From Armatimonadota bacterium (GTDB lineage Bacteria; Sysuimicrobiota; Sysuimicrobiia; Sysuimicrobiales; Kaftiobacteriaceae): a stretch of 64,000 nt of DNA. The DNA is taken from contig JAVKHY010000003.1 of the NCBI GenBank assembly GCA_031459765.1, positions 186,001 to 250,000 on the forward strand. The letters run 5' to 3'. Each line of letters opens with the position of its first letter. Positions within the stretch are counted from its first letter, which is position 1. This document shows, piece after piece, positions 1-64,000 of the stretch. The notes below the pieces were generated by a model that was not told the origin of the DNA, did no database searches, and worked only from the letters and a program-made list of their open reading frames with translations. Made by a program: the position numbers and the translations under genes.

Positions 1-13
1 CCGTAGGAGGACG

Positions 14-841
14 GTGAGGCAGACCGGGGCCGCGGTCCTGCGGGTGCCGCGGCCCCCCCGCAGGCTGGCGGAGGTGGCCCGGGCGGTGGCGTGGTTCGTC
101 GCCCCCTTCGTCGCCCTCGGGCTGGTCTGGACGGCGGTCATTGAGGTCTACGATGTCCCGCTGCGGGTGTTCCCCGCGCCGACAGATGTGGCGGGCGCCC
201 TCCGCCAGCAGGCGGCCAGCGGGGCGCTGGGCAATCACATCTGGCAGAGCCTGCGCCGGGTCTTCGTGGGCGGCACGCTGGCCATCCTGACCAGCGTGCC
301 CCTCGGCGTGGCCGTCAGCACGAACCGCGTGGTCGCCGCCTTCTTCGCCCCGATCCTGCGATTTTTCTCCGTGCTGGCCGGCATCGCCTGGATCCCGCTG
401 GCCACCCTGTGGTTCGGTTACGGGTTCGGCGCCATCACCTTCATCATCTTCAACGCCGTGTTCTTCGTTGTGGTCTACAACACCATGCTGGGCGTCAGCC
501 GGATTCCCCTGGCTCTGCGGAATGCGGCCCGGTCCCTGGGTGCCGGACCCTGGCAGATTCTCACGGAGGTCCTGCTGCCCGGGGCGCTGCCCAATATCGT
601 CACCGGCATCCGCACCGGCATGGGCTTCGCCTGGCGCGGATTGATCGCCGCGGAGATCATCGCCACGAACGCCGGACTGGGCTACATGCTGTTCCTGGCC
701 CGGGACTTCTACCGGACCGAGGTGATCGTCCTGGGGATGATCCTCATCGGCGCCATCTGGGTCGCCCTCGACCGGCTGGTGCTGGCCCCGCTGGAGCGGC
801 GCACCATTGAGCGGTGGGGGCTGACGCGACGCGTGACGTGA
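14..841 (+). CDS. NitT/TauT-type ABC transporter permease (1 of 2)
   Basis: A 275-residue inner-membrane permease of the SsuC/TauC family (BPD_transp_1), predicted to form half of the channel of an importer for nitrate, sulfonate, taurine or a pyrimidine-like compound. Hydrophobic segments recur from about residue 25 to 260. The EAA-type cytoplasmic loop that contacts the ATPase is near residues 170-200 (AARSLGAGPWQILTEVLLPG). The start is GTG at 14, with AGGAGG at 5-10. A homologous permease and the ATPase follow on the same strand. The periplasmic binding protein that would give the substrate is not in the window and probably lies just upstream. Confidence 0.88.
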   Translation: MRQTGAAVLRVPRPPRRLAEVARAVAWFVAPFVALGLVWTAVIEVYDVPLRVFPAPTDVAGALRQQAASGALGNHIWQSLRRVFVGGTLAILTSVPLGVAVSTNRVVAAFFAPILRFFSVLAGIAWIPLATLWFGYGFGAITFIIFNAVFFVVVYNTMLGVSRIPLALRNAARSLGAGPWQILTEVLLPGALPNIVTGIRTGMGFAWRGLIAAEIIATNAGLGYMLFLARDFYRTEVIVLGMILIGAIWVALDRLVLAPLERRTIERWGLTRRVT

Positions 842-877
842 GCGGGGAAAGGATCCGCCCCGCCCGCAGGGGGCGCG

Positions 878-911
878 ACGGGCGATGACGGTCGACGGGC
901 GATGACGGTCG
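878..911 (+). repeat. perfect 17-bp tandem duplication over a start codon
   Basis: The 17-mer ACGGGCGATGACGGTCG occurs twice in direct succession (878-894 and 895-911). Each copy carries an ATG, at 885 and 902. Only the second is in frame with the downstream permease, because 17 is not a multiple of three. No clear ribosome binding site precedes either one. Confidence 0.9.
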
Positions 912-1732
912 CCGCGGGGACACCTGTGGTCCACCCGCCGCTGTGGCGCCGGGTCCTGGGGTGGATGCTCACCAGGCCGACCTGGCGCACCCTGGGTCCG
1001 TTCATCCCGGTGGTGGCGCTGTGGGGCCTGGTGGTGCGCCTGGAGATCTTCCCCCGCGCCTTCTTCCCGGGCCCGCTGGATGTGCTGCGGGCCTTCGGCA
1101 CTCTCGTCTACAAGGGGATCCTGCCGCAGTACCTGCAGGACAGCGTGGTGCGCCTGGCCGTCGGTGCGGCGGCGGGTGTGCTCGTGGGCGTGCCCTTCGG
1201 GCTGCTCATCGGCCTGCACGCCGGGAGTTACCGCTTCTTCTGGCCCCTGGTGATCTTCTTTCAGGCCATCGGCGACATCGCCTGGCTGCCCATCCTGCTC
1301 ATCTGGTTCGGGTTCACCCTGCGCACCATGACCTTCGTCATCGTCTACACCGTGGTGTTCCCCGTGATCTTCAACACGGCGCTGGGGGTGCGCACCGTGC
1401 CGACGGAGATGATCCGGGCGGCGCAGATGCTCGGCGCGCCGCGCTGGCGCATCCTCACCGACGTCTTTGTGCCGGGGGCGCTGCCCAACATCGTCACCGG
1501 CCTGCGCAACGGATTGGGCTACGGGTGGCGGGCGCTCATCGCGGCGGAGATCATCGTCGGCACTAGCGGCATCGGCTTCATGATGTTCGACGCGCGGCGC
1601 AGCGGCAGCGTGGTGGAGATGTTGCTGGGGATGATCGTCCTGGGCATCCTCTGGTACGTCGTCGACGGCGGGTTGCTGGCCCCGCTGGAACGGGCGACGG
1701 TCCGGCGCTGGGGGATGGTCGTCGATGGCTGA
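902..1732 (+). CDS. NitT/TauT-type ABC transporter permease (2 of 2)
   Basis: A second SsuC/TauC-family permease of 276 residues, clearly paralogous to the one at 14-841. Both share an AAQMLGAPRW / AARSLGAGPW style coupling loop and a GALPNIVTG motif after it. About six membrane segments are expected. The two probably form a heterodimeric channel served by the ATPase whose start overlaps this gene's end by 8 bp. The start is ATG 902, inside a 17-bp tandem duplication and without a recognisable Shine-Dalgarno sequence, so translation may depend on coupling. Most importers of this family use a single permease gene, so a tandem pair is less usual. Confidence 0.87.
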   Translation: MTVAAGTPVVHPPLWRRVLGWMLTRPTWRTLGPFIPVVALWGLVVRLEIFPRAFFPGPLDVLRAFGTLVYKGILPQYLQDSVVRLAVGAAAGVLVGVPFGLLIGLHAGSYRFFWPLVIFFQAIGDIAWLPILLIWFGFTLRTMTFVIVYTVVFPVIFNTALGVRTVPTEMIRAAQMLGAPRWRILTDVFVPGALPNIVTGLRNGLGYGWRALIAAEIIVGTSGIGFMMFDARRSGSVVEMLLGMIVLGILWYVVDGGLLAPLERATVRRWGMVVDG

Positions 1733-2495
1733 CCTGGTCATTCGCCACGTGAGCAAGACCTACTTCGACGTCTACACCGGCCAGCACGTGCACGCCCTGC
1801 GCGACGTCTCCCTGGAACTGCGCGAGGGGGAGTTCGTCAGTATCGTCGGGCCCAGCGGGTGCGGCAAGACCACGCTGCTGAACATCATCGCCGGTTTCAT
1901 CCCCCCCAGCCGCGGCGAGGTCCTGCTGGACGGCCGGCGCGTCACCGGCCCCGGCCCCGACCGGGGCGTGGTCTTCCAGAGTTTCGCCCTCTTCCCATGG
2001 AAGACGGTGCTGGACAACGTGGCCTTCGGGTTGAAGATGCGCGGCGTGCCCAAGCCGGAGCGCGATCGCATCGCCCGGGAGTACATCGCGCTGGTGGGGT
2101 TGACCGGCTCCGAGTACCAGTACCCCCACGAGCTCTCCGGCGGGATGCAGCAGCGTGTGGGCGTGGCCCGGGTGCTGGCCAATCACCCCGAGGTCATGCT
2201 CATGGACGAACCCTTCGCCAGCGTGGATGCCCAGACACGGATGACGCTGCAGGAAGAGCTGACCCGGATCTGGGAGGCCAAGCGCCCGACGATCCTGTTC
2301 GTCACCCACGACGTGGAAGAAGCCGTCTTTCTGGCCAACCGCGTCGTGGTGCTCAGTTCCCGCCCGGCCACGGTGCGCGAAGTCGTGGAGATTCCGCTGG
2401 CGCGGCCGCGGGTCTGGACGGCGCTCGTGGAGGATCCGATCTACAAGCGCCTGGTCGGCCGCGTGCTGGCGCTGGTGCGGACGCCCGCGACATGA
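1725..2495 (+). CDS. NitT/TauT-type ABC transporter ATP-binding protein
   Basis: A 256-residue ABC ATPase of the SsuB/TauB type that powers the two permeases upstream. Visible motifs are Walker A GPSGCGKTT (about residue 42), the Q-loop FQSFALFPW, the signature LSGGMQQRVGVAR, Walker B VMLMDEPFA and the switch histidine in FVTHDVEEA. The FALFPWKTV and EAVFLANRV wording is typical of this subfamily. The gene starts 8 bp inside the preceding permease, so the three genes form one transcription unit. The substrate cannot be deduced without the binding protein. Confidence 0.93.
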   Translation: MADLVIRHVSKTYFDVYTGQHVHALRDVSLELREGEFVSIVGPSGCGKTTLLNIIAGFIPPSRGEVLLDGRRVTGPGPDRGVVFQSFALFPWKTVLDNVAFGLKMRGVPKPERDRIAREYIALVGLTGSEYQYPHELSGGMQQRVGVARVLANHPEVMLMDEPFASVDAQTRMTLQEELTRIWEAKRPTILFVTHDVEEAVFLANRVVVLSSRPATVREVVEIPLARPRVWTALVEDPIYKRLVGRVLALVRTPAT

Positions 2496-2513
2496 CGGGG
2501 GCCTGAGGGCGCG

Positions 2514-2837
2514 ATGAAGTCGCCCGCCGTCCGCGTCGCCGTGGCGCTGGTCGTGCTGACCCTGGCCTGGCAGGGATGGCTGTTCTGGCAGGCCAGGGCC
2601 AAGGTCCCCGCCGATCTTGCCGCGTACGTCTCGGACCGCGGCACGGTGGATCTCGTCGTCACCCTGCGCTTCCCGCCCGAGCGCTTCCATGTGCTGATGT
2701 TTCAGCGCTTCGGACGCGTGGTCGGGACCGAGGGCCGCGCTGTGGAACTGCGCGGGGTCCCCCTTGGACGCGTGCGGGAGATCGCCCGGTTCTACTGGGT
2801 CGAGCGCATCGTCCCGGCTCCGCCCGAGAGGCCCTAG
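2514..2837 (+). CDS. small single-pass membrane protein, unknown
   Basis: A 107-residue protein that I do not recognise. Residues 5-25 form one hydrophobic segment (signal anchor or uncleaved signal), followed by a soluble part of about 80 residues rich in R, V and P, with no cysteines and no known motif. It begins 18 bp after the ABC ATPase on the same strand and may be cotranscribed with it. Nothing shows that it belongs to the transporter. Confidence 0.6.
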   Translation: MKSPAVRVAVALVVLTLAWQGWLFWQARAKVPADLAAYVSDRGTVDLVVTLRFPPERFHVLMFQRFGRVVGTEGRAVELRGVPLGRVREIARFYWVERIVPAPPERP

Positions 2838-2857
2838 CGACCGGGAAGCGGCGGAGG

Positions 2858-2877
2858 CGGCCGGCGGCCGGCGGCCG
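2858..2877 (+). repeat. short GC heptamer repeat
   Basis: The heptamer CGGCCGG is repeated almost three times between the small membrane protein and the quinone oxidoreductase. It lies in a 138-bp intergenic stretch with no other structure I can support. It is probably a replication-slippage product in GC-rich spacer DNA. Confidence 0.6.
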
Positions 2878-2975
2878 ACGGCGGGGCCCCAGGCCTGAGG
2901 GATCGCCGCGGGTTGCGTCGAACCCCGAGGACGCAGTCGAATAGCGGTAGAGCGGTCGGACCGAGGAGGGCAACG

Positions 2976-3944
2976 ATGAAGGCCGTGCGGATTCACGAGA
3001 CGGGAGGGCCCGAGGTGCTGCACTGCGAGGAGGTGCCCCGGCCCGCACCGGGACCCGGGCAGGCGCTGGTCCGGCTGCACGCCGCCGGCGTGAACTTCCT
3101 CGACATCTACCACCGCACCGGCCTCAACCCGCTGCCGCTGCCGGCGATCCTGGGCAACGAAGGCGCCGGCGTCGTCGAGGCGATCGGGCCCGGGGTGACG
3201 GAGGTCGCGCCGGGGGATCGGGTGGCCTTTACCAACGTGCTGGGCAGCTACGCCGAGTTCGTCGTCGCGCCGGCCTGGCGTCTTGTCCCGATCCCGGGGA
3301 CCTGCGACTTCCGCCAGGCCGCCGCCGCGATGTTGCAGGGGATGACCGCGCACTACCTGACCCACACCACCTATCCGCTCCGCCCCGGGGAATGGGCGCT
3401 GGTCCACGCCGCGGCGGGCGGCGTCGGCGCCCTGCTGGTGCAGCTGGCCAGGCGGCGCGGAGCCCGGGTGATCGCCACCGTGTCCACGGAAGAGAAGGCG
3501 GCCGTCGCCCGGGAGGCGGGCGCAGACGTCTGCGTCATTTACACCCGCGAGGACTTCGTGCAGGCGGCGAAGCAGGCGACGGAGGGAGCCGGCGTCCAGG
3601 TGGTCTACGACTCCGTGGGCAAGGACACCTTCGAGCGGGGACTGGACTGCCTGGCCGTGCGCGGCGTGATGGTGCTCTACGGACAGGCCAGCGGCCCGGT
3701 GGCGCCCGTCGATCCCCGCGTGCTCAACGCCAAGGGGTCGCTGTTTCTCACCCGCCCCTCCCTGCACCACTACACCCGCACCAGGGCGGAACTGCTGGCC
3801 CGCGCCGGCGATGTGTTGCAGTGGGTCCAGGACGGCAGCCTGCGCCTCCGCATCGACCGCACCTACCCGCTGGCCGAGGCCGCCGAGGCGCACCGCCGGC
3901 TCGAGGGCAGGGCGGCCCTCGGCAAGCTTCTGCTGGTCCCCTGA
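2976..3944 (+). CDS. qor: NADPH:quinone oxidoreductase (zinc-free MDR family)
   Basis: A 322-residue medium-chain dehydrogenase/reductase of the QOR type, reducing quinones or similar acceptors with NADPH in the cytosol. The N-terminal GroES-like domain (1-125) has [17 protein letters not shown] and [13 protein letters not shown]. The nucleotide-binding domain has the Rossmann motif [14 protein letters not shown] near residue 150. The zinc-binding cysteines of alcohol dehydrogenases are absent, as expected for QOR. ATG 2976 is chosen because the family begins [13 protein letters not shown] and because GAGGAGG lies 7 bp upstream. An in-frame ATG at 2913 would add 21 unrelated residues. It appears monocistronic. 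Confidence 0.9.
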
Positions 3945-4102
3945 AGGAATCCTCCCGCGCCGGCAGAGGGGGACGGCGCATCCCGCTCCGGCGCCGGACG
4001 GGCTCGGGGGAGGACCCGTTGTCTATGACCCTCTCCGCGGTGGCACCTCACGGGTGAGCGGTTCCGACCGAGGGGTGCGGGTCCCCAGCCCCCGTTGCGG
4101 AG

Positions 4103-5221
4103 ATGGCGATGGCCGAACCGGCGGCCGCCCCGCCCAGGGCGGGGGAACAGGAAGGCAGTCCCGCGCGTCTCCTCCTCGACGCCTGGTTCGGCACGCCCGA
4201 CAATCCCATCGCCGCCCACCACGCCGTCCTGCGGCTCACCTACGGGCTGACGCCGGCCGTGGTCATCATGGCGGCGCTGGCCCGGCTGCTGGGCATCGAC
4301 CTCCCGCTGTGGCTGATCGTGTTCCAGGCGGTCGTGCTGATGGCCACCACCTGGCGGCAGGAACGGCTGGTCATCGAGGGCGTCGTCACACCCTTCATGG
4401 CCGCCGCCCATCTGAACCTGGGCCTGCTCCTGCTCACGACCTGGGTCGCCTTCTCCGGGGGCGTGCAGAGCCCGTTCGTCTGGGCCTACGCGGTGATCAT
4501 CGCCATCTACGGCGTGCTGTGGGGCGCGCGGTTCGCGCTGGTCACGGCCACGCTGTGCAGCGTCTACCTCCTCTCCATCCTGGGGCTGATGCGGCTGGGG
4601 CTGGCCCTCAACCCGGCCCCCCTGGCCGTCCCCCTGACGCTGCCCGGTCGCGTCTTCCTGCTGAGCTATGTGGCGATGTTCTACGTCGTCGCCGTGGTGG
4701 CCGGGGCGCTGCGGCGTCAGGCCCTCGAGGTCTTTCGCCTGGCGCTCACCGACCCGCTGACCGGGCTGGCCAACCGGCGGGCCCTCCGCCAGGGGCTGGA
4801 CCGCGAGCTGGCCCTGGCCGAACGCTACGGCCATCCCTGCGCCGTGCTCGTCCTGGAGGTCGACCGCTTCAAGGAGATCAACGATCGGTTTGGCCACCTC
4901 CAGGGCGACGCGGCGCTGCGCAGGGTCGCGACGACGCTGCGCAGCGCCTGCCGCTCCACCGACCTGCTGGCCCGGTTTGGCGGCGACGAGTTCGTCGCCG
5001 TCCTCCCCCACACGGGGATGGAGGAGGCCCGGGGGGTGGGGGACCGGATCCGCCGCGACGTCGAAGAGGCTGCCCCGCTGCGCGGGCTCCAGCTCACCTT
5101 GAGCGCGGGGGTGGCCGTCTTTCCCGACCACGGCCGGACCTCGCGCGACCTCCTCGAGGCCGCCGATCGCGCCATGTACCGCGTCAAGCAGCGGGGAGGC
5201 AACGGCACCGAGGTGGCCTGA
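4103..5221 (+). CDS. membrane-bound diguanylate cyclase (GGDEF)
   Basis: A 372-residue protein that should make cyclic di-GMP from two GTP. Residues 40-205 hold about five to six hydrophobic segments (a MASE-like sensor region I cannot name). Residues 210-370 are a GGDEF domain with the active-site GGDEF at 293-297. An RxxD motif (RSTD) lies five residues before it, which is the product-inhibition I-site, so feedback control is expected. No EAL or HD-GYP domain is present. The 158-bp upstream gap has no c-di-GMP riboswitch that I can recognise. It appears to be a single-gene unit, since the zinc operon has its own promoter. Confidence 0.9.
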   Translation: MAMAEPAAAPPRAGEQEGSPARLLLDAWFGTPDNPIAAHHAVLRLTYGLTPAVVIMAALARLLGIDLPLWLIVFQAVVLMATTWRQERLVIEGVVTPFMAAAHLNLGLLLLTTWVAFSGGVQSPFVWAYAVIIAIYGVLWGARFALVTATLCSVYLLSILGLMRLGLALNPAPLAVPLTLPGRVFLLSYVAMFYVVAVVAGALRRQALEVFRLALTDPLTGLANRRALRQGLDRELALAERYGHPCAVLVLEVDRFKEINDRFGHLQGDAALRRVATTLRSACRSTDLLARFGGDEFVAVLPHTGMEEARGVGDRIRRDVEEAAPLRGLQLTLSAGVAVFPDHGRTSRDLLEAADRAMYRVKQRGGNGTEVA

Positions 5222-5256
5222 GGCCCGCCGCCGCGGCAGGGTGAGCGCCCAGGCCC

Positions 5257-5286
5257 TTGACATCCCGCCTGCTCCGCCGGTAGGCT
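5257..5286 (+). promoter_or_regulatory. sigma-70-type promoter of the zinc operon
   Basis: TTGACA at 5257-5262 is a perfect -35 box. TAGGCT at 5281-5286 is the likely -10 with an 18-bp spacer. The same TAGGCT -10 is found in front of tRNA-Pro at 20 kb. The transcript would start near 5293, about 50 nt before the regulator gene. Confidence 0.65.
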
Positions 5287-5303
5287 GGACGGCGGGGCGT
5301 TAC

Positions 5304-5318
5304 TGCAAGTGATTTTCA
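5304..5318 (+). promoter_or_regulatory. Zur-like operator
   Basis: TGCAAGTGATTTTCA is a pseudo-palindrome in which the two 7-base arms match at 5 of 7 positions around a central G. It closely resembles the TGAAAAT-N-ATTTTCA type of Zur box and overlaps a Fur-box-like string (GTGATTTTCATTATC, 5309-5323). It lies just after the predicted transcription start and before a Fur-family gene followed by znuACB. Zinc-responsive autoregulation of the operon is therefore the natural reading. Confidence 0.65.
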
Positions 5319-5345
5319 TTATCGAGACCGGGGGAGGAGCGGGCG

Positions 5346-5774
5346 GTGGACGATGCGGTGGCCACGGTGGCGGAGCGGCTGCGCAGGCACGGCCGCCGGA
5401 TGACCGTCCAGCGGCGGGCCGTGCTGGAGGCGATGGCGGCCCTGGGCTGCGCCCAGGACGCGGAGGCGATCCACCAGCGGGCGCGCCGGGCGCACGGGCG
5501 GTTGGGCCTCGTCACCGTGTACCGGACGCTGGAGGCCTTTGTCGCCGAGGGGCTGGCCGAACGGGTCTTCTTCGGCGACGGGCGGGCCCGCTACGAACTG
5601 CAGGACCGCCGTCACCACCACCACCTCGTCTGCCTGGGCTGCGGTCGGGTGGCGCGGCTGGAGGGCTGTCGCCTGCCGCCGCCGCCGCAGCTGGGACGGC
5701 TCCACGGATTCCGCGTGACCGCGCACCGGCTGGAGCTTTTCGGCTACTGCCGGGATTGCCGGAGCGGCCGATAA
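5346..5774 (+). CDS. zur: Fur-family regulator, probably zinc uptake regulator Zur
   Basis: A 142-residue Fur-family repressor. The N-terminal winged helix (about 10-80) has the MTVQRRAVLEAM and LVTVYRTLEAF helices. The C-terminal dimerisation domain carries the HHHHLVCLGCG metal motif and the final YCRDC pair, together giving the two CxxC structural zinc site. It heads an operon encoding a zinc-type ABC importer, and a Zur-like box precedes it, so Zur is preferred over Fur (iron) or Mur (manganese). The start is GTG 5346 behind GGGGGAGGAG. Its stop lies inside the start region of the binding-protein gene, implying translational coupling. Confidence 0.85.
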   Translation: MDDAVATVAERLRRHGRRMTVQRRAVLEAMAALGCAQDAEAIHQRARRAHGRLGLVTVYRTLEAFVAEGLAERVFFGDGRARYELQDRRHHHHLVCLGCGRVARLEGCRLPPPPQLGRLHGFRVTAHRLELFGYCRDCRSGR

Positions 5775-6640
5775 AAGCGGCCGTCCTCCTCGTGGTCGGC
5801 CTCGTCGCCGCGGGCTGCGCGCCGCGGCAGGCGGCGCCGTCGGGGCGGGTCGCCGTCGCGGCCACCATCTACCCGGTGGCCGAGTTCGCCCGGCGGGTGG
5901 GAGGGGAGCGGGTGGAGGTGCGCGAGATCGTGCCGCCGGGGGTGGAACCCCACGATTACGAGCCGGCTCCCCAGGACCTCGTCACGCTGCACCGGTCGCG
6001 CGTCTTCGTGTACAACGGAGCCGGCTTCGAGCCCTGGGTGGGGCGGACGCTGCCCGGGCTGCCTCCCTCGGTGGTGGCCGTGGACGGCAGCGCGGGGCTT
6101 CCCCTGCGCAGGGGAGATCCCCACCTCTGGCTCGACCCCGTGCTGGCGCAGGCCCAGGCGGAACGCCTCCGGGACGGCCTGATCCGCGCCGATCCCGACG
6201 GGCGGGCGCACTATGAGCGGGGCGCCCGAAAGCTGATTGCCGATCTCGCCGCCCTGGACCGCCGGTACGCGCAGACCCTGGGCCGGTGCGCGCGCCGGGA
6301 ATTCGTCACGGCGCACGATGCGTTCGGGTATCTGGCCGCGCGCTATGGTCTGCAGCAGGTGCCGGTGACCGGGATCGACCCGGAGGCCGAACCGACCCCG
6401 GCACGCCTGCGCCAGATCATCGCCACGATCCGGCGGACGGGAGCGACAGCCGTCTTCACCGAATCGTTCCTCAATCCACGGGTGGCGGAAACCCTGGCCC
6501 GCGAGACCGGCGTCCGCGTGCTGGTACTGGATCCGCTCGAGGGGCTGAGCGCCGAGGACCGGGCCCGGGGGCGGAACTACTTCACGGTGATGGATGAGAA
6601 CCTCACCCATCTGGCCGACGGACTCGACTGCGGACGGTAG
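5756..6640 (+). CDS. znuA: zinc ABC transporter substrate-binding lipoprotein ZnuA
   Basis: An extracytoplasmic metal-binding protein (SBP_bac_9) that delivers Zn2+ to ZnuBC. The best start is TTG at 5756, overlapping zur by 19 bp. It gives 294 residues with a short basic region, a hydrophobic stretch and a lipobox ending AAGC (Cys about residue 21). The four expected metal ligands are visible as His66 (PHDYEP), His123 (DPHLWLD), His187 (AHDAFGY) and Asp259 (LDPLEG). The 64- and 72-residue spacings of the last three match those known for ZnuA. The His-rich acidic loop found in enterobacterial ZnuA is missing. The frame has no ATG near the start, so the TTG call is an inference. Confidence 0.85.
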   Translation: MPERPIKAAVLLVVGLVAAGCAPRQAAPSGRVAVAATIYPVAEFARRVGGERVEVREIVPPGVEPHDYEPAPQDLVTLHRSRVFVYNGAGFEPWVGRTLPGLPPSVVAVDGSAGLPLRRGDPHLWLDPVLAQAQAERLRDGLIRADPDGRAHYERGARKLIADLAALDRRYAQTLGRCARREFVTAHDAFGYLAARYGLQQVPVTGIDPEAEPTPARLRQIIATIRRTGATAVFTESFLNPRVAETLARETGVRVLVLDPLEGLSAEDRARGRNYFTVMDENLTHLADGLDCGR

Positions 6641-7382
6641 CCCGGACGTCGCCGTCCTGGAGCACGTGTGCTACGACGTGGGGGACACCCGCGTCCTGGA
6701 GGGGGTGACCCTGCGCATCGGCAGGGGCGACTTCCTCGGAATCATCGGACCCAACGGTGCGGGCAAGACCACCCTGCTGCGCGTGATGCTCGGGCTGCTG
6801 ACACCGTCCTGCGGACACGTCACCCTGTTCGGCACCGATGTGCGCCGCTTCCGTGCGTGGTATCGCATCGGCTATGTGCCGCAGCGGCCCGTCGCCGAGC
6901 GGCGCTTTCCGGCCAGCGTCTTTGAGGTGGTGATGAGCGGGTGCTCGGCACGCGTCGGGCCGGGACACCGATACGGCGTCGCGGAGCGGGAGGCGGCGCT
7001 GCAGGCGCTGGAGACGGTGGGCATGGCGGGCGTCCGCGACCGCGTCATCGGCCGCCTTTCCCCGGGGCAGCAGCAGCGGGTCTTCATCGCCCGCGCCCTG
7101 GTCCACCGTCCGGAGCTGCTCATCCTCGACGAGCCGACCGTGGGCGTGGACGTGGACGCCCAGGAGCAGTTCTACGCGCTGCTGCGCCACCTCAACCGCC
7201 AGCTGCACACGACCCTGGTGCTGGTCTCCCACGACATCACCGTCGTGGCCCGGGAGGTCACCCGGCTGGCCTGCCTGAACCGTTCGCTCGTTTTCCACGG
7301 TGACCCGGCGGAGGCGATGCGCAGCGGCGCGCTGGAGCAGCTGTACCGGGCGCAGAGCCTGGTCGTGGCCCACCGCCACTAA
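6594..7382 (+). CDS. znuC: zinc ABC transporter ATP-binding protein ZnuC
   Basis: A 262-residue ABC ATPase energising zinc import. Motifs are Walker A GPNGAGKTT (about residue 47), the Q-loop YVPQRPVAERRFPASVFEVV typical of zinc/manganese ATPases, the signature LSPGQQQRVFIARAL, Walker B LLILDEPTVGVD and the switch His in VSHDITVV. ATG 6594 overlaps znuA by 47 bp. The first 18 or so residues are not family-like, so a later start near 6666 (GTG) is possible. It is followed after 2 bp by the permease gene. Confidence 0.9.
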   Translation: MRTSPIWPTDSTADGSPDVAVLEHVCYDVGDTRVLEGVTLRIGRGDFLGIIGPNGAGKTTLLRVMLGLLTPSCGHVTLFGTDVRRFRAWYRIGYVPQRPVAERRFPASVFEVVMSGCSARVGPGHRYGVAEREAALQALETVGMAGVRDRVIGRLSPGQQQRVFIARALVHRPELLILDEPTVGVDVDAQEQFYALLRHLNRQLHTTLVLVSHDITVVAREVTRLACLNRSLVFHGDPAEAMRSGALEQLYRAQSLVVAHRH

Positions 7383-7384
7383 CG

Positions 7385-8182
7385 ATGCCGGAGATCCTGC
7401 AGTACGGCTTCATGCAGCGCGCCCTGCTGGCCGGGGTAATGATCGCCATGATCGCGCCCACCATCGGGGTCTTCCTGGTCCTCCGCCGGCTCAGCCTCAT
7501 CGCCGATACGCTGTCTCACGTGGCGCTGGCCGGCGTGGCCGCGGCCCTGCTGGCCGGATGGCATCCTGCCGCGGGCGCCTTCCTGGCCGCGATCATCGGG
7601 GCCGTGGGGATCGAGCGGATGCGCGTCTCCGGGCGACTGGTCGGCGACGCCGCGCTGGCGATCTTTCTCTCCGGAGGGCTCGCCGTCGCCGTGGTGCTGA
7701 TCGGCCTGAGCGGCGGCTTCCGGGTCGATCTCTTCACCTACCTGTTCGGGGCGATCACCGCGGTGCAGCCGCGCGACCTGTGGGTCATCCTCGGGCTCGG
7801 ACTGGGCGTGCTGGCCGCGGTGGCAATCTTCTACAAGGAGTTGTTTGCCATCGCCTTCGATGAGGAGGCCGCCCGGGTGCAGGGCGTCCCGGTGGACGCC
7901 CTCAACCTGCTGGTCACGGTGCTCGTGGCCGTGACGGCGGTGGTGGCGATGCGGGTGGTCGGAGTGCTCCTGACGAGCGCGCTCATCGTGATCCCCGCCG
8001 CAACCGCCCTGCGCCTCGCCGGCACCTTCCGGGCCACGCTGCTGCTGGCCGTGGCCAGCGCCCTGATCTCCGTCCTGGCCGGCATGACCGCCGCCTTCTA
8101 TCTCAATCTCGCCGCGGGAGGGGCGATCGTGCTGACCGCCATCGCCCTCTTCGCCGCGACGAGTGTCCTCAGGCGGAGTTGA
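7385..8182 (+). CDS. znuB: zinc ABC transporter permease ZnuB
   Basis: A 265-residue ABC-3 family integral membrane protein with about seven to eight hydrophobic segments, the channel of the zinc importer. Typical family wording is PTIGVFLVLRRLSLIADTLSHVALAG near the N-terminus and VLLTSALIVIPAATALRLA near residue 200. It is the last gene of zur-znuA-znuC-znuB. Its 3' end overlaps the convergent dienelactone hydrolase gene by 14 bp, and no terminator hairpin is evident. Confidence 0.92.
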   Translation: MPEILQYGFMQRALLAGVMIAMIAPTIGVFLVLRRLSLIADTLSHVALAGVAAALLAGWHPAAGAFLAAIIGAVGIERMRVSGRLVGDAALAIFLSGGLAVAVVLIGLSGGFRVDLFTYLFGAITAVQPRDLWVILGLGLGVLAAVAIFYKELFAIAFDEEAARVQGVPVDALNLLVTVLVAVTAVVAMRVVGVLLTSALIVIPAATALRLAGTFRATLLLAVASALISVLAGMTAAFYLNLAAGGAIVLTAIALFAATSVLRRS

Positions 8183-9107
8183 GGTACCGCTCGAACCAGG
8201 CCGTCACCCGCTGCCACGCCGCTTGAGCGGCCGCGGCATGGTAGCGCTGCCCCGTGTCGTTGAAAAACGCGTGGTCGGCGCCCGGGTAGACGACGATCTC
8301 GTGGACGACGCGGGCCCGCTCCAGGGCTTCCCGGAGCGCCGGGATGCCGGCGTTGATGCGCGCATCCAGTTCGCCGTAGACGGCCAGGACCGCGGCCCGG
8401 ATCTTCGGCACATCGGTCAGCGGAGGGGACGGTCCGTAGAACGGCGCCGCGGCGCGGAGGTCGGCGTTGGCCGTGGCCAGCCGCCAGGTCATTCCTCCGC
8501 CGAAGCAGAAGCCGATGGCTCCAATCCGGTCGGCCCGCACCGTGGGAAGCGCCTGGAGGGAGCGCACCGCCGCATTGAGCATCTCCACCAGCCGCTCCGG
8601 CGCCGTGCGGCCCAGGATGGCGCTGACCTGCGCCAGGTCGTTCAGATACCTCGGCGTGCCGCCCTCGTGGGAGACCAGGTCCGGGGCCAGGGCCGCGTAG
8701 CCCAGTTTGCTGAATCGCCGGCAGACGTCTTTGAAATGCTCGAGCAACCCGCGGTTCTCGTGGATGACCACGACCCCCGGGAAGGGGCCGCCATCGCGGG
8801 GGCGGGACAGGTAGGCCTGCACCGAGACGCTTCCGGAGGGAAAGGTCACCATCTCCAGGGACAGCGCCGGATCGTCGGGAGGGACGGTCACGCCCGGGGC
8901 CGGGGCCGCCGACGGCGCCGGTCCCTGCGCGGCGGCGGCCACCTCCTCGGGGGAGGTCGAAATCCCCAGGCCGCTGAGGATCGACACGGCGAGGGCCGCT
9001 CCGCCCGCCATCAGCGCCGTGCGTCGCAGGAATTCCCGGCGCGGGAGCCGGCCGGCCCGGAAGTCTTCGGCCCACTCTTCGACAATGTAGCGCTGCAGAT
9101 CGTCCAC
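8169..9107 (-). CDS. dienelactone hydrolase family protein, Tat-exported
   Basis: A 312-residue alpha/beta hydrolase of the DLH (carboxymethylenebutenolidase) family. The catalytic triad is visible as Cys201 (GFCFGGG), Asp248 (GELDARI) and His279 (GADHAFFND). Residues 20-50 carry a twin-arginine signal (PRREFLRRTALMAGG) followed by a hydrophobic stretch, so the enzyme is probably exported folded. A short linker rich in A and P follows. The start is GTG 9107 with AAGGAGG at 9114-9120. Many exported DLH proteins act on substrates other than dienelactone, and no chlorocatechol pathway genes are nearby, so the substrate is unknown. Confidence 0.88.
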   Translation of the reverse strand: MDDLQRYIVEEWAEDFRAGRLPRREFLRRTALMAGGAALAVSILSGLGISTSPEEVAAAAQGPAPSAAPAPGVTVPPDDPALSLEMVTFPSGSVSVQAYLSRPRDGGPFPGVVVIHENRGLLEHFKDVCRRFSKLGYAALAPDLVSHEGGTPRYLNDLAQVSAILGRTAPERLVEMLNAAVRSLQALPTVRADRIGAIGFCFGGGMTWRLATANADLRAAAPFYGPSPPLTDVPKIRAAVLAVYGELDARINAGIPALREALERARVVHEIVVYPGADHAFFNDTGQRYHAAAAQAAWQRVTAWFERYLNSA

Positions 9108-9276
9108 AGGGGTCCTCCTTCGGGTAGGATCGAGACAGGCGCGGGACGGCGGCCCCGAACCCGGCAGGTTTCGTATACACAGAGCGTGTCACAGCCGTGT
9201 CACCTTCCGTCGCCGGAAAGCGATCCTTCGCCGCCCGGCGTTATGGCAAGATGAAAGTGGACCCCTGCTCGGGGGA

Positions 9277-10086
9277 ATGGCGATGGTGATCTCTACGCTG
9301 CATAGGTTGACCGCGGAGGACCTGCGGTACATTGTCACGACCCTGTATCCCGGGGCCGATCCCCATCGCGTCGCCGCCCGTCTGCGTGACGACGACCAGG
9401 CCCTGGAGCGGCACCTGGAAGACGAGCGTCTGCTCCGGCGGATCCTGGGCGAGAGCGACATTCTCATCCACATCTCGCCCTGGTTGCTGTTCGGCGTCCT
9501 GCTGCGCCACGTCCGCCGTGTGCTGCTGGCGGTGCCCTACACCATCGAAGAGGCGCTGGGCGAGCGGGTCCCGGTCTTCGACGCGGTGCGGGCCGGCGAA
9601 CTCCTCGCGGATCGCGACATCCTGGATTACCTGGTCCTGATGCTGGTCTCCTTCACCCGGACGGAGACCTGGGCGATCGAAGTCGAGCAGGAGGGGCGGC
9701 GGCGGTGGCGGCGCTTCAGCGATCTCGACTCCGACGATATGATCGCCCTGGCCGGGATAATGCCGGAGGCGTTGCGCTTCCCGATCCTGCGCCGCATCGG
9801 CGACATCGCCCTCTTCACCAGCGGCATCTTTCCCGAAGCCGTCGACCGCCGGGCCGGTGGGGGCGGCGGAGCCAGGGCGGCCCGGAAGACCCTGGAGGAG
9901 TACGAAGAGGAGGGGCGCCTCTTCTACCGGCTGGCGGCGCAGCATGAGGTCGCGCGCCGGACGGGATGGGACCGCCCCCTGGAGGCGCTGGCGGAGACCT
10001 TCCCCATCGCGCGCAAGCCGCTCAACGTGCTGGCCTCGCAGTACATCCGCACGAGCCGGCTGGAGTTGTTCGGCGAGTTCGGCTAG
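9277..10086 (+). CDS. conserved-looking protein of unknown function
   Basis: A 269-residue protein I do not recognise. It is largely helical and charged. It has a moderately hydrophobic stretch near residues 65-95 (ISPWLLFGVLLRHVRRVLLAV), an Arg-rich patch (GRRRWRRF, about 144), a Gly/Ala linker near 195, and a C-terminal helical part that resembles a tetratricopeptide-like bundle only loosely. It has no cysteines, signal peptide or catalytic motif. It stands alone between divergent and convergent neighbours, and its stop overlaps the convergent oxidoreductase gene by 4 bp. Coding is supported by length, third-position GC and clean gene borders. Confidence 0.7.
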   Translation: MAMVISTLHRLTAEDLRYIVTTLYPGADPHRVAARLRDDDQALERHLEDERLLRRILGESDILIHISPWLLFGVLLRHVRRVLLAVPYTIEEALGERVPVFDAVRAGELLADRDILDYLVLMLVSFTRTETWAIEVEQEGRRRWRRFSDLDSDDMIALAGIMPEALRFPILRRIGDIALFTSGIFPEAVDRRAGGGGGARAARKTLEEYEEEGRLFYRLAAQHEVARRTGWDRPLEALAETFPIARKPLNVLASQYIRTSRLELFGEFG

Positions 10087-11093
10087 GGGGCCTGGGCACG
10101 GATACCCTGCAGCAGGCGCTCCCACCACGGATCGTCGGCCGGTGAGTAGGGGCGGTAGGGGCCGATGCGGTCCACCAGTCCCTCGTAGCGGGCGCGGAGC
10201 GCGGCGCCGGCGTCCTCGGGGGGCGCCACGACGGCGATCGTGGTCAGCATCTCGTCCGTTACTTCGCCGGCCATGGCCGTCCAGGCCCCCTGCCCGGCGA
10301 GCCGGCTGAGGCGCGCGCCCACCTCCTCCCACCCGTGGTGCGCCAGCACGCCGCGGTAGGACGGCGTGCTGGCGTAGAAGGCGATGGCCCGCCGCGCCGC
10401 GTCCGCGCCGGGCCCCCGCAGGCCGTCGGTGACGACGAAGACCGCGGCGCTGATCGGCAAGGGAACCGCACCCCGGCCGGCACGCGCCTGTCCCCTCCGG
10501 ATGGCGGGGAGGATGACCTCCCGCAGATAGGCGGCGGTATGCAGCGGATGGACCTGGAAGCCGTCGGCGACCTCGCCGGCGACCCGACACATCACGGGGT
10601 TCACCCCCGCCGTGGCAATCGGGACGGCGTAGTCGTGCCGCGGCGGCGTGAAGAAGGGGGTCATGAGCGACAGGTGATACCCCCGGCCGCGGTAGTCGAG
10701 CGGGGCGCCGGTTCTCCAGGTCCGCCACACGGCGCGGATGGCCCGGACCGTATCGCGCAGCCGCGGCGCCGGGGCGTCCCACGGCATGCCGTAGCGTCGG
10801 ACGATGTGTCCGCGGACCTGGGTTCCCAGCCCGAGGATGAACCGGCCCTCGGCCAGGGCCGCCAGATCCCAGGCCAGGTGGGCCAACAGGGTGGGGCTGC
10901 GCACAAAGGCGATCGCCACGCTGGTGCCCACACTCACCTTCGTCGTGTGCTCGGCGGCGAGCGCCGCGCCGAGGAACGGCTCGTGGGCGGTCTCGGAGAA
11001 CCACAGGCCGTCAACGCCGATTCCTTCGGCGCGGCGGGCCAGCTCCGGTACATCCCGCAGAGTGCGGTATTCGAGATGCGCATCGACCAGCAT
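10083..11093 (-). CDS. luciferase-like (probably F420-dependent) oxidoreductase
   Basis: A 336-residue TIM-barrel enzyme of the luciferase-like monooxygenase superfamily. The pattern DVPELARRAEGIGVDGLWFSETAH, GTSVAIAFVRSPT and LGLGTQVRGHI matches my recollection of the TIGR03617 F420-dependent subgroup. Coenzyme F420 rather than FMN is therefore likely, but no F420 biosynthesis gene is in the window. ATG 11093 is chosen because the family begins with a VDAHLE-like strand. An upstream in-frame start at 11183 would add 30 residues that look like intergenic DNA. It is divergent from the amidase gene, and the 104-bp gap should hold both promoters. Confidence 0.83.
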   Translation of the reverse strand: MLVDAHLEYRTLRDVPELARRAEGIGVDGLWFSETAHEPFLGAALAAEHTTKVSVGTSVAIAFVRSPTLLAHLAWDLAALAEGRFILGLGTQVRGHIVRRYGMPWDAPAPRLRDTVRAIRAVWRTWRTGAPLDYRGRGYHLSLMTPFFTPPRHDYAVPIATAGVNPVMCRVAGEVADGFQVHPLHTAAYLREVILPAIRRGQARAGRGAVPLPISAAVFVVTDGLRGPGADAARRAIAFYASTPSYRGVLAHHGWEEVGARLSRLAGQGAWTAMAGEVTDEMLTTIAVVAPPEDAGAALRARYEGLVDRIGPYRPYSPADDPWWERLLQGIRAQAP

Positions 11094-11197
11094 ATGAGAG
11101 GAAAATCTTTCGCCGTGGAGGAATCTATGGCCTCCGGGAGAGCGCACAGGAACCGATGCTCCGCTGGCAGGTGGTGGGCGCAAGACAGGGGTAGAGC

Positions 11198-12919
11198 ATG
11201 AAGGTGATGGCGACCGCGGTCCTGGCGGCGCTGGCGGTTGCAGCGTGCGCCGCGGCCGCTCCGGCGCAGGACGTCGGGATCAAGGTCGTCGTCAACGGCG
11301 TTGACGTTCCCCTCGCCGCGCCCGCCGTGGTCGTGCAGGGGCAGGTGCTGGCTCCTATTTCCGGCCTCTTCGAGCCGATGGGAGCCATCGCCGCCTATTA
11401 CGAAACCGACCGCAGCGTCGTCGTCACCAACCGGACGCGGGCCGCGCTCCGCCTCTTCATCGGTCAGCCCACCCTGCAGGTCGACGGAAAGGTGCGGCCC
11501 CTCCCCGTGTCTCCCCAGGTGATCCGCGGGCTGGCCTACATTCCCCTCCAGGCCGTCTTCTCCGCGCTGGGCGCGTGGACGAAGTACGAGCCCGGGGAGC
11601 GGACGCTGTATGTGAGTTCGCAGATCACGGCCGTCTCCGCTCGGGTCGCCTCCGGTGTCTTGTTGGTCCAGGTCGAGGCCACCGGGCCGGTGCAGACCGA
11701 AACGCTCGTCCTGACTGATCCGGACCGCATGGTCGTCGATTTCCTGCACGCCGCGCTGCGCACCCCTCCCGGGGAGACGCCGGTGAACGATGCCGGCGTC
11801 CAGCGCATCCGCACCGCGCAGTTTCAGGTCAAGCCCTACGTTTCACGCCTGGTCTTCGACCTGCAGGCGCCGGTGGACATCCGCGTGGTCAGCGATCCGC
11901 TGTCCTACCTGGTGACCCTTGAGATCCGCCCCAAGGCCGCGGCCGGCGCACCGCCGCCGGGCCCGCCCCCCGGCGCGCCGCTCCCGGGCCCGCCCTCCGC
12001 CGCCCGATCCACGGAGCCGGGGGTCTCCCCGCCGACGGCCGGCGCGCTGCGGGTGACGGGCGTGACGTTCCGGCGCGACGGAGCCGGCGGCCGGATCACG
12101 GTGGAAGGGGACGGGCCGATGGAGTACAGGATCCGGGAGTTCGTCTTCCCGGATCGCCTGGCCATCGACATCGAGAACGCCGTCTTCGTGCCGGTGAAGG
12201 AGGAGGTGCGCCTCGAGCATCCGTCCATCGTCTCCGTCCGGGCCGCGCAGTTCACCGCCCAACCGCCGGTGGCGCGCGTGGTCGTCACCCTCAAGCGCAA
12301 GATGAACTACTTCGTCAGCCGAACCCCGAGTGGGCTGATCATCGATGTGAACACCCAGACCGCGCTGCGCCGCCACATCGTGGCCATCGATCCCGGACAC
12401 GGCGGCCGGGATCCCGGCGCGATCGGACCCTCGGGGTTGCGCGAAGCCGATGTCGTCCTGGACATCGCCCGGCGCGTGCGCGAGCTCCTGGAGCGGGACG
12501 GCGTCCGGGTGGTGATGACCCGGGACGACGACGCCACCGTCGAACTGACCGAGCGCCCGCGGATGGCCCGCGAGGCGGGCGCCTCGATCTACGTCAGCAT
12601 CCATGCCAACGCCCACGGCCGGGCCACGGCCAACGGCTCCGAAACCTACTACCTGACCCCGCAGTCGCTGGCCCTGGCGCAGATGATCCAGGACGAACTG
12701 GGCATCGTGTTGAGCTTGCCCAGCCGCGGCATCAAGACGGCGAACTTCCTCGTCCTGCGCGACAGCAGTGTGCCCTCGGTGCTGGTGGAGACCGCCTTCA
12801 TCTCCAACGCCGAGGATGAGGCCCGCCTGCGCGACGCGGCGTTCCGCCAGCGGCTGGCCCAGGCCATCCACCGCGGGATCATGCGGTTCCTGACGATCTA
12901 TCCGGCGCCCGCTCCCTGA
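11198..12919 (+). CDS. N-acetylmuramoyl-L-alanine amidase with AMIN domains
   Basis: A 573-residue exported peptidoglycan amidase (Amidase_3) that cleaves between MurNAc and the stem peptide. Order: signal peptide (1-25), a copper-amine-oxidase-like N-terminal domain (about 28-130), a first AMIN domain (140-245), a Pro-rich linker (250-285), a second AMIN domain (288-385) and the catalytic domain (395-570). Zinc ligands are His401 (DPGHGG), Glu416 (GLREAD) and His469 (SIHANAH). The catalytic Glu is 531 (VLVETAF). The domain set is typical of Gram-positive and related lineages. It heads a run with a metallo-hydrolase, rph and rdgB. Confidence 0.93.
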   Translation: MKVMATAVLAALAVAACAAAAPAQDVGIKVVVNGVDVPLAAPAVVVQGQVLAPISGLFEPMGAIAAYYETDRSVVVTNRTRAALRLFIGQPTLQVDGKVRPLPVSPQVIRGLAYIPLQAVFSALGAWTKYEPGERTLYVSSQITAVSARVASGVLLVQVEATGPVQTETLVLTDPDRMVVDFLHAALRTPPGETPVNDAGVQRIRTAQFQVKPYVSRLVFDLQAPVDIRVVSDPLSYLVTLEIRPKAAAGAPPPGPPPGAPLPGPPSAARSTEPGVSPPTAGALRVTGVTFRRDGAGGRITVEGDGPMEYRIREFVFPDRLAIDIENAVFVPVKEEVRLEHPSIVSVRAAQFTAQPPVARVVVTLKRKMNYFVSRTPSGLIIDVNTQTALRRHIVAIDPGHGGRDPGAIGPSGLREADVVLDIARRVRELLERDGVRVVMTRDDDATVELTERPRMAREAGASIYVSIHANAHGRATANGSETYYLTPQSLALAQMIQDELGIVLSLPSRGIKTANFLVLRDSSVPSVLVETAFISNAEDEARLRDAAFRQRLAQAIHRGIMRFLTIYPAPAP

Positions 12920-12921
12920 CC

Positions 12922-13683
12922 GTGCGGCTGACGGTGCTGGGCAAATGGAGTCCCTATCCGCCTCCGGGCGGTGCCTGCCCGGGATACCTGGTGGCCAGCG
13001 GCGAGGTCCGCATTCTTCTGGATTGCGGCAGCGGGGCCGTCGCGGCGATGCTCCGGGTCGCCCCCGCGCACCGGTTGAGCGCGGCGGTCATCACCCACCT
13101 GCATCCCGACCACTTCTCCGACATCTACGCGCTGCAGAATGCCCTGCGCTTCGGCCGCTACCCGGATCCGCCCGCGCCCCCGCTCCCCCTCTTCGCCCCC
13201 CGGGGGGCGGGGGAGTTCCTGGCCGCCGTGCTGCCCGCGGACACCGCCCGGCGCGACTTCCGGGACCGGTTCGACTTCCGGCCCATCGAGGCCGGGGCGG
13301 CCGAGGTGGACGGCGTGCGGCTGCGCTTTACGCCGACCACGCACCCCATGCCCTGTCACGCCGTCGAGGTCTCCGCGGGCGGCCGGCGCCTGGTCTACAC
13401 GGCCGACACCGGCCCGTCGCCCGAGGTGGAACGCTTGGCCGCAGGCGCCGACCTCCTGCTGGCGGAGTGCGCCCTCGTCGAGGAGGCGGCGGATCTGGCC
13501 CCGGTCTGGGGCCACCTGACGGGGAGCATGGCCGGGGCCATGGCCGCGCGCGCCGGTGTGGGGCGGTTACTACTGACCCACTTCTTCACTCCGCACCATG
13601 CGCTCCAGGAATCGGTGGCGGCGGCAGCGAAGGAGTTCGGCGCCGTTCTCCCGGTCGATGAAGGCTCCACCTACGAGATCTGA
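12922..13683 (+). CDS. MBL-fold metallo-hydrolase (RNase Z-like)
   Basis: A 253-residue metallo-beta-lactamase-fold protein. The zinc motif [10 protein letters not shown] is near residue 58, with further ligands in the [20 protein letters not shown] and LLTHFF strands. The layout is that of the RNase Z/arylsulfatase-like branch, but the tRNA-binding exosite of true RNase Z is not evident, so the substrate (phosphodiester or other) is open. The start is GTG 12922, only 2 bp after the amidase stop. The two are probably cotranscribed, with rph following after 47 bp. Confidence 0.85.
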
Positions 13684-13730
13684 TCGTCCAAGACCCGGGC
13701 ACGACGAGGTCTGAGCGCAGCGAGGTTCGA

Positions 13731-14471
13731 GTGCCGATGCCCCGCGCCGACGGGCGGCAGGCCCACGAACTGCGGCCGGTGACCATCACCCGCCACTTCC
13801 TCAAGTACGCCGAGGGCTCGGTGTTGATCACCCTCGGGGACACCAAGGTCGTCTGCTCGGCCAGCATCGATGAGCGCGTCCCCCAGTGGCTGCGGGGCGG
13901 AGGACGGGGGTGGATCACCGCCGAGTACGGAATGTTGCCCCGGGCCACGAGCGAGCGCAGCCCGCGGGACATCGGACGGCCCAGCGGCCGGGCGCAGGAG
14001 ATCCAGCGGCTGGTCGGCCGCTCCCTGCGGGCGGCGGTGGATCTGGACAAACTGGGGGAGCGGACGATCTGGATCGACTGCGACGTCATCCAGGCCGACG
14101 GCGGCACACGCACCGCGGCGATCACCGGGGCCTTCGTCGCCCTGGTCGATGCCCTGTACGTGCTGCGGAAGACCGGGGCCGTGGGCTGGTGGCCCCTGCG
14201 CGAGTTCGTGGCGGCGACGAGCGCAGGGATCGTCGACGGGGAGGTCGTCCTCGACCTCGACTTCCAGGAGGATTCCCGGGCGCGGGTGGACATGAACGTC
14301 GTGATGACGGAATCCGGCCGGCTGGTGGAGGTCCAGGGCACCGCCGAGGGGATGCCCTTCACCCGGGAGGAGATGCAGCAGATGCTGAACCTCGCCGAGC
14401 GCGGGATCAAGCAGCTGATCCGGCACCAGCGGGACGTCCTCGCCGACGTGCTGGCCGGAATCCCGCGCTGA
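13731..14471 (+). CDS. rph: ribonuclease PH
   Basis: A 246-residue phosphorolytic 3'-5' exoribonuclease that trims tRNA precursors. Family strings are [33 protein letters not shown], the arginine-rich [23 protein letters not shown] and the C-terminal [12 protein letters not shown]. The start may be GTG 13731 (5 bp after GAGG) or the ATG two codons later. It is followed by rdgB, a pairing common in Terrabacteria, where the two genes are often adjacent or fused. Confidence 0.95.
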
Positions 14472-14589
14472 GGGGCGTCCCGCCATGCGCCGACGTCCCG
14501 CCTCGCGTCCCCGCCGCCCCCTCCGCCACCCCGGCGCGCTCCGTCCCCGCCTGCGTCCGGCCGCCGGCCCGCCCCCGTCGGGTCCGGGC

Positions 14590-15210
14590 GTGCTGGAGGT
14601 TGTCCTGGCCACCCGCAATCCGGGGAAGGTGCGGGAGTTCCTCGAGTTGATGCACGACCTGCCGATCCAGGTGTACAGCCTGGAAGCCTTCCCGCAGATT
14701 GGACCGCTGGCCGAGGACGGCCAGACCTACACCGAAAACGCCGTCACCAAGGCGGCGACGGTGGCGCGCCTCACCGGCCGCGTGGCGGTGGCCGATGACT
14801 CCGGCCTCGAGGTGGACGCGCTGGAGGGCGGGCCGGGTCCGCATTCCCGCCGTTTCCTGGGAGACCAGGCTTCCGACGCCGCGCGCAACGCGCGGATCCT
14901 CAAACTGCTCCACGGGGTGCCGGCGGAACGGCGGACGGCGCGCTACCGGGCCGTGGTCGCCGTGGCCCTGCCGAGCGGCGAGGTGCGGACCTTCGAGGGG
15001 AGCTGCGAAGGGAAGATCGCCACGGTGGCGCGCGGCTCGGGAGGCTTCGGCTACGATCCGATCTTTCTCGTCCCCGCCTACGGGAAGACGATGGCGCAGC
15101 TCCCGCTCGCCGTGAAGAACCGCCTCAGCCATCGCGCCCGCGCCTTTGCCGCGGCGCGGCCGTATCTGAGCAGGCTGGCCGCCGGATTCCGGAGCGCCGC
15201 CGGCGACTGA
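14590..15210 (+). CDS. rdgB: XTP/dITP diphosphatase (RdgB/HAM1)
   Basis: A 206-residue house-cleaning enzyme that hydrolyses XTP and dITP to monophosphates. It shows the family start LEVVLATRNPGKVREF, the metal-binding VAVADDSGLEVDALEGGPG and the C-terminal GFGYDPIF / SHRARAF motifs. GTG 14590 puts the first strand at the very N-terminus, as usual for the family. An ATG at 14485 in the same frame would add 35 Arg/Pro-rich residues that look like GC-rich spacer. The stop lies 11 bp from the stop of the convergent ligD. Confidence 0.9.
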   Translation: MLEVVLATRNPGKVREFLELMHDLPIQVYSLEAFPQIGPLAEDGQTYTENAVTKAATVARLTGRVAVADDSGLEVDALEGGPGPHSRRFLGDQASDAARNARILKLLHGVPAERRTARYRAVVAVALPSGEVRTFEGSCEGKIATVARGSGGFGYDPIFLVPAYGKTMAQLPLAVKNRLSHRARAFAAARPYLSRLAAGFRSAAGD

Positions 15211-15221
15211 TCCCGGGCACG

Positions 15222-18002
15222 CTACAGGTGGTGCTCCAGGCGCTGGGGCTTCGCCAGGATGTCCCGCCAGGGGTCGCGTCGCCTCTTCATCAGCTCGGGC
15301 GCCGTGCGCAGCGTGAACTCCAGGGGGTCGAACCCCCGCTCCAGTTCCGCCCACGTTACCGGCATCGCCACCGTGGCCTGAGGTGTCGGCCGGAGGCTGT
15401 ACGGGCAGGCCAGCGTGGCGCCCAGCCGGTTCTGGTTGTAGTCGAGGAAGACCTTGCCCACCCGCTCTTCCACCGCCCAGGCCGTGGTCAGGGTCTTGGG
15501 GTGGCGGCTTTCCAGGTACCGGGTCACCGTCCGGGCGAACTCGTGCACCTGGTCGTAGGTGTAGTCGCGCACGATCGGCACGAAGACGTGCAGCCCGGTC
15601 TTGCCGCTGGTCTTGAGGAAGCTCTCCAGCCTCAAGGTCCGCAGGAGGGCCCGGACTTCAAAGGCGGCCTCGCGCGCGGCGTCGAACCCCCGCCGGGAGT
15701 AGTCGGGATCCTTTTCGCCCCGACCCCGCGGGAGGGTGGTGCCGTCCGGAAAGAGATAGGGATCGAGATCGAACACCACGAAATCGGGGCGGTTCAGGAC
15801 GCTGGCGCGCAGGCCTTCCTCCGTGGTGAACTCCGTCCCCGCCCTGGCCACGCCTTCGCTGCGCCGGACGGGGGTGATCCGGCTGAACCAGGTGTGGATC
15901 TCGATGTCGGCGAGCTGCGCCAGCCACAGCAGCGTCTCCAGGTTGTTGCAGACCGGGGCGGCCATCGTCCCGCCGGCGCTCCCGCTGGCGATGGAGACCA
16001 GCCGGACGAAGCGGGGGGCATCCGGGACGTCCTTCTGGTAGAAGCTCTCCCCGGCGATCCCGTTGGGGAAGCGCCGCAGCGTCACCGGACGGTCGATCAG
16101 GTGGGGGAGGATGACCGGGCCGATCTTCAGGTAGTACTCGAGGAGGTCCGCTTTCGTGTACCCGAGGTCGGGCCAGAAGACCTTGTCGAGGTTGGTCAGT
16201 TGGACGTCCAGCCCCGCCTCCGCCAGCGCCGCTTCGAGGGGGTGCTTCTTCCGCGACGTTGAGGGCAGGAGCACCGGGCGCGGACGCTCCTTCGCCGGGG
16301 CGGCGCCGCCGGCGGCAGGTACCACGGCGGCCCGGGGCAGAGGGCGCTCCAGCGTCACCTCGCGGGCCGGTTTGTCCTGGCGCAGGCCCAGGTAGACGGG
16401 GAAACGCAGCCTCCCGTCGGCCGTCCAGCCGGCGTACTCTACCTGAACCACGAGATCGGGGCGGACCCAGGTCACCTGTTCGTTGGACGGAGGCACCGCA
16501 TCGAAGGGGCACGACGCCTGGAGGCGGGTCCGCAGCAGCCGAAAGACGCGCCGCAGCTCGTCGTCGTTGAATCCCGCGCCGCAGTGGCCGATGTAGCGCA
16601 GCCGGTCCCCTTCGTAGGCACCGAGGAGGAGGGCGCCGAAGGTCCTGGTCCGCGCCCCCAGCCCGCGCGTGTAACCGCCGACCACCGCCTCCAGCTGCCT
16701 GGTGATCTTGATCTTCACCCACTCCGCGCTGCGCTTCCCCGGCTGGTAGCGGCTGTCCCTGCGCTTGGCGATGATGCCTTCGACCCCCAGTGACCGCGCG
16801 GCGGCGTAGAACGCCCGGCCCTCTTCCGGGACGGCGTCGGAGATCCGCACCACGGGATGGTCGGGGAGCAGCGCGGCCAGCGCCCGCCGGCGGTCCTGCA
16901 GCGGACGGTTGATCAGCAGGTGCCCCTGCAGGTAGAGCAGATCGAAGACGTAGTAGACGATGGGCGGCCGCGCCGGGCCCGGCCGGGTGCGGAGTTGCTG
17001 CAGCAGCGCAAAGGAAGAGCGCCCCTCGGCGTCGAGGGCGACGATCTCTCCGTCCAGGACCGTGTCAGGGAGGTCCAGGGCATAGAGGGCGTCGACCACT
17101 TCGGGGAATTGCGCGTTGATGACGTGCCCGCCCCGGCTGCGGATGGTCACCTGCTGCTGCGCGCCCTCGCGCCGGACGGCGCTGATGGCCCGGATGCCGT
17201 CCCACTTGATCTCGAAGAGCCAGCGCGGGTCGTCAAAGGGCCGGTCCGCCGACGCGGCCAGCGCCGGCTTGATCTCGGCGGGGAAAGAATCGGTCCCCGG
17301 CCGGGTCAGCCCGAGGGCCTGCAGGGCCTTGCGGGTGGACCGGGTGACCGCGGGCGCTCGCCCGGCGGGCGTCGTCCGGCCGGGCGGACGGTTGCGGCCA
17401 CCGGCGTTCGCGACCTTCCGGCTCTGCCACCGGCGGGTCTCCTCCCGGGCGATCTGGGCCATCGTGCGGCCGGTCCTGGCCGACACCGAGGGCTCCGGCA
17501 GCGTCCAGCCCGCCACAGCGTCATCGTCGCGCTTCTTGAACAGCAGCCACTGCGTCTGGCCGCCCATCTTCGTCCGCACGAGGTGGAACTCTCCGCGCAA
17601 CTTCTTCCCGTGCAACACCACGGTGAGCTTGCCCCTGGCGTGGGCCTGGAGCGGATCGCCATCCAGGCACTCGTAGGTGCCGGAGTCCCAGACCATCACC
17701 GTCCCCGCGCCGTAGTTGCCCGGGGGGATGACGCCCTCGAACTCGATGTACTCGAGCGGATGGTCCTCGACGGGAACGGCCAGGCGCTTCTCGTCCGGGT
17801 CCAGCGTCGGCCCTTTGGGCACGGCCCAGGACTTGAGGGTCCCGCCCATCTCCAGGCGGAAGTCCCAGTGCCGCCGCCGGGCATGGTGCTCCTGCACCAC
17901 GAAGCGGAGGCGACGGCCCGGTGTGGCCGGGCCGCCGTGAGGCTCGGGGGTCCGGTCGAACCGCCGCTTGCGCCGGTAGAGCTGGAGCGCCTGATCAGGC
18001 AT
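15222..18002 (-). CDS. ligD: multifunctional NHEJ DNA ligase D
   Basis: A 926-residue ATP-dependent DNA ligase D for non-homologous end joining. Domain order is 3'-phosphoesterase (about 30-190; HH at 39-40 and HWDFR from His45), ligase (about 230-530; adenylation Lys266 in EIKWDGIRA, then EGIIAKRR and WVKIK) and polymerase/primase (about 620-926; catalytic DLD at 745-747). This is the PE-LIG-POL order seen in Pseudomonas LigD, not the POL-PE-LIG order of mycobacteria. ATG 18002 overlaps the stop of the upstream DUF72 gene by 8 bp. A longer in-frame start at 18206 would lie wholly within DUF72. It is operonic with ku. Confidence 0.95.
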   Translation of the reverse strand: MPDQALQLYRRKRRFDRTPEPHGGPATPGRRLRFVVQEHHARRRHWDFRLEMGGTLKSWAVPKGPTLDPDEKRLAVPVEDHPLEYIEFEGVIPPGNYGAGTVMVWDSGTYECLDGDPLQAHARGKLTVVLHGKKLRGEFHLVRTKMGGQTQWLLFKKRDDDAVAGWTLPEPSVSARTGRTMAQIAREETRRWQSRKVANAGGRNRPPGRTTPAGRAPAVTRSTRKALQALGLTRPGTDSFPAEIKPALAASADRPFDDPRWLFEIKWDGIRAISAVRREGAQQQVTIRSRGGHVINAQFPEVVDALYALDLPDTVLDGEIVALDAEGRSSFALLQQLRTRPGPARPPIVYYVFDLLYLQGHLLINRPLQDRRRALAALLPDHPVVRISDAVPEEGRAFYAAARSLGVEGIIAKRRDSRYQPGKRSAEWVKIKITRQLEAVVGGYTRGLGARTRTFGALLLGAYEGDRLRYIGHCGAGFNDDELRRVFRLLRTRLQASCPFDAVPPSNEQVTWVRPDLVVQVEYAGWTADGRLRFPVYLGLRQDKPAREVTLERPLPRAAVVPAAGGAAPAKERPRPVLLPSTSRKKHPLEAALAEAGLDVQLTNLDKVFWPDLGYTKADLLEYYLKIGPVILPHLIDRPVTLRRFPNGIAGESFYQKDVPDAPRFVRLVSIASGSAGGTMAAPVCNNLETLLWLAQLADIEIHTWFSRITPVRRSEGVARAGTEFTTEEGLRASVLNRPDFVVFDLDPYLFPDGTTLPRGRGEKDPDYSRRGFDAAREAAFEVRALLRTLRLESFLKTSGKTGLHVFVPIVRDYTYDQVHEFARTVTRYLESRHPKTLTTAWAVEERVGKVFLDYNQNRLGATLACPYSLRPTPQATVAMPVTWAELERGFDPLEFTLRTAPELMKRRRDPWRDILAKPQRLEHHL

Positions 18003-18702
18003 CGACCATCTGCGGGAGCCAGCGCGCGTAGTCGTAGCCGGGCGTCCCCTCCTCATGGGTGAAGTAGGCGTAGACGTCGCGCCCGGCGGCCAGCTGCTCC
18101 CGGACCCACCCCGCCCGTTCCCGCAGCGCCTCTTCCGTGTAGCGGGAGCGGTGAAACCGGTAGTACGCGATCGGCCCCACCGCCTCACGGGGGTGGGTTT
18201 CCTCATCCGTTTCCCCGACCACCAGCGAGACCCCGTGCTCCTCCAGCAGGCGGTAGACGCTGTCGCGCCGCCAGGAGTCGTGGCGGAACTCGATGACGGC
18301 CTGGGCGCCGGGACGGAGCTGGGCGAGGAACGTCGTCAGGAGGCCCAGGTCGCAGCGCAGGGAAGGGGGCAGCTGGAACAGCAGGATGCTCAGGCGCGGG
18401 CCGAGGAGGCGCATCCGCTCGTAGAGGAAGGCCAGGTCGCCGTCCACATCGGCCAGGCGCTTGATATGGGTGATCCGGCGGTGCACCTTGATCGTGAACC
18501 GGAACGATGCGGGGACCGCAGCCGCCCACTGGCTCAACGTCTCGTCGCCGGGGTAGCGGTAGAAGGTGTTGTTGATCTCGCAGGTGGGAAAGACGCGGGC
18601 GTAGTAGGCCAGCATCTCCCCGGCGGGGAGGCCGGCGGGGTAGAACCGTCCTTTCCACTCCGGATAACTGAAGCCTGAGGTGCCGACAAACACCTGAGCC
18701 AC
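17995..18702 (-). CDS. DUF72 (YecE-like) protein in NHEJ operon
   Basis: A 235-residue DUF72 family protein with a TIM-barrel-like fold. The characteristic VGTSGFSYPEWKGRFYP start, NNTFYRYP and FRFTIKVHRRITH are present. The biochemical role of the family is not established to my knowledge. Here it sits between ku and ligD and overlaps ligD by 8 bp, which links it to end joining or genome maintenance by context only. ATG 18702 follows ku by 49 bp. Confidence 0.88.
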   Translation of the reverse strand: MAQVFVGTSGFSYPEWKGRFYPAGLPAGEMLAYYARVFPTCEINNTFYRYPGDETLSQWAAAVPASFRFTIKVHRRITHIKRLADVDGDLAFLYERMRLLGPRLSILLFQLPPSLRCDLGLLTTFLAQLRPGAQAVIEFRHDSWRRDSVYRLLEEHGVSLVVGETDEETHPREAVGPIAYYRFHRSRYTEEALRERAGWVREQLAAGRDVYAYFTHEEGTPGYDYARWLPQMVDA

Positions 18703-18751
18703 GGCGAGGGGACGTCCGCCGGCCCGGGCCGGCTCCGCCCGGGCCGCATCC

Positions 18752-19588
18752 TCAGCGGTGGCGCTCCCGCAGCGCGGCGGCCCGCGGCCGGGCCCGGCGC
18801 GGCCGCCGCAGGGACGCCGCCCGGCGGGTCACCTCCAGGCTGCGGCGCAGCGCTTCCATGAGATCGACGACCTTCTCCTCCTTGCGTTCGGGCGCCGCTT
18901 CCGCCGGGGCGCCCTCGATCTTGGCCGCGATCAGCCTCTGCAGCGCCTCGCGGTACTCGTCCCGGTAGTCGGCGGGATTGAAGGAGGCGGCCAGCCCCTC
19001 GACCAGTTGCAGCGCCATCTTCTTTTCGTTGGGATGGACTTTGACCTGCACCGGCAACTCGGCAAGCTCCGCGACCGGCCGCACCTCGTCGGCGTAAAAG
19101 AGCGTGGACATCACCAGGGCGCCGTCGTAGGGCCGCACCGCGACCAGGTGCTCCTTTTCCCGGATCACGACCTTGCCCACGGCCACCTTCGCCGACTCTT
19201 CCAGCGTGTCGTGGAGGAGGCGGAAGGCTTTCTGGCCGCCCTCATCGGGCGCCAGGTAGTACGACCTGTCGTAATAGAGAGGATCGATCTCGGCCAGTTC
19301 GACGAAGGCGGTGATACTGACCGTGCCGGCGGTTTCCAGGGGGATGTTCTCCAGCTCCTCGTCCGTGACCGGCACGAACTTGCCCTTGGCGTACTCGAAG
19401 CCCCGCACCACATCGTTCCACTCCACAACCTCCTCGTGGTGGGGGCAGTACCGTTTGTTCTGAATGGGGGTGAGACAGCTGCTGTGGAGGAGCCGGAACC
19501 GGATGTCCTTGGACTCCGTGGCCGTGTACAGCTTCACCGGGATGGTGACCAGGCCGAAGGTCAGGTGTCCCTTCCAGATCGGACGCAT
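18752..19588 (-). CDS. ku: Ku-family DNA end-binding protein
   Basis: A 278-residue prokaryotic Ku that forms a homodimeric ring on double-strand break ends and recruits LigD. The family start MRPIWKGHLTFGLVTIPVKLY, KRYCPHHEEVV and the ring-forming core (to about 230) are clear. The last 30 residues are a basic R/A-rich tail (RRPRRARPRAAALRERHR) that probably adds DNA affinity. It is first gene of ku-DUF72-ligD. A perfect -10 TATAAT lies on the minus strand at 19646-19651, giving a leader of about 50 nt. Confidence 0.96.
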   Translation of the reverse strand: MRPIWKGHLTFGLVTIPVKLYTATESKDIRFRLLHSSCLTPIQNKRYCPHHEEVVEWNDVVRGFEYAKGKFVPVTDEELENIPLETAGTVSITAFVELAEIDPLYYDRSYYLAPDEGGQKAFRLLHDTLEESAKVAVGKVVIREKEHLVAVRPYDGALVMSTLFYADEVRPVAELAELPVQVKVHPNEKKMALQLVEGLAASFNPADYRDEYREALQRLIAAKIEGAPAEAAPERKEEKVVDLMEALRRSLEVTRRAASLRRPRRARPRAAALRERHR

Positions 19589-19645
19589 CTTCCCCGCTCC
19601 CCGAGGTCAGGCCTGCCTGCCCCGCGTGGACTGCGCGTACAGGCT

Positions 19646-19651
19646 ATTATA
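19646..19651 (-). promoter_or_regulatory. -10 element for ku operon
   Basis: TATAAT on the minus strand, 58 bp before the ku start, in an otherwise very GC-rich 193-bp spacer. No good -35 box is visible 17 bp upstream. The surrounding GCTATTATAGC is nearly palindromic and also gives TATTAT on the plus strand, so a divergent promoter for the 19782 gene is possible. Confidence 0.45.
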
Positions 19652-19781
19652 GCAGTCGGCCCCCCCGGAGGAAGGGCGGCGGACGCCGCCAAATCCCCTT
19701 AGACGGACCGCGTGCCGGCGACCGCCCCGCGGCGGCCGTCCGGAGGCGCGGGTCACACCGACAGGAAAGGGTTCCGTCCCG

Positions 19782-20324
19782 ATGCCGTGGATGCCCCCGC
19801 AGGTGGCGAAGTTCTTCACCTACTGGTCGCTGACATTTGCCGTCTTCCTCATCTACCTGTTCTCCTTCGTCGTCGCCGGGCTGGACGTCTGGGCCTCGCT
19901 GATGGAGAGCGTGCGCAAGCGTCGCAAGGAACTTCCGCCGCTTGCGGCCTACGATCCCAACCCGCTGGCCGGCAAGACGGTGGCCTCGACGCTGGGCCTG
20001 GGGCCCGGCCAGCAACCCGACGGCAAGCGCCGGTGGGTGCTGGACCGCGCGGCGATGGCGGCGCGGCGCCTGGGGCTGGACCGGCTGCACGTGGTCGTCC
20101 TGGAGGATTCCAAGGAGCATCCGCTGGTCCACTTCCACGACGGCCGGACCCTGGTCTCCTATCGCGTGGACAAGACCTGGGTGGCCGAGGCGCGCGCCGG
20201 CAACGCCGAACGCGAACGGCAGGTCGTCGAGCTGCTGGAGCGGTACCTGGCCTCGGATTTTCTGGGCCGCCACGAACTCCGGCCGAAGCGGACGACGGAG
20301 CTGGCCCGGGGGAAGGAAGCCTGA
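19782..20324 (+). CDS. single-pass membrane protein, unknown
   Basis: A 180-residue protein with one membrane segment at about residues 14-35 (FAVFLIYLFSFVVAGLDVW). A cytoplasmic basic patch (RKRRKE) follows, then a linker and an alpha/beta-looking domain (about 80-165, LHVVVLEDSKEHPLVHFHDGRTLVSYRVD). I do not recognise the family. ATG 19782 has no strong Shine-Dalgarno sequence. It lies between the ku operon (divergent) and tRNA-Pro (convergent) and looks monocistronic. Confidence 0.65.
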   Translation: MPWMPPQVAKFFTYWSLTFAVFLIYLFSFVVAGLDVWASLMESVRKRRKELPPLAAYDPNPLAGKTVASTLGLGPGQQPDGKRRWVLDRAAMAARRLGLDRLHVVVLEDSKEHPLVHFHDGRTLVSYRVDKTWVAEARAGNAERERQVVELLERYLASDFLGRHELRPKRTTELARGKEA

Positions 20325-20334
20325 CGGCACGGCG

Positions 20335-20412
20335 TGGTCGGGGCGGCCGGATTTGAACCGGCGACCTCGTGGTCCCAAACCACGCGCGCTGGCCGGGCTG
20401 CGCCACGCCCCG
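20335..20412 (-). tRNA. tRNA-Pro (TGG)
   Basis: A complete cloverleaf on the minus strand. Acceptor arms CGGGGCG/CGCCCCG, anticodon stem CGTGG/CCACG with loop TTTGGGA, anticodon TGG (reads CCA), T-arm GCCGG-TTCAAAT-CCGGC, and an encoded CCA end at 20335-20337. A sigma-70 promoter lies directly upstream. Confidence 0.95.
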
Positions 20413-20422
20413 ATCGGTTCCC

Positions 20423-20451
20423 AGCCTAACATGGCGGCTGCGGGGGGTCAA
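20423..20451 (-). promoter_or_regulatory. tRNA-Pro promoter
   Basis: On the minus strand, TTGACC (-35, 20451-20446) is followed after exactly 17 bp by TAGGCT (-10, 20428-20423). Transcription would start about 4-5 nt before the mature tRNA. The -10 is identical to the one proposed for the zinc operon. Confidence 0.7.
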
Positions 20452-20516
20452 TTTCGCCGGCCCGGCGGGGAATGCGCCCGGGGGTCCCCGCGTTCGGGCC
20501 TGCAGAGAGGTGCGGG

Positions 20517-22046
20517 ATGCCGCAGGCCAGGACCGTTGAACCCGTCGCGTTCGTCATCATCGGCGCCACCGGGGACCTCGCCCAGCGACTGTTGCTCCCC
20601 GCGCTGTACCACCTGCGCGACGACGGCCTCCTGCCCGACGACTTCGCGGTCGTGGGTTTCTCGCGCCGTGGCTGGACCGACGACGACTTCCGGAGGTTCG
20701 CCCGCGAGGGGCTGGCGCCGAACCGGCCTGCCGGCGAGGCCTGGGCGCGGTTCGCTCCCCATCTCTACTTCCTCTCGGGCGATTCAACCCGGGAGGGGGA
20801 TCTCGGTGCCCTGGGGCGGGCGCTCAGGGAGATCGAGGCCCGCCACCGGACCGGCGGCAACCGCCTCTTCTACATCGCGTCGCCGCCTTCGACCTACGAA
20901 CCGCTGCTGCAGGACCTCGGGCGCGCGGGGCTGGTCCGCCGTGGGGACGGCGGGTGGACGCGCCTGATCATCGAGAAGCCTTTCGGCCACGACGAGGCCT
21001 CGGCCCGCCGGCTCAATGCGCTGGTGGACGAGGTCGTCGGCGAGGCCCAGGTGTTCCGCATCGACCACTACCTGGGCAAGGAAGCGGTGCAGAATATGCT
21101 GGTCTTCCGCTTCGCCAACACCGTCTTCGAGCCCGTCTGGAACCGCCGGTATGTGGACCACGTGCAGATCAGTTTCGTGGAGGAGATCGGGATCGGCAGC
21201 CGCGGCCGGTTCTATGAAGAGGTGGGTGTCGTGCGCGACGTCGTGCAGAACCACGTCCTGCAGCTGCTGGCCGTCATCGCCATGGAGCCTCCCGCCGTCT
21301 TCGACGCCGAGGGATTCCGCAACGAGAAGGCCAAGGTGCTGCGCGCCATCGCCCCGCTGCGCCCCGAGCAGGCCGTGCGCGGGCAGTACGGCCCGGGCGT
21401 GGTCGGCGGGGAGCGGGTTCCGGGCTACCGCCAGGAACACGGCGTGGCCCCCAACTCCTTCACCCCGACCTACGCGGCGATGCGGTTGCAGGTGGAGAAC
21501 TGGCGCTGGGCCGGAGTGCCCTTCTACCTGCGGGCCGGCAAGCGGCTGAGCCGGAAGGCCACGGAGATCGTCATCGACTTCCGCCAGCCGCCCCTGATGC
21601 TGTTCCGGGACTGGGACATGACGGAGATGGACCCCAACGTCCTGGTGCTGCGGACCACCGAGGACGAGGGGATCTCGCTCCAATTCGCGGCGCGGGTGCC
21701 GGGGCACGGGCGCCAGATCCGCTCCGTCGCGCTGGACTTTTCCTACGCCGAGGTGGGGGCGGCGGAGCGGCCGGCCTATGAGCACCTGCTCCTGGACGCC
21801 CTGCGCGGGGTGCAGACGTTTTTCGCCCGGCGCGATGAGGTCGAGTTGCAGTGGTCGATCGTCGACCCCCTGCTGGAAGCCTGGGCCGAAGACATCCCGC
21901 GGGACTTTCCCAACTATGCCGCCGGGACGATGGGACCGGCCGCGGCGGACGCGCTGCTGGAGCGGGCCGGCCGCCGCTGGCGGAACCCGCCCCCCGTGAC
22001 CGAGACGACACACGGCCGTGGTGGAGTACCGGCAGACCAGGAGTGA
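20517..22046 (+). CDS. zwf: glucose-6-phosphate 1-dehydrogenase
   Basis: A 509-residue enzyme oxidising glucose 6-phosphate to 6-phosphogluconolactone with NADP+, the entry to the oxidative pentose phosphate pathway. Motifs are the Rossmann IIGATGDLAQRLLLPALY at the N-terminus, the substrate site RIDHYLGKEAVQNML (about 181-195) and the C-terminal FPNYAAGTMGP. ATG 20517 has AGAGAGG 6 bp upstream. An in-frame ATG at 20472 would add 15 residues. No gnd, pgl or opcA is adjacent. A signal-peptide protease follows 40 bp later. Confidence 0.96.
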   Translation: MPQARTVEPVAFVIIGATGDLAQRLLLPALYHLRDDGLLPDDFAVVGFSRRGWTDDDFRRFAREGLAPNRPAGEAWARFAPHLYFLSGDSTREGDLGALGRALREIEARHRTGGNRLFYIASPPSTYEPLLQDLGRAGLVRRGDGGWTRLIIEKPFGHDEASARRLNALVDEVVGEAQVFRIDHYLGKEAVQNMLVFRFANTVFEPVWNRRYVDHVQISFVEEIGIGSRGRFYEEVGVVRDVVQNHVLQLLAVIAMEPPAVFDAEGFRNEKAKVLRAIAPLRPEQAVRGQYGPGVVGGERVPGYRQEHGVAPNSFTPTYAAMRLQVENWRWAGVPFYLRAGKRLSRKATEIVIDFRQPPLMLFRDWDMTEMDPNVLVLRTTEDEGISLQFAARVPGHGRQIRSVALDFSYAEVGAAERPAYEHLLLDALRGVQTFFARRDEVELQWSIVDPLLEAWAEDIPRDFPNYAAGTMGPAAADALLERAGRRWRNPPPVTETTHGRGGVPADQE

Positions 22047-22086
22047 CGGCCGCGATGTGCTGGTGGCCGGGAAAGGAGCCGATCCG

Positions 22087-23067
22087 ATGCGCTGGATGAC
22101 AGTCCTCGCCATCCTCATGGTGTTGGCCGCACCGGCGCCGGCGCAGATGCCGCCGGCGGCGCTGGAGCAGGCGGAGCAGGCGGTGGTCCAGGTCTCCGTC
22201 GTCGCCGAGAGCGGCGGGCGTGCCGTCCGCGGATCGGGGTCGGGGATCATCATCGATCCTCAGGGGGTGATTCTCACCGCCAACCATGTCGTGGCCCGCG
22301 CCCGGCAGGTCGAGGTCGCCCTGCGGGACGGACCGGTGCTGCCCGCGCGGATCATCGGGACCGATCCGGTGTACGATGTGGCCCTGATCGGCGTCGATCC
22401 GCCCCGGCCGCTGCCGCGGGCGCCGCTGGGAGTTTCCGCCGCCCTGCAACCCGGAGCGGTGGTCACGGCGTTGGGCCGCGCCCCCCGCCGCCCGGGCGGG
22501 CCGACGTCGGGCGGGTTCCTCGCCCTGGACTACGAGACCCGGCCGGGCGTGCCCCTTCTGCGGACGCTGGCGCCGGTGTGGCCCGGAGACTCCGGCGGTG
22601 CGCTGCTCGACGACGCCGGGAATGTCGTGGGCGTGATCGTGGCCCTGTCCCTGGATGGGACGGTGAGCATGTCCGTGGCCATCGATGCGGTGAAGGCCAA
22701 CCTCGACGCCCTGCGCGCCGGCAGCGTCCGCCACCCCTGGCTGGGGATCCGGGGGCTGACGGTCACGGCGGCGCTGGCGGAGGAGATCGAGTTGGCCGTT
22801 CGGCGCGGCGTCCTGATCACGGAGGTGATTCCCGGCGGCCCCGCCGCGCAGGCGGGGCTGCGGGGAGGCGTCGCCGCCTCGCCCGACGACCTGCCCCGCG
22901 GCGGGGATGTCATCGTGGCGCTGGACGGGCGTCCTACCCCGACCTTCGGCGCCCTGGCCGCCCACGTCCTCGGCCGCCGGATCGGCGACCCCGTCTCCGT
23001 CGAGTTCCTTCGGGACGGACGGCTGCAGACAGCAGTTGTCATCCTGGGCGAACGGCCGGGCATTTAG
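22087..23067 (+). CDS. HtrA/DegP-like serine protease with PDZ domain
   Basis: A 326-residue exported protease. The signal peptide is residues 1-20 (LAILMVLAAPAPAQ). A trypsin-like domain (25-215) has triad His67 (TANHVV), Asp97 (VYDVAL) and Ser169 (GDSGG). A PDZ domain follows (about 220-320, VITEVIPGGPAAQAGLRGG). It should degrade or check misfolded envelope proteins. ATG 22087 is preceded by AAGGAG at 22073-22078. An in-frame ATG at 22018 lies inside zwf and would spoil the signal peptide. The active-site string is GDSGG rather than the GNSGG usual in DegP. Confidence 0.88.
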   Translation: MRWMTVLAILMVLAAPAPAQMPPAALEQAEQAVVQVSVVAESGGRAVRGSGSGIIIDPQGVILTANHVVARARQVEVALRDGPVLPARIIGTDPVYDVALIGVDPPRPLPRAPLGVSAALQPGAVVTALGRAPRRPGGPTSGGFLALDYETRPGVPLLRTLAPVWPGDSGGALLDDAGNVVGVIVALSLDGTVSMSVAIDAVKANLDALRAGSVRHPWLGIRGLTVTAALAEEIELAVRRGVLITEVIPGGPAAQAGLRGGVAASPDDLPRGGDVIVALDGRPTPTFGALAAHVLGRRIGDPVSVEFLRDGRLQTAVVILGERPGI

Positions 23068-23071
23068 ACCG

Positions 23072-23100
23072 TTGACCCTCCGCAGAGAGCGGTGTAGTAT
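23072..23100 (+). promoter_or_regulatory. promoter of the MoxR/VWA operon
   Basis: TTGACC at 23072-23077 and TAGTAT at 23095-23100 are separated by 17 bp. The transcript would begin near 23107 and reach the GTG start at 23134 through a GAGGTGAT ribosome binding site at 23124-23131. Confidence 0.6.
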
Positions 23101-23133
23101 GCTACCAATCTGCTCATGGGCACGAGGTGATCC

Positions 23134-24164
<1,031 letters not shown>

Positions 24165-24168
<4 letters not shown>

Positions 24169-25094
24169 GCCGTCTGGAGACTCCCGAGCGCATCCTGCGC
24201 CGCCTTGAGTTCAAGGTCGTGCGGCGCCTGGACGGCTACTTCTTCGGAGACTACACGGGGATCTTCTACGGTCCCAGTCTGGATCTGGCGGAGGTGCGGG
24301 AATACCAGCCGGGCGACGAGGTGCGCCGCATCGACTGGAACGTCACGGCGCGCATGAACCGCCTCTTCGTCCGCCAGTACCTTGAGGAACGGGAGCTCAC
24401 GGCCTGGCTGCTGGTCGACCTCTCCCCCTCGATGCACTTCGGCACCCGCCGGCAGTTGAAGCGGGAGACCGCGGTGGAGTTCGCCGGGGTGGCCGCCTAC
24501 ATCGTCACCCGCCACGGGGACAAGGTGGGGTTGCTGGGATTCCCCGGCCGGGAGGTGTTCATCCCGCCCCGCGGCGGACGGATGCACGCCCTGCGCATCA
24601 TCCACGCCCTGGACCAGGCCGCCTCACGGGACGGCGGCGCGGCGGACCGGCCGGGGGACGCCCAGGCCATGGACCTGGCGGCCAGCCTCCGCCACCTCGG
24701 CCGCCTGCTGCGCCGGCGGAGTCTGGTGTTCCTCCTCTCGGACTTCCTGGGACCGCAGGGGTGGGAGGGGCCGCTGCGCGAGTTGAGCCGGCGCCACGAC
24801 GTCATCGCGGTGTGGATCCAGGATCCCGCCGAGCGCGAGTTGCCCGACGTGGGCGGGCTCTTCGTCCGCGATCCTGAGAGTGGCGAGCAGCTGTGGGTGG
24901 ACACCTCAGATCCGGCGTTGCGCAAGGCCTACCGCGAACTCGTGGCCCGGCAGCACCAGGGGGTGGCCGGGGCGCTGCGGGCGGCCCGGGTGGACACCAT
25001 GGTCCTCTCCACCGCGGAACCGCTGGTCGATCCCCTGATCCGGTTCATCGAGTACCGTCGGAGGAAAGGACGTTGGAGTTCGGCTGGCCGGTAA
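24165..25094 (+). CDS. DUF58 domain protein
   Basis: A 309-residue cytosolic protein of the DUF58 family, always found with MoxR ATPases. The domain core REYQPGDEVRRIDWNVTARMNRLFVRQY is at about residues 43-72. A following VWA-like region has DLSPSMHFG (about 87), similar to but weaker than a MIDAS motif. It starts with ATG 24165, overlapping the moxR stop by 4 bp. The next gene starts 22 bp before this one ends, so translation is coupled. Confidence 0.9.
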
Positions 25095-26104
25095 TGCTGT
25101 GGGCCCTGGCGGCCCCTCCGCTGCTGCTGTGGGGATACGTCCGCCTGGTCCGTCGCGCGGCCCGGCGGGAGCGCCTCCTGGCCGATCCGCATCTGCTCAG
25201 CGTGCTGTGGTCGCGACCGCCGGCGTTGCGGCGGCACCTTCCGGTGGCGTTCTATCTCGCCGCGGCGACGATCCTGACGCTGGCCGTGGCCCGGCCGATC
25301 GCCGCCATCCCGCTGCCGGTGAACCGCGCCGCGCTCATCATCGCCCTCGACATCAGCAAAAGCATGATCGGCGAGGACGTGGCGCCCAACCGCCTCAAGG
25401 CGGCGCAGGACGCCGCGCTGGATCTCCTGGAGGCCATGCCGCCGACGGCCAAGGTCGGCTTGGTGGTCTTCAGCGACTACGCGCAGGTCCTGGTGCCGCC
25501 GACGACGGAACGGGAGACGATCCGCCAGGCGATCGGGGGACTGAAAGTCCAGCAGGCCACCGGCATGGGCTCAGCCATTGTGGAGTCCCTGCGCGTGCTC
25601 CCGGGACGGCGGGCGCTGCTGGGCGACCGCCTGAACGTGCAACCCGGCGGGCCGCCCGGTCTGGTGCCGAGCCCGCCCGCCGGCCCCGTGCCGGATCAGC
25701 AACCGGCCGACCTCCCGCCGGCGGCCATCGTCATCTTCTCCGACGGCGTGAGCAACCTCGGCATCCCGCCCAATGTGGCGATCTCCCTGGCCGTGGACGG
25801 TAAGGTGAAGGTGTACGGCGTCGGGGTGGGCACGCCCAACGGCAGTGTGATGACCGTGGACAACCAGCTCGTCCTGGTGCCCTTCGACGCCACCCTGCTG
25901 AGCCAGGTGTCCCAGGCCACCGGCGGCCGGTACTTCGAGATCACCCAGCGTGAGGAGCTGCGCAGGATCTACCGGCAGCTCGGCCGCGCCATGGGCTGGG
26001 AGCGGCGCCGCACCGAGGTGACGTCCTTCCTGGCCGGGGCGGCGGGCATCCTGATGATGGTGGGCGCGCTGTTTTCCATGATCTGGTTCCGGAGGGTGCC
26101 CTAG
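25073..26104 (+). CDS. BatA-like membrane protein with VWA domain (1)
   Basis: A 343-residue protein. Two N-terminal membrane segments (about 5-22 and 55-75), a von Willebrand factor A domain (about 88-290) with an intact MIDAS motif DISKS, and a C-terminal membrane segment (about 315-338). The start is TTG 25073. AAAGGA lies 2 bp upstream, and the resulting N-terminus LEFGWPVMLWAL lines up with the paralogue that follows (SFQWPAMLFGL), which begins at a GTG. The VWA domain probably faces the outside and is a partner or client of MoxR. Confidence 0.87.
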   Translation: MEFGWPVMLWALAAPPLLLWGYVRLVRRAARRERLLADPHLLSVLWSRPPALRRHLPVAFYLAAATILTLAVARPIAAIPLPVNRAALIIALDISKSMIGEDVAPNRLKAAQDAALDLLEAMPPTAKVGLVVFSDYAQVLVPPTTERETIRQAIGGLKVQQATGMGSAIVESLRVLPGRRALLGDRLNVQPGGPPGLVPSPPAGPVPDQQPADLPPAAIVIFSDGVSNLGIPPNVAISLAVDGKVKVYGVGVGTPNGSVMTVDNQLVLVPFDATLLSQVSQATGGRYFEITQREELRRIYRQLGRAMGWERRRTEVTSFLAGAAGILMMVGALFSMIWFRRVP

Positions 26105-26107
26105 GCC

Positions 26108-27085
26108 GTGAGCTTCCAGTGGCCGGCGATGCTCTTCGGGCTGGTGGTGCTGCCGGTCCTGGGGTGGGTGTACCTGTGGCTGCTGCGCCGGCCGCCGCGC
26201 CGGGCAGTGCGCTTCACGCAGGTGGCGCTGCTGGGCCGCGCCCTGCGGCAGACCCGTCCCTGGCGCCGGCACCTCCCCGCGGCCCTGCTCGGCAGCGCGC
26301 TGGTCTGCATCATTCTGGCCCTGGCCCGCCCCGTGGCCCCGCTGCCGGTGCCGAGCGCGCAGAACACCGTCATCCTGTCCATCGACGTCAGCCGCAGCAT
26401 GCTGGCCGAGGACATGCCGCCCAACCGCATGGAAGCGGCAAAGTCCGCGGCGCGCGAGTTCGTGGAGTCCCTGCCCCGGGGCCTCAAGGTCGGGCTCGTG
26501 ACCTTCAGCAGCTACGCGCAGCTCGTCGTCCCGCCGACCGCCGACCGGGCCCGCGTCCTGGAGGCCATCGGCCTGCTGACCACCGAGTACGCCACCGCGA
26601 TCGGCGACGGGCTGGTCGAAGCGGTCTACGCGCTGCCGGGGCGCCAGCGCCCCCTCGATCCGATGTCCCCGCCCCCTCCGCCGAAGGAGTCGGCGCCGCC
26701 GGCGACTGTCGTCCTGCTCTCCGACGGGCAGAGCAACCGGGGTGTCGTCCCTCAGGATGCGGCGCGCCTCGCCCGGGACCAGCGGGTGAAGGTCTTCACC
26801 GTCGGGATCGGCACCCCGGAGGGGACCTTCCTGAACCTGGGGGGCCGCAGCATCTGGGTGCGGCTGGACGAGGACACCCTGCGCGAGATGGCCGAGATCG
26901 CCGGCGGCTCATACTATCACGCCCGCTCCGTGCTGGAGTTGCGCCAGGTCTACCGGCGGCTCAGCCGGGTCGTGGGGTGGGAGTCGCGTCCCACCGAGGT
27001 CAGCGCCCTGGGCGCCGGTCTCGCCCTGGTCCTGCTGGTCGGCGCGCTGGTGAGCTCGCTGGCCGTCGTCCACCGGATTACGTAA
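26108..27085 (+). CDS. BatA-like membrane protein with VWA domain (2)
   Basis: A 325-residue paralogue of the preceding protein, with the same layout. Two N-terminal hydrophobic segments are followed by a VWA domain with MIDAS DVSRS (about residue 94), DGQSNRG and a C-terminal hydrophobic segment. The start is GTG 26108, 3 bp after the previous stop. It ends the moxR unit, and tRNA-Arg follows on the opposite strand. A third copy lies at 48.9 kb, outside this operon. Confidence 0.9.
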   Translation: MSFQWPAMLFGLVVLPVLGWVYLWLLRRPPRRAVRFTQVALLGRALRQTRPWRRHLPAALLGSALVCIILALARPVAPLPVPSAQNTVILSIDVSRSMLAEDMPPNRMEAAKSAAREFVESLPRGLKVGLVTFSSYAQLVVPPTADRARVLEAIGLLTTEYATAIGDGLVEAVYALPGRQRPLDPMSPPPPPKESAPPATVVLLSDGQSNRGVVPQDAARLARDQRVKVFTVGIGTPEGTFLNLGGRSIWVRLDEDTLREMAEIAGGSYYHARSVLELRQVYRRLSRVVGWESRPTEVSALGAGLALVLLVGALVSSLAVVHRIT

Positions 27086-27097
27086 GCCGCGGAGTCC

Positions 27098-27173
27098 TGG
27101 CGGGCCCGGAGGGAGTCGAACCCTCACGCTACGGATTAGAAGTCCGTCGCTCTGTCCGTTGAGCTACGGGCCC
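27098..27173 (-). tRNA. tRNA-Arg (TCT)
   Basis: A complete minus-strand tRNA of 76 nt with encoded CCA (27098-27100). Acceptor GGGCCCG/CGGGCCC, anticodon stem ACGGA/TCCGT, loop CTTCTAA with anticodon TCT (reads AGA), T-loop TTCGACT. A possible -10 TATACT lies on the minus strand at 27220-27215, about 42 nt before the mature end, without a good -35. Confidence 0.95.
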
Positions 27174-27241
27174 GAAGATCCACGGCGCACCGGCGACGCC
27201 GCTCGCCGCCATCCAGTATACTGCATGGCGAACATCCTGAC

Positions 27242-28786
27242 TCACCCGGAGGGAACGAAGGCTCCGCCCCGCCCGACGGTGTCGTCGTCCCCGGAGGCTC
27301 TGGCCGTGCGTTTCGCGGCGTACATCTGCCGGTCGGCTTCCTCGAGCAGGGCGTCGAGGGTCGGCGATGCCGGCTGCGCGCTGGCCGCGCCGACGCTGAC
27401 CTCGATCCGCAGTTCCTGACCGCCCGCGATCAACGGGCGCTCGCCAATCTGTCGCCGCAGCCGGGACGCCGTCGCCGCCGCCCCGTCGGGACCGGTGTCG
27501 GGAAGCAGGATTACGAACTCGTCGCCTCCGAAGCGGCCGACCAGATCAGTCTCCCGCAGGCCCAGGCGCAGGGACCGCGCCACGTGGACCAGCGCCTGAT
27601 CCCCCGTCAGGTGGCCGTAGCGGTCGTTGATCCTCTTGAAGCCGTCCACGTCCAGCATGAGGACCGACAGCGGGTAACCGTGCCGCCGGAACCGGGCGAA
27701 CTCCCGCTCGGCCAGGCGCAGGAATTCGCCGCGCGCGAGCACCCCGGTGAGGTGATCGGTGCGTGCCAACGCCCGCAGCTGGCCGACGAGCCGCGCATTT
27801 TCGTGCTGGGTAATGGACTGCCGCCCGGCGACGAAGAGCGTGATGGCGATGGCCCCGGAGAGCAGCGGAGTCAGCGAGGCGCGCTCCGGCATGCGCGCCA
27901 TGAGGAAGGCGATCAGCAGCACCGTGTACCCCAAGGCGACGGCCAGGTGGGGGAGGAAGCTGCCGGCCACGCGGTCCTCGTCGGCCAGGCCTTCCCGCGC
28001 CCCGCCGGCGTGAGCCAGGGCCTCGGTGACGGCGCCGCCGGCGACGGCCAGCCCCGCCAGCAGGTACAGGATGTCCGGCCAGTTGCCGGCCTCGTAGCGC
28101 TCGAGAATGGCCAGGTACCCGAAGGCGGTGTCGGCGAGGAAGAACCCGAAGGCGCCTGCGGCCAGCAGCGCCACGCCGGTCCTGCTCGTCCCCCGGCCGG
28201 CACGCAGGAGCAGGGCCGCCGCGCCGAACAGGAGGACGAGGTCTCCGATCGGGTAGGCCGCGGCCATCGCCGTGGCGACGATCTCCTCCCCCGCCCGGAC
28301 CGTCGGCCCCAGGACGAAATACCAGACGACCATCCATCCGCCGACCAGCACGGTTCCGGCGTCCAGCGCGAACTTCCACTTCCCCAGCCGGTCCTGGGGG
28401 GCGTGAGGAAAGAGCAGCATCCCGGCCATCATGAACGGATAAAACAGGAGGTAGAAGATGTCGGCGATCGACGGGAAGGGATCGCGGCCCAGTCTGTTCT
28501 CCAGGTAGCCCCATATCCCGTCCCCCACGGCGTAGGCAAGCTGGCCGAGAGCGATGAAGGTCCAGGCCCGCGCCGGCGCCCGGGGCATGGCCGGGTGGCG
28601 GGCGGCGAGCCAGATCGCCGCGGCGGCGAGCAGATCGGAGGTCACCCAGAGGAGGTCGGCGATGAGGGCCCGGTGCGGCAGGCTCCCCCAGAGAGAGAAG
28701 GGCAGATAGGCGGCGGTGAGCAGGGTCAGACCGGCCGTGATCCGGCCTGCCGACAGTTTCAGGGTGTCGACCAGCACCTGCCTCAT
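27242..28786 (-). CDS. polytopic membrane diguanylate cyclase (GGDEF)
   Basis: A 514-residue protein. About nine to ten hydrophobic segments fill residues 12-320 (an integral-membrane sensor I cannot name), followed by a GGDEF domain (about 340-500). The active site GGDEF is at 420-424, with RETD five residues before it, an intact inhibitory I-site. It should synthesise c-di-GMP in response to a membrane or redox signal. No partner gene is adjacent. It starts at ATG 28786, divergent from the dipeptide-type transporter. Confidence 0.9.
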   Translation of the reverse strand: MRQVLVDTLKLSAGRITAGLTLLTAAYLPFSLWGSLPHRALIADLLWVTSDLLAAAAIWLAARHPAMPRAPARAWTFIALGQLAYAVGDGIWGYLENRLGRDPFPSIADIFYLLFYPFMMAGMLLFPHAPQDRLGKWKFALDAGTVLVGGWMVVWYFVLGPTVRAGEEIVATAMAAAYPIGDLVLLFGAAALLLRAGRGTSRTGVALLAAGAFGFFLADTAFGYLAILERYEAGNWPDILYLLAGLAVAGGAVTEALAHAGGAREGLADEDRVAGSFLPHLAVALGYTVLLIAFLMARMPERASLTPLLSGAIAITLFVAGRQSITQHENARLVGQLRALARTDHLTGVLARGEFLRLAEREFARFRRHGYPLSVLMLDVDGFKRINDRYGHLTGDQALVHVARSLRLGLRETDLVGRFGGDEFVILLPDTGPDGAAATASRLRRQIGERPLIAGGQELRIEVSVGAASAQPASPTLDALLEEADRQMYAAKRTARASGDDDTVGRGGAFVPSG

Positions 28787-28952
28787 GGTGCGCCCGGGCC
28801 GCAGGCACGCCCGTTGCGGGCGCAGAGGCCGTGACGGCTCATCCTTTCAGTCTGCCCGCACCCCTGCCGGAACAGACAGCCGCCCGTCGTCCTGCGCGGC
28901 AGGAGCCCCCGGGCCACCCGTCTAATGCGACGGAAACCCTTCGGGGGGCACC

Positions 28953-29903
28953 TTGGGCGCGTACCTGACCCGCCGGATGCTTCTGGCGGTCCCCACGGTC
29001 TTTGGCGTGCTGCTGGCGGTGTTCCTGTTGATCCGGCTGGTGCCGGGAGACGTCGTCACGCAGCTGGTCGGACTGGAGGCGACGATCTCGCCCCAGCGGG
29101 TGGAGGAACTGCGCCGGCTGTTCGGCCTGGACCGGCCCCTGCTCGTCCAGTTCACCGACTACGCCGGGCGCGTCGTGCGCGGCGATCTGGGGCGGTCCCT
29201 GCGCACCGGGCGGTCCGTAGGAGCCGAACTGCTGGCCCGCTTTCCTGTGACGATCGAACTGGCCGCCTGCGGAGTGCTCGTGGCGCTGCTGATCGGGGTG
29301 CCGGTGGGCGTGCTCGCCGCGGTGCACAGGGGAAAGGCGGCGGACTACCTGGCCACGGGATTCGTCATGCTCGGATTGTCCATCCCCTCCTTCTGGTTGG
29401 CCATCCTGCTCATTCTGTTCTTCGCCCTTCGGCTGGGCTGGTTGCCGCCGACGGCGTACGTCACCCCCCAGGAGAGCCTGGGGCGGAATCTGCAGCATAT
29501 GATCATGCCCGCGCTCTCCGTGGGGATGGTCCTGGCCGCCGGCATCGCCCGCATCGTGCGCAGCAGCCTGCTGGAGGTGCTGGGACGGCACTATATCCGG
29601 ACGGCCCGGGCCAAAGGACTGGCCGAGGGCCGGGTCGTCCTGCACCACGCTCTGCGCAACGCCCTGATCCCCGTCGTGACGGTGATCGGGTTGCAGTTCG
29701 GGACGCTGCTCGGCGGCACGGTGATCATCGAGCAGATCTTCAGCCTGCCCGGAGTGGGGCGCTATGCGCTGGAGGGGATCAACCTGCGCGATTACCCGGT
29801 GATCCAGGGCGCGGTGCTGGCCATCGCCCTGGCCTTCGTGCTGGTCAACCTGGTCGTGGACCTGTGCTATGGATTCCTTGACCCTCGTATCCGCTACCAG
29901 TAG
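28953..29903 (+). CDS. dipeptide/nickel-type ABC transporter permease DppB
   Basis: A 316-residue DppB/OppB-family permease with about six membrane segments. Family features are the N-terminal YLTRRMLLAVPTVFGV, LFGLDRPLLVQFTDY and the coupling loop TARAKGLAEGRVVLHHALRNALIP (about 212-235). The start is TTG 28953 (family start MGAYLTRR), with only a weak G-rich ribosome binding site. It is first of a three-gene unit: DppB, DppC, binding protein. The usual DppD and DppF ATPases are not next to it. Confidence 0.9.
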   Translation: MGAYLTRRMLLAVPTVFGVLLAVFLLIRLVPGDVVTQLVGLEATISPQRVEELRRLFGLDRPLLVQFTDYAGRVVRGDLGRSLRTGRSVGAELLARFPVTIELAACGVLVALLIGVPVGVLAAVHRGKAADYLATGFVMLGLSIPSFWLAILLILFFALRLGWLPPTAYVTPQESLGRNLQHMIMPALSVGMVLAAGIARIVRSSLLEVLGRHYIRTARAKGLAEGRVVLHHALRNALIPVVTVIGLQFGTLLGGTVIIEQIFSLPGVGRYALEGINLRDYPVIQGAVLAIALAFVLVNLVVDLCYGFLDPRIRYQ

Positions 29904-30753
29904 GGTCCTCCCGCGGCCGCGATCGCGCCTGCGCTCGCGGCTGGCCCGGCACCCCGGCGCGCGGATCGGCGGGCTGCTGATCCTGGTGGTGCTCGCCGGC
30001 GCCGTCTTCGCCCCGTACCTGGCGGGGTACGATCCGGTGGCCGTGGCGCCGCGGGACCGGCTCCAGGGGCCGACGGCGGCGCATCCGCTGGGCACGGATA
30101 TCTACGGCCGCGACACGCTGGCGCGGGTGCTCTACGGCGGGCGGATCTCGCTGGCCGTCGGGGCGCTCTCCGTGGGCCTGGCGCTGGTCGTCGGCGGGAC
30201 GCTCGGTGCGGTCGCGGGGTTCTGGGGCGGATGGCTCGATGCCCTGGTGATGCGCGTCGCCGATGTCCTGCTGGCGTTTCCCGCCATCCTGCTGGCCATC
30301 GGCCTGCTGGCGTTCCTGGGCGGAGGGTTCTGGAATGTCGTGCTGGCCATCGCCATCGTCTACACCGCGCCCCTGGCGCGTGTGGCGCGGGCCGGGGTCC
30401 TGACCGTTCGCCACGAGGAGTACGTGCAGGCGGCGCGCGTCATCGGTGCCGGCGACGGGCGGATCCTGGGCCGTCACGTGCTGCCGAACGCGGTGGCACC
30501 CGTCGTCGTGGAGAGTACCCTGCGGCTGGCCCTGGCCATCCTGGCCGAGGCGGCGCTGTCGTTCCTGGGGCTGGGGACGCAGCCGCCGGCGCCGACCTGG
30601 GGGCAGATGATCGCCGAAGGTCGGGCCGTGATGTCCTTCACGCCGTGGCCGGCGATCGGCCCCGGCCTGGCCATCACCGTGACGGTGCTGGGGTTCAACC
30701 TGCTGGGCGATGCCGTCCGCGATGCCTTCGATCCCCATACGGTCGGCTCGTAG
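29869..30753 (+). CDS. dipeptide/nickel-type ABC transporter permease DppC
   Basis: A 294-residue DppC/OppC-family permease. It has an N-terminal membrane anchor (about 35-55), the family string HPLGTDIYGRDTLARVLYGGR (split here by reading), five further segments, and the coupling loop VRHEEYVQAARVIGAGDGRI. ATG 29869 overlaps dppB by 35 bp. It pairs with DppB to form the channel for peptides, nickel or other small organics. Confidence 0.9.
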   Translation: MDSLTLVSATSRVLPRPRSRLRSRLARHPGARIGGLLILVVLAGAVFAPYLAGYDPVAVAPRDRLQGPTAAHPLGTDIYGRDTLARVLYGGRISLAVGALSVGLALVVGGTLGAVAGFWGGWLDALVMRVADVLLAFPAILLAIGLLAFLGGGFWNVVLAIAIVYTAPLARVARAGVLTVRHEEYVQAARVIGAGDGRILGRHVLPNAVAPVVVESTLRLALAILAEAALSFLGLGTQPPAPTWGQMIAEGRAVMSFTPWPAIGPGLAITVTVLGFNLLGDAVRDAFDPHTVGS

Positions 30754-30781
30754 TCCATCACGTCAGGAGGAGGAGACACTG

Positions 30782-32329
30782 ATGCGTACCGTGATCACCA
30801 TCCTGCTCGCCGGGGCGCTGGCCGCCGGCGCGGCACTGCCGTCGACGGCACAGTCCGGGGGCCCGCGTTACGGCGGCACGCTGCGCGCCGGCATGCAGAC
30901 CGATCCTGTGGGCCTGGACCCGCACCTGACCACCGCCACCGCCACCCGGAACATGATGGAGAACGTCTACGACACCCTGGTCATGGTGAATGCGCAGGGC
31001 CGCTACGTGCCGGCTTTGGCCGAGTCCTGGACGACCTCGGAGGACGGGCTGACCTGGACGTTCCGCCTCCGGGCCGGGGTCAGGTTCCACAACGGCCGTG
31101 CCCTGACCGCCGATGACGTGGTCTACTCCATCAACCGGATCCGCGACCCGAACACGAAGTCGCCCCGAGCGGGCGACTTCGCTGAAGTGGACTCGGTGAC
31201 GGCGAGCGGCCCCTCCACGGTGGTGATCAGGCTCAAGCGACCCTTCAGCCCGCTGCTGGCCAAGCTGGCCTTCTCGACGAACGTCATTGTGCCCAGAGAG
31301 GTGGTGGAGCGGGACGGGGATCTGAACCGCAATCCCACCGGCACCGGGCCCTTCCGGTTTGTCGGCTACACTCCCCAGCAGCGACTCGTCCTGGTCCGCA
31401 GCGGCGACTACTGGGAGCGGGACAGCAGCGGCCGGCGCCTGCCCTACCTGGACCGGATCGAGTTCGTCTTCCTGCCCGACGCGGTGGCCCGCGCCACGGC
31501 GCTGCGGGCCGGCGCGGTGGACTGGATCGAATACGTGCCCTCCTCGGAGGTCAAGGCGCTGCGCGCCGATCCCAACGTGGAGGTGGTGGGAGGGCTGTCG
31601 GCCAACTTCCGCAGCCTGTACATCAACAACACCGTCCCGCCCTTCACCCACGTCAAGGTCCGTCAGGCCCTGGCCTACGCCATCGACAAGAAGGAGATCG
31701 TGGACGCCGCCCTGTTCGAGGTCGGCGGCATCGTGGCCACGGGGACGGCGATCCCGCCCGGCAACTTCTTCGCCTATCCGCGGAGCCCGTACACCCGGGT
31801 CGATCTGGACCGGGCCAGGCGTCTGCTCGCCGAGGCCGGGCAGGCGTCGGGCTTCGACGCGGAGCTGTATGTCACCAGCACCTACGACTTCCTGCGCACC
31901 CCGGCGGAGCTCATCCAGGCGCAGCTGGCAAAGATCGGGATCCGCCTGCGAATCACCGCCGCGGACTGGAGCGTCTACCTGCCCACCGTCTTCCAGAAGC
32001 GCTACACGCTGACGATCCTGGGGACCTCGGGGCAGACCGATCCGGACGACTTCCTCTACGGGAACTTCCACAGCAAGGGCGGGCTAAACCTGGTCAACTA
32101 CAACGATCCGCAGTTCGACCGCCTCCTGGAACAGGCACGCGCGACCAGTCGGGAGGCCGACCGCAAGCGCCTCTACGACCAGGCCCAGGCGCGGCTGCTG
32201 GAGACGGTGCCCATGGTCTTCATCTACCACTCCACCCAGTACGAGGCGGTGCGGCGCACCGTGCGCGGTTTCGAGCACTGGCCGAACACCTCGTACCTGG
32301 GGCTGCGGCGGACCTGGATCGCGCCCTAG
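30782..32329 (+). CDS. family 5 extracellular solute-binding protein
   Basis: A 515-residue exported binding protein (SBP_bac_5) for the DppBC permeases. The signal peptide is residues 1-23 (ILLAGALAAGAALPSTAQ), without a lipobox Cys. Family strings are YGGTLRAGMQTDPVGLDPHL, PALAESWTTSEDGLTWTFRLR and the C-terminal PMVFIYHS. Peptides, nickel, glutathione and sugars are all transported by this family, so the substrate is open. ATG 30782 has an excellent AGGAGGAGGAG at 30765-30775. A strong hairpin 12 bp after the stop ends the operon. Confidence 0.91.
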   Translation: MRTVITILLAGALAAGAALPSTAQSGGPRYGGTLRAGMQTDPVGLDPHLTTATATRNMMENVYDTLVMVNAQGRYVPALAESWTTSEDGLTWTFRLRAGVRFHNGRALTADDVVYSINRIRDPNTKSPRAGDFAEVDSVTASGPSTVVIRLKRPFSPLLAKLAFSTNVIVPREVVERDGDLNRNPTGTGPFRFVGYTPQQRLVLVRSGDYWERDSSGRRLPYLDRIEFVFLPDAVARATALRAGAVDWIEYVPSSEVKALRADPNVEVVGGLSANFRSLYINNTVPPFTHVKVRQALAYAIDKKEIVDAALFEVGGIVATGTAIPPGNFFAYPRSPYTRVDLDRARRLLAEAGQASGFDAELYVTSTYDFLRTPAELIQAQLAKIGIRLRITAADWSVYLPTVFQKRYTLTILGTSGQTDPDDFLYGNFHSKGGLNLVNYNDPQFDRLLEQARATSREADRKRLYDQAQARLLETVPMVFIYHSTQYEAVRRTVRGFEHWPNTSYLGLRRTWIAP

Positions 32330-32340
32330 CGACGTGACGG

Positions 32341-32366
32341 GGGAGGACGGGATCGGTCGTCCTCCC
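32341..32366. terminator. bidirectional hairpin between convergent genes
   Basis: The 9-bp arms GGGAGGACG and CGTCCTCCC are perfect around an 8-nt loop. They lie 12 bp after the binding-protein stop and 6 bp from the end of the convergent roadblock gene. The T-tract is poor on both sides, as is common in very GC-rich genomes. Confidence 0.5.
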
Positions 32367-32372
32367 TCCCGC

Positions 32373-33287
32373 TTATCGGGTGAGGTCCGCCAGGACGGGT
32401 TCCAGCCGGCGGTTGACGGCGCTCAGGACGGTCTTCGCCGCGGCCAGGCTGGGATCGCCCTCGAGCCGGGCGATTCCGGGGAGCAGCGCCTCGTCGGTGG
32501 GCGAAGTCAGGATGACGTTGGCCCACACGGCAATCTCGGTGGCCGACGAGACCGGCTGGATATTCTCCAGGACCAGCCCGTAGCCGGTGGGGAGGAACTC
32601 GGTGATGGCGCGGACGGTCGCCTCCGCCGCCAGGTGGAGGTATTGCTCCGGGATATTGCGCCCCACGGCCCGGCCGACCACTCGGCGGTCTCCGAAGGAC
32701 AGCTCCACCAGCGCCATAGCGGTGAAGCCCACCGTTTCCAGTTCCGCCCTCCGCAGGATCAGGCGTCGGGGCAGCCCCCGCACCGGGGGAGGGGCGGACG
32801 CCCCGGGGACCTCCAGGTGGACGGCCGCCGGACGAGGCACGGCGGAGGCCGGCGCGCGGGGCGAGGGTGGCGCGGTCGTCTCCGCCCCGAAGGCGACGAG
32901 GCGGGCCAGGTGGGGCAGCTCCCGACCCAGCTGGTCCAGACCTGCCGGGGCATCGGCGAGGTAGATTGCCATCGCGTCGTCGTTGACCGGATCCAGGACC
33001 ACGCCCTCGCCGGTCTCGAACTCGACGACGATGCCCTGCACCGCGCCCAGGCGCAGTCCGGCCGCCTTCTCCTGGACGACCTTCAGCGTCGACGCGGCGC
33101 AGGCGGCGATCTCGTCGAGGTCCAGGGTCTTGCTGGCCGTCACCGCGTCGATGACCAGGCCGTCGCCGCTGGCCAGCAGCAGGTTGCGCACCCCGCGGGC
33201 GGCAAGACGCTCCAGGGCGTTGACGTCGTCACGGACCGCCTGGAATGCGCGCAGCGCCTTGGTCTCCCGGTCGTCAACGACGGGCAT
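32373..33287 (-). CDS. roadblock/LC7-like protein with second conserved domain
   Basis: A 304-residue soluble protein. Residues 8-115 look like a roadblock/LC7 domain (NALERLAARGVRNLLLASGDGLVIDAV, then AACAASTLKVVQEKA), a fold used with small GTPases in bacterial polarity and signalling. After a Pro/Ala linker (about 140-175), residues 180-300 hold a second alpha/beta domain (ALVELSFGDRRVVGRAVGRN, LHLAAEATVRAI). I compare this loosely with the regulatory domain of 2-isopropylmalate synthase. ATG 33287 is chosen because it starts just before the roadblock helix. An upstream extension to 33872 reads like non-coding DNA. No GTPase partner is nearby. Confidence 0.68.
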   Translation of the reverse strand: MPVVDDRETKALRAFQAVRDDVNALERLAARGVRNLLLASGDGLVIDAVTASKTLDLDEIAACAASTLKVVQEKAAGLRLGAVQGIVVEFETGEGVVLDPVNDDAMAIYLADAPAGLDQLGRELPHLARLVAFGAETTAPPSPRAPASAVPRPAAVHLEVPGASAPPPVRGLPRRLILRRAELETVGFTAMALVELSFGDRRVVGRAVGRNIPEQYLHLAAEATVRAITEFLPTGYGLVLENIQPVSSATEIAVWANVILTSPTDEALLPGIARLEGDPSLAAAKTVLSAVNRRLEPVLADLTR

Positions 33288-33391
33288 CGGTGTGCTCTCT
33301 TCTTCTGTCAACCTTCCATGAACGTGCAGTAGAGCAATTCCCATACCGGGGCGCGGGTAGACGGCGGCGGGTGGGGGGACCCGGGGCGGGG

Positions 33392-34066
33392 TCAGCGGGC
33401 GGGGGGTGGTTCGTCCAGTCTCCGGCGCAACCAGGCGGCGACGTCGGCCAGGCTCTCCTCGCTGACCTGGTGACCCATGGGGTATTCCCGGTAGGTGAGG
33501 TCCAGGGGAAGGCGGGCGAGACGGTCGCGGGTGGCCCGGGCGTGGTGGATGGGCAGGATCGGGTCGTCCACGCCGTGGACCACCAGCACGGGAATGCCCC
33601 GCAGCGCTTCCGGCGGGGCCATCTTCGGCAGGACCTCCGGGAGGATGCGGCCGCTCATCGCCACGACACCCGCCACCAGATCCGGTCGCGTCAGCAGCAC
33701 GCTGAGACTCATGATCGCCCCCTGGCTGAACCCCAGCAGGTACGCCCGTTGCGGATCCGTCCCGTAGGCGTCGGGGAGCTCTCCGAGGAAGCGGATCAGG
33801 GTCTTCCGGCTGGCCTCCGCCTGCTCGGGGTTGATCACGGGATTGTCCGGATCGAGCTGGACCTCGAACCACCCATACATGCCGGGAGCAAGGGTCACCG
33901 GTGCGCGGGCGCTGACGACGAAGAAGCGATCGTCGAGGTAGGGCGCCAGCCCCATCAAGTCTCCTTCGTGGCTGCCGACGCCGTGCAGGAGCAGCAGCAG
34001 CGGCGGAGCGGCTGCCGGCGAGGTCGGAGGACGGGTGAGGTGCACGAGGGAGAGGCGCAAGGACAT
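33392..34066 (-). CDS. phospholipase/carboxylesterase-type alpha/beta hydrolase
   Basis: A 224-residue cytosolic esterase of the abhydrolase_2 group. The oxyanion strand is LLLLHGVGSHEGD (about 25-37). The nucleophile is Ser in GFSQGAIMS (about 120). The acid is Asp in HGVDDPILP (about 173) and the base is His in YPMGHQVSEE (about 203). The group hydrolyses short acyl esters or thioesters. ATG 34066 has GGGTGAG about 8 bp upstream. It is divergent from the FadR-type regulator that heads the catabolic cluster and could belong to it functionally. Confidence 0.87.
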   Translation of the reverse strand: MSLRLSLVHLTRPPTSPAAAPPLLLLLHGVGSHEGDLMGLAPYLDDRFFVVSARAPVTLAPGMYGWFEVQLDPDNPVINPEQAEASRKTLIRFLGELPDAYGTDPQRAYLLGFSQGAIMSLSVLLTRPDLVAGVVAMSGRILPEVLPKMAPPEALRGIPVLVVHGVDDPILPIHHARATRDRLARLPLDLTYREYPMGHQVSEESLADVAAWLRRRLDEPPPAR

Positions 34067-34174
34067 AGAAGGCTCACCCTTTGGGATTCCGATCGCGCCC
34101 GGCGAGTCCTGCCTGACCCCCTTCCGCCAGGAGGGGGTGCCGCATTCTCGTCGAACCCCACGGGAAACGAAGCG

Positions 34175-34191
34175 TGTCTGATTGTCAGACA
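34175..34191 (+). promoter_or_regulatory. FadR/GntR-type operator
   Basis: TGTCTGA-TTG-TCAGACA is a perfect 7-bp inverted repeat with a 3-bp centre. It belongs to the TTGTCNGACAA-like class bound by FadR-subfamily GntR regulators. It ends 4 bp before the ATG of such a regulator, where bound protein would block both transcription and the ribosome binding site. Confidence 0.65.
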
Positions 34192-34195
34192 GATC

Positions 34196-34951
34196 ATGGA
34201 AGCGCCGATCGAGCGCCGGAAGGTGTACGAACTGCTCGCGGAGCGCCTGCTGACCCGCATCGGCGAACGCCACCTCCGGCCTGGCGATCCTCTCCCGACC
34301 GAGCGCGAGCTCACCCGTCTCTACCGGGTCGGCCGCTCCTCGGTGCGTGAGGCCCTGCGCATGCTCGAGTCGAAGGGCCTGATCAAGCCCGTCGGCACCG
34401 GCGCCTTCGTCGTCGCCGAATACACCAACCCCTTCAACGATTCGCTCAACCTTCTCCTCACGCTCAAGGAGACGAGCCTCCGGGAGTTGTTCGAGGTGCG
34501 CAAGATCCTCGAGGTCGAAGCGGCGGCGCTGGCCGCGGCGAGGAGGACGGCGGCGGATCTGGAGGCGATGGGCCGGGCCGTCGAGGAGATGGAGGCGGGC
34601 CTGGCCTCTGCCGACCGCTACATCGCCGCGGATCTGCGGTTCCACCTCACGGTGGCCAGGGCCACGGGCAACAAGGTCGCCGTGCACTTGATGCACGCCA
34701 TCCGGGGGGTCCTGCAGGAGGCCCTGGCCTCGATCTACCGCATTCCGGGAAGCCCTCAGCAGTCCATCATCCAGCACCGCGGGATCCTGGCCGCGATCGC
34801 GAGCGGCGACGCCGCCGACGCGCGCTGGCAGATGTGGCAGCACCTGGCCCGCGTGGAGCGCGACATCGAGGAGATCCTGGCCGGCTCCCCCGCCGGGCGG
34901 GGGAGCCGAAGGCACGCGGCGGGGGGAGGGAAGGGGGCGCGGCGTGGCTGA
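34196..34951 (+). CDS. FadR-subfamily GntR transcriptional regulator
   Basis: A 251-residue regulator. The N-terminal winged helix (about 10-75) has LRPGDPLPTERELTRLYRVGRSSVREALRMLESKGLI. The C-terminal FCD ligand-binding domain (about 95-230) has FEVRKILEVEAAALAA and the metal/ligand residues around ADLRFHLTVARATGN and QHRGILAAIASGD. The family usually senses carboxylates such as lactate, gluconate or glycolate. It heads a run of co-directional catabolic genes, overlaps the next by 8 bp, and has a palindromic operator in its leader, so it probably controls itself and the cluster. The C-terminal 15 residues are a basic G/R-rich tail. Confidence 0.92.
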   Translation: MEAPIERRKVYELLAERLLTRIGERHLRPGDPLPTERELTRLYRVGRSSVREALRMLESKGLIKPVGTGAFVVAEYTNPFNDSLNLLLTLKETSLRELFEVRKILEVEAAALAAARRTAADLEAMGRAVEEMEAGLASADRYIAADLRFHLTVARATGNKVAVHLMHAIRGVLQEALASIYRIPGSPQQSIIQHRGILAAIASGDAADARWQMWQHLARVERDIEEILAGSPAGRGSRRHAAGGGKGARRG

Positions 34952-35828
34952 TCTCGGCTTCGTCGGGCTCGGCGTGATGGGCGGGCGGATCGTGCGGCGC
35001 CTGCTTGCCGCCGGGCATACCGTCACCGGGTACAACCGGACGAAGCACAAGGCGCAGTGGCTGCTGGACCTGGGCATGCGCTGGGGCGACACCCCGCGGG
35101 AGGTGGCGGCCGGCGCGGAGGTGACCTTCTCGATGCTCACGGACAGCGCCGCGCTGCGCGCCGTGGCCGAGGGGCCCACCGGCATCATCGCCGGCCTCGG
35201 CCCGGGGAAGGTGTACGTGGATATGAGTACCGTCTCCCCCCAGGTCAGCCGGGACATCGCCCGCGCCGTCGGGGAGCGCGGGGCGCAGATGCTCGATGCC
35301 CCGGTGTCCGGCAGCGTCAGCACCCTGGAGGAGGGCACCCTCTCCATCATGGCCGCCGGAGACCGCCAAACCTTCGACCGCGTGAAGCCCATCCTCCAGG
35401 CCATTGGACCGAAGGTGACCTACGTCGGCGAGCAGGGGCAGGCCGTCGTGATGAAGATCGCCGCCAACCTCAGTCTCGCCGTCCAGATGCTGGCCTTCAG
35501 CGAGGGCGTCCTGCTCGCGGAGAAGAGCGGCATCCGGCGGGAGGTGGCGGTGGAGGTGCTCCTGAACAGCGTGATCGCCTCGCCCATGCTCAAGTACCGC
35601 GGGCCCTTCGTCCTGCGCATGCCGGAGGAGGCGTGGTTCGACGTGCGGATGATGCAGAAGGACCTGGGTCTGGCCCTGGAGCTGGGCCGGCAGCTCTCAG
35701 TCCCGCTGCCCGCCACAGCCTCGGCAAATGAGCTGCTCACCGCGGCACGGGCGATGGGGTTGGGGGCACAGGATTTCGCCGTGCTGTTCGACGTGCTCCG
35801 TCATCTGGCCGGGATGGAGGGACGCTAG
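34944..35828 (+). CDS. beta-hydroxyacid dehydrogenase (3-HIBADH family)
   Basis: A 294-residue NAD(P)-dependent dehydrogenase of the 3-hydroxyisobutyrate / tartronate semialdehyde reductase family. The Rossmann motif is GFVGLGVMGGRIVRRLL (4-20), the substrate loop DAPVSGSVSTLEEGTL (about 117-132), and the catalytic Lys lies in GQAVVMKIAANLS (about 172). It would oxidise a 3-hydroxy acid to its semialdehyde, or the reverse. GTG 34944 lies 8 bp inside the regulator gene. The E1 alpha gene starts on the last base of its stop codon. Confidence 0.9.
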   Translation: MADLGFVGLGVMGGRIVRRLLAAGHTVTGYNRTKHKAQWLLDLGMRWGDTPREVAAGAEVTFSMLTDSAALRAVAEGPTGIIAGLGPGKVYVDMSTVSPQVSRDIARAVGERGAQMLDAPVSGSVSTLEEGTLSIMAAGDRQTFDRVKPILQAIGPKVTYVGEQGQAVVMKIAANLSLAVQMLAFSEGVLLAEKSGIRREVAVEVLLNSVIASPMLKYRGPFVLRMPEEAWFDVRMMQKDLGLALELGRQLSVPLPATASANELLTAARAMGLGAQDFAVLFDVLRHLAGMEGR

Positions 35829-36778
35829 TGGACTGGCTGCAGGTCTACGCGCAGATGCTGCGCATCCGCCTCTTCGAGGAGCGCGTGAACAGCTTGTACC
35901 GCAGCGGCAAGATGGAGGGGTTGGCCCACCTCTACATCGGCGAGGAGGCGGTGGCGGTCGGGGTCTGCCAGGCCCTGCGCGAGGACGACTATATCACCTC
36001 CACGCACCGCGGCCACGGCCACTGCCTGGCCAAGGGCGCCTCCCCGGCCCGCATGTTCGCCGAACTGCTGGGGCGCGTGGACGGGTACTGCCGCGGCAAG
36101 GGCGGCTCGATGCACATCGCCGACCAGGAGCGCGGCAACCTGGGGGCCAACGCCATCGTCGGCGGCAGCAGCGGCATCGCCACGGGCGCGGCCTTCTCGG
36201 CCCAGCGGCGCGGGTCGGGGCAGGTCGCGGTGTGCTTCTTCGGGGAGGGAGCGCTCGGCCAGGGGATCCTCTACGAGGTCATGAACATCGCCGCGCTGTG
36301 GCGCCTGCCGGTCATCTATGTCTGTGAGAACAACCTCTACACCGAGTACACCCCGGTGCGCGAGACGACGGCGGGCTCGATGCGGGCGCGGCCCGAAGCC
36401 TTCGGCATCCCCACCGAGGAGGTGGACGGGCAGGATGTGCGCGCGGTATTCGCCGCCGCGGCGCGGGCCGTCGCCCGGGCCCGGGCGGGAGAGGGGCCAT
36501 CCTTTCTCCTCTGTCACACCTACCGCTTCCACGGCCATCACGTCGGGGACGTGAACCGGGAATACTACCGGAGCAAGGAGGAGGAGGAGCTGTGGCGGAC
36601 GTCCCGCGATCCGCTGCGGCTGCTGGCCGGGTGGCTCCTGGAGACCGGTCAGGCCCGCGCCGCCGACTTCGAGCGGCTTGAGGCGGAGATCCGCGCCGAG
36701 GTCATGGCGGCGGAGCAGACCGCCCTCGCCGCGCCCTTCCCGGATCCCAGCGAGGTGACCCGGCATGTCTACGCGTAG
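35828..36778 (+). CDS. thiamine-diphosphate dehydrogenase E1 alpha subunit (PdhA/AcoA-like)
   Basis: A 316-residue E1 alpha of the pyruvate/acetoin/branched-chain 2-oxoacid dehydrogenase family. It carries STHRGHGHCLAKGA (about 60), the GKGGSMHIAD loop (about 93), and the TPP motif beginning FFGEGALGQG (about 138) and ending ENNLYTEYT. The usual GDG is GEG here, a variant I recall from acetoin-type E1 proteins. The start is GTG 35828, sharing one base with the previous stop. Together with the next gene it forms the alpha2beta2 E1. No E2 or E3 gene is in the cluster. Confidence 0.92.
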   Translation: MDWLQVYAQMLRIRLFEERVNSLYRSGKMEGLAHLYIGEEAVAVGVCQALREDDYITSTHRGHGHCLAKGASPARMFAELLGRVDGYCRGKGGSMHIADQERGNLGANAIVGGSSGIATGAAFSAQRRGSGQVAVCFFGEGALGQGILYEVMNIAALWRLPVIYVCENNLYTEYTPVRETTAGSMRARPEAFGIPTEEVDGQDVRAVFAAAARAVARARAGEGPSFLLCHTYRFHGHHVGDVNREYYRSKEEEELWRTSRDPLRLLAGWLLETGQARAADFERLEAEIRAEVMAAEQTALAAPFPDPSEVTRHVYA

Positions 36779-37778
36779 GGACGCTGTCGCCGCCCCGGTC
36801 CGGGAGATCACCTTCGCCCAGGCCGTGCGCGAGGCCCTCGCCGAGGAGATGCGCCGCGACCCGACCGTCTTCGTCATGGGCGAAGATGTGGCCGAAGCGG
36901 GAACGCCCTTCAAGGTGCTCTCCGGGCTGGTCGAGGAGTTCGGGCGCGAGCGCGTGATCGACACCCCGATCTCCGAGGCGGGGTTTGTCGGCATCGCCGT
37001 GGGCGCGGCGATGACCGGACTGCGCCCGGTCGTGGACATCATGTTCGGCGACTTCCTCGCGCTGGCCATGGACCAGATCGCCAACCAGGCGGCCAAAGTG
37101 CACTACATGTCGGGGGGAAAGCTCACCGTGCCCCTCGTCATCCGCACGACGATGGGTGCCCTGCGGCGGTCGGCCGCACAGCACAGCCAGAGCCTCCATG
37201 CCTGGGTCAGCCATATCCCGGGCCTCAAGGTCGCGCTCCCCTCGACGCCCTACGACGCCAAGGGGCTGCTGAAGACGGCGATCCGGGATCCGAATCCCGT
37301 GGTCGTCTTCGAGGACAAGATGATGTACCAGGTGCGCGACGCGGTCCCGGCGGAGGAGTACACGATCCCTTTCGGGGCGGCCGACGTCAAGCGCGTGGGC
37401 CGCGACATCACCCTCGTCGCCACCAGCAGCATGGTGCAGGTCGCCCTCCAGGCGGCCGCACAGCTGGCGGAGGAGGGCATCAGCGCCGAGGTGGTCGATC
37501 CGCGGACGACGGTGCCGCTGGACGCCGCGACCATCATCGCCTCAGTGCGCAAGACCAGCCGGGCGATCGTGATCGACGAGGGGTACCGCTCCTACGGCGT
37601 GACGGCGGAGATCGCCGCCCTGATCGCGGAGGGAGCCTTCGACCACCTGGACGCCCCCGTCCGCCGGCTGGGGGCCATGGACGTCCCGGTGCCGTTCTCC
37701 CCGGTGCTGGAGGACCGCACGGTGCCAACCCCGGAGCAGGTCGCGGCCGCGGCCCGGGAGCTCTGCGGAGTCGCATGA
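36765..37778 (+). CDS. thiamine-diphosphate dehydrogenase E1 beta subunit (PdhB/AcoB-like)
   Basis: A 337-residue E1 beta with MGEDVAEAGTPFKVLSGL (about 39), DTPISEAGFVGIAVGAAMTGLRPVVDIMFGDF (in two stretches, 66-97), and HSQSLHAWVSHIPGLKVALPSTP around 145. The C-terminal transketolase-like domain is complete. ATG 36765 overlaps the alpha gene by 14 bp. Active-site architecture fits 2-oxoacid or acetoin cleavage, but the missing E2/E3 leaves the acceptor undefined. They may be encoded elsewhere. Confidence 0.93.
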   Translation: MSTRRDAVAAPVREITFAQAVREALAEEMRRDPTVFVMGEDVAEAGTPFKVLSGLVEEFGRERVIDTPISEAGFVGIAVGAAMTGLRPVVDIMFGDFLALAMDQIANQAAKVHYMSGGKLTVPLVIRTTMGALRRSAAQHSQSLHAWVSHIPGLKVALPSTPYDAKGLLKTAIRDPNPVVVFEDKMMYQVRDAVPAEEYTIPFGAADVKRVGRDITLVATSSMVQVALQAAAQLAEEGISAEVVDPRTTVPLDAATIIASVRKTSRAIVIDEGYRSYGVTAEIAALIAEGAFDHLDAPVRRLGAMDVPVPFSPVLEDRTVPTPEQVAAAARELCGVA

Positions 37779-37816
37779 TGATCCTGGTGTCCTGACGGAC
37801 GGAGAGGAGTCGGCCG

Positions 37817-39157
37817 ATGGGGACCAAGACGTTCGGACTGATGGGCGTGGACTGGGAGGAGCGCGTGAACTTCGAGCGCCTCCGTACCGAGCGGCTGGCC
37901 CGGGTGAAGCGCTTCCTCGAGGCCTCCGAGCTCGGGGCGTTGCTGTGCTTCGATATGAACAACATCCGCTACATCACCGCCACCCACATCGGGACCTGGG
38001 CCATGGACAAGCTGGTGCGCTTCACGCTGCTCCCCCGCGGCGACGAACCGATCCTGTGGGACTTCGGCTCCGCGGCCCGGCACCACCGGCTGTACAACCC
38101 CTGGCTGGGAGAGCGCTCGCGCGCCGGGATCTCCACGCTGCGCGGCGCCTACCCGGAGCAGGCGGCGGACGTGGCGCGCAAGATCCGCGTCGAGCTGGAG
38201 CAGCGCGGGTTGCGGGACGCTCCGCTGGGGGTGGACGTGGTCGAGATCCCGGTGCTGGAGGCGCTGCGGGCGGAGGGGATCCGGGTCGTGGACGGTCAGC
38301 GTCTGATGCAGGAGGCGAGGAAGATCAAGACCCAGGACGAGATCACGCTGCTGACCACGGCCTGCATGATGGTCGACGCGGCGTACGAGGAACTGTACCG
38401 GACGATGCGGCCGGGGATGCGGGAGAACGAGTGCGTGGGGCTGGTGAACAAAGTCCTCTACGATCTCGGCAGCGAGCATGTGGAAGGCGTGAATGCCATC
38501 TCCGGAGAGCGCTGCAACCCCCACCCGCACGTCTACACCGACCGGGTGCTGCGCCCGGGCGACCCGGTGTACTTCGACATCCTGCACTCCTTCATGGGCT
38601 ACCGCACCTGCTACTACCGGACCTTCGTCGTCGGCAGCGCCTCCCGGGCCATGGTCGACGCCTACGCCCGCTGCCGCGACTACCTCGACGAGGCGATCAG
38701 TCTGATCAAGCCCGGGGTGACCACGGCCGATGTGGTGAAGGTCTGGCCCAAGGCCACGGAGTTCGGGTTCGCCGATGAGGAGGCGGCGTTCGCCCTCCAG
38801 TACGGCCACGGCGTGGGGCTGTCCATCTGGGAGAAGCCGATCTTCAGCCGTCTAGTGTCCTTCGATCACCCTGAGGTGATCGAAGAGGGCATGGTCTTCG
38901 CCCTGGAGACCTTCTGGCCGGCGGCGGACGGCTGGTCGGCGGCGCGCATCGAGGAGCAGCTGGTGGTGACCAAGAGCGGGTGCGAGGTGATCACGCGCTT
39001 CCCGGCCGAGCAACTGCTCGTGGCCGGCACCCGCTACTACACGGCGGTCGGCCCCCTGCCGGCGACCCGGGAGACGCAGTCGCACCTGAACCGCGCAGGC
39101 ACGGTGGAGGCGGTGGTGAGCAGCGCACAGTACGAAGGGACGCGGGTCCGCGGCTGA
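37817..39157 (+). CDS. atypical M24-family (DddP-like) metallo-enzyme
   Basis: A 446-residue protein with the creatinase-like N-terminal domain (about 20-190, ALLCFDMNNIRYITATHIGTWA) and an M24 pita-bread domain (about 200-430). Metal-site residues by family alignment are Asp254 (YFDILHS), position 265 (normally Asp, here Cys in GYRTCYYRTF), His331 (YGHGVGL), Glu364 (FALETFWP) and Glu379 (RIEEQLVVT). The Asp-to-Cys change makes ordinary aminopeptidase activity doubtful. The N-terminal wording resembles DddP, the M24 enzyme that cleaves dimethylsulfoniopropionate, but I cannot claim that reaction. ATG 37817 follows GGAGAGGAG. It lies in the catabolic cluster. Confidence 0.8.
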   Translation: MGTKTFGLMGVDWEERVNFERLRTERLARVKRFLEASELGALLCFDMNNIRYITATHIGTWAMDKLVRFTLLPRGDEPILWDFGSAARHHRLYNPWLGERSRAGISTLRGAYPEQAADVARKIRVELEQRGLRDAPLGVDVVEIPVLEALRAEGIRVVDGQRLMQEARKIKTQDEITLLTTACMMVDAAYEELYRTMRPGMRENECVGLVNKVLYDLGSEHVEGVNAISGERCNPHPHVYTDRVLRPGDPVYFDILHSFMGYRTCYYRTFVVGSASRAMVDAYARCRDYLDEAISLIKPGVTTADVVKVWPKATEFGFADEEAAFALQYGHGVGLSIWEKPIFSRLVSFDHPEVIEEGMVFALETFWPAADGWSAARIEEQLVVTKSGCEVITRFPAEQLLVAGTRYYTAVGPLPATRETQSHLNRAGTVEAVVSSAQYEGTRVRG

Positions 39158-39228
39158 TCGGTGCAGCGTGCCGTGAGGCCAGCCCGGCGTGTAGTGCCGC
39201 AGGGGGAGCCATGACGGGAGGTGGAGCG

Positions 39229-40230
39229 ATGGGTCGGTTATGGAGGCGGTATGCGGCCGCCGTCGTCGTGCTGGCGGCGGTGCTCGCGGTGTCGTTGCCC
39301 CAGACGCTGTCCGCCGCGCCCAAGGTGCGGATGACGATTCTGGGTGGTCCTCCGGCGGGCGTCTTTGGGATTTTCGCCACCGGCATCGCCACGTACATCA
39401 ACCGCGCCGTTCCCGAGGTGGACCTCTCGGTGGCGGCCACAGGGGGATCCACCGAGAACGTCCGGCGCCTGCAGGCCAAGGGCGCGGAGATGGGGCTGGC
39501 CTTTGCCTCCGACGTCTATGAGGCCTACAACGGGCTGGAGATCTTCCAGGGGACGCGGCACACCAACCTCCGGGCGCTGGGATTGGTGTTCAACGGCGCG
39601 TCGCACATCGTGACCTATCAGGACTCCGGCATCCGCAGTGTCGCCGAGCTGGCCGGCAAGCGCGTCGCCGTGGGCACGCCGGGATCGGGGACCTTTGCCA
39701 CCGCGGAGCGGGTGTTCCGGGTTCTGGGGATCTGGGACCGGATCACGCGGGTGCCGCTGCTGGGAGCCGCCGCTGCCAGCGCGCTCCAGGACGGCCGGGT
39801 CGACGCCTTCTTCTTCACCGGCCCCTATCCCGACCGGGGCACGATCGAGGCGGCGATGGTGAAGCCGATCCGGATGCTCGACGCCTACACCCCGGCCGCG
39901 GCCGCCGGTTTTTTGCGCCAGTTCCCGTACTATTCGCGGTTTGACTTCCCGGCCGGAGGGTATCCCGGCATGACCGAGTCGGTCCCGGCGGTAGGCATCC
40001 CGCTGCTCTGGCTGGCGCATGTCGACGTCCCGGCTCCGATCATCCAGACGATCCTCGCCGCCGCCTACAGCGTGCAGGGCCACGAGCACATGCTGCGCGT
40101 CCACGCCGCGGCCGCCGATATGCGTCCCCGGCAGGCGTTGAAGGGGATTGCGATCCCCCTGCACCGGGGGGCGGAAGCCTACTGGCGTTCCGTGGGGCTG
40201 GAGATTCCGGAAGCCATTCGGGCCCGGTAG
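39229..40230 (+). CDS. TAXI-family TRAP transporter solute-binding protein
   Basis: A 333-residue exported binding protein of the TAXI type. The signal peptide is residues 1-28 (VVLAAVLAVSLPQTLSAAP). Family strings are AATGGSTENVRRLQAKGAEMGLA, RVAVGTPGSGTFATAERV and GRVDAFFFTGPYP. TAXI systems take up carboxylates and related solutes using an ion gradient. ATG 39229 is chosen because GGAGGTG lies 5 bp upstream. An in-frame ATG at 39211 is possible. The permease gene follows after 12 bp. Confidence 0.9.
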   Translation: MGRLWRRYAAAVVVLAAVLAVSLPQTLSAAPKVRMTILGGPPAGVFGIFATGIATYINRAVPEVDLSVAATGGSTENVRRLQAKGAEMGLAFASDVYEAYNGLEIFQGTRHTNLRALGLVFNGASHIVTYQDSGIRSVAELAGKRVAVGTPGSGTFATAERVFRVLGIWDRITRVPLLGAAAASALQDGRVDAFFFTGPYPDRGTIEAAMVKPIRMLDAYTPAAAAGFLRQFPYYSRFDFPAGGYPGMTESVPAVGIPLLWLAHVDVPAPIIQTILAAAYSVQGHEHMLRVHAAAADMRPRQALKGIAIPLHRGAEAYWRSVGLEIPEAIRAR

Positions 40231-40242
40231 CCGAGACCGGCC

Positions 40243-42147
40243 GTGATCCGCACGCTCTCGCGGGCCTGGGATGTCGCCGCGCAGCTCCTCCTGGGCGGTG
40301 TCTCCCTGTACTACCTCTGGCTGGCCTGGTACGGGGTGGCCTCCCTGCAGTACTACCGCGGCGTCGCGGTGCTCTTCAGCTTCGTCGCTCCCCTGCTGCT
40401 GTACCGGGGATGGCGCCGCGCCCCGGAGAGAGCCCCGCACGCGGTGGATCTCCTCCTGGCGGCGGGCGCCGTCGTCGGCGTGGCCTACTGGATACTGGAG
40501 CACGAGGCCATGGCCTACCGGGCCGGCGCCTACACCTCGGTGGACGTGTGGATGGGCGTCGTGGTGACCATCGTGGCCATCGAGGCCGCCCGGCGAGTGC
40601 TGGGCTGGTCCATGGCGCTGTGCGCCATCATCCCCATCGCCTACGCCCTCTTCGGCCAGTACCTGCCGCCCATCGTCGGCCATCGGGGGTTCACGCTGCG
40701 CCGGGTCATCGAGTACGTCTATCTGACCTCCGATGGAATCTTCGGCATCATGGCCGAGGTGCTGGCCAGCTTCATCATCCCCTTCGTGGTCTTCGGCGCC
40801 TTCCTGCAGCGGGCCGGCGTGGGCAAGTTCTTCATCGACCTGTCGCTGGCCGTTTTCGGACGGATCGCGGGCGGTCCGGCGCAGGCGGCCGTGCTCAGCA
40901 GCGCGCTGCTGAGCACGATCAACGGGAGCCCGGTGGCCAACACCGTGACGACCGGATCGATTACCATTCCGCTGATGAAGCGGGCCGGCTTTCCCCCGCA
41001 CATCGCCGCCGCGGTGGAGGGGGCGGCTTCCACCGGCGGGATGATCCTTCCGCCGGTCATGGGCGCGGGAGCGTTCATCATGGCCGAAATGACGGCCACC
41101 CCCTACGCGCAGATCGTGAAGATCGCGGCCATCCCGGGCATCCTCTTCTTCGTCTCCGTGGGGACGATGGTTTACCTGGAATCCCGCAAGCTCGGACTGC
41201 GCGGCCTGCATGCGCACGAGGTGCCGCGGGCCAGAGCGACCCTGCAGGAAGGCTGGTACCTCTTCCTGCCCATCGTCGTCCTGGTCGGCCTCCTGCTGCG
41301 GGGATTCTCTCCTGAGCGCTCGGCGGTCTACGCGATCCTCAGCGCGGTGGCGGTGAGCTGGGTCCGCCCCCAGACGCGCATGGGCCCCCGGGCCGTCTGG
41401 CAGGCGCTCGTCGATGGCGCCAGGTCGTCGCTGTTCGTGGCCGCGCTCACCGGCGCGGTGGGCGTACTCATCGGCGTCCTGGCCCTGACCGGGATCGGGA
41501 TCCGCTTCTCGTACATCGTGGTCGCCCTGGCCGGAGGGAAGCTGTGGCTGACCCTGTTGCTGATCGCCGTCTCGACGCTGGTCCTGGGGCTGGCCCTGCC
41601 CATTACCGCGACCTATCTGATTGTGGCCGTGATTGCGGTGCCGGTGCTGCGGGAGCTGGGGGTGCCGCTGCTCGTGGGGCACATGATTGTCTTCTGGCTG
41701 GCCCTCGATTCGAACATCACGCCCCCCGTGGCGTTGGGGCCGTTCGCCGCGGCGGCCATTGCCGGCGCCGATCCGATGAAGACCGGGTGGAACTGCTTTC
41801 GGTTCGCCAAGATCATCTACGTCATGCCGGTCCTTTTCGCCTACACGCACCTGCTCCTCAACGGCACGCCGGCGCAGAACGCGGCGGCGGTCGTGGCGGC
41901 CACCCTGGGGACGCTGATCTTCTCCGCGGTGAGCACAGCGCAGCTCATCATCCGGACCACGCTGGTCGAGTGGCTGGCCCTGGCCGCGGCCACGCTGCTG
42001 GCGTTCCTGCCCACCCCGCTGGCCTGGACGGCAGCGCTGATGCTCTTCGGCGTCGTGGTCATTTCGCAGCGCCGGCGGGCGGCCGGTGCGATCCGGATGG
42101 TCCAGCCCCTGGCCGCAGAACAACCCGGCTCAGAGGGGAGCGCTTGA
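40243..42147 (+). CDS. TRAP transporter fused 4TM/12TM permease (DctQM)
   Basis: A 634-residue membrane protein with hydrophobic segments throughout, a fusion of the small DctQ-like and large DctM-like subunits as is usual for TAXI-TRAP systems. Family strings include INGSPVANTVTTGSITIPLMKRAGF (about 227-251, in two parts), GAASTGGMILPPVMGAGAFIMAE (about 262-284) and VFWLALDSNITPPVALGPFAAAAIAGADP near 500. It uses a Na+ or H+ gradient to import the ligand of the adjacent binding protein. The start is GTG 40243. Confidence 0.93.
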   Translation: MIRTLSRAWDVAAQLLLGGVSLYYLWLAWYGVASLQYYRGVAVLFSFVAPLLLYRGWRRAPERAPHAVDLLLAAGAVVGVAYWILEHEAMAYRAGAYTSVDVWMGVVVTIVAIEAARRVLGWSMALCAIIPIAYALFGQYLPPIVGHRGFTLRRVIEYVYLTSDGIFGIMAEVLASFIIPFVVFGAFLQRAGVGKFFIDLSLAVFGRIAGGPAQAAVLSSALLSTINGSPVANTVTTGSITIPLMKRAGFPPHIAAAVEGAASTGGMILPPVMGAGAFIMAEMTATPYAQIVKIAAIPGILFFVSVGTMVYLESRKLGLRGLHAHEVPRARATLQEGWYLFLPIVVLVGLLLRGFSPERSAVYAILSAVAVSWVRPQTRMGPRAVWQALVDGARSSLFVAALTGAVGVLIGVLALTGIGIRFSYIVVALAGGKLWLTLLLIAVSTLVLGLALPITATYLIVAVIAVPVLRELGVPLLVGHMIVFWLALDSNITPPVALGPFAAAAIAGADPMKTGWNCFRFAKIIYVMPVLFAYTHLLLNGTPAQNAAAVVAATLGTLIFSAVSTAQLIIRTTLVEWLALAAATLLAFLPTPLAWTAALMLFGVVVISQRRRAAGAIRMVQPLAAEQPGSEGSA

Positions 42148-42174
42148 CTCCTGGAGTGAGGGAGGGAAGGAGCA

Positions 42175-42624
42175 ATGAGTGTCCCGCACCACCGGCTCCA
42201 CGAGAGCGACGTGGGGGTCATCGGTCGCGGTCCCGGCTCCAAGGTGTTCCACGTCGAGGAGGTCACCGAGCTCGCCTCGCAGCATGACGGCCGGCGGAAG
42301 AAGATCCTGCTGAATGCGATCAACACCGGCTCGCCGCTCCTGGTCGACATCGTCTCCTACGCCCCGGGCGGGACCTCGCCGCTGCACTTCCATCGGGAGA
42401 TCGATCACTTCTTCTTTGTCCTGGAGGGGCGGGGGCGCATCGTGATCAACGGGCAGGACCATCCGCTGCGGGCCGGGACCGTGGTGTGGATCGCCGCGGG
42501 GGACATGCACAAAGTGTACGCCGACGCGGACAGCCCTTTGACCTTCCTGGAATACTTCTCCCGCGGCGCGCACGAGACGGTCTTCCTGGAACAGGCCTGC
42601 GAGTGGCGCCCCGATCCACGGTGA
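42175..42624 (+). CDS. cupin-domain protein
   Basis: A 149-residue single-domain cupin. The first motif is PGGTSPLHFHREIDHFFFVLEG, with HxH(x)E-type ligands at about residues 66-72, and the second is PLRAGTVVWIAAGDMHKVYADAD, giving a complete 3-His/1-Glu style metal site. It could be a small dioxygenase, isomerase or metal-dependent binding protein. ATG 42175 follows GGAGGGAAGGAG. It overlaps the hydrolase gene by 4 bp in a GTGA junction, so the two proteins are made together. Confidence 0.87.
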   Translation: MSVPHHRLHESDVGVIGRGPGSKVFHVEEVTELASQHDGRRKKILLNAINTGSPLLVDIVSYAPGGTSPLHFHREIDHFFFVLEGRGRIVINGQDHPLRAGTVVWIAAGDMHKVYADADSPLTFLEYFSRGAHETVFLEQACEWRPDPR

Positions 42625-43706
42625 CGGCTGACGCCAACATCCAGGCGGCCATCGCGCACTGGGCGCCGCGTTTTGTGGCCCAGGGTGTGGACTACAACGA
42701 CTTCGTCCGAACCACGGCTCTTCTCCAGCAGTGGGAGGAGTGGTTGGAGGCGTGGTGCCGCACCGCGGCGACACATGTGGCGCTGGCGCGCGAGGCGGAA
42801 GATCGCGCACGCCCGATCACCGCCGGCGAGGCCTACGTCCGCGCCGCCTTGTGCTTCCACTTTGCCAACTTCCTCTGGTTTGTGGACCTGGACCGGCACC
42901 GCGCCGCGGCGGAGGAGGCCGTGGCCAGCCTGTATGCCGCGCATCGCCTCCTCGACCCGTCCGCGCAGCGGATCGAGGCGTCCCTGGAAGGGGCGCGGAT
43001 GGTGGCCAACCTGCGCCGGCCGGCGGGCGGCGGGCGGCCGCCGCTCGTGCTGCTCCTGCCCGGATTGGACTCCACCAAAGAGGAGTTCTTCCATTGGGAA
43101 CAGGTCTTTCTGGCCCGCGGGATGGCCACGCTGTCCCTCGACGGCCCGGGGCAGGGCGAGACGGGATATACGACGACGATCCGACCGGACTACGAGGTGG
43201 CCGTGACGGCCGTCCTCGATGCGCTGGCCGGACGGGACGACATCGACCTCCGCAGAGTCGGCGCCGTCGGGGTGAGCCTGGGAGGCTACTATGCGATCCG
43301 GGCCGCCGCCTTCGAACCGCGGATCGCGGCCGCGGTGGCGATCAGCGGGCCGTACAACTTCGGGGAGTGCTGGCCGTCGCTGCCGGAGCTGACCCGGGAG
43401 GCGTTCCGGCATCACTGCGGCGCACAACGCGCGGAGGAGGCGCGGGTGCGGGCGTCCGACCTCGACCTCGCGCCGGTGCTCCCGCACCTGCGGAGCCCCC
43501 TGCTGGTGATCGCCGGCCGACAGGATCGCCTCATCCCCCCGGTCCAGGCGGAACGGACCGCGGCCGAGGCCCCCGACGCGGAGCTGGTGATGTACCCGGA
43601 GGGCAACCACGTCTGCAACAACATCCCCTACAAGTACCGTCCCCTGGCCGCGGACTGGATCGGTGAGCAGCTTCGCGCGCCGCGGACGGGGCCACGGACG
43701 TCGTGA
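42621..43706 (+). CDS. C-C bond hydrolase-like alpha/beta hydrolase
   Basis: A 361-residue enzyme with an N-terminal helical cap (about 1-130) and a hydrolase domain. The oxyanion region is LLLPGLDSTKEEFFHWEQVFLARG in two parts (about 145-170), and SLDGPGQGETG follows. The triad is Ser219 (GVSLGGYY), Asp302 (AGRQDRLIP) and His330 (PEGNHVCNN). The layout resembles the 2,6-dihydroxypseudooxynicotine hydrolase group, serine enzymes that cut C-C bonds. FrsA-type esterases are the alternative. The start is GTG 42621, overlapping the cupin stop. The CoxL-like gene begins on its own stop in the same GTGA manner. Confidence 0.82.
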   Translation: MTADANIQAAIAHWAPRFVAQGVDYNDFVRTTALLQQWEEWLEAWCRTAATHVALAREAEDRARPITAGEAYVRAALCFHFANFLWFVDLDRHRAAAEEAVASLYAAHRLLDPSAQRIEASLEGARMVANLRRPAGGGRPPLVLLLPGLDSTKEEFFHWEQVFLARGMATLSLDGPGQGETGYTTTIRPDYEVAVTAVLDALAGRDDIDLRRVGAVGVSLGGYYAIRAAAFEPRIAAAVAISGPYNFGECWPSLPELTREAFRHHCGAQRAEEARVRASDLDLAPVLPHLRSPLLVIAGRQDRLIPPVQAERTAAEAPDAELVMYPEGNHVCNNIPYKYRPLAADWIGEQLRAPRTGPRTS

Positions 43707-46024
43707 GCGTGTCCGGCTCGGGCTGGATCGGCCGGCCCGTGCGCCGCCGCGAGGATGGCCGCTACCTGCGGGGCGAGGCCACCTACGTGGCGGACATTGC
43801 CCTGCCCCGCATGGCGCACGTGGCCTTCGTGCGCAGTCCGCACGGCCATGCCGTCCTGGGACCGATCGCCACCGCCCGCGCCCTGACCCTGCCCGGCGTC
43901 CTCGGCGTGTTCACCGCGGGGGATCTGGCCGATCGCCTCCGTCCCGTTCCTCCCAACGTCGTCGAGGGCGCCACCGTCGCCCCCGTGCCGCATCCGCCGC
44001 TGGCCTCAGGACGCGTGCGGTACGTCGGGGAACCGGTGGCGGCTGTGGTCGCCGACACCCCGGCGGCGGCGGAAGACGCGCTGGAAGCCGTCGACGTCGA
44101 GTATGCGCCGCTGCCCGTGGTCACCGATCCCCAACGGGCGCTGGAAGGAGCGCCGCCGGTGCACGATGCTGTCCCCGACAACGTCCTCCTCCGGTGGTCG
44201 CGGACCGGCGGCGATCCGGATCGGGCCTTCGCCGCCGCCGCGACGGTCGTGCGCCAGACGTTCCGCATCCCGCGGGTGGCCGCCGCCCCGATCGAGGCCC
44301 GCGGCGCCGTGGCCGCCTACGATCCGGGCGCCGACCTGCTGACCGTCTGGTGTTCGATGCAGGATCCGCACCGCCCGCGCCACCAGCTCAGCCGGGCGCT
44401 CGGCCGGCCGGAGGACCGCATCCGGGTGATCGTGCCCGACGTCGGCGGCGCCTTCGGGAGCAAGGGGTCGCTGCCGGTGGAGATCGCCGTGCTCGCCGCC
44501 CTGGCCATCCGCCTGGGCCGCCCTCTGCGCTGGATCGAGAGCCGTCGCGACAATCTGCTGGGCTCCTACCAGGGACGCGGCCTCGATGCCGAGATGGAGA
44601 TGGCGCTGGACGGGGAAGGGCGCATCCTTGCCGTGCGCGCCAGGCTCGTCGCCGATCTGGGGGCGTACCTCTTCCCGGCCACGCCGGTGCCATCCCTGAC
44701 CACGGGCATGCTGCTCGTCGGCGCCTACGCCATTCCCCACGCCTCGGTGGAGGTGGTCGGGGTCGCCACCAACAAGGTGCCCACGGGTCCGTACCGCGGG
44801 GCGGGCCGGCCCGAGGCCGCCTATCTGGTCGAGCGCATGGTCGATCTCGCCGCCCGGCAGACGGGGATCGATCCCGTCGAGTTGCGGCGGCGCAACGCCA
44901 TCCCCGCGGACCGCTTCCCCTACACGACCCCGCTCGGCTTCACCTACGACTCCGGCGACTACACCGCGGCGCTGGACCGGCTGTGTCAGATCATCGACTA
45001 CGAGCGCGCCCGGGCGGAGCAGCGGCGCGCGCGGGAGGCGGGCCGCCTGCAGGGGGTGGGGGTGGCCCTGTACGTGGAGCGGGCCGGGAGCCAGTTGTGG
45101 GAGAGCGCGGCCGCCTCGGTCGAGCCGAGCGGACGCGTCGTCGTGCGCATCGGCTCGAATCCCCACGGGCAGGGGCACGAGACCACCTTCAGTCAGATCG
45201 CGGCCGAGGTGCTGCGGATCGATCCGGATCTGATCACCGTCGAGCACGGCGACTCGGCCCTCGTGCCCCGGGGAGTGGGCACGTTTGGGAGCCGCTCCAT
45301 TACGGTGGGCGGATCGGCGCTGCTCCTGGTCCTGGAGAAGATCAGGACGCAGGCCGCCGCCATCGCCGCCCACCTGCTGGAGGCCGCTCCGGCAGACATC
45401 GAGTGGGAGGACGGGCGCCTCTTCGTTCGCGGCGCACCCCGGCGCAGCGTGGCCTTTGCCGACGTCGCCGCGGCGGCGTATCAGCCGGGGCGGCTCCCGC
45501 CCGGGATGGAGATGGGGCTGCAGGCGTCCGGGATCTTCGTCCTGCCGCGTCCGGTCTTCCCCTTCGGCGCCTACGGCGCCGTCGTCGAGATCGACCCCGA
45601 AACGGGCCAGGTGCGCCTGCTCACCGTGGCCGCGGTGGACGACGCCGGCCGGATCGTCAACCCGCTGCTGGCCGAAGGACAGGTGATTGGCGGCGTCATC
45701 CAGGGATTGGGAGAAGCCTTCACGGAGGTCTTCGTGTACGGGGAGGACGGGCAGCCCCTCAGCGCCTCCTTCACCGAGTACGCCCTCCTCCGCGCCGCCG
45801 ACGCGCCCGTCGTGCACAGCGAGTTCCGCGAGACGCCGTCGCCGATCAATCCGCTGGGGGCCAAGGGCGTCGGCGAGGCCGGCACGATCGGTGTCCTGGC
45901 CGCGGTGGCGAACGCGGTGATGGACGCCCTGGCGCCGCTGGGTATCCGCCATCTCGACTTCCCGCTGACGCCCGCCCGGCTGTGGGCGGCCATCCGGGAA
46001 CGACGGAGCACCGGATGGGGGTAG
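43703..46024 (+). CDS. molybdenum hydroxylase large subunit (CoxL/XdhB-like, form II)
   Basis: A 773-residue molybdopterin-binding subunit of the xanthine dehydrogenase/aerobic CO dehydrogenase family. The first domain has IGRPVRRREDGRYLRGEATY, and the second VPDVGGAFGSKGSLPVE. The active-site loop is PYRGAGRPEA (Tyr364-Arg369), the AYRGAGR form II type, not the AYRCSFR loop of true CO dehydrogenase. The catalytic Glu725 lies in GAKGVGEAG. The genes for the FAD and 2Fe-2S subunits that normally accompany it are absent here. The start is GTG 43703 with a 4-bp overlap with the hydrolase gene. It probably hydroxylates an N-heterocycle or aldehyde. Confidence 0.9.
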   Translation: MSVSGSGWIGRPVRRREDGRYLRGEATYVADIALPRMAHVAFVRSPHGHAVLGPIATARALTLPGVLGVFTAGDLADRLRPVPPNVVEGATVAPVPHPPLASGRVRYVGEPVAAVVADTPAAAEDALEAVDVEYAPLPVVTDPQRALEGAPPVHDAVPDNVLLRWSRTGGDPDRAFAAAATVVRQTFRIPRVAAAPIEARGAVAAYDPGADLLTVWCSMQDPHRPRHQLSRALGRPEDRIRVIVPDVGGAFGSKGSLPVEIAVLAALAIRLGRPLRWIESRRDNLLGSYQGRGLDAEMEMALDGEGRILAVRARLVADLGAYLFPATPVPSLTTGMLLVGAYAIPHASVEVVGVATNKVPTGPYRGAGRPEAAYLVERMVDLAARQTGIDPVELRRRNAIPADRFPYTTPLGFTYDSGDYTAALDRLCQIIDYERARAEQRRAREAGRLQGVGVALYVERAGSQLWESAAASVEPSGRVVVRIGSNPHGQGHETTFSQIAAEVLRIDPDLITVEHGDSALVPRGVGTFGSRSITVGGSALLLVLEKIRTQAAAIAAHLLEAAPADIEWEDGRLFVRGAPRRSVAFADVAAAAYQPGRLPPGMEMGLQASGIFVLPRPVFPFGAYGAVVEIDPETGQVRLLTVAAVDDAGRIVNPLLAEGQVIGGVIQGLGEAFTEVFVYGEDGQPLSASFTEYALLRAADAPVVHSEFRETPSPINPLGAKGVGEAGTIGVLAAVANAVMDALAPLGIRHLDFPLTPARLWAAIRERRSTGWG

Positions 46025-46034
46025 GAGGACGGAG

Positions 46035-46493
46035 GTGACGGCCTACACTCTGCTCAAGTTCCTGCACGTGCTCCTGGCGATCGCCGCCGTGGGAGCGAAC
46101 ATCACCTACGGGCTGTGGCTGGCCCGCGCGGCCCGCGAGCCCCGGCATCTGGAGTACGTCCTGCGCGGGGTGAAGGTGCTCGACGACCGGGTGGCCAATC
46201 CCAGCTACGCGCTGCTGTTCGTGACCGGGGCGGCGATGATCTACGTCGGCGACCTCTCCTGGACGACGCCGTGGCTGCTGGCCTCCCTCGTCCTGTACGC
46301 CGTCGTCCTCCTGCTGGGACTGCTCGGCTACACGCCGCTCCTGCGCCGCCAGATCGCCCTCCTCAGCGCCGGCGGACCCGCCTCGCCGGAGTACCGGACC
46401 GCGGAGCGGCGGGCGCGCCTGGTCGGCACGGCGCTCGCCGTCCTGGTCGTCGCCATCGTGTTCCTCATGGTGGTGAAGCCGGGCCTGTGGTGA
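46035..46493 (+). CDS. DUF2269-like integral membrane protein
   Basis: A 152-residue protein with four hydrophobic segments (about 5-25, 55-75, 82-102 and 130-148). A conserved-looking His (FLHVLLAIAAVGANITYG) near the start recalls DUF2269 and related membrane proteins of unknown role. The start is GTG 46035, 10 bp after the CoxL stop, with GGAGG at 46028-46032. It may be cotranscribed with the catabolic cluster. Confidence 0.75.
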   Translation: MTAYTLLKFLHVLLAIAAVGANITYGLWLARAAREPRHLEYVLRGVKVLDDRVANPSYALLFVTGAAMIYVGDLSWTTPWLLASLVLYAVVLLLGLLGYTPLLRRQIALLSAGGPASPEYRTAERRARLVGTALAVLVVAIVFLMVVKPGLW

Positions 46494-46539
46494 CGGCCGT
46501 CCCTCTGCTATGCTGGCAGAGGGCCCCGGGGGGAGCGAC

Positions 46540-46971
46540 ATGGAACGGCGACGATCGGTTGCGGGCATCGGGCTCATCCTGCTCGTGCTGGGGCTGATGT
46601 TCCTGCTGAGCAGCCTCGGATACGGCCGGTGGCTCGCGTGGTCCCGCTGGTGGCCGCTGATCCTGATCGCCCTGGGGATCTGGCTGCTGGTGCGACGGGA
46701 AGCCCCCGGGCCGCCCGTGCCGGCCTCTGCTCCGCCGACGTTGCCCGTGCCGTCGGATGCCGCCGCTCCCGCGGAGACCACTCCGCCCGGCGGACCGATC
46801 GCGGCGCAGTCCGCGCAGCAGAGGAGACGGTCTCCTACCGGGGCCATCATCCTGATCGGCATCGGTGCGGCGTTCCTGCTCCAGAGGTGGGTCGGCGGGC
46901 ACATCTTCCCGGCCGTCGTGCTCATCGCCATCGGCATCGCCCTCCTCCTGCGCGATCGCCCGGTCTCATGA
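46540..46971 (+). CDS. LiaF/LiaI-like small membrane protein
   Basis: A 143-residue protein with two pairs of hydrophobic segments (about 10-27 and 34-50, then 100-115 and 121-137). Each pair has a WWPLILIALGIWLLVRR / GHIFPAVVLIAIGIALLLRD pattern typical of LiaI-LiaF-like and DUF5668 membrane domains. A Pro/Ala linker joins the two halves. The ATG at 46540 has GGGGGGAG 6 bp upstream. It precedes a PspC protein, a common pairing in envelope-stress modules. Confidence 0.72.
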   Translation: MERRRSVAGIGLILLVLGLMFLLSSLGYGRWLAWSRWWPLILIALGIWLLVRREAPGPPVPASAPPTLPVPSDAAAPAETTPPGGPIAAQSAQQRRRSPTGAIILIGIGAAFLLQRWVGGHIFPAVVLIAIGIALLLRDRPVS

Positions 46972-47001
46972 TACGTTGAAGGCGGAAGGAGGAGAGACGC
47001 G

Positions 47002-47352
47002 ATGGCACGATTGCAGAAAAGCGCGCGCAACCGGATCCTGTTCGGGGTGGCCGGCGGGTTGGCCGAGTACTTCCACGCCGATCCGGCCATCTTCCGCGTG
47101 GTGTTCATCCTTCTGACCTTCGCCAGTGGCATCGGGGTGCTGCTCTACCTGATCCTGGCCCTGCTCATGGCGCGGCCGGAGAGCGCGACGACGCGGCCGC
47201 TGGAGGTCGTCAAGGACAACCTGCGGACGGCGCCGCGGGAGACCACGGAGGCGGGCCGCCGCTTCCTCCAGCTCCTCCGCGGTCCCGCGCCGGAGGGCGG
47301 AGCGGCGGAGCGGCCGGAGGAGCCGATGGGAGAGCGCGACGCCACCCGGTAG
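47002..47352 (+). CDS. PspC-domain envelope-stress protein
   Basis: A 116-residue PspC domain protein. RNRILFGVAGGLAEYFHADPAIFRVVFILLTF (in two stretches, about 8-38) and a second hydrophobic stretch (to about 55) form the domain, followed by a charged tail. PspC proteins act in phage-shock type responses at the inner membrane. ATG 47002 has a strong AAGGAGGAGAG. The LiaF-like gene ends 30 bp before it. Confidence 0.85.
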   Translation: MARLQKSARNRILFGVAGGLAEYFHADPAIFRVVFILLTFASGIGVLLYLILALLMARPESATTRPLEVVKDNLRTAPRETTEAGRRFLQLLRGPAPEGGAAERPEEPMGERDATR

Positions 47353-47358
47353 GCGGGC

Positions 47359-48276
47359 GTGGACGTCGCGATCATGATCGAGGGCCAAAACGGCCTGACC
47401 TGGCCGCGCTGGCAGCGGATTGGCCCGCTCGTCGAAGCCCTCGGGTTCGCCGGGCTGTACCGTTCCGACCACTTCACGAATGCCGTCCCGCCGGACCGGG
47501 AGTCCCTTGAACTGTGGACGTCGCTGACCTGGCTGGCCACGCATACCCGGCGGATTCCCTTCGGCCCGCTGGTCACCCCCTGTTCCTTCCGCCATCCGGT
47601 GATGACGGCGCGGATGGCCGCGGCGGTGGACGACCTGTCCGGCGGCCGGCTGGTGCTGGGCATGGGGGCGGGATGGCAGGAACGGGAACACATCAACTAC
47701 GGCTTCGACCTGCTCCCGCTGCGGGAGCGGATGCAGCGGTTTGAAGAGTCGCTGCGCATCGTGACCGCGCTGTTCGCCTCCCCGGACCCGCTCACGTTCA
47801 CCGGCCGGCACTATCAGCTGCGGGATGCGGTGCTGCTTCCCCGGCCGCGCCCGGGCGGCCCGCCGGTGCTGGTGGGGGGGAACGGGCCGACCCGTACCCT
47901 GCCCCTGGCCGCGCGGTACGCGGTGGAGTGGAACGCGACGATGCAGACGCCGGAGGCGTTCCGCCGTCTCAGTACTCGCCTGGACGCGCTGCTGGCCCGC
48001 CGGAACCGCGCCTCCCACAGCGTCGTCCGGTCGCTGATGACGGGGCTCGTCTTCGGGACTTCCACGGCGCAGGTGCGGGAGAAGCTGGACCGGCGGGGGC
48101 GGACGCGCGAGGAGCTGCGCAGCCGGGGCGTTCTGGTGGGAACGCCGGAGGAGATCGTGACGCAGCTGCGCGAGCTCTCCGCCGCCGGCGTGCAGCGCAT
48201 CATGCTGCAGTGGCTCGACCTGGACGACCTCGACGGGCTGCGCGCCCTGGCCGAAACCGTGCTGCCCCATGTCTGA
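47359..48276 (+). CDS. luciferase-like (F420-type) oxidoreductase
   Basis: A 305-residue TIM-barrel flavin or deazaflavin enzyme. It shows DVAIMIEGQNGLTWPRWQRI, LGFAGLYRSDHF (about 32-43), the GGRLVLGMGAGWQEREH segment (about 96-112) and PPVLVGGNGPTRTLPLAARYA. It could use F420 or FMN. The substrate is unknown. GTG 47359 lies 6 bp after pspC. Its 3' end overlaps the LysE gene by 8 bp. It is only distantly similar to the oxidoreductase at 10-11 kb. Confidence 0.84.
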   Translation: MDVAIMIEGQNGLTWPRWQRIGPLVEALGFAGLYRSDHFTNAVPPDRESLELWTSLTWLATHTRRIPFGPLVTPCSFRHPVMTARMAAAVDDLSGGRLVLGMGAGWQEREHINYGFDLLPLRERMQRFEESLRIVTALFASPDPLTFTGRHYQLRDAVLLPRPRPGGPPVLVGGNGPTRTLPLAARYAVEWNATMQTPEAFRRLSTRLDALLARRNRASHSVVRSLMTGLVFGTSTAQVREKLDRRGRTREELRSRGVLVGTPEEIVTQLRELSAAGVQRIMLQWLDLDDLDGLRALAETVLPHV

Positions 48277-48922
48277 GCTGCTGGGGATCGCGGCGACCTG
48301 GTGGCTGATCAGCCTCTCCGGCATCCTCATGCCGGGACCGGTCTCGGCGATCGCCATCTCGGAGGGGACGCGCCGCGGGGCGATCGCCGGCCCGCTCATC
48401 ACCGCGGGGCACGCCGCCGCGGAGATTGTCATGCTCGCCGTGCTGGCGGTGGGACTGACGCAGGTCCTGAAGCAGTCCGTCGTGGTCGGCCTGATCGGCG
48501 TTCTGGGCGGGGCCGTCCTGGGGTGGATGGGGTGGGGGATCCTGTCCACCGCGCGGTCCGACCCCACGGCGCCCACCGCCCCGGTGCCCGGGGTGGGCGC
48601 GGCGCACCTCGCCGTGGTCCGGGCCGGCGTCCTGACCACCGTCGGGAACCCCTACTGGCTGTTGTGGTGGCTGACGGTCGGGGCCAGTTACTTTGTGCTG
48701 TTCAGTCGCTTCGGCTGGTTGGCCTTGGTCGTGGTCTTCTACGCCGGGCACACGGTGCTGGACCTGGCCTGGAACAGCTTCCTGGCCGTGGTCGTGGGGT
48801 CCGGACGCGGCCGGATCCCGCCCGCGGTCTACCGGATCATCCTCGGCGTCTGCGGGGTCTTCGTGATGGCGATGAGCGCGTACTTCCTGATTTCCGGGGT
48901 GCGGTTCCTCCGCGGTCCGTAG
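48269..48922 (+). CDS. LysE/RhtB-family exporter
   Basis: A 217-residue membrane protein with about six hydrophobic segments. The LysE-type start is WWLISLSGILMPGPVSAIAISEGTRRG (in two stretches, 9-35), and GLIGVLGGAVLGWMGWGIL and NPYWLLWWLTVGASYF follow. It is expected to export amino acids or related metabolites. ATG 48269 overlaps the oxidoreductase stop by 8 bp. It converges with the VWA gene, with only 5 bp between stops. Confidence 0.85.
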   Translation: MSELLGIAATWWLISLSGILMPGPVSAIAISEGTRRGAIAGPLITAGHAAAEIVMLAVLAVGLTQVLKQSVVVGLIGVLGGAVLGWMGWGILSTARSDPTAPTAPVPGVGAAHLAVVRAGVLTTVGNPYWLLWWLTVGASYFVLFSRFGWLALVVVFYAGHTVLDLAWNSFLAVVVGSGRGRIPPAVYRIILGVCGVFVMAMSAYFLISGVRFLRGP

Positions 48923-48927
48923 CGCCT

Positions 48928-49905
48928 CTACGGGCGGAGCGGGACGAGCAGCCACGACAGCAGGCCGGCCCCGATCAGGAGCAGCGCCGCCGCCCCGGCG
49001 GTGGTCGCCGAGACCTCGGTCGGCCTGCGTTCCCACGCGACCTGCCGGGCCAGCCGGCGGTAGATGCCGTGCAGCTCGTCGGCGGAGGAGGCGTGGTGAT
49101 AGGTGCCGCCCGTGATCGAGGCCACGGCCTCCAGCGTCTCCTCATCCACGGGGCCGCCGATGGTCCACCCGCTGGACCACCAGTTGTCCGAGGCGGACCG
49201 GGCGCCCATGCCAACGGTGTAGACCGTCACCCGCTGGCGCGCCGCCAGGCGCGCCGCCTCCAGGGGATCGATGCCGGTGTTGCTGCGGCCGTCCGACATC
49301 AAGACCACGATCCCCGGCGGGACGGCGGGCGGCAGCGGCGGCAACGCGCCGTCGGGACCGGGCCGGGCGCGCCCGGGCAGGGCGGCGACTGCTTCGAGGA
49401 GGCCTTCGCCGATCGCCGTACGGCGGGCCACGCCCAGGCCGGCGATCAGCTCGGCCAGCCGCCCGTGGTCGGTGGTAGGCGGCGACAGCAACGACGAGAA
49501 TCCGGCGAAGACCACCAGGCCCACCCGGACGCGGTCGGGCGTGGCCTCCAGGAACGCCTCCGCCGCCCGCTTCGCCGCCTCCAGCCGGTTGGGGGCGATG
49601 TCCTGGGAGCGCATGCTGCCGCTGATGTCCAGGGCCAGGATGATCGCGGCGCGGTCCGCCGGAACCGGCAGCGGGAGGGTGGGGCGCGCCAGGGTGAGGA
49701 TGACGGCGAACAGCGCAAGGAGAAAGAGCGCCGCGGCGAGGTGGCGTCGCCACGCGGATGGGACGGCGGCCAGCCGCAGGAGTTCGGCCGTAGAGTAGGT
49801 GAGGGGGTGCGGCGGAGGTCGGCGGAGCAGGCGGCGGTAGAGCAGGACCAGCAGCGGAAGGAGGAGCAACCCCCACAGCATCGAGGGCCAGATGAAGGTC
49901 GCCAT
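48928..49905 (-). CDS. BatA-like membrane protein with VWA domain (3), stand-alone
   Basis: A 325-residue paralogue of the two VWA proteins at 25-27 kb. The N-terminus [18 protein letters not shown] matches theirs in length and pattern. Two N-terminal membrane segments, a VWA domain with MIDAS DISGS (about residue 94), DGRSNTG and a C-terminal membrane segment follow. ATG 49905 is chosen by that alignment. An in-frame ATG at 50094 would add 63 residues from intergenic DNA. No MoxR or DUF58 gene is adjacent. Confidence 0.88.
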   Translation of the reverse strand: MATFIWPSMLWGLLLLPLLVLLYRRLLRRPPPHPLTYSTAELLRLAAVPSAWRRHLAAALFLLALFAVILTLARPTLPLPVPADRAAIILALDISGSMRSQDIAPNRLEAAKRAAEAFLEATPDRVRVGLVVFAGFSSLLSPPTTDHGRLAELIAGLGVARRTAIGEGLLEAVAALPGRARPGPDGALPPLPPAVPPGIVVLMSDGRSNTGIDPLEAARLAARQRVTVYTVGMGARSASDNWWSSGWTIGGPVDEETLEAVASITGGTYHHASSADELHGIYRRLARQVAWERRPTEVSATTAGAAALLLIGAGLLSWLLVPLRP

Positions 49906-49991
49906 TGCGACCTGATTCGCCGGATCCGGGGAGGCTTTCCTCTCACCGGCTCCAGATACTCCGGTTTTCCTTCCCGGCGCGCCCCGGAGGG

Positions 49992-50186
49992 CTACGGCAG
50001 AGCGAAGATGGAGGAGAACAGCCGCAACCCGGTGTGCAGCATGACCATGCTGGCCGCCCAGCCGACAACCAGTACCGCCACGCTGGCCAGCCACCCGATC
50101 ACGGTGATGCGCAGCCAGCGCTGGGCACGCACGTAGCGGGCGTAGACGGCGTCGAGCTCCCGCGCCTCCATTCCGAGCACCTCCAC
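49992..50186 (-). CDS. small single-pass membrane protein
   Basis: A 64-residue protein (or 59 if it starts at the second Met, 50171). A charged helix ARELDAVYARYVRAQRWLR precedes one long hydrophobic segment (about 28-50). No family is recognised. It lies 86 bp upstream of the stand-alone VWA gene on the same strand and may be cotranscribed with it. Confidence 0.5.
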   Translation of the reverse strand: MEVLGMEARELDAVYARYVRAQRWLRITVIGWLASVAVLVVGWAASMVMLHTGLRLFSSIFALP

Positions 50187-50263
50187 CCCGCTCTATACCC
50201 GGACAGGTCTGCCCCTACTCTCCCGCGGGCATCTTCCTCGCAGGACCTTCGGGAGGTCGTCGG

Positions 50264-50602
50264 ATGCTCTGTCGCACCTGTGGCCGGATGAACCGGGACG
50301 AGGACCTGTACTGCGGAAGCTGCGGCCAGAAGCTCCTCCGCGCCCGGGTCTGCGCCGCTTGCGGTGCCAAGAACCGCCACGACAGCGCCTTCTGCGGCAC
50401 GTGCGGCGCCGCCCTTCCCGAAGACGCCGCCGCCTGCCGGCACTGCGGGCAGGCGCTGGCCCCCCGCGACCACTTCTGCCCCCACTGCGGCCACCAGGTT
50501 GCCCCCGGTCACCTGTGCGACCGCTGCCACACCTTCAACCGCCCGGAGGCCCGCTTCTGCGCCGCCTGCGGCGCCGCCCTCGTCCTCCGCGTCGCCGGCT
50601 AG
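50264..50602 (+). CDS. four-ribbon zinc-finger protein (double zinc ribbon)
   Basis: A 112-residue protein made almost entirely of zinc ribbons. Eight CxxC knuckles are visible (CRTC, CGSC, CAAC, CGTC, CRHC, CPHC, CDRC, CAAC), pairing into four ribbons, a DZR-type repeat. Such modules mediate protein or nucleic-acid contacts and are often fused to membrane or kinase domains. Here they stand alone, without a membrane anchor. ATG 50264 follows GGGAGGTCG. tRNA-His lies just downstream. Confidence 0.8.
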   Translation: MLCRTCGRMNRDEDLYCGSCGQKLLRARVCAACGAKNRHDSAFCGTCGAALPEDAAACRHCGQALAPRDHFCPHCGHQVAPGHLCDRCHTFNRPEARFCAACGAALVLRVAG

Positions 50603-50614
50603 CGCCTTCTCCCG

Positions 50615-50650
50615 CCACAACCGCCGTGCTAGAATCAACTGCGGTTGTGG
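50615..50650 (+). repeat. 10-bp inverted repeat around the tRNA-His -10
   Basis: CCACAACCGC (50615-50624) and GCGGTTGTGG (50641-50650) are perfect complements separated by 16 bp. The loop holds an extended -10 (TGC-TAGAAT, 50627-50635), probably the tRNA-His promoter. The right arm includes the first two bases of the tRNA. The hairpin could terminate the zinc-ribbon transcript or be an operator. Confidence 0.55.
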
Positions 50651-50727
50651 TGACCGTAGCTCAGCCCGGTTAGAGCGCCTGGCTGTGGCCCAGGAGGTCG
50701 GGGGTTCGAGTCCCCTCGGTCACCCCA
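50649..50727 (+). tRNA. tRNA-His (GTG)
   Basis: A complete cloverleaf with G-1 (50649) opposite C73. Acceptor GTGACCG/CGGTCAC, anticodon stem CCTGG/CCAGG, loop CTGTGGC with anticodon GTG, T-loop TTCGAGT, and encoded CCA at 50725-50727. The extra 5' G paired with C73 is diagnostic for tRNA-His. Confidence 0.96.
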
Positions 50728-50808
50728 TGTCGATCTGGATGCCCCGGTGGACTGAATCGCTCGCCCTCGCACCAGGACCCGGCGCACCGCCCACGTAGTT
50801 TTCACAAC

Positions 50809-52326
50809 GTGCAGACCTTCGTCGCGGCCGTGGACCAGGGAACCACCGGGACCCGCTGCATGATCTTCACCCGCGACGGACGGGTGCACGCCTCCGCCTA
50901 CCGCGAGCACCGCCAGCTCTCCCCGCGGCCCGGCTGGGTCGAGCACAACCCGATGGAGATCTGGGAGACGACCCAGGCCGTGATTCGCGAGGCGATGGCC
51001 CAGGGGGAGGTGGGCGCGGAACAGCTGGCCGCGATCGGGATCACCAACCAGCGCGAGACCACGGTGGTGTGGGAGCGCGCCACCGGCCGGCCCGTTCACA
51101 ACGCCATCGTCTGGCAGGACACGCGCACGCGGGAGCTCTGCCAGCGCATCATCGACGACGGCTTCGACGACCACATCCGCCGGGTCACGGGGTTGCGCAG
51201 CGCGACCTACTTCTCCGGCCCCAAGCTGGCCTGGCTGCTGGACCACGTGCCGGGGTTGCGGGCGCGGGCCGAGCGCGGAGAGGTCCTCTTCGGCACCATC
51301 GACACCTGGCTCATCTGGCGGCTCACCGGCGGGCCCTCGGGCGGAGCGCATGTCACCGACTACACCAACGCCTCCCGCACGATGCTGATGGATCTGAGCC
51401 GTCTGGAATGGGACGCCGAGATCCTGGCCTACCTGCGCATTCCTGTCCACTGTCTGCCTCAGATTCGTCCCTCGAGTGATCGGGCTTTCTACGGCACAAC
51501 CCGAGCCGATGGACCGCTCGGAGGTGTGGTCCCGGTCTGCGGCGATCTCGGCGACCAGCAGGCCGCGCTCGCCGGCCAGGTCTGCTTCGAGGTGGGCGAC
51601 GCCAAGAACACCTACGGGACGGGGAACTTCATGCTGCTCAACACGGGCGGGACGCCCGTCCCCTCCTCCCGCGGGCTCCTCACCACCGGCGCCTACGGCG
51701 TGGAGGAGGGCCGCTGCACCTACGCCCTGGAGGGGTCCATCGCCGTCACCGGGGCCGCGGTGCAATGGCTGCGCGACAACCTGGGGCTGATCTCCGCCGC
51801 CGCGGAGACGGAAGCCGTGGCCCAGTCCGTGCCGGACAGCGGGGGCGTCTACTTCGTCCCGGCGTTCTCCGGGCTGTTCGCGCCCTACTGGGACATGGAC
51901 GCGCGCGGGGTCATCGTCGGGCTGACGCGCTTTGCGGACCGCCGCCACCTGGTGCGGGCCACGCTGGAGGCGATCTGCTACCAGACCCGCGAGGTCCTGG
52001 ACGCGATGCGCGCCGACGCCGGGATCCCGCTGACCGTGCTCAAAGTGGACGGCGGCGCCGTGCGCAACAACTTTCTCATGCAGCTCCAGGCGGACATCCT
52101 GGGCGTGCCGGTGATTCGTCCCACGGTCAGTGAGACGACGGCCCTCGGCGCCGCCTACATGGCCGGCCTGGCCGTCGGGGTCTGGCGCGACCTCGCCGAT
52201 CTGCGCAGGAACTGGCAGGTGGACCGCATCTTCGAGCCGGTCTGGAGCGAGGACCGTCGGGAGGCCGGCTACCGCCTCTGGCGTCGGGCCGTGGAGCGCG
52301 CGCGGGGATGGCTGAGCCCGTCGTAA
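50809..52326 (+). CDS. glpK: glycerol kinase
   Basis: A 505-residue FGGY-family kinase phosphorylating glycerol to sn-glycerol 3-phosphate. It has the N-terminal phosphate-binding [18 protein letters not shown] (about 7-24), [19 protein letters not shown] (about 80), the FGGY signature region [13 protein letters not shown] and [20 protein letters not shown] near 410. The start is GTG 50809. A ugp-type importer follows, so kinase and uptake supply the same metabolite pool. No glpD or glpF is in the window. Confidence 0.95.
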
Positions 52327-52445
52327 CCATCGGCCGGGGGCCCGATTGACCCCGGAGCGGACCGGCCGATACCGTACAGGAGGAACCGCACGCAAATCGA
52401 AGGGCTCACTCAGCGAGCCGATTCCGTTTCGGGGGAGTGACACTC

Positions 52446-53792
52446 ATGCCACGACCGACGGTCCTCACGCTTCTGGCGCTCCTGGCCGCTTCCGCGCTGC
52501 TGGCCGCCGGGCCCGCGCCGGGCCAGGCCCAGGCCCGTATCGACATCGACTTCTGGCATGCGATGCGCGGGCCGCTGGGCGAGACGCTGGAGAGGATGGT
52601 GGCGGGGTTCAACGCCTCGCAGACGCGCTATCAGGTGAAGGCCACCTTCAAGGGGTCCTATCCGGAAACGATGGTGGCGGCCATCGCCGCGTTCCGCGCC
52701 GGCAACGCCCCCCATGTCGTCCAGATGTTCGAGGTGGGCACGGCCACGATGATGGCGGCCGGCGCGGCGATCAAGCCGGTCTGGCAGCTGATGAAGGAGA
52801 CCGGGACCCCCTTCGATCCCGCCACCTACCTGCCCGCGGTGCGCGGGTACTACAGCAGCGCGGACGGCAAGATGGTGGCCTTTCCGTTCAACAGCAGCAC
52901 CCCGATTCTCTGGTACAACAAGGACGCCTTCCGCAAGGCCGGGCTGGACCCGGAGAAACCCCCGGCCACCTGGCCGGAGCTGCGCGCCGCCGCCCAGCGC
53001 ATCCGGGCGGCCAACGCCGCGCCCTGCGGGTTTTCCACCGCCTGGCCGACCTGGACGCAGTTCGAGAACTTCGGCGCGATGCACGACATCCCGTTCGCCA
53101 CGAGGGCCAACGGGTTCGAGGGATTCGACGCCGAGCTGCTGATCAACGCGCCGCTGTACGTCCGCCATCTGCAGTTCCTGATGGAGATGCAGCAGGAGGG
53201 CACCTTTAAGTACGGGGGACGCGACGCCGCCGGCGACTCGCTGTTCCCCTCGGGTGAGTGCGCCCTGCTCACCGGTTCCTCGGCCCTGTACGGCCGCGTG
53301 GCGCGCGAGGCGAAGTTTGCCTGGGGTGTCGGCTACTTCCCCCACTATCCGGACGTCAAGGGCGCGCCGAAGAACTCGGTCATCGGCGGGGCGGCCTTCT
53401 GGGTGATGACCGCGCCGCGGCGCACGGTGGAGGAGTACCGCGGGGTGGCCGAGTTCTTCCGCTATCTCGGCTCCGCCGAGGTGGCCGGGAAGTGGCACAT
53501 GGAGACCGGCTACGTGCCCATCTCCTTCACCGGCGCGCAGTACGCCCGGGCCACGGGCTATTACCAGCGCGAGCCCTGGGCCGAGCTGCCGATCCGGCAG
53601 CTCACCCGGACGCTTCCGACCAAGAACTCCAAGGGCTTCCGCCTGGGCAACATGCCGGAGATCCGCGTGATCGTCTACGAGGAGATCGAGCGGGCCTTCC
53701 AGGGCCAGCAGACCGCCAAGCAGGCGCTGGACAATGCCGTCCGGCGCGGCAACGTCGTCCTGCGGCGGTTCCAGCAGACGGTCGGGCAGTGA
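52446..53792 (+). CDS. ugpB: sn-glycerol-3-phosphate-binding protein UgpB
   Basis: A 448-residue exported binding protein very like E. coli UgpB along its length. The signal peptide is 1-30 (LLALLAASALLAAGPAPGQAQ). Shared strings are IDFWHAMRGPLGE, AAFRAGNAPHVVQMFEVGTATMMA, PFNSSTPILWYNKDAFRKAGLDPEKPP (in two stretches) and the C-terminal GFRLGNMPEIRVIVYEE. Glycerol 3-phosphate or glycerophosphodiesters are the likely ligands. ATG 52446 is preferred over GTG 52437, which lies in its GGGGGAG ribosome binding site. It lies downstream of glpK and upstream of two permeases. Confidence 0.9.
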   Translation: MPRPTVLTLLALLAASALLAAGPAPGQAQARIDIDFWHAMRGPLGETLERMVAGFNASQTRYQVKATFKGSYPETMVAAIAAFRAGNAPHVVQMFEVGTATMMAAGAAIKPVWQLMKETGTPFDPATYLPAVRGYYSSADGKMVAFPFNSSTPILWYNKDAFRKAGLDPEKPPATWPELRAAAQRIRAANAAPCGFSTAWPTWTQFENFGAMHDIPFATRANGFEGFDAELLINAPLYVRHLQFLMEMQQEGTFKYGGRDAAGDSLFPSGECALLTGSSALYGRVAREAKFAWGVGYFPHYPDVKGAPKNSVIGGAAFWVMTAPRRTVEEYRGVAEFFRYLGSAEVAGKWHMETGYVPISFTGAQYARATGYYQREPWAELPIRQLTRTLPTKNSKGFRLGNMPEIRVIVYEEIERAFQGQQTAKQALDNAVRRGNVVLRRFQQTVGQ

Positions 53793-53875
53793 CCGGCTGC
53801 CGCGCGGCGCCGACCGACGATGGGTGACCCGGCCCCGTCCGCCCCCCGGCGCGGGCGGGGCCGGCCTGTCTCCTG

Positions 53876-54757
53876 ATGGAGCGGCGCGCGTACTTCCCCA
53901 ACCGGGTCCTCCCGTATCTGCTGGTCGCCCCCCAGCTGGTCGTGGTGCTCGTCTTCTTCTACTGGCCGGCGGTGCAGGCCGTGGTCCAGTCCGTCCTGCG
54001 CCAGGATCCCTTCGGGCTGCACACGGCGTTCGTGGGGCTGGACAACTTCCGCACGGTGCTCACCGACCCGTTCTACCTGAACGCGCTGCGGGTGACGGCC
54101 GTCTTCTCCGCGGCGGTCATCCTGCTGGCGATGTCCTCCGGATTGCTGCTGGCCGCCACCGCGGACAAGCAGATCCGCGGCGCCGGTCTCTACAAGACGC
54201 TGCTCATCTGGCCCTACGCCGTGGCCCCGGCCGTCGCCGCCGCCCTGTGGCTGTTCATCTTCCACCCCACGATCGGGATGCTCGGGCGCGCCCTGATCCG
54301 CCGGGGCCTCCCCTGGGATTTCACCCTGAACGGGACGCACGCCATGGTCCTGGTCATCCTGGCCGGGGCCTGGAAGCAGGTGAGCTACAACTTCCTGTTC
54401 TTCCTGGCCGGGCTGCAGTCCATCCCCCGGTCCCTGGTGGAAGCCGCCGCCGTGGACGGCGCCGGATCCCGGCAGCGGTTCTGGAAGATCATCTTCCCGC
54501 TGCTCTCGCCCACCACGTTCTTCCTGCTCGTCGTCAACCTGATCTACGCCTTCTTCGACACCTTCGGCGTCATCCACTCGCTGACCCGGGGCGGCCCGGG
54601 CAAGGCCACGGAGACGCTGATCTACAAGGTGTACACCGACGGGGTGATCAACCTGGATCTGGGGGGTTCCTCCGCCCAGTCCGTGATCCTCCTCCTCGTC
54701 GTGATCACGCTCACCGCGCTGCAGTTCCGGTATCTGGAGCGGAAGGTGTACTACTGA
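53876..54757 (+). CDS. ugpA: glycerol-3-phosphate ABC transporter permease UgpA
   Basis: A 293-residue CUT1-type permease with six membrane segments. It has the N-terminal [26 protein letters not shown] (two stretches), [19 protein letters not shown] and the coupling loop [24 protein letters not shown] (about 184-207, two parts). ATG 53876 is 83 bp after ugpB. Its TGA shares one base with the ATG of ugpE. Confidence 0.9.
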
Positions 54758-55599
54758 TGCGCCTGCGCGGAGACTGGAGCGCGCACCTCATCCTGCTGGC
54801 CGGCGTGGCCCTCTTCGTCTTTCCGGTCTACCTGGCCTTCGTCGGAGCCTCGCACGACCTGGGCACGGTCAGCCGCGGCGAGATGGGGCTGCGGCCGGGG
54901 CCCTCCCTGGCGAAGAACTTCACCCAGGCCTGGGCCACGGGGACGGGGGAGCGCATCCGCGGCGCCCCCGTGCGCGCCATGATGCGGAACAGCTTCATCA
55001 TGGGCCTGGTGATCGCCGCCGGGAAGATCGCCATCTCGCTGCTCTCGGCGTTCGCCGTGGTCTTCTTCCGCTTTCCCCTGCGGATGCTCTTCTTCTGGGG
55101 GATCTTCGTCACCCTGATGCTGCCCGTGGAGGTGCGCATCATCCCCACCTACAAGGTGGTCAGCGACCTGAGGATGGTGAACACCTTCGCCGGGCTGACC
55201 ATCCCCCTGATCGCCTCGGCCACGGCGACCCTGCTGTTCCGCCAGTTCTTCCTTACCGTGCCGGACGAACTGGTGGACGCGGCGAAGGTGGATGGCGCGG
55301 GTCCGATGCGCTTCTTCTGGAGCATCCTGCTGCCCGTCTCTACGACCACCATCGCCTCGCTGTTCGTCATCCTCTTCATCTACGGCTGGAACCAGTACCT
55401 GTGGCCGCTGCTCGTCACCACCAGCCAGGGGATGGAGACGGTGGTGATCGGCATCACGAAGATGATCGGCACCGGCGAGTCGCTGGTGGACTGGCCGATC
55501 ATCATGGCCACCGCCCTCCTGGCCATGCTGCCCCCGGTGGCGGTGATCATCGCCATGCAGCGCTGGTTCGTCCGGGGGTTGGTGGAGACGGAGAAGTAG
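54757..55599 (+). CDS. ugpE: glycerol-3-phosphate ABC transporter permease UgpE
   Basis: A 280-residue CUT1-type second permease. It has FVFPVYLAFVGASHD near the N-terminus, LMLPVEVRIIPTYKVVSDL (about 124-142) and the coupling loop LVDAAKVDGAGPMRFFWSILLP (about 170-191, two parts). ATG 54757 overlaps the ugpA stop by one base. The UgpC ATPase gene does not follow. The operon ends against a convergent small gene after 5 bp, so a shared ATPase elsewhere must serve it. Confidence 0.92.
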   Translation: MRLRGDWSAHLILLAGVALFVFPVYLAFVGASHDLGTVSRGEMGLRPGPSLAKNFTQAWATGTGERIRGAPVRAMMRNSFIMGLVIAAGKIAISLLSAFAVVFFRFPLRMLFFWGIFVTLMLPVEVRIIPTYKVVSDLRMVNTFAGLTIPLIASATATLLFRQFFLTVPDELVDAAKVDGAGPMRFFWSILLPVSTTTIASLFVILFIYGWNQYLWPLLVTTSQGMETVVIGITKMIGTGESLVDWPIIMATALLAMLPPVAVIIAMQRWFVRGLVETEK

Positions 55600-55604
55600 C
55601 GCGG

Positions 55605-56144
55605 CTATTGGCCGATGTCGCCGGGGGCGCCCGGCGGCGCCGGCGGCGGGGGGATCCGCTGCACCGGCTGCGGGCCGGTGCCGGGGAAGACGGCGATGGC
55701 CTGGATGAGCGCGCTGTCCGGCGTGGCCCCGTAGACCACCCGGAAGGCGATCCCCGCCCTGGTGTAGTACAGCCACTCCCCGCGCACGCCGGCGAAGTCG
55801 CTGGCCATGCGGCGCTGGGGATCGCCGTACGCGGTCAGCATCCGGCCGGGGCTTTCGCCCACCTGCACCCGTTCCTCGGTGCGGTACGCGCCGCCGCAGT
55901 TGGTCTCCAACCGGCTGGCCCTCCCGCCGCTGAAGCTCACCTGGACCGGGCAGGGTGCGGCGCGGTGCGCGGCGACCACGTCACTGACGGACATCCCCAG
56001 GTGGTACGGCCCGATGCGGCGGCTGGGTACGATCATCCCCTGCTCGGGGAAGGTGGCGGGCGCGGCGGCGGGGAGGACGAGCAAGACGGACAACGCTGCG
56101 GCGGTCGCCCGCCACAAGCCGGCTCCGGAGAACCCCTTCGCCAT
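55605..56144 (-). CDS. secreted protein of unknown function
   Basis: A 179-residue exported protein. The signal peptide is about 1-30 (LSVLLVLPAAAPA). A small domain with two cysteines (APCPVQ, ETNCGG) that may form a disulfide follows, and residues 160-179 are a P/G-rich tail. I do not recognise it. The region IGPYHLGMSVSDVVAAH resembles the repeated helix-turn in some secreted stress proteins, but only loosely. ATG 56144 is chosen because it gives a clean signal peptide. It lies downstream of groEL on the same strand, separated by a long palindrome. Confidence 0.65.
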   Translation of the reverse strand: MAKGFSGAGLWRATAAALSVLLVLPAAAPATFPEQGMIVPSRRIGPYHLGMSVSDVVAAHRAAPCPVQVSFSGGRASRLETNCGGAYRTEERVQVGESPGRMLTAYGDPQRRMASDFAGVRGEWLYYTRAGIAFRVVYGATPDSALIQAIAVFPGTGPQPVQRIPPPPAPPGAPGDIGQ

Positions 56145-56200
56145 CCTGCCCCTCTGTTTTCCGGACACCGTCCCGCGTCTCCTCCGCGGGTCAAGACGAC

Positions 56201-56236
56201 GGCGGGCCGCCACCGATCGATCGGTGGCGGCCCGCC
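56201..56236. terminator. perfect 36-bp palindrome after groEL
   Basis: Two exact 18-bp arms meet without a loop at 56218/56219, with centre CCGATCGATCGG. As RNA it would form a stem of about 16 bp with a tetraloop, 44 bp past the groEL stop and 57 bp before the next start on the same strand. There is no T-tract on either side. A transcription terminator is the simplest reading, and a protein-binding site is an alternative. Confidence 0.55.
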
Positions 56237-56279
56237 AGGCGCGGGGGAACCGACGCGACCCGCGCCGCTGATCGTGGAC

Positions 56280-57966
<1,687 letters not shown>

Positions 57967-57974
57967 CACCATGT

Positions 57975-58003
57975 TGTATAACGCCCCGGCCTCCGCAAAT
58001 CAA
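57975..58003 (-). promoter_or_regulatory. groEL promoter
   Basis: On the minus strand TTGATT (-35, 58003-57998) is separated by 17 bp from TATACA (-10, 57980-57975). The predicted start falls at the upstream edge of the CIRCE element, so HrcA would block it directly. Confidence 0.7.
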
Positions 58004-58042
58004 GCCCCGAGTCGCCGGTGGAAGCCCTATACTGGGGGCGAC

Positions 58043-58768
58043 ATGGCAACCCGTGGGCGCCCGCCGGTTGAGCGGTGGCAGGTGACGCTGGCGGTCTTCC
58101 TGGTCCTGGTGGGCTTCCTGGCCGTCCTGCAGGTCCGCGCCGGCCGGACCATCCGGCGTGAGGTCCGGCTGCCGACCCTGCGCGTCCGGGAACTGGCGGT
58201 CCTGGTCCAGCAGCAGGAGACTGCCCTCCAAGCCCTGGAGGCGGAGATCGAAGACCTGCGGGCCAAACTGGGGGAGTATGAGAGCGCGGCGGCCCAGGGG
58301 CGGAGTTCGGCGGAGACGCTGGCCCGCGAGGTCGAAGCCTACCGGATGGTGCTGGGCCTGACGCCTGTGGAGGGGCCCGGGGTGATCGTCCGGGTCGGCG
58401 AGCCGGCCGCGGGCGGCGGCGTGATGGCCGCCACGGTGCAGGCCAGCGACCTCAGCGGCCTGGTCAACGAACTGTGGAGCAGCGGGGCGGAGGCCATCGC
58501 CGTGGGCGGGGTGCGGATCCTGGCCACCACCGGCTTCCGCCAGGTGAACGATACCATCGTTGCCGGGATCTTCCGCCTGGACCCGCCCTATGAGATTCGC
58601 GCCATCGGCGACCCGGCGGTCATGCAGGCCGCGCTCAACCTGCGGGGGGGATTCGTGGAAGGACTGCGCTCGGTCGGCCTGGTCGTGGAGGTGGAGACCT
58701 CCCGGCGCCTGCGGCTTCCGGCCTATCGCGGTCCCCTGCGGTTCCGATTCGGCCGGCCCTCATCGTGA
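58043..58768 (+). CDS. DUF881 family membrane-anchored protein
   Basis: A 241-residue DUF881 (YlxW-like) protein. One N-terminal membrane anchor (about 16-34), a coiled coil (about 45-100, QQQETALQALEAEIEDLRAKL) and an alpha/beta C-terminal domain (110-235) with LVNELWSSGAEAIAVGGVRI follow. Relatives lie near cell-division genes in Gram-positive bacteria, but their function is not settled. ATG 58043 is chosen over an in-frame ATG at 57971, which lies in the groEL promoter. TATACT at 58028-58033 may be a -10, which would leave almost no leader. Confidence 0.83.
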   Translation: MATRGRPPVERWQVTLAVFLVLVGFLAVLQVRAGRTIRREVRLPTLRVRELAVLVQQQETALQALEAEIEDLRAKLGEYESAAAQGRSSAETLAREVEAYRMVLGLTPVEGPGVIVRVGEPAAGGGVMAATVQASDLSGLVNELWSSGAEAIAVGGVRILATTGFRQVNDTIVAGIFRLDPPYEIRAIGDPAVMQAALNLRGGFVEGLRSVGLVVEVETSRRLRLPAYRGPLRFRFGRPSS

Positions 58769-59434
58769 GGCGCGGACCAGCAGGTCGTAGATCTCCTGCG
58801 CCGGGACCACCGCGGCCACGTCCGGCCGCTCGCTCACGAAGCCGACCACCATGCCCACCAGCAGCCCGTCCGCTGCGTCCACGACCGGTGCGCCGCTCGT
58901 GCCCGGGGCGCTGTACAGCGGCAGGGCCACCGCCACGGGATGGTTCTCGAACCGGATCTCCCAGTAGACACGCGGAACCGGGGCGTCCACCAGCCGCAGC
59001 CCTGCCCCCCGGTCGTTCAGCACGTACACCGCGTGGAAGGGGCCCGGAGGAAGCCGTTTCCATCCCCGCAGGGCGCGCAGCCGGCCGCGGGGCAGCCACA
59101 GCGCCATCAGGTCGAGATCGTCCCACCGCATAAAGCCTGTGGCGTAGACGGGCTCGCCGCCGCGCAGCGTGATCCGATAGCTCGCGCCCTCGCGATAGCA
59201 GTGGGCCGCGGTGTAGGCGGCGCTCTGCGACTCCTCCGTCCAGCCGATCCACCCCGTGCAGACGCCGCGCACCCGGGCGCCCTCGACATCGATGCGCACG
59301 GCGGCTTCCTCCAGCAACTGGCGGACGCCGGCCAGATCCTGGGGCGCAGCGGGCGCGGCCGGTGCCGCCGCCAGCGCCGGCCAGACGAGAACGAGCAGGC
59401 CCAGGAAGAAGATCCGGGCGGCGTCGCGGCGCAT
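58760..59434 (-). CDS. secreted trypsin-like serine protease
   Basis: A 224-residue exported protease. The signal peptide is about 1-23 (FFLGLLVLVWPALAAA), and a short helix precedes the trypsin-like fold. The triad is His78 (TAAHCYRE), Asp108 (DDLDLMALWLP) and Ser180 (PGTSGAPVVD). It has no PDZ domain, so it is not a full HtrA. The start is ATG 59434. Its 3' end overlaps the DUF881 gene by 9 bp. The substrate is unknown. Confidence 0.8.
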   Translation of the reverse strand: MRRDAARIFFLGLLVLVWPALAAAPAAPAAPQDLAGVRQLLEEAAVRIDVEGARVRGVCTGWIGWTEESQSAAYTAAHCYREGASYRITLRGGEPVYATGFMRWDDLDLMALWLPRGRLRALRGWKRLPPGPFHAVYVLNDRGAGLRLVDAPVPRVYWEIRFENHPVAVALPLYSAPGTSGAPVVDAADGLLVGMVVGFVSERPDVAAVVPAQEIYDLLVRASR

Positions 59435-59586
59435 ACTGCGCCTATGCCCCCCGTCGGCCTGCGGCTAGACGCGACGGAGCACCAGCTGGAGCGGGGCATC
59501 GGCCGGAAGGTCGGCGGAAGATTGGAGACAGGAAAGTCGGAAGATCGGCAACCGGGAAATCCGTCGAATGGGGGAGGCCGTTGCCC
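59435..59586. other. non-coding spacer, nothing recognised
   Basis: The first third of a 452-bp gene-free stretch. It is purine-rich on the plus strand (59500-59570, repeated GGAAG and GAAGAT-like words). I see no gene, hairpin or repeat I can support. The rest of the stretch holds two promoters, the candidate 6S RNA and the csoR operator, listed separately. Confidence 0.6.
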
Positions 59587-59616
59587 TTGACAGGGGCGTA
59601 TTCTGCGTGCTAAGGT
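59587..59616 (+). promoter_or_regulatory. promoter of the candidate 6S RNA
   Basis: TTGACA (59587-59592) is a perfect -35. TAAGGT (59611-59616) is the -10 after 18 bp. It points into a non-coding stretch, with a start expected at about 59623. No open reading frame with a ribosome binding site follows before csoR, which has its own promoter. Confidence 0.62.
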
Positions 59617-59622
59617 AAACTC

Positions 59623-59805
59623 CCGTTTCGACGAGGGATTCTGCGACGCAGGGCTGCATTCGAAGACCGCCAGTCCCCGCAGCCCGGCGCAAGGGCGGAA
59701 TCTCCTCAAGAACGGGTCCTCAGCGGCTGCGGCAGCCGAGAGATTCCTCGGGACCACTCGGCGGCAGCCGCTGACTGTTGCCGGCATCCTTCGCCCGCTC
59801 CCCCG
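59623..59805 (+). ncRNA. ssrS: candidate 6S RNA
   Basis: A non-coding transcript of about 183 nt that can fold into one long rod. Closing stem GAGGGAT (59633-59639) with ATCCTTC (59786-59792). A large open centre follows, with a small CTGC/GCAG hairpin on its 5' side. The distal arm is CCGCC (59667) with GGCGG (59760), GTCCCCG (59673) with CGGGAC (59749), and GGAATCTC (59697-59704) with GAGATTCC (59740-59747). The terminal hairpin is CGGCTG-CGG-CAGCCG (59724-59738). Length, central bubble and the GCCAGTCCCC word (also in E. coli 6S RNA) fit 6S RNA, which binds RNA polymerase holoenzyme. The ends are approximate. Confidence 0.55.
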
Positions 59806-59807
59806 TC

Positions 59808-59836
59808 TTGCACCATGCGCCTCTCCCTGCTATCAT
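59808..59836 (+). promoter_or_regulatory. copper operon promoter
   Basis: TTGCAC (-35, 59808-59813), 17-bp spacer, TATCAT (-10, 59831-59836). Transcription should begin near 59843, directly at the G/C-tract palindrome proposed as the CsoR site. Confidence 0.68.
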
Positions 59837-59843
59837 CGCCTCA

Positions 59844-59868
59844 GACCCTCCCCAGGGGGGAGGGGGTC
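59844..59868 (+). promoter_or_regulatory. CsoR-type operator
   Basis: GACCCTCCCC is followed by its near complement GGGGAGGGGGTC around a short centre. The inverted C-tract/G-tract is the kind of sequence bound by CsoR-family repressors. It overlaps the predicted transcription start and lies 19 bp before csoR. Confidence 0.55.
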
Positions 59869-59886
59869 GCCGGTGAGGGGGTGGCG

Positions 59887-60204
59887 ATGAGTCTCCACGG
59901 CGTGCACGACCAGAACCTGCGGCACGGTAGCGCCGACGTACGCGCCAAGGTGGCCGCCCGGCTGCGGAGCGTGGAGGGACACGTCCGCGGTGTCGGCCGG
60001 ATGGTGGAGGAGGGGGCGTACTGCATCGATCTGATCAAGCAGACGCTGGCCATCCAGCGGGCCATCGACCGGATCAACGCCATGCTGCTGGCCGATCACC
60101 TGGAACACTGCGTAGCGACGGCGATCGCCGCAGCCGATCCCGCCGAGCGCCGGCGCACCATCGCCGAGCTGCTGGAGGTTTTCGAAATGTCCGGTCGGCT
60201 CTGA
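59887..60204 (+). CDS. csoR: copper-sensing repressor CsoR
   Basis: A 105-residue all-helical repressor of the CsoR/RcnR family. The Cu(I) ligands are Cys46 (AYCIDLI), His71 and Cys75 (DHLEHC). The 25- and 4-residue spacing is that of the C-H-C site in mycobacterial CsoR, so copper rather than nickel, cobalt or formaldehyde is sensed. ATG 59887 gives the normal family length. An in-frame ATG at 59815 would cover the operator. copA follows after 14 bp. Confidence 0.93.
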
Positions 60205-60218
60205 GGGAGATCGCTGCC

Positions 60219-62666
60219 GTGACGGTCAAGCGTCTGGACCTGCCCGTGGAGGGGATGAGCTGCGCCAGTTGCGTCCTCAAGGTCGAGTCCGGCCTGAAGG
60301 AGACGGCCGGCGTCCGGCAGGTCGCCGTGAACTTCGCCGCCCGGCGCGCCGCCATCACGTATGATCCCGGAGCGGTCTCCGCGGCCCGCTTTGTGCAGGT
60401 CGTCCGTTCCCTGGGCTACGACGTCCCGGTGCGCAGGGTGCACCTGCCGGTCGTGGGGATGTCCTGCGCCTCCTGCGTGGAGAAGGTGGAGGCCGCGCTG
60501 CGCGCCGTGGACGGCGTGCTCTCCGCCGCGGTGAACCTCGCCGCCGGGCGCGCCGCGGTGGAGATGCTGGCCACCACCTCCATCGCCGACCTGCGCCGCG
60601 CCGTGCGGGAGGCGGGCTACGACGTCCTGGAGGTGGAGGGCCCGGAGGCCGAGGACTACGAGCGCCGGGCGCGGGCGCAGGAGCTCGCCGTCCTGCGACG
60701 CAAGCTGGCGGTGGCGACGCTGCTCAGCCTGCCGGTGCTCTGGGGCAGCCTCCTGCACATGGGGCTGCGGATCTGGACGCCCCCGATCCTGATGAACTGG
60801 TACGTCCAGTGGCTGCTGGCCACGCCGGTGCAGTTCTGGGCCGGGTGGCAGTTCTACCGCGGGGCCTGGGCCCGGGCCCGCCATCGGTCCACCGACATGA
60901 ACACGCTGATCGCGGTGGGCACCACCGCCGCCTACCTGTACAGCGTCGCGGCCACCTTCTTTCCTCAGTGGTTCCGCGCCGGCGGCCTGGAGCCTCAGAC
61001 CTACTACGAGACCGCGGCGATCATCATCGCGCTCATCCTGCTCGGCCGCTTTCTGGAAGCGCGCGCCAAAGGGCAGACCTCGGAGGCCATCCGCAGGCTC
61101 CTGAGCCTGCAGCCCCCCCGGGCGCGGGTGGTGCGCGACGGCCGCGAGGTCGAGGTGCCGGTCGAGGAGGTGGCGGTGGGCGACGTGATCGTGGTGCGTC
61201 CCGGGGAGAAGGTCCCGGTGGACGGGATCATCCGGGAGGGCCGGTCCGCGCTGGACGAGTCGATGCTCACCGGGGAGTCGCTGCCCGTGGAAAAGGGTCC
61301 GGGAGACGAGGTCATTGGCGCCACGATCAACAAGACGGGCGCCTTCACCTTCACGGCGACGAAGGTGGGCCGCGACACGGTCCTGGCGCAGATCATCCGC
61401 CTGGTCCAGGAGGCGCAGGGCAGCAAGGCCCCCATCCAGCGGCTGGCCGACCGGGTCTCCAGCTACTTTGTCCCCGCGGTCATGGCCGTCGCTGCGGCGA
61501 CGTTCCTGCTGTGGCTGGCCGTCGGCCCGCAGCCTTCCCTGACCTACGCCCTCGTCACCTTCGTGGCCGTGCTGATCATCGCCTGTCCCTGCGCGCTGGG
61601 CCTGGCCACGCCCACGGCGATCATGGTCGGCACCGGTCGGGGGGCGGAGCAGGGCGTGCTCATCAAGAGCGGCGAGGCCTTGGAGACGGCCTACCGGACC
61701 ACGACGGTGGTGCTGGACAAGACCGGGACGCTGACCAGGGGGCGGCCGGCGGTGACGGACGTGCGGCCGGTCAACGGCTTCGCCGAGACGGAGCTCCTGC
61801 GCCTGGCGGCCTCGGCGGAGTGGGGGTCGGAGCATCCGCTGGGCGAGGCGATCGTCCGCTGCGCCCGGGACCGGGGGCTGGAGCTGCTGCGGCCGGAGCG
61901 CTTCGCCGCCGTTCCCGGCCACGGTGTGGAGGCCGAGGTGGGCGGCCGGCGCGTGCTGGTGGGCAACCCGCCGCTGCTGCGGGAGCGCGCCGTGGCTCTG
62001 AACGGTGCCGAGGCGATCGGGATGCAGTTGGCCCGGGAGGGGAAGACGCCGATGTACGTGGCCGTGGACGGCACGCCCGCCGGCGTCGTCGGCGTCGCCG
62101 ACACCCTCAAGCCCTACTCCCGCGAAGTCGTGGCCGCCCTGCGCCGGTTGGGGCTGGAGGTCGTCATGCTCACCGGGGACAACGGGGTCACGGCCCAGGC
62201 CATCGCCGCTCAGATCGGCGTGGACCGCTTCCTGGCCGAGGTGCCGCCAGAGCGCAAGGCGGAGGAGATCAAGAAGCTGCAGGGCGAGGGGCGCCGGGTG
62301 GCGATGGTGGGCGACGGGATCAACGACGCCCCGGCCCTGGTCCAATCCGACCTGGGGATCGCCATCGGCGCGGGGACGGACGTGGCCATCGAGTCCGCGG
62401 ACATCGTCCTGCTGGGCGAGGACCTGCGCGGGATCCTCACCGCGCTGCAGCTGAGCCGGCAGACGATGCGCACGATCCGGCAGAACCTGTTCTGGGCCTT
62501 CGTCTACAACGTGGTGCTGATCCCGCTGGCCGCAGGCGCGCTGTATCCGTTCTTCCGCGTTCTGCTCAACCCGATGCTGGCGGCGCTGGCCATGGCCAGC
62601 AGCTCGGTGAGCGTGGTGACCAACAGTCTCCGGCTGCGCCTGTTCCGGCCGGCTGTGCTGCCCTGA
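60219..62666 (+). CDS. copA: Cu(I)-exporting P1B-type ATPase
   Basis: An 815-residue copper pump. Two N-terminal heavy-metal domains have GMSCASC (Cys15/18 and Cys83/86). Eight membrane segments are expected. Other features are the actuator TGES ([10 protein letters not shown]), the channel CPC (Cys456, Cys458), phosphorylation Asp500 in [15 protein letters not shown], and the YN and MxxSS motifs in the last helices that define Cu(I) specificity. It expels cytosolic copper. The start is GTG 60219. It lies in the operon csoR-copA-copZ-tlpA. Confidence 0.97.
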
Positions 62667-62679
62667 GGAGGGATGCCAG

Positions 62680-62883
62680 ATGCAGACGACGCTGACCGTG
62701 CCGAAGATCCACTGCAGCGGCTGTGTGCAGACCGTGACGCAGGCCGTGCAGAAGCTGCCCGGCGTGCAGCGGGTCCAGGCCAGCCACACCACCAGGCAGG
62801 TCACGGTCGAGTTCGACCCCGCCCGGGTCGACGAGGCGAAGATCCGCAGCGCCCTGGCCGCGGTCGGCTATCCCCCGGCCTGA
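62680..62883 (+). CDS. copZ: copper chaperone CopZ-like HMA protein
   Basis: A 67-residue single heavy-metal-associated domain with the CxxC site at Cys12/Cys15 (KIHCSGC). The residue before the usual MxCxxC is Ile-His instead of Met-x, a mild variation. It should carry Cu(I) to CopA. ATG 62680 is 14 bp after copA, with GAGGAGGGATG upstream. The operon context makes copper the clear ligand. Confidence 0.92.
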   Translation: MQTTLTVPKIHCSGCVQTVTQAVQKLPGVQRVQASHTTRQVTVEFDPARVDEAKIRSALAAVGYPPA

Positions 62884-62901
62884 GGGACCCGGAAGAGTGC
62901 G

Positions 62902-63483
62902 ATGTCCGCCGGAGCGCCCCCGCCCCGGACAGGCCCGCCTCGGGCGGCGCTGGGGATCCTCTTCTGGCTGATCCCGGTGGCGGCGTTGCTGCTTATTATC
63001 GGCTACGCGGCGGTCCGCAAGCAGCAGCCGGCGTCGATCACCGCGGCGCTGGCCCGGGGCCAGCGGCCGCCTGCGCCGGAGTTCCGGCTCCCGCGGTTCG
63101 ACGGCGGCACCCTGGCCCTCTCCGATCTCCGCGGCCGGGCCGTCGTCCTGAACTTCTGGGCCTCCTGGTGCGTCCCGTGCAAAGACGAGGCGCCGCTGCT
63201 GGAGCGGGCCTGGCGGGAGTACCGGGACCAGGGGCTGGTCGTCGTGGGGGTCAACATCCAGGACCTGGAGCCCGAGGCGCGCCGGTTCATCGCGCAGACC
63301 GGGGCCACCTATCTGCAGGTGCGGGATCGCGACGGGCGGGTCTCTCGCGCCTACGGGACGACGGGGGTCCCGGAGACGTTCTTCATCGATCGAAACGGCC
63401 GGATCGTGAGCAAGTTCCCCGGGGCGGCGGTGGAGTGGCGGATCTGGGAGGAGGCGATCGAGCGCCTCCTCGGCGCGCGATGA
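62902..63483 (+). CDS. membrane-anchored TlpA/ResA-type thioredoxin
   Basis: A 193-residue thiol-disulfide protein. One N-terminal membrane anchor (about 18-36) is followed by a thioredoxin-like domain (about 50-190) with the active site WCVPC (Cys90, Cys93) in NFWASWCVPCKDEAP and the cis-Pro region GTTGVPETFFIDRNG. It faces the cell exterior and reduces apo-cytochrome or cupredoxin thiols, or binds copper like TlpA. It is last gene of the copper operon, 18 bp after copZ. A copper-linked role, for example oxidase CuA assembly, is an inference. Confidence 0.88.
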   Translation: MSAGAPPPRTGPPRAALGILFWLIPVAALLLIIGYAAVRKQQPASITAALARGQRPPAPEFRLPRFDGGTLALSDLRGRAVVLNFWASWCVPCKDEAPLLERAWREYRDQGLVVVGVNIQDLEPEARRFIAQTGATYLQVRDRDGRVSRAYGTTGVPETFFIDRNGRIVSKFPGAAVEWRIWEEAIERLLGAR

Positions 63484-63563
63484 GGACCTCCCTGTGACCG
63501 GGCCGTCGAAGCGGCGGAAGACACCCCGCTAGATCCTCCGGAACGACGCTCCGGACAGCGCGC

Positions 63564-64000
63564 TCAGGCCAGGACGACCTTGCCGTCGCTCATGTCCGTG
63601 ACGACGGCGAGGGACTCGATGGGGACCTTCAGGGAAGCCAGCAGCCGGCGGCCGCCTTCGAAAGACTTTTCCACCACGGCGCCGATACCCACCAGCACCG
63701 CTCCGGCCGCGGCGACGAGACGGGCCAGCCCGAGGATCGTCTGGCCGCTGGCCAGAAAGTCGTCCACGATCAGAATCCGTTCGCCTCGGGCCAGGTACTC
63801 CGGCGAGACGATCAGCTCCACGGGCAGGCCCCGCGTGTGCGAGGGGGCCACGGTCAGCAGCACCTGGTCGGGCATCGTCACCGGCCGCGTGCGGCGGGCG
63901 TAGACCACCGGCACACCGAGGTGCAGGGCGGTGGCCACCGCCGGCGCGATCCCGGAGATCTCCGCGGTGAGGATCTTCGCCGGAATTGTGTGGGCCAGAC
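63564..64000 (-). CDS. xpt: xanthine phosphoribosyltransferase (5' part beyond the window)
   Basis: The C-terminal 144 or so residues of a purine phosphoribosyltransferase, cut by the window edge. The PRPP-binding motif ILIVDDFLASGQT and the upstream strand AKILTAEISGIAPAVATAL, with VVYARRTRPVTMPDQV after it, fit Xpt, which makes XMP from xanthine. The reading frame stays open to base 64000, so the true start lies outside. It converges with the copper operon. The 80-bp gap holds a weak TCCGGA-N7-TCCGGA repeat. Confidence 0.88.
   Translation of the reverse strand, partial: LAHTIPAKILTAEISGIAPAVATALHLGVPVVYARRTRPVTMPDQVLLTVAPSHTRGLPVELIVSPEYLARGERILIVDDFLASGQTILGLARLVAAAGAVLVGIGAVVEKSFEGGRRLLASLKVPIESLAVVTDMSDGKVVLA

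Follow-up and report, generated by a model that had tools for sequence, protein, structure and literature searches.

A cysteine in place of the bridging metal aspartate across a widespread clade of M24B proteins

The M24 superfamily is a textbook case of dinuclear metallohydrolases, whose metal site is defined in part by its bridging aspartate. Creatinase works without metal, metal-free M24 enzymes having lost metal ligands, and the ectoine hydrolase DoeA/EutD is an M24B enzyme serving catabolism. For the aminopeptidase P of Pseudomonas aeruginosa, an excerpt of the published account has Asp271 binding both metals, MnA together with His354, Glu384 and Glu408, and MnB together with Asp260 and Glu408 (PMC5723419). 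For DddP, a further excerpt names Asp297 and Asp307 as ligands and Asp377 as the proposed base, and the DMSP lyase residues are reported there as invariant (PMC4108388).

Here I discuss M24C, a protein encoded in a window (the whole stretch of DNA that was analysed, 64,000 nucleotides of an Armatimonadota bacterium) and a member of the M24 superfamily by its sole Pfam domain, Peptidase_M24, which far exceeds the PF00557 cut-off (E 5e-38, 131.4 bits against 23); the coordinates of the gene, its residues and its neighbours are collected in Table 1. Against the canonical five-ligand site of Asp, Asp, His, Glu and Glu, the second aspartate of M24C is Cys265 and the other four residues (Asp254, His331, Glu364 and Glu379) are present, just as a preliminary description of this DNA had claimed and as the residues (read by script on the protein), the codons (checked on the DNA) and the alignment all bear out. 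The swap strikes the bridging ligand, because Asp271 of aminopeptidase P, the residue aligned with Cys265, binds both metals in the excerpt cited above (PMC5723419). The spacing GY-xx-[D/C]-xx-RT is identical in M24C and in Asp-type M24 proteins, so that Cys265 stands in register with the second metal aspartate and an alignment slip is ruled out as its source. Inspection of the sequence found no Asp or Glu within residues 255-280, and there is therefore no nearby acid able to replace the bridging aspartate; the preliminary description had named another acid in the ligand place as a way in which it could be wrong, and at the level of sequence and alignment none is there.

Table 1. Positions in the window of the M24C gene, its domain and metal-site codons, and the genes around it
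Feature	Position	Strand	Basis or remark
GntR/FadR-type regulator, opens the gene run, overlaps next gene	34196..34951	+	named by sequence resemblance alone
3-hydroxyisobutyrate/tartronate-semialdehyde-reductase-family NAD(P)-dependent dehydrogenase	34944..35828	+	
E1-alpha, thiamine-diphosphate 2-oxoacid-dehydrogenase-type enzyme	35828..36778	+	
E1-beta, partner of window E1-alpha	36765..37778	+	
M24C, Cys-type M24B protein, 446 aa	37817..39157	+	ORF, Pfam, orthologues
Peptidase_M24 (pita-bread) domain, residues 179-386	38351..38974	+	Pfam PF00557
Asp254 codon GAC, first metal Asp	38576..38578	+	= Asp260 aminopeptidase P, Asp295 DddP
Cys265 codon TGC, bridging-Asp position	38609..38611	+	= Asp271 aminopeptidase P, Asp307 DddP
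His331 codon CAC, predicted metal ligand	38807..38809	+	
Glu364 codon GAG, predicted metal ligand	38906..38908	+	
Glu379 codon GAG, predicted bridging metal ligand	38951..38953	+	
TAXI-type TRAP substrate-binding protein, start codon provisional	39229..40230	+	TIGR02122, 206.5 bits vs 84.35
Fused TRAP permease	40243..42147	+	TIGR02123, 589 bits vs 321
Small cupin	42175..42624	+	
Alpha/beta hydrolase, 2,6-dihydroxypseudooxynicotine hydrolase-related, start codon provisional	42528..43706	+	2jbw, E 7.5e-53
Large (molybdopterin) subunit, CO-dehydrogenase/xanthine-dehydrogenase-type hydroxylase	43703..46024	+	

The exchange of Asp for Cys at position 265 is fixed across a clade and is not accidental. 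Among 43 genomes of the phylum there are 25 M24C orthologues, the window copy included and the others 81-90% identical to it, and all 25 carry Cys265. A scan of a species-genome collection turned up 454 relatives; the top 80 of them, at 70-90% identity, were analysed together with six added plasmid loci (52-68% identity), and Cys265 and all other ligands are found in every one of these 86 further loci (52-90% identity). When 120 distinct M24 proteins were compared, 108 proved to be Cys-type and the 12 more distant ones all had Asp at this position, and among the loci analysed each of the 101 distinct relatives at least 50% identical to M24C, from many bacterial phyla, has Cys at 265 and none has Asp, which settles in favour of the preliminary description the matter of whether close homologues share the cysteine. 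These 101 use both cysteine codons (TGC in 82, TGT in 19), so silent changes accumulate and the residue stays fixed. The motif GY[RK][ST]CYYR is present in 108/108 Cys-type sequences, and Cys is also found, within GYRSCYYRTF, in seven haloarchaeal relatives at 33-36% identity. As a control, a background skewed towards ordinary peptidases was taken, namely the 30 M24 domains that score best in the phylum, and all 30 have the full Asp, Asp, His, Glu, Glu set.

A decayed peptidase, against which the preliminary description had already argued, is ruled out, with Cys265 kept in 25/25 orthologues and, along with the other ligands, in 86/86 further loci, and no drift to be seen: across the 108 Cys-type sequences, invariance reaches 98.5% or more at 66 positions. 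Some bookkeeping bears on these counts. Pairwise tblastn gave Cys at 265 in L034, L035, L036 and L128, where the MAFFT alignment shows Asp, and these were counted as Asp-type; L115, with an in-frame stop within the aligned stretch, was excluded from set A2 (the window plus 47 of 59 non-redundant loci drawn from the best 80 of the 454 relatives) and retained in the Cys counts; and the phylum rows L014-L016 have one stop codon each inside the search alignment. Set A1 comprised the window and 17 of the 25 phylum orthologues, the window copy being one of the 25.

The M24C clade is distinct and very widespread, with members in bacteria and haloarchaea. A maximum-likelihood tree joins the bacterial Cys-type proteins and haloarchaeal L125, the one haloarchaeal Cys-type row in the tree and one on a long branch, at 100/95 support and leaves the Asp-type proteins outside. 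The nearest Asp-type group is formed by relatives such as a paralogue in the window's own genome (G000:C2:343561-344739) and the Haloarcula protein L126 (34% identity), which resemble M24C over its length at 33-34% identity but retain Asp at 265 and fall outside the Cys clade. A search of viruses returned 17 pattern matches, 0 of them related to M24C, and found neither a viral origin nor viral copies.

Other M24 proteins of these genomes deserve a word of their own. The window's genome encodes two Asp-type paralogues (L002 and L003, G000:C2:335766-344739) that are about 33% identical to M24C and lie at most 9 kb apart, and Asp-type M24 pairs are adjacent in G022-G029 and G033; such paired paralogues are perhaps heteromeric. 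The same genome holds an M24 protein with a degenerate site (L007, G000:C1:425527-426345), reading Gly, Glu, His, Glu and Ser at the five ligand positions. Several M24C loci carry a second M24 protein (L050, L085, L091, L045, L046, L049, L056, L060, L071, L072 and L076), and the aligned rows show E, Q, Q and G at 254, 265, 364 and 379; in such loci two unlike M24 proteins may share one pathway.

What, then, has become of the metal? The invariant set of the Cys-type sequences includes H236, D254, C265, Y266, Y267, R268, H331, E339, E364, R377 and E379, and M24C most likely still binds metal, because Asp254, His331, Glu364, Glu379, the active-site Arg377 and His236 of the preceding loop are kept throughout; metal loss is unlikely, since four of the five ligands are invariant. 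Altered metal use, as the preliminary description had suggested, is thus likely, and the thiolate of Cys265 would take over from the bridging carboxylate. Either the centre would contain one metal, bound at the His331/Glu364/Glu379 site with the thiolate as a terminal ligand, or it would stay dinuclear in an altered form, its metals bridged by the thiolate. By general bioinorganic chemistry, such an exchange would be expected to affect both the bridging water and the strength of the centre as a Lewis acid. The alternative in which Cys265 is the nucleophile or the acid/base of a metal-free, creatinase-like enzyme draws on the invariant block of Cys265, Tyr266, Tyr267 and Arg268, which fits a catalytic motif as well as it fits a ligand, on the existence of metal-free M24 enzymes such as creatinase, and on the second M24 protein in some M24C loci that has lost metal ligands. 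I nevertheless regard it as unlikely, given that none of the other four metal ligands varies within the clade and that the apparent metal-loss paralogues replaced several ligands together. It is partly because those paralogues swap several ligands at once that a metal centre with the Cys265 thiolate is favoured. An always-Cys clade with everything else kept amounts to a natural experiment in metal-centre change, and the swap probably marks enzyme chemistry new to the fold rather than decay.

The genes from 34196 to 46024 all lie on one strand and mostly overlap or nearly so, and the catabolic gene cluster that the preliminary description had seen here recurs elsewhere. Neighbours within 6.5 kb were counted in those 48 of the 86 loci that have at least 5 kb on either side, and E1-alpha with E1-beta was found near M24C in 40 of the 48, a 3-hydroxyisobutyrate-dehydrogenase-family gene in 37, E2 in 36 and GntR relatives in 15, M24C usually standing directly downstream of E1-beta. 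E1 is absent within that distance in 8 of the 48, and the coupling of M24C to E1 is strong, not absolute. The Spt16 N-domain has a non-catalytic role, and Spt16 is among the fold matches of the M24C model. Ebp1, a homologue of which is the subject of PMC3888471, is likewise a non-catalytic M24 protein. Such precedents, together with the strong linkage to E1-alpha and E1-beta and the usual place just behind E1-beta, could be taken to mean that M24C is a non-catalytic M24 protein that serves the E1 complex as a subunit or regulates it; much of the invariance sits in the active site, however, the other ligands are kept and M24C does occur in 8/48 loci with no E1 nearby, and I find this reading hardly credible.

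Most operon-type E1-alphas share 63-79% identity with that of the window, and the window's genome has three divergent E1-alphas, the other two being 40% and 33% identical to the window's; the window E1-alpha and E1-beta therefore probably form a complex other than the housekeeping one. Just two E2 genes exist in this genome, and they lie on contig 2 close to the other E1-alphas (G000, 140433 and 178368), and there is no E2 in the window's own operon (34196-46024), where E1 may act without an E2 or with a borrowed one. As a separate observation, the window E1-alpha (35828-36778) and its operon-type relatives have GEG for the usual GDG of the thiamine/Mg motif in 40 of 62 matches at least 55% identical, with GDG in 20 and 2 unaligned. 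The aspartate of GDG is a Mg-binding residue, and GEG is a conservative change there.

Around this core the neighbourhood varies. Relatives of the alpha/beta hydrolase are found in 16 M24C loci and those of the molybdopterin hydroxylase large subunit in 12, and the variable neighbours further include ABC or TRAP transporters, aldehyde dehydrogenases, flavin-dependent monooxygenases, flavin reductases, RidA, amidases and amidohydrolases. With transporters and side genes differing between loci, it is not certain that all members of the family share one substrate, and pantothenate, acetoin-like acyloins and N-heterocycles in the manner of the Rut pathway, all of them considered as substrates, were dropped because the side genes are too different from locus to locus.

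Two sets of loci illustrate the range. M24C genes occur on Paenarthrobacter plasmids (L043 in Paenarthrobacter sp. R1; L039/L131 in P. ureafaciens SD-1 and R1), one of them about 2 kb from sulR, a flavin reductase gene of sulfonamide breakdown, and others with an HsaA-like monooxygenase, an amidase, RidA and a fused E1. The haloarchaeal Cys-type genes L125, L135, L136, L137 and L138 lie near LLM-class flavin/F420 oxidoreductases and VOC or EthD proteins, with a thiamine-binding protein alongside in two loci, acetolactate-synthase-like in L135, the one that was scanned; in the stretches analysed of the seven haloarchaeal loci, one of which is without annotation, no E1 pair is annotated near the Cys-type gene.

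To judge by the composition of the operon, the substrate of M24C would be a small organic acid or amide that is imported and then hydrolysed or opened by elimination. The product would feed the thiamine enzyme encoded alongside (E1-alpha/E1-beta, in most loci joined by E2), and that enzyme would in turn convert a 2-oxo acid or acyloin to an acyl-CoA, while the 3-hydroxyisobutyrate-type dehydrogenase would take a hydroxy-acid or semialdehyde partner. Taken together, it seems reasonably probable that M24C is a functional non-peptidase M24B protein, one in which the bridging aspartate has permanently given way to Cys clade-wide, and likely a metal-binding enzyme of catabolic cleavage. A bolder proposal, which I offer tentatively, is that a thiolate M24 centre evolved once, spread in bacteria and haloarchaea, catalyses a reaction new to the fold and, in bacteria, feeds a dedicated thiamine-dependent acyl-CoA complex. 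Since bacterial relatives number in the hundreds and the operon is conserved, assaying a single enzyme could be enough to put a name to a widespread catabolic pathway.

How does M24C compare with the systems introduced at the outset? Literature searches on the clade or its operon found no paper, most subscription papers lying outside their scope, and the clade would appear to be a conserved branch of M24B in which one metal ligand has changed, uncharacterised as far as the searched literature shows. Its fold was ranked from a predicted model (48 sequences, mean pLDDT 81.1, pTM 0.79; pLDDT below 50 at residues 230-239, the His236 loop) by re-ranking Foldseek's best 1000 chains, with Z differences within 1 read as ties, and the best match is DddP (4b28; Z 36.0, rmsd 2.7, 389 aligned, 23% identity), followed by prolidases and ectoine hydrolase at Z about 34.

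DddP (4b28, 4rzy) is thus the nearest solved relative by sequence and by fold, and it shares with M24C its length, its N-domain plus pita-bread domain, its assignment as a non-peptidase and four residues (DddP Asp295, His371, Glu406 and Glu421 for 254, 331, 364 and 379). It differs in having Asp307 where M24C has Cys265, an extra ligand Asp297 where M24C has Leu256, and the proposed base Asp377 where M24C has Ile337/Trp338; M24C scores 132.1 bits against the DddP model NF043017, with a cut-off of 600. The identification of M24C as DddP is rejected on that score and on the missing equivalents of Asp297, Asp307 and Asp377, and the preliminary description's suggestion of lyase chemistry as in DddP finds no specific support. 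A lyase of the DddP kind with DMSP or an analogue as its substrate, a reading for which the closeness of the solved structures speaks, is very improbable in view of the score, the Leu for Asp297, the Ile/Trp for Asp377 and the lack of any DMSP or acrylate gene recognised among the named neighbours.

With aminopeptidase P and prolidase (M24B), M24C shares the fold, four of the five ligands and the active-site arginine (Arg377). It differs from them in Cys265 for Asp271, in its catabolic operon and at the second active-site histidine, which is His361 in E. coli numbering and is replaced by Trp338; most of the clade has Trp there, a sub-clade of Rhodobacterales and Streptomyces has His, and the haloarchaeal row has Tyr. 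Annotation pipelines name the Cys-type clade a peptidase (relatives are entered as 'Xaa-Pro peptidase family protein'), and a fold and architecture that are those of prolidases and DoeA would suit a protein that has simply exchanged Asp for Cys and keeps its function, be it that of an ordinary Xaa-Pro peptidase or that of an amidohydrolase like ectoine hydrolase. I judge this improbable: M24C falls far under the cut-offs of the equivalogs PepQ Xaa-Pro dipeptidase (NF040821, 75.7 bits against 630) and ectoine hydrolase DoeA/EutD (NF038259, 69.6 against 575; TIGR02993, 52.5 against 613), so that identity with either is rejected, the second histidine is replaced in M24C and variable between sub-clades, and a catabolic operon offers no reason for a peptidase. 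DoeA/EutD is an M24B protein like M24C and matches its fold at Z 34.6. Creatinase, finally, puts the pita-bread fold to non-peptidase use, as is proposed for M24C, but does so metal-free, whereas the M24C clade, far from having lost its metal ligands, holds four of the five invariant in 108 Cys-type sequences.
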